A stretch of DNA of 10,916 bases from Dermatophilaceae bacterium Sec6.4 (GTDB lineage Bacteria > Actinomycetota > Actinomycetes > Actinomycetales > Dermatophilaceae): the NCBI GenBank assembly GCA_039636865.1, contig CP144171.1, positions 1 to 10,916 of the forward strand. Reading direction: 5' to 3'. Within the stretch, counting starts at the first letter, position 1. Each line of letters opens with the position of its first letter. Under the pieces are notes generated by a model, which was not told where the DNA came from, did no database searches, and saw only the letters and a program-made list of their open reading frames with translations. The position numbers and the translations under genes were made by a program. Below are positions 1 through 10,916 of this stretch, in pieces.

Positions 1-228
1 CGAGGTATGATCAGAGTTACTCTGCGCTTCGCTTCGTGTCCCTCTGATCGCCTCGCCCTTGTTCGCTTCGCTCACTGTCGGGGCCGCCCGCCGGCGGTCC
101 CGTTCCGGGCCTGGGCGCCTGGTGGTGGGTTGGCCCGTTCCGGGCACCCTGTGCCGCTTGTGGCGTGGGGTGTGTGGGTGGTTGGGCCGAGGGTGCAAGA
201 GGTGTGCCGGATCTGGGAGGTGTTTGTG
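1..228. other. candidate origin of transfer (oriT) upstream of mobC
   Basis: This non-coding leader precedes the mobC/relaxase operon, the usual place for an oriT. Seen directly: GATCAGAG (9-16) is matched by CTCTGATC (42-49), and the flanking CGAGG (1-5) and CCTCG (51-55) extend the inverted repeat. CAGAG (12-16) can instead pair with CTCTG (20-24) around a 3-nt loop, so two foldings compete. A 12-mer CCCGTTCCGGGC occurs twice (99-110 and 134-145), and there is a palindrome CCGCCGGCGG at 88-97. An open frame runs through the region but its residues look non-protein-like, and a ribosome binding site points to a start near 229. The nic site cannot be placed. The oriT call is inference from context and symmetry; the repeats could be regulatory instead. 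Confidence 0.5.
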
Positions 229-681
229 GTGGTGTCTGAGTCGGGTGGTGCGGAGTTGTCGGGATTGGTGGGTGTGGATCGGTGGGTTGCTGCTGGGGAG
301 GCTGCGCGTGCTGAGTTGGCCAAGAGCGCGAGCGTTGCGGAGAAGCGGGATCGGGTGGTGGCGGTGCGATTGTTTCCTGCGGAGTTGGTGGCGTGGCAGG
401 AAGCGGCCGTGAATGGTGGTCGTCGGGAGGTGGGGCGGTGGGTGCGGGAAACGATCAATGCCGTGGTGGCCGAGGGTGATGACGGGGGAATAGTTAAGGC
501 GCCGAGGGGGCCGGCGCGTCCGGGGGTGGAGTTAGCGGCGTTGGCGCGTATTGGTAACAATCTCAATCAGGCGGTTCGGTTGGCGCATATGCGCACCGGT
601 GATTCGGTGGTGGCTCAGGATTTAGTTGACGCGGTAGACCGCGCCCAGGTCGAGATCCGCGCATTGCGGGAGGCACTGTGA
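229..681 (+). CDS. mobC: MobC-like plasmid mobilization relaxosome accessory protein
   Basis: The product is a relaxosome accessory protein that would bind oriT and help the relaxase reach its nick site in the cytoplasm. From the chosen GTG start it is 150 residues. A ribbon-helix-helix-like segment lies at about residues 40-80 (strand RVVAVRLFP, then two helices). It is followed by the MobC signature LARIGNNLNQAVR at 105-117. The start was set by GGGAGG at 215-220; GTG codons at 226, 229 and 232 are all possible. Upstream codons give an arginine- and proline-rich stretch unlike the family. The TGA stop overlaps the GTG start of the relaxase (GTGA, 678-681), so the two are probably translationally coupled. 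The family call is strong; the exact start is not. Confidence 0.88.
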   Translation: MVSESGGAELSGLVGVDRWVAAGEAARAELAKSASVAEKRDRVVAVRLFPAELVAWQEAAVNGGRREVGRWVRETINAVVAEGDDGGIVKAPRGPARPGVELAALARIGNNLNQAVRLAHMRTGDSVVAQDLVDAVDRAQVEIRALREAL

Positions 682-2183
682 TTACGAAGATCACTCGGGG
701 CCGGCGGGTGGGTGATTTGGGTGCGTATTTACACGGCCCGGGGCGGAACAATGAACACGTTTTGGAGGATGGGGTGACCCGGGGTGGGGAAGTGGTCGCG
801 TCGAATATTGGCGCGAACGGGGACCGGGCACCGGCGTATTGGGCGGGTCAGTTACGCGCAGCTCACCAACACCGACCCGATATTGAGCGCCCTATTTGGC
901 AGTGCTCAATTCGGGCGCACGCGGATGACCGGGTGATGGGGGCGGGTGAGTGGGGTGATGTTGCGCAGGAATTCGCGGAGCAGATGGGCTACCAAAATTA
1001 TCCGTGGGTCGCGGTGAAACACGGGCCGGATCATATTCACGTGGTGCTGTCCCGGGTCAGTGAGGACCCGGCCCAGGTGGTGTGGACCGGGCGTAAAGAC
1101 CGGTGGGCCGCGCAACAAGCACGGCGAGTGATTGAACAAGCTCATGGTTTGTCGGAGGCGCCGTTGCAATCTACGGACGCGAGTAAGCGAATCGTGGATC
1201 ATCAGTTGAAGCAGGGGGAATGGAAATACGCCGAGGCGACCGGGCAGTCCCCGGTCCGGGTCCGGTTAGCCGCGCAGGTGGCCACCGCCATGGCGGAAAC
1301 GGCCGGGTATGGGCGAGCTGCGTTCGAGGAAGCGTTGAGTGAGCAGGGAATCGCGGCCCAGGCGAATGTGGCCAGTACGGGGCGGGTCAGTGGGTACAGC
1401 TTCGCTAGTCCCACTCTTGAGGGTGGGCGGGACCGGGACGGGGCGTTGATCTGGTTCAAAGCATCCCAGCTGGATAAGCAGCTGTCATGGTCACGGTTGG
1501 GTCCGATCTTGGAAGCACCAAGGGCGGCGTTGCCCCCGGTCCCTTCCCCGGGCACGACGTTGTTCGGGAAACCCAAGCAGTGGGCCTCCCCCGCCGTGCA
1601 GGTCGCCCAGGAGCAGGAATGGCGCGGGCAGGTCGCCGCCCTAGGGCAGGGATGGCAACTGGTCAACCACCAGGCCCGGTTAGGGCAGGTCACCCAGTAC
1701 CTCGACGCGTGGTGGCAGCAACGGGGCACCGCGACCGCCCAGCGGATCGAACAGGCCGACCAGGCGATGAAGGACGCCGCAGAGCAGGCGTGGAAAGACG
1801 CGCGACCGACCGCGTGGAGCGATATCCCCGTGGAGGCTGGTCGAGCATTGGAAACATCCTCAGCAGCGTTCCCCGGCCAGGAGAAACGCATCACCGCGAT
1901 GAAGCGCGAAGACACCATCCGCGCCGCCGAGAAAGGCGACCAGGACGCGATCGCCACGATCACCTCCTGGGCCGGCCCCAACCACGCCGACGATGGGGAC
2001 CTGGACCAGATCGTGGCCCTCGCCCGCCACAGCAACGCCCAACTCGAGCAACAAGCTCACGCCGCCCACATGGCACGCATCAGCCCCGGCCGCGGACGAG
2101 GCACCAGCACCACGGCCGCGCGCCCCTACCAACCACCCACACTCGGACAAGACAGCAACCGAGGAAACGACTACGGCCGGTAA
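678..2183 (+). CDS. relaxase / mobilization nuclease (MobA/VirD2-type)
   Basis: This 501-residue relaxase would nick one strand at oriT and pilot it into a recipient. Residues 1-25 hold the motif around Y17 (GAYLHGPGR), the probable nucleophile. Residues 73-85 (IWQCSIRAHADDR) form the second conserved block. HGPDHIH at 115-121 is the metal-binding histidine triad motif, followed by a VVLSRV strand. A region near 211-245 (YGRAAFEEALSEQGI...) is also typical of actinobacterial relaxases. The C-terminal half is Gln/Ala/Arg-rich and likely helical, with a disordered tail. The GTG start is fixed by the 4-bp overlap with mobC. No coupling protein or type IV secretion gene is visible, so the element is mobilizable rather than self-transmissible on this evidence. 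The gene is intact. Confidence 0.93.
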   Translation: MITKITRGRRVGDLGAYLHGPGRNNEHVLEDGVTRGGEVVASNIGANGDRAPAYWAGQLRAAHQHRPDIERPIWQCSIRAHADDRVMGAGEWGDVAQEFAEQMGYQNYPWVAVKHGPDHIHVVLSRVSEDPAQVVWTGRKDRWAAQQARRVIEQAHGLSEAPLQSTDASKRIVDHQLKQGEWKYAEATGQSPVRVRLAAQVATAMAETAGYGRAAFEEALSEQGIAAQANVASTGRVSGYSFASPTLEGGRDRDGALIWFKASQLDKQLSWSRLGPILEAPRAALPPVPSPGTTLFGKPKQWASPAVQVAQEQEWRGQVAALGQGWQLVNHQARLGQVTQYLDAWWQQRGTATAQRIEQADQAMKDAAEQAWKDARPTAWSDIPVEAGRALETSSAAFPGQEKRITAMKREDTIRAAEKGDQDAIATITSWAGPNHADDGDLDQIVALARHSNAQLEQQAHAAHMARISPGRGRGTSTTAARPYQPPTLGQDSNRGNDYGR

Positions 2184-2211
2184 CCCCGTTCACATCTGTC
2201 GCCCTCACGCT

Positions 2212-2748
2212 TCAGCGTTTGCGGTTACGCCACCATGCTCGCAAGGGCCGCTCTGCGAGGGTCTCAGGGGGTGGCTCTGATTCTGTGTTGGTGGGTACCA
2301 ACGTGAGATTTTCCTTGATATTGCTGGATTCTTTAGGGGTCTCTGCGGGTGTCACGGTGCGGGTCTCAAGCATTCGCATCGCGCGGCGCACATCCTCCAA
2401 CGCGTTGCCACGCTCGTGTGCGACTGCTTCCGCGACAGCCGCTCTCTGCTGCGCGTCCATCAACTGATCTCGCAGGGATGCCACCTGGTCCCACGTAGGG
2501 GCATCAGAGGGTCTCTCGGTGGGTGTCAATGACACCGGCGCGCTGGGACCCACCCTGTCGAGCATCCCAAGCGTGATGAGGGTATGAATCGGAATGGACC
2601 ACGTACCGTCCGCGTGCTGTGTTGCCCCAGCATTCCGAAGATCATCACGACGACGACGTAGCGTGGATAGGCTGACACCGGTAACTCGTGACGCTTCTTT
2701 GAGACCTAAGTCGGCAGGGGTGTCGGTGGTACCAGACGTGGGTTCCAT
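2212..2748 (-). CDS. HTH / coiled-coil plasmid DNA-binding protein
   Basis: The product is a 178-residue putative DNA-binding protein of unknown role. Residues 14-45 (LGLKEASRVTGVSLSTLRRR) read as a MerR-like or excisionase-like helix-turn-helix, with a short wing near 46-58. Residues about 84-130 are charged and alanine-rich and probably form a coiled coil for oligomerization. The tail ends in a basic WWRNRKR. HTH plus coiled coil suits a plasmid maintenance, partition or copy-control regulator, but no named family is recognised. It is convergent with the relaxase, leaving 28 bp between stops. No good ribosome binding site precedes the ATG. A GGGTCTC element lies immediately upstream of the start and recurs inside the gene, so autoregulation is possible. 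Confidence 0.75.
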   Translation of the reverse strand: MEPTSGTTDTPADLGLKEASRVTGVSLSTLRRRRDDLRNAGATQHADGTWSIPIHTLITLGMLDRVGPSAPVSLTPTERPSDAPTWDQVASLRDQLMDAQQRAAVAEAVAHERGNALEDVRRAMRMLETRTVTPAETPKESSNIKENLTLVPTNTESEPPPETLAERPLRAWWRNRKR

Positions 2749-2891
2749 AGGGTCTCAGCGTGGCGGCACCAAGGGGGTTTCACCAGATTAGCCACGCGGT
2801 TTGCGCTGAAATTTTGACTGGTTAAGGAAGATCTGTGCCCTCCTCATAGCTTGTACGTTATGGCGTACGCTTTGCCGTGGAGGTACTGACT
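2749..2891. promoter_or_regulatory. divergent control region with YefM-type operator
   Basis: The region separates the minus-strand HTH gene from the toxin-antitoxin operon. GTACG (2853-2857) and CGTAC (2864-2868) form a perfect inverted repeat around 6 bp, a little upstream of the antitoxin ribosome binding site GGAGG (2879-2883). Operators of the yefM-yoeB family are known for TGTACA-like palindromes upstream of the antitoxin, and TGTACG fits that pattern. A reverse-strand TAATCT (2785-2790) could be a -10 for the HTH gene, but no convincing -35 is seen. Binding by YefM or YefM-YoeB is inferred. Confidence 0.5.
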
Positions 2892-3134
2892 GTGACTGCT
2901 ATAAGTGCGACGTCGGCGCGGGCGAATTTGTATCGGTTGATTGACCAGGTGAACGCCGAGTCTCAGCCCCTGACGATTACAGGGCAACGGGGCAATGCGG
3001 TGTTGGTCAGCGAGGCTGACTGGCAGGCGATCCAGGAGACCTTGTTCTTGGAGTCGGTGCCGGGAATGGTCGAGTCGATCCATCAGGCTCGCGCTGAGGG
3101 TGTCGAGGCCGGTTCTCGCGACCTTGACTGGTGA
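2892..3134 (+). CDS. yefM: YefM/Phd-type antitoxin
   Basis: This 80-residue antitoxin would neutralise the downstream YoeB-like RNase and repress its own operon. The N-terminus (ISATSARANLYRLIDQV) and the following ITGQRGNAVLVSEADWQAIQ are the classic Phd/YefM DNA-binding and dimerization fold. The acidic and helical C-terminal part (from about residue 50) would wrap the toxin. The GTG at 2892 was chosen because GGAGG at 2879-2883 sits 8 nt upstream; an earlier GTG at 2877 overlaps that site. The stop overlaps the toxin GTG by 4 bp (3131-3134), which ensures coupled synthesis. On a mobile element this pair would act in post-segregational stabilization. Confidence 0.92.
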   Translation: MTAISATSARANLYRLIDQVNAESQPLTITGQRGNAVLVSEADWQAIQETLFLESVPGMVESIHQARAEGVEAGSRDLDW

Positions 3135-3397
3135 GTGGCTGGACGCTGGTCTACTCACGCCAGGCGCAAAAAGACGCCAAGAAGTTGGCCTCTTCAGGTC
3201 TGAAGCCGCGAGCCATGAAGCTACTCGACGTGCTGACCGAGGATCCGTTTGCGATGCCACCGCGGTACGAAAAGCTCGTGGGCAACCTGGCGGGGTGCTA
3301 CTCGCGTCGGATCAACATCCAGCACCGACTCGTCTACGAGGTGTTGCCCTATCAGCGCACAGTGCACGTGCTGCGAATGTGGTCCCACTACGAGTGA
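3131..3397 (+). CDS. yoeB: YoeB/Txe-type ribosome-dependent mRNA interferase toxin
   Basis: This 88-residue toxin of the RelE superfamily cleaves mRNA at the ribosomal A site and so stops translation. Conserved residues are visible. E47 in PRYEKL, R66 in the block RRINIQHRLVYEV, and the terminal H86-Y87 in WSHYE correspond to E46, R65, H83 and Y84 of E. coli YoeB. Its length is close to the 84 residues of that protein, so it is probably active. The GTG start is set by the 4-bp overlap with the antitoxin, and no separate ribosome binding site is expected. A short perfect hairpin lies 28 bp after the stop. Confidence is high from residues and operon layout together. Confidence 0.94.
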   Translation: MSGWTLVYSRQAQKDAKKLASSGLKPRAMKLLDVLTEDPFAMPPRYEKLVGNLAGCYSRRINIQHRLVYEVLPYQRTVHVLRMWSHYE

Positions 3398-3424
3398 CAG
3401 CCGTCGACGGGTGTACTGGTGGCA

Positions 3425-3444
3425 TTCCGCAGCACGATGCGGAA
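3425..3444 (+). terminator. short hairpin after the toxin gene
   Basis: TTCCGCA (3425-3431) and TGCGGAA (3438-3444) form a perfect 7-bp stem with a 6-nt loop. It lies 28 bp downstream of the toxin stop codon. There is no T-tract after it, so it is a weak terminator or an mRNA-end stabilizer at best. Its left arm happens to resemble the TTCCGCAG arm of the recombinase-adjacent site near 8016. Confidence 0.35.
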
Positions 3445-3511
3445 GGTCTAGGACACGCCCGGAGAACCGGAATACCCCCTAGAAGCGGTGGGTACATGGA
3501 AGGCTTATGCC

Positions 3512-3724
3512 ATGGCGAAGAGCAATGCTGATCGGTCAGAAGACCGCCGGGCGAACATCATCTTCCGCACATCGGTGGCGCGGCGAGAAGAGCTGCGTGC
3601 CATCGCTGCTTCTCATGGTGTGTCTGTGCAGATTTATCTCGAAGCCGTTGCTTTTGGTCAGCCACTAGCCAGCAAACGCTCCAGTGGCCCCAGACCCCAG
3701 CAGGAGCTCCCCCTGACCGGATGA
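3512..3724 (+). CDS. small ribbon-helix-helix-like plasmid protein
   Basis: This small protein of 70 residues has no recognised name. Residues 12-20 (RRANIIFRT) look like the beta strand of an Arc/CopG-type ribbon-helix-helix fold. They are followed by two predicted helices, the first around VARREELRAIAASHG and the second around SVQIYLEAVAFG, and a proline-rich tail. Such proteins are typically dimeric repressors of copy number, transfer or toxin genes. The ATG at 3512 was preferred because GGAAGG (3498-3503) lies 8 nt upstream; an in-frame GTG at 3488 would be an alternative. The gene sits between the toxin-antitoxin operon and the rep-like gene and is closed by a strong stem-loop, so a role in controlling replication is plausible but inferred. 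Confidence 0.7.
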   Translation: MAKSNADRSEDRRANIIFRTSVARREELRAIAASHGVSVQIYLEAVAFGQPLASKRSSGPRPQQELPLTG

Positions 3725-3746
3725 CGTTGCGGGGCAGTGCCCTGAC

Positions 3747-3790
3747 ACGACAAAGGCCGCCGTTTCCGCGGCGGCCTGTCGTCTAGCAAT
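3747..3790 (+). terminator. strong stem-loop terminator after the RHH-like gene
   Basis: A 9-bp GC stem, AGGCCGCCG (3754-3762) with CGGCGGCCT (3769-3777), closes a 6-nt loop. It is extended by ACGAC (3747-3751) pairing with GTCGT (3778-3782) across a 2-nt AA bulge. The sequence after it is only moderately T-rich (TAGCAATTT), as is common for actinobacterial terminators. It separates the small upstream gene from the rep-like gene, so the latter needs its own promoter in the following 60 bp. A further short dyad, GCCGG/CCGGC around 3802-3818, lies in that gap. Confidence 0.65.
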
Positions 3791-3851
3791 TTAAGTTCTG
3801 CGCCGGTTAGCAGCCGGCTACGAATTCGTTTCTCGCCTGAGAGGTGGCTTC

Positions 3852-5054
3852 GTGCTACCCACTTTAGATCATCCTGCCCGTCTGGGCCAAGACCCTGACC
3901 AGATGCATCAGCGTGTCCTGACGCACCGCCGGTGCGCGCCACGTGATTCCGCGTATGTGGAGTTGGTGTGTCGTGCGCGCCCTGGTGTGTTGCCGAGGTG
4001 GCATCAAGACGACCGTGGCCCTCGTAACGCGACCCGGGGGCATCACACATACGCCCCTGCGGGTGCGTATTCAGCTGTTGCGGTGTGGGTGAGTCGTGAG
4101 CATTGGTTGGGCGTGGTGGTGCCGGTGGCGTTGGCGTTCGGTGCTGAAGAGTTGCGGGGTCGAGTGTCGCCTGGGTTGATGCGCCGGTATTTGGCTGTGC
4201 GGTCTGGGTATGCGTTGGCGGGGACGGGTCGGCGGGCGATTGTGCGCCCGGACACGGTCGCTTCGGTGTTGGGGGTGAGTGTGAACACGGTGAAGGTGTG
4301 TCAGCGTCTGGCGCGGCGGATTGGCCTGGAGGTGGTGATCCAGGCGGGGCGGATGCTCACCTTGGAGGAGTGCCTCGCGGCCCGTCGGCGGGGTTCGCGT
4401 CAGCGGGGGTTATCCACAGAAGTTGCGTTCACTACGCCCCGGGCTATCCCTGTTGCCTTGTGGATAGATACCCCTACCAGAGGTAACCATTCCCCAGACC
4501 GCCAAGACTGTGAGAACACTTCCTTCAAGCGAAAGACGGCCGCGAGCGGCCAAGAAAAGGCCGCGGCTTCGCCGCGCCGGCCTCAACAAAAACGGGGTAA
4601 CCCTGCGGTGGCCCGGAATCTGGCGCTGCAGGTCACAGCACAGCTGCCGTGGTTGGCCGGTGAGAGCCCCCGGCGCCTTGCCCCGGCCCTGACACGGTTC
4701 GTGACGTGTTCCCCGTCGTGGACCGCGCAGGATTTGTTGGGCGCGTTGGTTGATGCTGCGGTACGCACCGGGCAACGTTCCCCCCTGGCCAATCGAGCAG
4801 TGACCACCCGACCGGCGGTGCTGTTCGCGGCGATGCTGGCTGGCCTGGACGAACAGGGCGATTACCCCGGGCCCGCTTTCCTACCAGCTGCACCAGCGTC
4901 GGTGTCGGTGTGTGAGCGGCCCGAGTGCGACGGGTGGATCACCACCCACGACAACGCAGGCAGCGTCACCGCGGCCCGCCCCTGCCCCGAGGTAGCTCAC
5001 CGTCGCGCGACCCAAGCTCACGCCGTGTCCGAGAGGGATGGGTGGGATTTGTAA
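3852..5054 (+). CDS. putative plasmid replication initiator (Rep-like HTH protein)
   Basis: The predicted 400-residue protein resembles actinobacterial plasmid Rep-type proteins; this rests on recalled family resemblance, not on a search. Residues about 75-125 form an alpha-helical or winged domain. A clear helix-turn-helix lies at about 131-165 (RPDTVASVLGVSVNTVKVCQRLARRIG), followed by a wing and RQRGLSTEVA at 184-192. Residues about 205-250 are a low-complexity, basic linker. The C-terminal part (251-345) is helical, and C354, C359 and C378 could contribute to a small metal site. The GTG start has GAGAGG at 3839-3844, 7 nt upstream. The linker DNA holds DnaA-box-like motifs and a hairpin. 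No rolling-circle HUH or helicase motif is seen, so the protein may be a theta-type iteron-independent initiator, or a regulator instead. Confidence 0.65.
   Translation: MLPTLDHPARLGQDPDQMHQRVLTHRRCAPRDSAYVELVCRARPGVLPRWHQDDRGPRNATRGHHTYAPAGAYSAVAVWVSREHWLGVVVPVALAFGAEELRGRVSPGLMRRYLAVRSGYALAGTGRRAIVRPDTVASVLGVSVNTVKVCQRLARRIGLEVVIQAGRMLTLEECLAARRRGSRQRGLSTEVAFTTPRAIPVALWIDTPTRGNHSPDRQDCENTSFKRKTAASGQEKAAASPRRPQQKRGNPAVARNLALQVTAQLPWLAGESPRRLAPALTRFVTCSPSWTAQDLLGALVDAAVRTGQRSPLANRAVTTRPAVLFAAMLAGLDEQGDYPGPAFLPAAPASVSVCERPECDGWITTHDNAGSVTAARPCPEVAHRRATQAHAVSERDGWDL
4410..4467. other. two convergent DnaA-box-like sequences inside the rep-like gene
   Basis: TTATCCACA (4410-4418) matches the standard DnaA box exactly. 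TGTGGATAG (4459-4467) is an inverted copy with one mismatch. The stretch up to about 4530 is less GC-rich than its surroundings and falls in the weakly conserved linker of the protein. The exact box encodes LST within a segment I believe is conserved in these proteins, so the match may partly reflect protein coding. An origin role is inferred. Confidence 0.45.
4550..4583 (-). terminator. terminator-shaped hairpin on the minus strand inside the rep-like gene
   Basis: On the minus strand AGGCC and GCGGC (4583-4571, separated by a 3-nt bulge) pair with GCCGC and GGCCT (4567-4558) around a 3-nt loop. The hairpin is followed by TTTTCTT (4558-4552). That is the form of an intrinsic terminator, and on the plus strand no T-tract follows. 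It lies antisense to the rep-like reading frame, next to a GGCCGC/GCGGCC palindrome (4538-4551). An antisense transcript ending here would be a copy-control candidate, but no clear minus-strand promoter was identified. Confidence 0.45.
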
Positions 5055-5132
5055 GGGTCCCCGTTCTAATCCGGGACGCGGGTAGCAACGCTGCAGGATC
5101 GTGCGTTGAGTCAGCGGTGGTGCTGCTCGGCA

Positions 5133-5150
5133 CCCGTTGAGCGGGGTTTT
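5133..5150 (+). terminator. possible terminator after the rep-like gene
   Basis: CCCG (5133-5136) and CGGG (5142-5145) form a short stem with a 5-nt loop. It is followed by G and TTTT (5147-5150), about 80 bp after the rep stop. The stem is short, so this is weak. A second hairpin, GGGCACTG (5167-5174) with CAGTGCCC (5182-5189), has a perfect 8-bp stem and a 7-nt loop just downstream, and could do the same job or mark an old insertion-sequence end. Confidence 0.35.
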
Positions 5151-5204
5151 CACCGAGTAAGGCTTAGGGCACTGTCGGTTTCAGTGCCCCACACGGGCCG
5201 AGTG

Positions 5205-5380
5205 GTAGCACCGTGGTGTACCCGGTCTTGGTTGCCCCTCCAGGTCTGAGTCTCTGGTGTTGGATCCGTTGTGCCAGAACTTTGTTGGGCGTGAGACTCC
5301 CATCTTGTCTGCGATCACCGCAGTCACCACACCAATCAGCTGTGAGCCACAACCCCTGGTTCGCCGTCCGAGTCCGGCCC
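5205..5380 (-). pseudogene. decayed IS630-like transposase N-terminal fragment
   Basis: Two minus-strand frames together resemble the N-terminal helix-turn-helix region of IS630-family transposases. Frame one (5376-5340) reads RTRTANQGLWLTA, like the helix before the HTH. Frame two (5333-5211) reads GVVTAVIADKMGVSRPTK and later LEGQPRPGTPR. In the family, a GVSRPTV...W recognition helix is followed by a GL.D.PRPGRPR linker. The change of frame near 5336 and the early stop show that it is broken. No DDE domain follows; only a faint ALKP echo is seen to the left. This rests on motif memory, not on alignment. A chance shadow frame is possible but the collinear order of two motifs argues against it. 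Confidence 0.45.
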
Positions 5381-5729
5381 GCACCGGGGAAAATTCTGGT
5401 CAACGGGCCCAGTTCTTTCACGACTCGCCAACACGTGTGAACCCCACGCGGGGAACAGGATGATTGGCCATGCCTCATCACCCCAAAACAAAACGCGAAA
5501 CCATTCACGGCGCGCCGCCCTCAATGCGACAGAAGGCGTATCACTGACCCTGGTGTCGGCCGCATGGCGCTGCTCAAATATTGATACTAGACAGCCCGTG
5601 TTACGTCTGCGAAGATCGCGCGCAGGCTAGCGTCCCGCCGGCTGGCGAGCAGCGCTCACAACGATTTCAACCTCGGGTCACCACACATCGCGTGATTGTG
5701 CGGACCTCCGAGAGAATAGAGATACAAAG
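5381..5729. other. intergenic region without a supported gene
   Basis: No frame here looks protein-like on either strand. A dyad GATGA/TCATC flanks TTGGCCATGCC (about 5460-5480). It is followed by a short A-rich run (CCAAAACAAAACGCGAAA, about 5484-5501) and a palindrome GGCGCGCC around 5510. An A+T-richer patch (AAATATTGATACTAGACA) near 5576-5593 could hold a promoter for the exported protein that starts at 5730. Only weak AGAGA-like purines precede that start. The function of the dyad is unknown. Confidence 0.4.
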
Positions 5730-6644
5730 ATGTCCAAATGGACCAAGAGCGCAGGGGTAACCCTCGGCGCGACAGCCCTAGTACTTCCACTCATTTCCGG
5801 GACCGCCATCGCGAACGCGGACCCAACGCCCACCACCACGACCGTGAACGTGGAGATTCAGGGTGCGCCCGGCCCGAACAGCGTCTTAGATATCCCGGAC
5901 AACGGGTCGGCGACGGCGATCTCCTACGGTGGCACGGCCTACCCCATCACCACCAAAAATGCCAACAATCACAATATTGTTCAGGCCTCGTTGCCCCCTG
6001 GCACGTACAGTTTCGTGGCCACATACAACGGCACCCGTCAGCAGGTTAACGGCGTGACGATCGGGTCCAGCGCGAAGACGGTCTACTTTCAGGCTGCGTC
6101 GGTAAACCTGGCGTTGCAGGATCACAGCGGCTTCCCCCTGACCGCCGATACCGCGTCCTACTACGCGAACGGGTGGCACACGATGACGGGTGGGCAAGCC
6201 GACATGCTGCCAGGCGCATATAGCTTCGCCGCGACCTATAACGGCACCCGCCAGCAGATGAACGGCGTGACGGTCGCCCAGCCGAACTCGAACAACGGGG
6301 CAAACCGCTACCAGAGCGTGGGCTTCCAAACCGAGTTGGTGAACGTAGTGGCGTCCGACAGTGCGATCACGAGCGGCTCTACGTCCGTCCAAGCGGATGC
6401 GTCCTACTTCGGCCTAGACCAGGCGTACCACCCGATCACTGGGGTGAACGTTAACAACCACAACCAGGTGCAGGCCGAGATGCTGCCCGGTACCTACAGC
6501 TTCGTTGACTCCTACAACGGCATGCGCCAGCAGAAGAACGGCGTGGTGGTCAAGCAGCCGGCCCCGAACCCGACCCACAACAAGTACCTCAACGTCCAGT
6601 CGGTCTACTTTGGTTTCTCCTCCGCTGGGGTGGGTACGTACTGA
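5730..6644 (+). CDS. exported protein with three internal beta-rich repeats
   Basis: This 304-residue protein of unknown function is predicted to leave the cell. Residues 1-30 are a Sec-type signal peptide: lysines at 3 and 6, a hydrophobic core, and AIANA before DP as the likely cleavage site. The mature part repeats one unit three times, with cores at about 86-121, 157-202 and 249-294. Each reads LPGTYSF, then YNGTRQQ, then NGVTV, then a closing VYFQ/VGFQT strand. The spacing suggests small beta-sandwich domains like those found in bacterial surface or adhesive proteins. There is no LPXTG anchor or C-terminal membrane helix, so it is probably secreted. The third repeat is the most divergent. 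It stands alone between a transposase remnant and a strong terminator, which suggests accessory cargo. Confidence 0.85.
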   Translation: MSKWTKSAGVTLGATALVLPLISGTAIANADPTPTTTTVNVEIQGAPGPNSVLDIPDNGSATAISYGGTAYPITTKNANNHNIVQASLPPGTYSFVATYNGTRQQVNGVTIGSSAKTVYFQAASVNLALQDHSGFPLTADTASYYANGWHTMTGGQADMLPGAYSFAATYNGTRQQMNGVTVAQPNSNNGANRYQSVGFQTELVNVVASDSAITSGSTSVQADASYFGLDQAYHPITGVNVNNHNQVQAEMLPGTYSFVDSYNGMRQQKNGVVVKQPAPNPTHNKYLNVQSVYFGFSSAGVGTY

Positions 6645-6682
6645 TCTGATCACGCAGTCGTAGGGCCAAGCCCAGTCCTGCC

Positions 6683-6732
6683 AACCGCATCACGGGTGGC
6701 ACCGCTAGTGCGGTGTCACCCGTGATGCGGTT
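6683..6732 (+). terminator. very long stem-loop terminator after the exported protein
   Basis: AACCGCATCACGGGTG (6683-6698) pairs with CACCCGTGATGCGGTT (6717-6732) over 16 bp. A G-T wobble (6699/6716) and CACCGC/GCGGTG (6700-6705/6710-6715) extend the stem to 23 bp, with loop TAGT. It begins 39 bp after the stop. No long T-tract follows (TTGTTCG). The near-perfect symmetry would work for transcripts arriving from either strand, so it can also insulate against the minus-strand genes to the right. Confidence 0.8.
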
Positions 6733-6809
6733 GTTCGCGTCGCAGCCGAGAGCAATGACTTCACTGGTGCAAGCCCGCCCTTGACCGTTCCGGCCCGGGA
6801 ACCATGTCG

Positions 6810-7060
6810 CTATGGATCCCTAGACCGGAAGGGGCGATCCGGTCAGGAGATGCTCTGTTGGTATCACTGGTGGTCTGGGCCTTGATCCGCTGATCGGCGG
6901 ATCGGCGGATCGGCGGATCGGCGGATTTGCCGCAGTGCTTCGCTCATCGTCGTGGACGATGTCGGTTCGGTGCGGCCGTCGCCCAGCAATGCCTGTGCGG
7001 CAGTTACGGCGTCGACTGGGTCGGGCTTATCCGCGGGGGCTGATGCGTTGGCCCGGCCGG
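6810..7060 (-). pseudogene. decayed IS110-family transposase fragment
   Basis: In one minus-strand frame (about 7058-6900) the translation reads DKPDPVDAVTAAQALLGDGRT and then SEALRQIRRSA. This matches the IS110-family DEDD transposase region K-S-DP-I-DA...AA.A.L.GR.T...EA.R.LR..RRSA. The frame then runs into a tandem 8-bp repeat and stops at 6864. A second frame directly after the repeat (about 6887 down to 6840) continues with IKAQTTSDTN, resembling the family's A-V-K-A-R-T-Q-A-TNQL continuation. The fragment has no N-terminus and no C-terminal serine-containing domain, so it is dead. Its left neighbour on the same strand overlaps its start by a few bases. The assignment rests on motif order, not on alignment. 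Confidence 0.6.
6892..6926. repeat. 8-bp tandem repeat (GATCGGCG)n
   Basis: Four exact head-to-tail copies of GATCGGCG occupy 6892-6923, followed by GAT. The unit length is not a multiple of three, so every gain or loss of a copy changes the reading frame. It lies exactly where the IS110-like frame breaks, which makes slippage here the likely cause of the frameshift. Confidence 0.9.
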
Positions 7061-7066
7061 CAGGGA

Positions 7067-7729
7067 TCAGTAGGACTGGCTCGCTGGCGCCGTCACCTTC
7101 GCTGGGGTGCCCAGTTTTGTGGGGGCGGTTTTCGTAGTGCGGACTGAGGTCTTGGCACCGGCAGCGGCATGGGGAGCGGAGATGGCCAGGATCCCGGAGT
7201 CGGTGGTGAAGGTTTGGCCGTTGACGACCGAACTGCTGACCGCTTCGAAATAGGTGGGTGGCGTCCCGCAGTTCGTAGGACCGAATTTGTACGTGAGCGC
7301 TGCGGTTCCGTTCATGATGGTCACGGTGCCTGAATAGGTTGAGGTGTACAGGTAGTAGGTCCGCCCGTCGACCGTTTTGGAGGTGGTGGTCTGGGTCAGC
7401 GCGGACCAGCCCACCACTTGGGAGGGGAACGTCAAGCCTGTGGCGTTGAAGTAGTACCCCACCGTGATCGGCGTAGTCACCGCGCTCACGTTGCTCCAGC
7501 GCAGACCGTATTGGGCAACCCCCGACGTTGCTGTGCCATCTACCGTGGTGGTGCCGCACTCGTTGTTCAAGGTCGTGATTGCGCCGTGGTTGGCGACCTG
7601 GACGGCCGACGTGGACGCGGTGGCGGTAGGCAGTACACCGGCAATAGCGATGACGGGCATGCTCCACACCAAGCCCCTGGTGATGGTGCGGCGAGAGGGA
7701 ACCATGGTGGTACTCGGGGAATCAATCAT
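7067..7729 (-). CDS. exported protein with Tat-like signal peptide, function unknown
   Basis: This 220-residue protein has no recognised family. Its N-terminus carries a twin arginine in SRRTITRGLVW (residues 12-22). A hydrophobic stretch and a small-residue cleavage region (TATAST, about 35-40) follow, a pattern frequent in actinobacterial Tat substrates. The mature part is Thr/Ser/Gly/Tyr-rich and probably beta-structured, with two cysteines (C58 and C154) that could form a disulfide. The tail from about 185 is Ala/Thr/Lys-rich and likely unstructured. The ATG at 7729 has AAGGA about 11 nt upstream; an in-frame ATG at 7705 has no site. No wall anchor is seen. The end of the gene touches the IS110 remnant, so the natural C-terminus may have been altered. 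Confidence 0.75.
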   Translation of the reverse strand: MIDSPSTTMVPSRRTITRGLVWSMPVIAIAGVLPTATASTSAVQVANHGAITTLNNECGTTTVDGTATSGVAQYGLRWSNVSAVTTPITVGYYFNATGLTFPSQVVGWSALTQTTTSKTVDGRTYYLYTSTYSGTVTIMNGTAALTYKFGPTNCGTPPTYFEAVSSSVVNGQTFTTDSGILAISAPHAAAGAKTSVRTTKTAPTKLGTPAKVTAPASQSY

Positions 7730-8015
7730 GGGGCTACTTGTCCTTGGATAGAGTGCGTATCAGAGGTGTACATTACGGCGCGGTCGAAATTGCAGGATGT
7801 CGCGTTGCGCGAACGGGTGTCGAGGCCCGCAGGTATATTGCGGCCCCCGAAAGTTACCAGGGCCAGGTTGAATTTAAGGTCCCGCGGGTGAGGCCGACAA
7901 TCGACAGCTTTATCAGTGCAATGTGGGGCACCAATCGCACCGCGCGCTGACCAGCCACTCCCGTGCAGCAATCCCCTAATGACGAGCCTTGCAGACGATC
8001 CGTCGCTGGCCGAGG
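7730..8015. other. intergenic region without a supported gene
   Basis: No convincing coding frame or RNA gene is visible. The short open frames here have scrambled composition and no ribosome binding site. The region must hold the promoter of the minus-strand exported protein. A reverse-strand TAATGT around 7770-7776 is a possible -10, but no clear -35 accompanies it. Confidence 0.4.
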
Positions 8016-8045
8016 TTCCGCAGTTAATGTTCCGTAACTGCGGTA
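8016..8045. other. lox/dif-like candidate recombination site next to the integrase
   Basis: Two arms, TTCCGCAGTTA (8016-8026) and TAACTGCGGTA (8035-8045), are inverted repeats with one mismatch in 11 bp; the inner 9 bp are perfect. They flank an 8-bp asymmetric spacer, ATGTTCCG (8027-8034). Arms of about 9-13 bp around a 6-8 bp spacer are the classical core site of a tyrosine recombinase. The site lies 78 bp upstream of such a gene. Its use as an attachment or resolution site is inferred; an operator is the main alternative. Confidence 0.6.
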
Positions 8046-8109
8046 CATGATGACGCGGACCCCGGAATGGCGCGGTTTGGTCGCCCGCTGATGTAGTTCC
8101 CAGCACCTG

Positions 8110-8122
8110 ATTAACTGCGGAA
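8110..8122. promoter_or_regulatory. third half-site abutting the integrase start codon
   Basis: ATTAACTGCGGAA (8110-8122) is an exact 13-bp inverted copy of 8016-8028. It ends one base before the integrase ATG, so it takes up the place of the ribosome binding site. A recombinase bound here would block its own translation start or transcription. Autoregulation, or use as an accessory arm site, is inferred. Confidence 0.55.
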
Positions 8123-8123
8123 T

Positions 8124-9080
8124 ATGCCCCCAACGACCCCGCACCGCCCCCTCGGCCCCGTCGGCGACCTCGAGCCCGACTCGGGCGGCGGGATCAGTTG
8201 GGCGACGGCCGTGGCCGCGTTCCTGTGCCGCCCGACCGCGCCAACGACTAAACGCACCTACGCGATCCTGTTGGGTCGGATCGGCGCGCAGTTACCCGAG
8301 GGCGCGGGCCTGGGTGATCTGAGCGCGTACGACTACCAGGCCGCGCTGGTCGGCGCCTATGACAACGCGGCACCGGCCACGTTCAACCTCGCCACCGGCG
8401 CCCTGCGCGGGCTGTTGAACCATGCCGCCGACTGGGAATGGTGCCCCGACACCGTGCCGTACCGATTCGCTCGCCTGGCCCGGCCACGAAAGATCACCCA
8501 CGATCACAACCGGGCGCTGACACGGGAGGTCATCGAGCGACTGTGCACCAACCCACGGCACGGGCTGCGGGAACGGACCTTGTGGCGGATGCTCTACGAA
8601 ACAGCCGCCCGCGCGAACGAGGTCCTGCGCCTAGACGTCGGCGACCTGGACCTGAGTAACCGCACCGCCCACACCATCCGCAAAGGCGGCGACCGCGACA
8701 CCCTGCACTACGCCACCGGTACCGCACGCCTGCTACCTCGACTGCTCGCTGGGCGCACCGGCGGGCCGGTGTTCCTATCCAGCCGGCCACCCCGCACCAC
8801 CGCGCTACCCGCAGTGATCGACCTTGACACAGCCACGGGTCACGCCCGGCTGTCCTACCGCCAGGCCGCCGCTCTCTTCACCGACGCCACCAACGGAGCG
8901 ACCCTGCACCAACTACGCCACTCTGCCTTGACCCACCTCGCCAACACCGGCACCAGCGGCCCCCTCCTCATGGCCAAATCCCGACACGCCGCACTGACCA
9001 GCCTGCAGCAATACGTCCACCCATCACAGACCGCCATTGCGCAGCTGACTACCGGCCTAGATCACAACGACCGAACTTAA
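8124..9080 (+). CDS. tyrosine recombinase / integrase
   Basis: This 318-residue site-specific recombinase is intact. An N-terminal SAM-like core-binding domain spans about 23-120, and the catalytic domain spans about 130-305. The catalytic set is visible: R163 in AARANEVLRL, K187 in IRKGG, H262 and R265 in HQLRH, H288 in KSRHAAL, and the nucleophile Y297 in QQYVHPS. The length fits Xer-like or plasmid/transposon recombinases; it lacks the long N-terminal arm-binding domain of lambda-type integrases, which agrees with a simple lox/dif-like site. The ATG at 8124 has only a poor purine stretch before it. Upstream lies the inverted-repeat site, and downstream a foreign-looking membrane gene begins 26 bp later. 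It may resolve multimers, integrate the element, or move a cassette. Confidence 0.94.
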   Translation: MPPTTPHRPLGPVGDLEPDSGGGISWATAVAAFLCRPTAPTTKRTYAILLGRIGAQLPEGAGLGDLSAYDYQAALVGAYDNAAPATFNLATGALRGLLNHAADWEWCPDTVPYRFARLARPRKITHDHNRALTREVIERLCTNPRHGLRERTLWRMLYETAARANEVLRLDVGDLDLSNRTAHTIRKGGDRDTLHYATGTARLLPRLLAGRTGGPVFLSSRPPRTTALPAVIDLDTATGHARLSYRQAAALFTDATNGATLHQLRHSALTHLANTGTSGPLLMAKSRHAALTSLQQYVHPSQTAIAQLTTGLDHNDRT

Positions 9081-9093
9081 GCGGCATAAATGC

Positions 9094-9109
9094 TAATCTC
9101 ACGCCCGTG
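9094..9109 (+). promoter_or_regulatory. probable leaderless promoter (-10 TAATCT) of the membrane gene
   Basis: TAATCT (9094-9099) fits the -10 pattern and lies 7 nt before the GTG start at 9107. Transcription would therefore begin at or next to the start codon. No ribosome binding site exists between them. Leaderless mRNAs are common in actinobacteria. The -35 position (CCGAAC) is poor. Confidence 0.5.
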
Positions 9110-10372
9110 AAGCGATTAAGCCGCAATTCAAATGTGACTACATGGACGATAGTAATAGCGACAGCATTAGTTGGGATTATATTTCTCTGCGCCCCACGGC
9201 TTTATGGCTGGCAATTAGGCCACGTTCACAAAGAAGATGGAACAGTATTCCTGTCCGAATGGACCCTTAATGGATGGTCTTCAGTTACGACGGATTACAC
9301 CGGCTATTTGCATGTTGTGCCAAGATTGTTAACGGCATTAGGGGCCGCGGGCCCCCCTGGATGGTTCCCGATTATTATAGGTTTCTTGTGTGCCCTTTGG
9401 CGTGCTTGGCTGACCATCATTGCTTTCGTTGCCTTTCGATCCCGAGGTATTGATTGGCGATGGTCTTTGGCGGCAGGTTCAATGTTTCTTTTTGTACCCG
9501 TCGGGCAACAGGAAGTACTGGGGAATTTAACTAATCTTCGATGGTTTTGCGACGCAGGAGCAGTAGTAATTTTAATCGGTCAATTCCGCCGATTCTGGGT
9601 AGTTTTAGCTGGCTTGACGCTTGCATTATGCGCACTTACCGACCCGCTAATTTTGCTCCTTTTTCCACTTTTCCTTTGGGCTGTAATAAAAAACCAAAGA
9701 GAATCGCGGTTTGTTCCAATTTTGGGAGGCCTAGGGGCACTTGGTCAGTGGTTAGCTTTGAAGCCAAGCGCACGCTCGGCTTCAGATATGTATCTAAACC
9801 AACCAATCGAGTCGATCCATCAGCTAGTTGTACGCGGTCCGATTGAAGCCCAGTATGGTCAAAATGGAGCGGAAGTAGCTATCCGTATTGCAGGCGTTTC
9901 TATTGCCTTAATTCTTATCGTATTGCCAGCAGTAGTGCTCTTCATTAAGCCACGTCTAATACCCATAGTGCTAGCTATTTCTGGAATCTATCTACTCGCC
10001 CTGACTCTTATCTTCGCGGATTTAAAGCAAATCCCACTGTCATCTTGGTTCAGCGTTGGTCAAGCTTCACGCTACGCAGTCCCGGCTTCTATCTTAATTG
10101 GCGCCGCATTAATTCTTTCTTATCCTGAGTTATTGAAAGGCAAATATCGTCCGGTTGCGCTGCTCTCGGCTGTTCTACTCGTCGTAGCAATAGGTGCCGA
10201 TGCCACGGGGGACCGCTACAACACCCAAGGACCAGAATGGTCAAAAACAGTTAGCGATGCGCGTGCGAGTTGCACCAAAAGTGGGACTCGTTTGATCGTC
10301 GTACCTCTAACACCGAGTGGAGTTCCAACTAAGTGGACCGCCAAACTTCCATGTACATGGTTAGAGAAATAG
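9107..10372 (+). CDS. polytopic membrane protein, possibly GT-C-type glycosyltransferase
   Basis: The 421-residue product has about nine to eleven hydrophobic segments. The first spans residues 12-29, and the last lies before a roughly 60-residue hydrophilic C-terminal tail with two cysteines. The first extracytoplasmic loop carries HKEDGTVFL (41-49) with E43-D44, then a conserved-looking GYLHVVPRLL (66-75). Acidic pairs after the first helix and a PRLL helix recall GT-C fold polyprenyl-phosphate-dependent glycosyltransferases of actinobacteria, but no named family is certain and the substrate is unknown. Codons such as TTA, ATT and AAT are frequent, in clear contrast with neighbours, which suggests recent acquisition from a lower-GC donor. 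A tandem array begins immediately after the TAG. No ribosome binding site precedes the GTG, so the mRNA may be leaderless. Confidence 0.85.
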   Translation: MKRLSRNSNVTTWTIVIATALVGIIFLCAPRLYGWQLGHVHKEDGTVFLSEWTLNGWSSVTTDYTGYLHVVPRLLTALGAAGPPGWFPIIIGFLCALWRAWLTIIAFVAFRSRGIDWRWSLAAGSMFLFVPVGQQEVLGNLTNLRWFCDAGAVVILIGQFRRFWVVLAGLTLALCALTDPLILLLFPLFLWAVIKNQRESRFVPILGGLGALGQWLALKPSARSASDMYLNQPIESIHQLVVRGPIEAQYGQNGAEVAIRIAGVSIALILIVLPAVVLFIKPRLIPIVLAISGIYLLALTLIFADLKQIPLSSWFSVGQASRYAVPASILIGAALILSYPELLKGKYRPVALLSAVLLVVAIGADATGDRYNTQGPEWSKTVSDARASCTKSGTRLIVVPLTPSGVPTKWTAKLPCTWLEK

Positions 10373-10875
10373 TCGCGGTCTCGCCCTGGGGGCTCGCCGC
10401 TGGTGGGGTCGCGGTCTCGCCCTGGGGGCTCGCCGCTGGTGGGGTCGCGGTCTCGCCCTGGGGGCTCGCCGCTGGTGGGGTCGCGGTCTCGCCCTGGGGG
10501 CTCGCCGCTGGTGGGGTCGCGGTCTCGCCCTGGGGGCTCGCCGCTGGTGGGGTCGCGGTCTCGCCCTGGGGGGCTCGCCGCTGGTGGGGTCGCGGTCTCG
10601 CCCTGGGGGGCTCGCCGCTGGTGGGGTCGCGGTCTCGCCCTGGGGGGCTCGCCGCTGGTGGGGTCGCGGTCTCGCCCTGGGGGGCTCGCCGCTGGTGGGG
10701 TCGCGGTCTCGCCCTGGGGGGCTCGCCGCTGGTGGGGTCGCGGTCTCGCCCTGGGGGGCTCGCCGCTGGTGGGGTCGCGGTCTCGCCCTGGGGGGCTCGC
10801 CGCTGGTGGGGTCGCGGTCTCGCCCTGGGGGCTCGCCGCTGGTGGGGTCGCGGTCTCGCCCTGGGGGCTCGCCGC
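10373..10875. repeat. 36/37-bp minisatellite, 13 full units plus a partial unit
   Basis: Units begin TCGCGGTCTCGCCCTG, continue with a G-run and CTCGCCGCTGG, and end TGGGG. Five 36-bp units (10373-10552) with a five-G run are followed by seven 37-bp units (10553-10811) with a six-G run. One 36-bp unit (10812-10847) and a truncated unit (10848 to about 10875) follow. Within a unit CTCGCC occurs twice, so the unit itself seems to come from an older duplication of about half its length. Units are otherwise identical, with no unique spacers. The single-base variant is the only difference and is grouped in blocks. The array is open in the plus frames only because the unit has no stop codon; the 37-bp units shift the frame each time, so it is not a gene. 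Confidence 0.95.
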
Positions 10876-10916
10876 GCGTGAGATGCCGGCGAAAGGGCGG
10901 CCCTGCTAACGCGATG

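Follow-up and report, generated by a model that had tools for sequence, protein, structure and literature searches.

A tyrosine recombinase gene of a putative small actinomycete plasmid with a two-arm core and a helically phased third half-site: a probable self-contained resolution system

Three copies of one half-site precede a tyrosine recombinase gene on a contig of 10,916 bp, the whole of which was analysed here and is referred to as the window: A and B face each other as the arms of a core, and C lies directly in front of the start codon. The arrangement recurs beside relatives of the recombinase, with arms that change from clade to clade and with a distance between core and C that follows the helical repeat of DNA. 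Judged from these sequence features, recombinase and half-sites probably form a self-contained resolution system, in which recombinase bound at C would join the core in a complex that depends on helical phase and would probably also reach the promoter of the gene. To our knowledge, the choice between resolution and fusion by simple tyrosine recombinases is understood in few models, namely cer/psi with PepA and ArgR, and TnpI/IRS. The natural spacing variants of 66, 77, 87 and 98 bp allow a direct test of the role of helical phase, and a widespread family whose site may consist of just three half-sites provides a rule by which such sites can be recognized in sequence data. Moreover, a function is suggested for many actinomycete plasmid proteins annotated only as "site-specific integrase".

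Plasmid and recombinase

The window comprises the entire contig C1 of a genome of three contigs and 3.79 Mb, of which the largest contig (C2) accounts for 3.72 Mb. Its genes include those for MobC, a relaxase of the MobA/VirD2 type, a Phd/YefM-Txe/YoeB pair and the tyrosine recombinase, a content that best fits a small mobilizable plasmid. The toxin-antitoxin genes (antitoxin Phd/YefM, toxin Txe/YoeB) are located at 2877-3397, and TIGR02116 scored above its cut-off there. An open reading frame at 3852-5054 (400 aa) matched neither Pfam nor NCBIfam; judged by its position only, we take it for the replication protein. Positions 3679-4444 match a gene on a Yimella plasmid at the DNA level. Among the ten window proteins scanned, no match to a transposase was obtained. 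Tandem repeats were observed with a 37-bp unit at 10372-10875 (13.8 copies, 99% match) and with the 8-bp unit GATCGGCG at 6884-6926 (5.4 copies).

The recombinase (318 aa, positions 8124..9080, plus strand) was assigned by the Pfam profile Phage_integrase (1.9e-16), by alignment and by its structure model. Residues R163, K187, H262, R265, H288 and Y297 are invariant in 42 aligned sequences and presumably fill the catalytic roles of the R-K-H-R-H/W-Y signature of tyrosine recombinases, which is complete in the window protein. The AlphaFold model (mean pLDDT 91) has helices at residues 26-118, followed by the catalytic domain. A core-binding and a catalytic domain are thus predicted and an arm-binding domain is absent from the model, in the manner of simple-site enzymes, which agrees with the short recombinase without arm-binding domain that a preliminary description of this DNA had proposed. 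Fold matches of the model included XerA (best PDB match, E 1.9e-9), XerD, Cre and lambda Int, with TM-scores of only about 0.4; by sequence, XerD was the best PDB match. The protein stays far under the cut-off of every NCBIfam Xer equivalog (best NF040815, 53.6 bits vs 220; XerC, 36.3 bits vs 335), and membership in the XerC, XerD, XerA or XerS equivalogs was rejected on these scores. According to the model, the recombinase would work like a Xer or Cre protein, yet it stands outside those equivalog groups.

Half-sites in the window

The core left arm, half-site A (TTCCGCAGTTAAT), was located at 8016..8028 on the plus strand by a pattern scan and an inverted-repeat scan and has co-varying counterparts beside relatives of the recombinase. 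The asymmetric 8-bp central region ATGTTCCG (8027..8034) is flanked by perfect 9-bp arms, and the core right arm, half-site B, follows at 8035..8046 on the minus strand (12 nt, one mismatch to A). Counted as an inverted repeat, the core arms extend over 8015-8026 and 8035-8046 (12 nt, one mismatch, 8 nt apart), which bears out the inverted arms around an asymmetric 8-bp spacer of the preliminary description. The third half-site, C (8110..8122, minus strand), is oriented like B, lies 77 bp from it, start to start, and ends at 8122, one base ahead of the recombinase ATG at 8124. A (8016-8028) and C (8110-8122) are complementary at 13 of 13 positions (100%), with 81 nt between them; the perfect inverted 13-bp half-site one base before the ATG, likewise claimed earlier, was thereby recovered in full.

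Exact matches to TTCCGCAGTTAA in the window are restricted to 8016-8027 (plus strand) and 8111-8122 (minus strand), and B is the sole match with two mismatches. When up to three mismatches were allowed, nine matches were present in the window, a number reached by 18 of 200 shuffled sequences, so that the count alone is not unusual. By eye, a possible but doubtful fourth half-site was seen shortly before C, in degenerate form as TTCCCAG at window 8097-8103 and as CCGCAG at approximately 4777 of the related locus L034; its spacing to C is unlike the core spacing. A promoter scan gave no match to a sigma70-type promoter near the recombinase start.

Triads beside relatives of the recombinase

Relatives were collected by tblastn against plasmids, which yielded 167 records with identities under 60% throughout (117 from Streptomyces, 15 from Rhodococcus and 7 from Nocardia), and by searches of 393, 251, 250 and 35 genomes (overlapping sets), of which 28 (the own genome included), 20, 66 and 6, respectively, contained relatives at the thresholds set. 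Twelve loci were taken from plasmids, one from genome contigs and the rest from the genome searches, with at most 30 loci from each search; viral contigs contained no relative. The 104 upstream regions were reduced to 91 non-redundant ones, the gene starts of which were estimated from alignments, so that some triads may be missed.

A triad was termed strong when its summed mismatches did not exceed two. Strong triads were present in 32 of the 91 upstream regions, in comparison to 3 of 455 dinucleotide shuffles, 5 of 91 scans in mirror orientation and 0 of 90 gene interiors; two of the 32 (L115 and L139) look like chance. The upstream scan gave no strong triad in 59 of the 91 regions and no clear core in 54 of the 91. 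Conservation of the arms beside homologous recombinases, on which the preliminary description hinged, was found in the form of a clear core in 37 of the 91 regions, including those of the closest relatives.

The same layout was detected beside relatives down to approximately 37% identity. The arms differ strongly among clades (CCGCAGTTA, TGACACAGA, TGTCAGATA, CTACCGGATA, GTACGTGATA and others), and C tracks its own core. These conserved, co-varying arms and the predicted fold support the earlier reading that the enzyme is a simple-site tyrosine recombinase which has a core of its own. The core spacer measures 8 bp in the relatives from the same-genus genome G002 and 9 bp in most distant relatives, and C lies within about 30 bp of the start codon in relatives with a readable start. 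Further conserved blocks were noticed by eye, namely GGCGCTAAGGAGTT ahead of A in the pFAJ2600 clade and, in relatives, a CGACCTGCGGGAAC-like block about 44 bp and GCGACTC about 10-15 bp ahead of C. Such blocks are possible contacts of host factors or further contacts of the recombinase, and the blocks that many relatives share in the stretch from B to C mean that the phased partner might be another protein.

Helical phasing of the third half-site

In 30 of the 32 strong triads the distance from B to C is 66-68, 76-78, 87 or 98 bp, with individual values of 66 (9 cases), 67 (5), 68 (1), 76 (1), 77 (3), 78 (9), 87 (1) and 98 bp (1). The two remaining cases, at 48 and 141 bp, are GC-rich and chance-like. 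When periods between 8 and 14 bp were tested on the 32 strong cases, the best fit was obtained at 10.6 bp. Loci chosen by the core alone (37 of 91) carried C-oriented half-sites at 66-68 (12), 76-78 (14) and 98 bp (1) and nine elsewhere; 30 of these hits were in phase and 6 off phase, and the opposite orientation gave 12 scattered hits. Apart from the 30 phased strong triads, 61 regions remain, and 21 of these have a weaker candidate (12 in phase, 9 off).

A recombinase tree (n=33) was built from 29 strong cases together with L064, L088, L094 and L123 (three mismatches), with L035, L115 and L139 excluded, and the spacing class changes on it at least seven times. Seven random jumps would without exception land no more than 1.5 bp from a whole turn with a probability of approximately 1.4e-4, and a Rayleigh value of about 3e-7 was obtained for 19 clade representatives with a statistic that ignores kinship. 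L077 and L085 sit on long branches with unsure placement in the tree, and kinship is only partly corrected for in the phasing statistics. Insertions or deletions of one turn were recognized by eye between B and the middle block, in L068 (77) compared with L092 and pFAJ2600 (66), and adjoining C, in L129 (67) compared with L122-L128 (78). L056 (98) has an arm in common with L053/L054 (67), again by eye.

Protein-blind search and the role of C

A pattern consisting of the three half-sites only, with 48-77 free bases before C, was searched in 397 genomes of another order. Six matches were obtained in 6 of the 397 genomes, with distances of 77, 67, 66, 66, 66 and 66 bp, all in phase; the reversed-pattern control gave none. 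Five of the six were new (the one in G626 was already known) and three of the six look near-identical. A recombinase relative adjoins five of the six; the other, L176, had none within 1.5 kb and is probably a relic, because it retains the ribosome-binding stretch of recombinase-bearing relatives. A complete 66-bp triad was also located between converging open reading frames on a 6.4-kb contig (L170), where no recombinase relative was found. As a recombination site this triad would be easier to explain than as an operator, though it may also be a relic. Orphan complete triads were not accepted as proof of a resolution role, L176 being a probable relic and L170 less clear.

These results bear on the question whether C is purely an operator, at which bound recombinase, perhaps in a loop with the core, represses the gene that encodes it, with recombination needing A and B only. 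We regard this as unlikely. The position of C at the gene start in the window and near the start in relatives suits such a role, and a phased repression loop is the main rival to a phased recombination complex, since it predicts the identical spacing pattern. Simple occlusion, however, requires no phasing to the core, and the L170 triad counts against an operator to the extent that it is not a relic. Autoregulation alone is not supported as the whole role of C. More likely, because a promoter-blocking operator needs no shared helical face over 66-98 bp, C is a component of the recombination complex that may have an autoregulatory effect in addition.

Close relatives and chromosomal copies

The genome G002 encodes a recombinase of 77% identity on a 14,994-bp contig (L034, contig C4) and a broken copy of 67% identity on its chromosome (L035). 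L034 and L035 keep the triad, with the core arm changed to CCGCAGATA on both sides and the same 12-mer, TTAACTGCGGAA, serving as C. Relatives of 71-83% identity (P0002-P0004) are represented by metagenome contigs. From the start of A to the end of C, the G002 copies measure 107 and 106 bp and the window 107 bp. Approximately 3840-7940 of L035 represents a degenerate C4-type plasmid segment in the G002 chromosome, with blocks 81-94% identical to L034. Among 186 family genomes, the exact pattern CCGCAGWTA-8-TAWCTGCGG was found only in the host genome G000 (plasmid and chromosome) and in G002 (contig C4 and relic), and the reversed-pattern control gave 0 matches in the 186.

A host dif was considered and rejected: the exact pattern is absent from 184 of the 186 family genomes, G001 included, and does not occur once per chromosome in the genus. 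In G001, the nearest candidates are two sites with two mismatches each. The size and spacer of the core are dif-like, but the arms change in step with the neighbouring recombinase from clade to clade, and with the pattern missing from nearly all of these family genomes, chance repeats or a host chromosomal dif borrowed by the plasmid are very improbable explanations.

On the host chromosome an orphan core was detected at G000:C2:2301242-2301267 (L041 1501-1526; L047 9943-9968). Its arms are identical to those of the plasmid core, with two differences in the central region, and it shares 45 bp of the plasmid left flank (7971..8015), as part of a 73-bp match at 7971-8043 with 86% identity. By exact pattern it is the only orphan core in the 186 family genomes besides the G002 relic. 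The orphan core overlaps the 3' end of a serine resolvase open reading frame. The surrounding island of about 7.3 kb (L047 approximately 4740-12060) is strain-specific, being absent from the same place in G001 and G002, and contains genes for PIN, three PemK/MazF and one Fic/Doc toxin and for two serine resolvases (one a partial match). The left flank was rejected as a conserved short gene, as the alignment of 73 vs 72 bases does not keep the frame (by eye), and weak plasmid matches to it (6 of 13 records listed, E 0.04 to 6) look by eye like codon-usage coincidences.

Were the recombinase an integrase and the core its attP, the plasmid would insert at chromosomal sites such as G000:C2:2301242, and the occurrence of the same arms and left flank within the strain-specific island of the host chromosome would be in line with this. 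The two sites differ, however, at two central positions, only one such chromosomal site without an attL/attR pair was found, in G002 the chromosomal relic and the plasmid stay colinear through the core, which is therefore no junction there, and the model has no arm-binding domain; integration is thus an improbable function. Module shuffling is known for Xer/pdif sites, and orphan cores could likewise flag modules, of toxin-antitoxin genes or of other kinds, that the recombinase has moved. The toxin and resolvase genes of the island and orphan pairs in two further genomes, G712 and G288, would fit this reading, which we nevertheless consider quite improbable: no second half-site (12-mer, up to two mismatches) was found elsewhere in the 19.9 kb around the orphan, and by exact pattern a single orphan stands in 186 family genomes besides the G002 relic. 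A toxin-antitoxin module bounded by two sites was rejected for lack of a second flanking half-site at this threshold.

G712 contains two inverted orphan sites 1.65 kb apart (L168 6095 and 7746), and the same pair is split across two contigs in G288 (L171 1314; L172 6649); at one of the G712/G288 sites the triad, at 66 bp, is nearly complete. G712 was not among the genomes with a recombinase match in the 251-genome search, and its orphan pair is possibly an invertible segment or a relic.

Replicon contexts and proposed function

Triads were present on six circular plasmids (pFAJ2600, pREC1, two from Amycolatopsis and two from Nocardia) and also on four linear replicons (L048, L055, L058 and L059), where they argue against dimer resolution, since dimers are not expected there. 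By pattern, the window, L034 and pFAJ2600 carry one core each, which corresponds to the single site per replicon of dimer resolution. A Tn3-family transposase match was found within about 1.5 kb at L055, L068/L091, L095, L119, L076, L069, L139 and L057; only L055 and L068 of these nine transposase-adjacent loci have a strong phased triad, L091 being the same place as L068. The plasmid and transposon contexts point to the resolution of dimers and cointegrates.

In the resolution system favoured here, the recombinase would exchange strands at the core A-B and so resolve plasmid dimers, and relatives adjoining Tn3-family transposases would resolve cointegrates at their core. Two subunits would be bound at the core and a further one at C, on a fixed face of the helix approximately 66.5 + n x 10.5 bp from B. 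Across the bent segment of 66-98 bp, the C-bound subunit may touch the subunits at the core or be wrapped into one complex with them, and this phased complex would favour or gate productive synapsis between sites that are directly repeated within a single molecule. Because C is located at the gene start, its occupancy would probably also lower transcription of the recombinase gene; a putative negative autoregulation via C is plausible from its position. More tentatively, a large actinomycete family might use a three-half-site res, in which the single distant, phased C gates synapsis topologically and represses the gene. With the same reserve, the odd subunit at C could be regarded as a topological filter made of one protein, with an unusually small accessory site.

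Comparison with known systems

The nearest known system is TnpI/IRS. In the Bacillus Tn3-family transposons Tn4430 and Tn5401, an IR1-IR2 core and the motifs DR1 and DR2 are located upstream of tnpI, and in Tn5401 the binding of TnpI modulates expression (PMC7157771). As in TnpI/IRS, one tyrosine recombinase is combined with a core and an extra motif upstream of its own gene, a likeness of sequence motifs only, and some relatives of the window recombinase adjoin Tn3-family transposases. In contrast to TnpI/IRS, the window module does not lie within a Tn3-family transposon, and instead of the two extra motifs DR1 and DR2 there is one strong half-site, phased and at 66-98 bp from B. DR1 and DR2 lie close to their core.

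The recombinase of pFAJ2600 from Rhodococcus erythropolis, annotated as site-specific integrase, is a homologue (40.9% identity) with a triad at 66 bp and differs from the window in this spacing (66 instead of 77) and in its 9-bp spacer. De Mot in 1997 reportedly named it PmrA and proposed multimer resolution. XerS/difSL and XerH/difH resemble the window in that a single Xer-type recombinase adjoins its own site; these systems are chromosomal and FtsK-dependent, and the part of their description used here mentions no third half-site (PMC5357621). The simple two-arm core is shared with Cre/loxP and FLP/FRT, and Cre is among the fold matches; unlike the window site, loxP lacks an accessory half-site. 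The third element of FRT adjoins the core, and the D protein (ResD) of mini-F is a resolvase that also represses its own gene. No description of a phased third half-site for tyrosine recombinases was found in the titles and abstract openings of the literature searched. A single half-site, distant from the core and, judged by its spacing, in phase with it, is what differs from TnpI/IRS.
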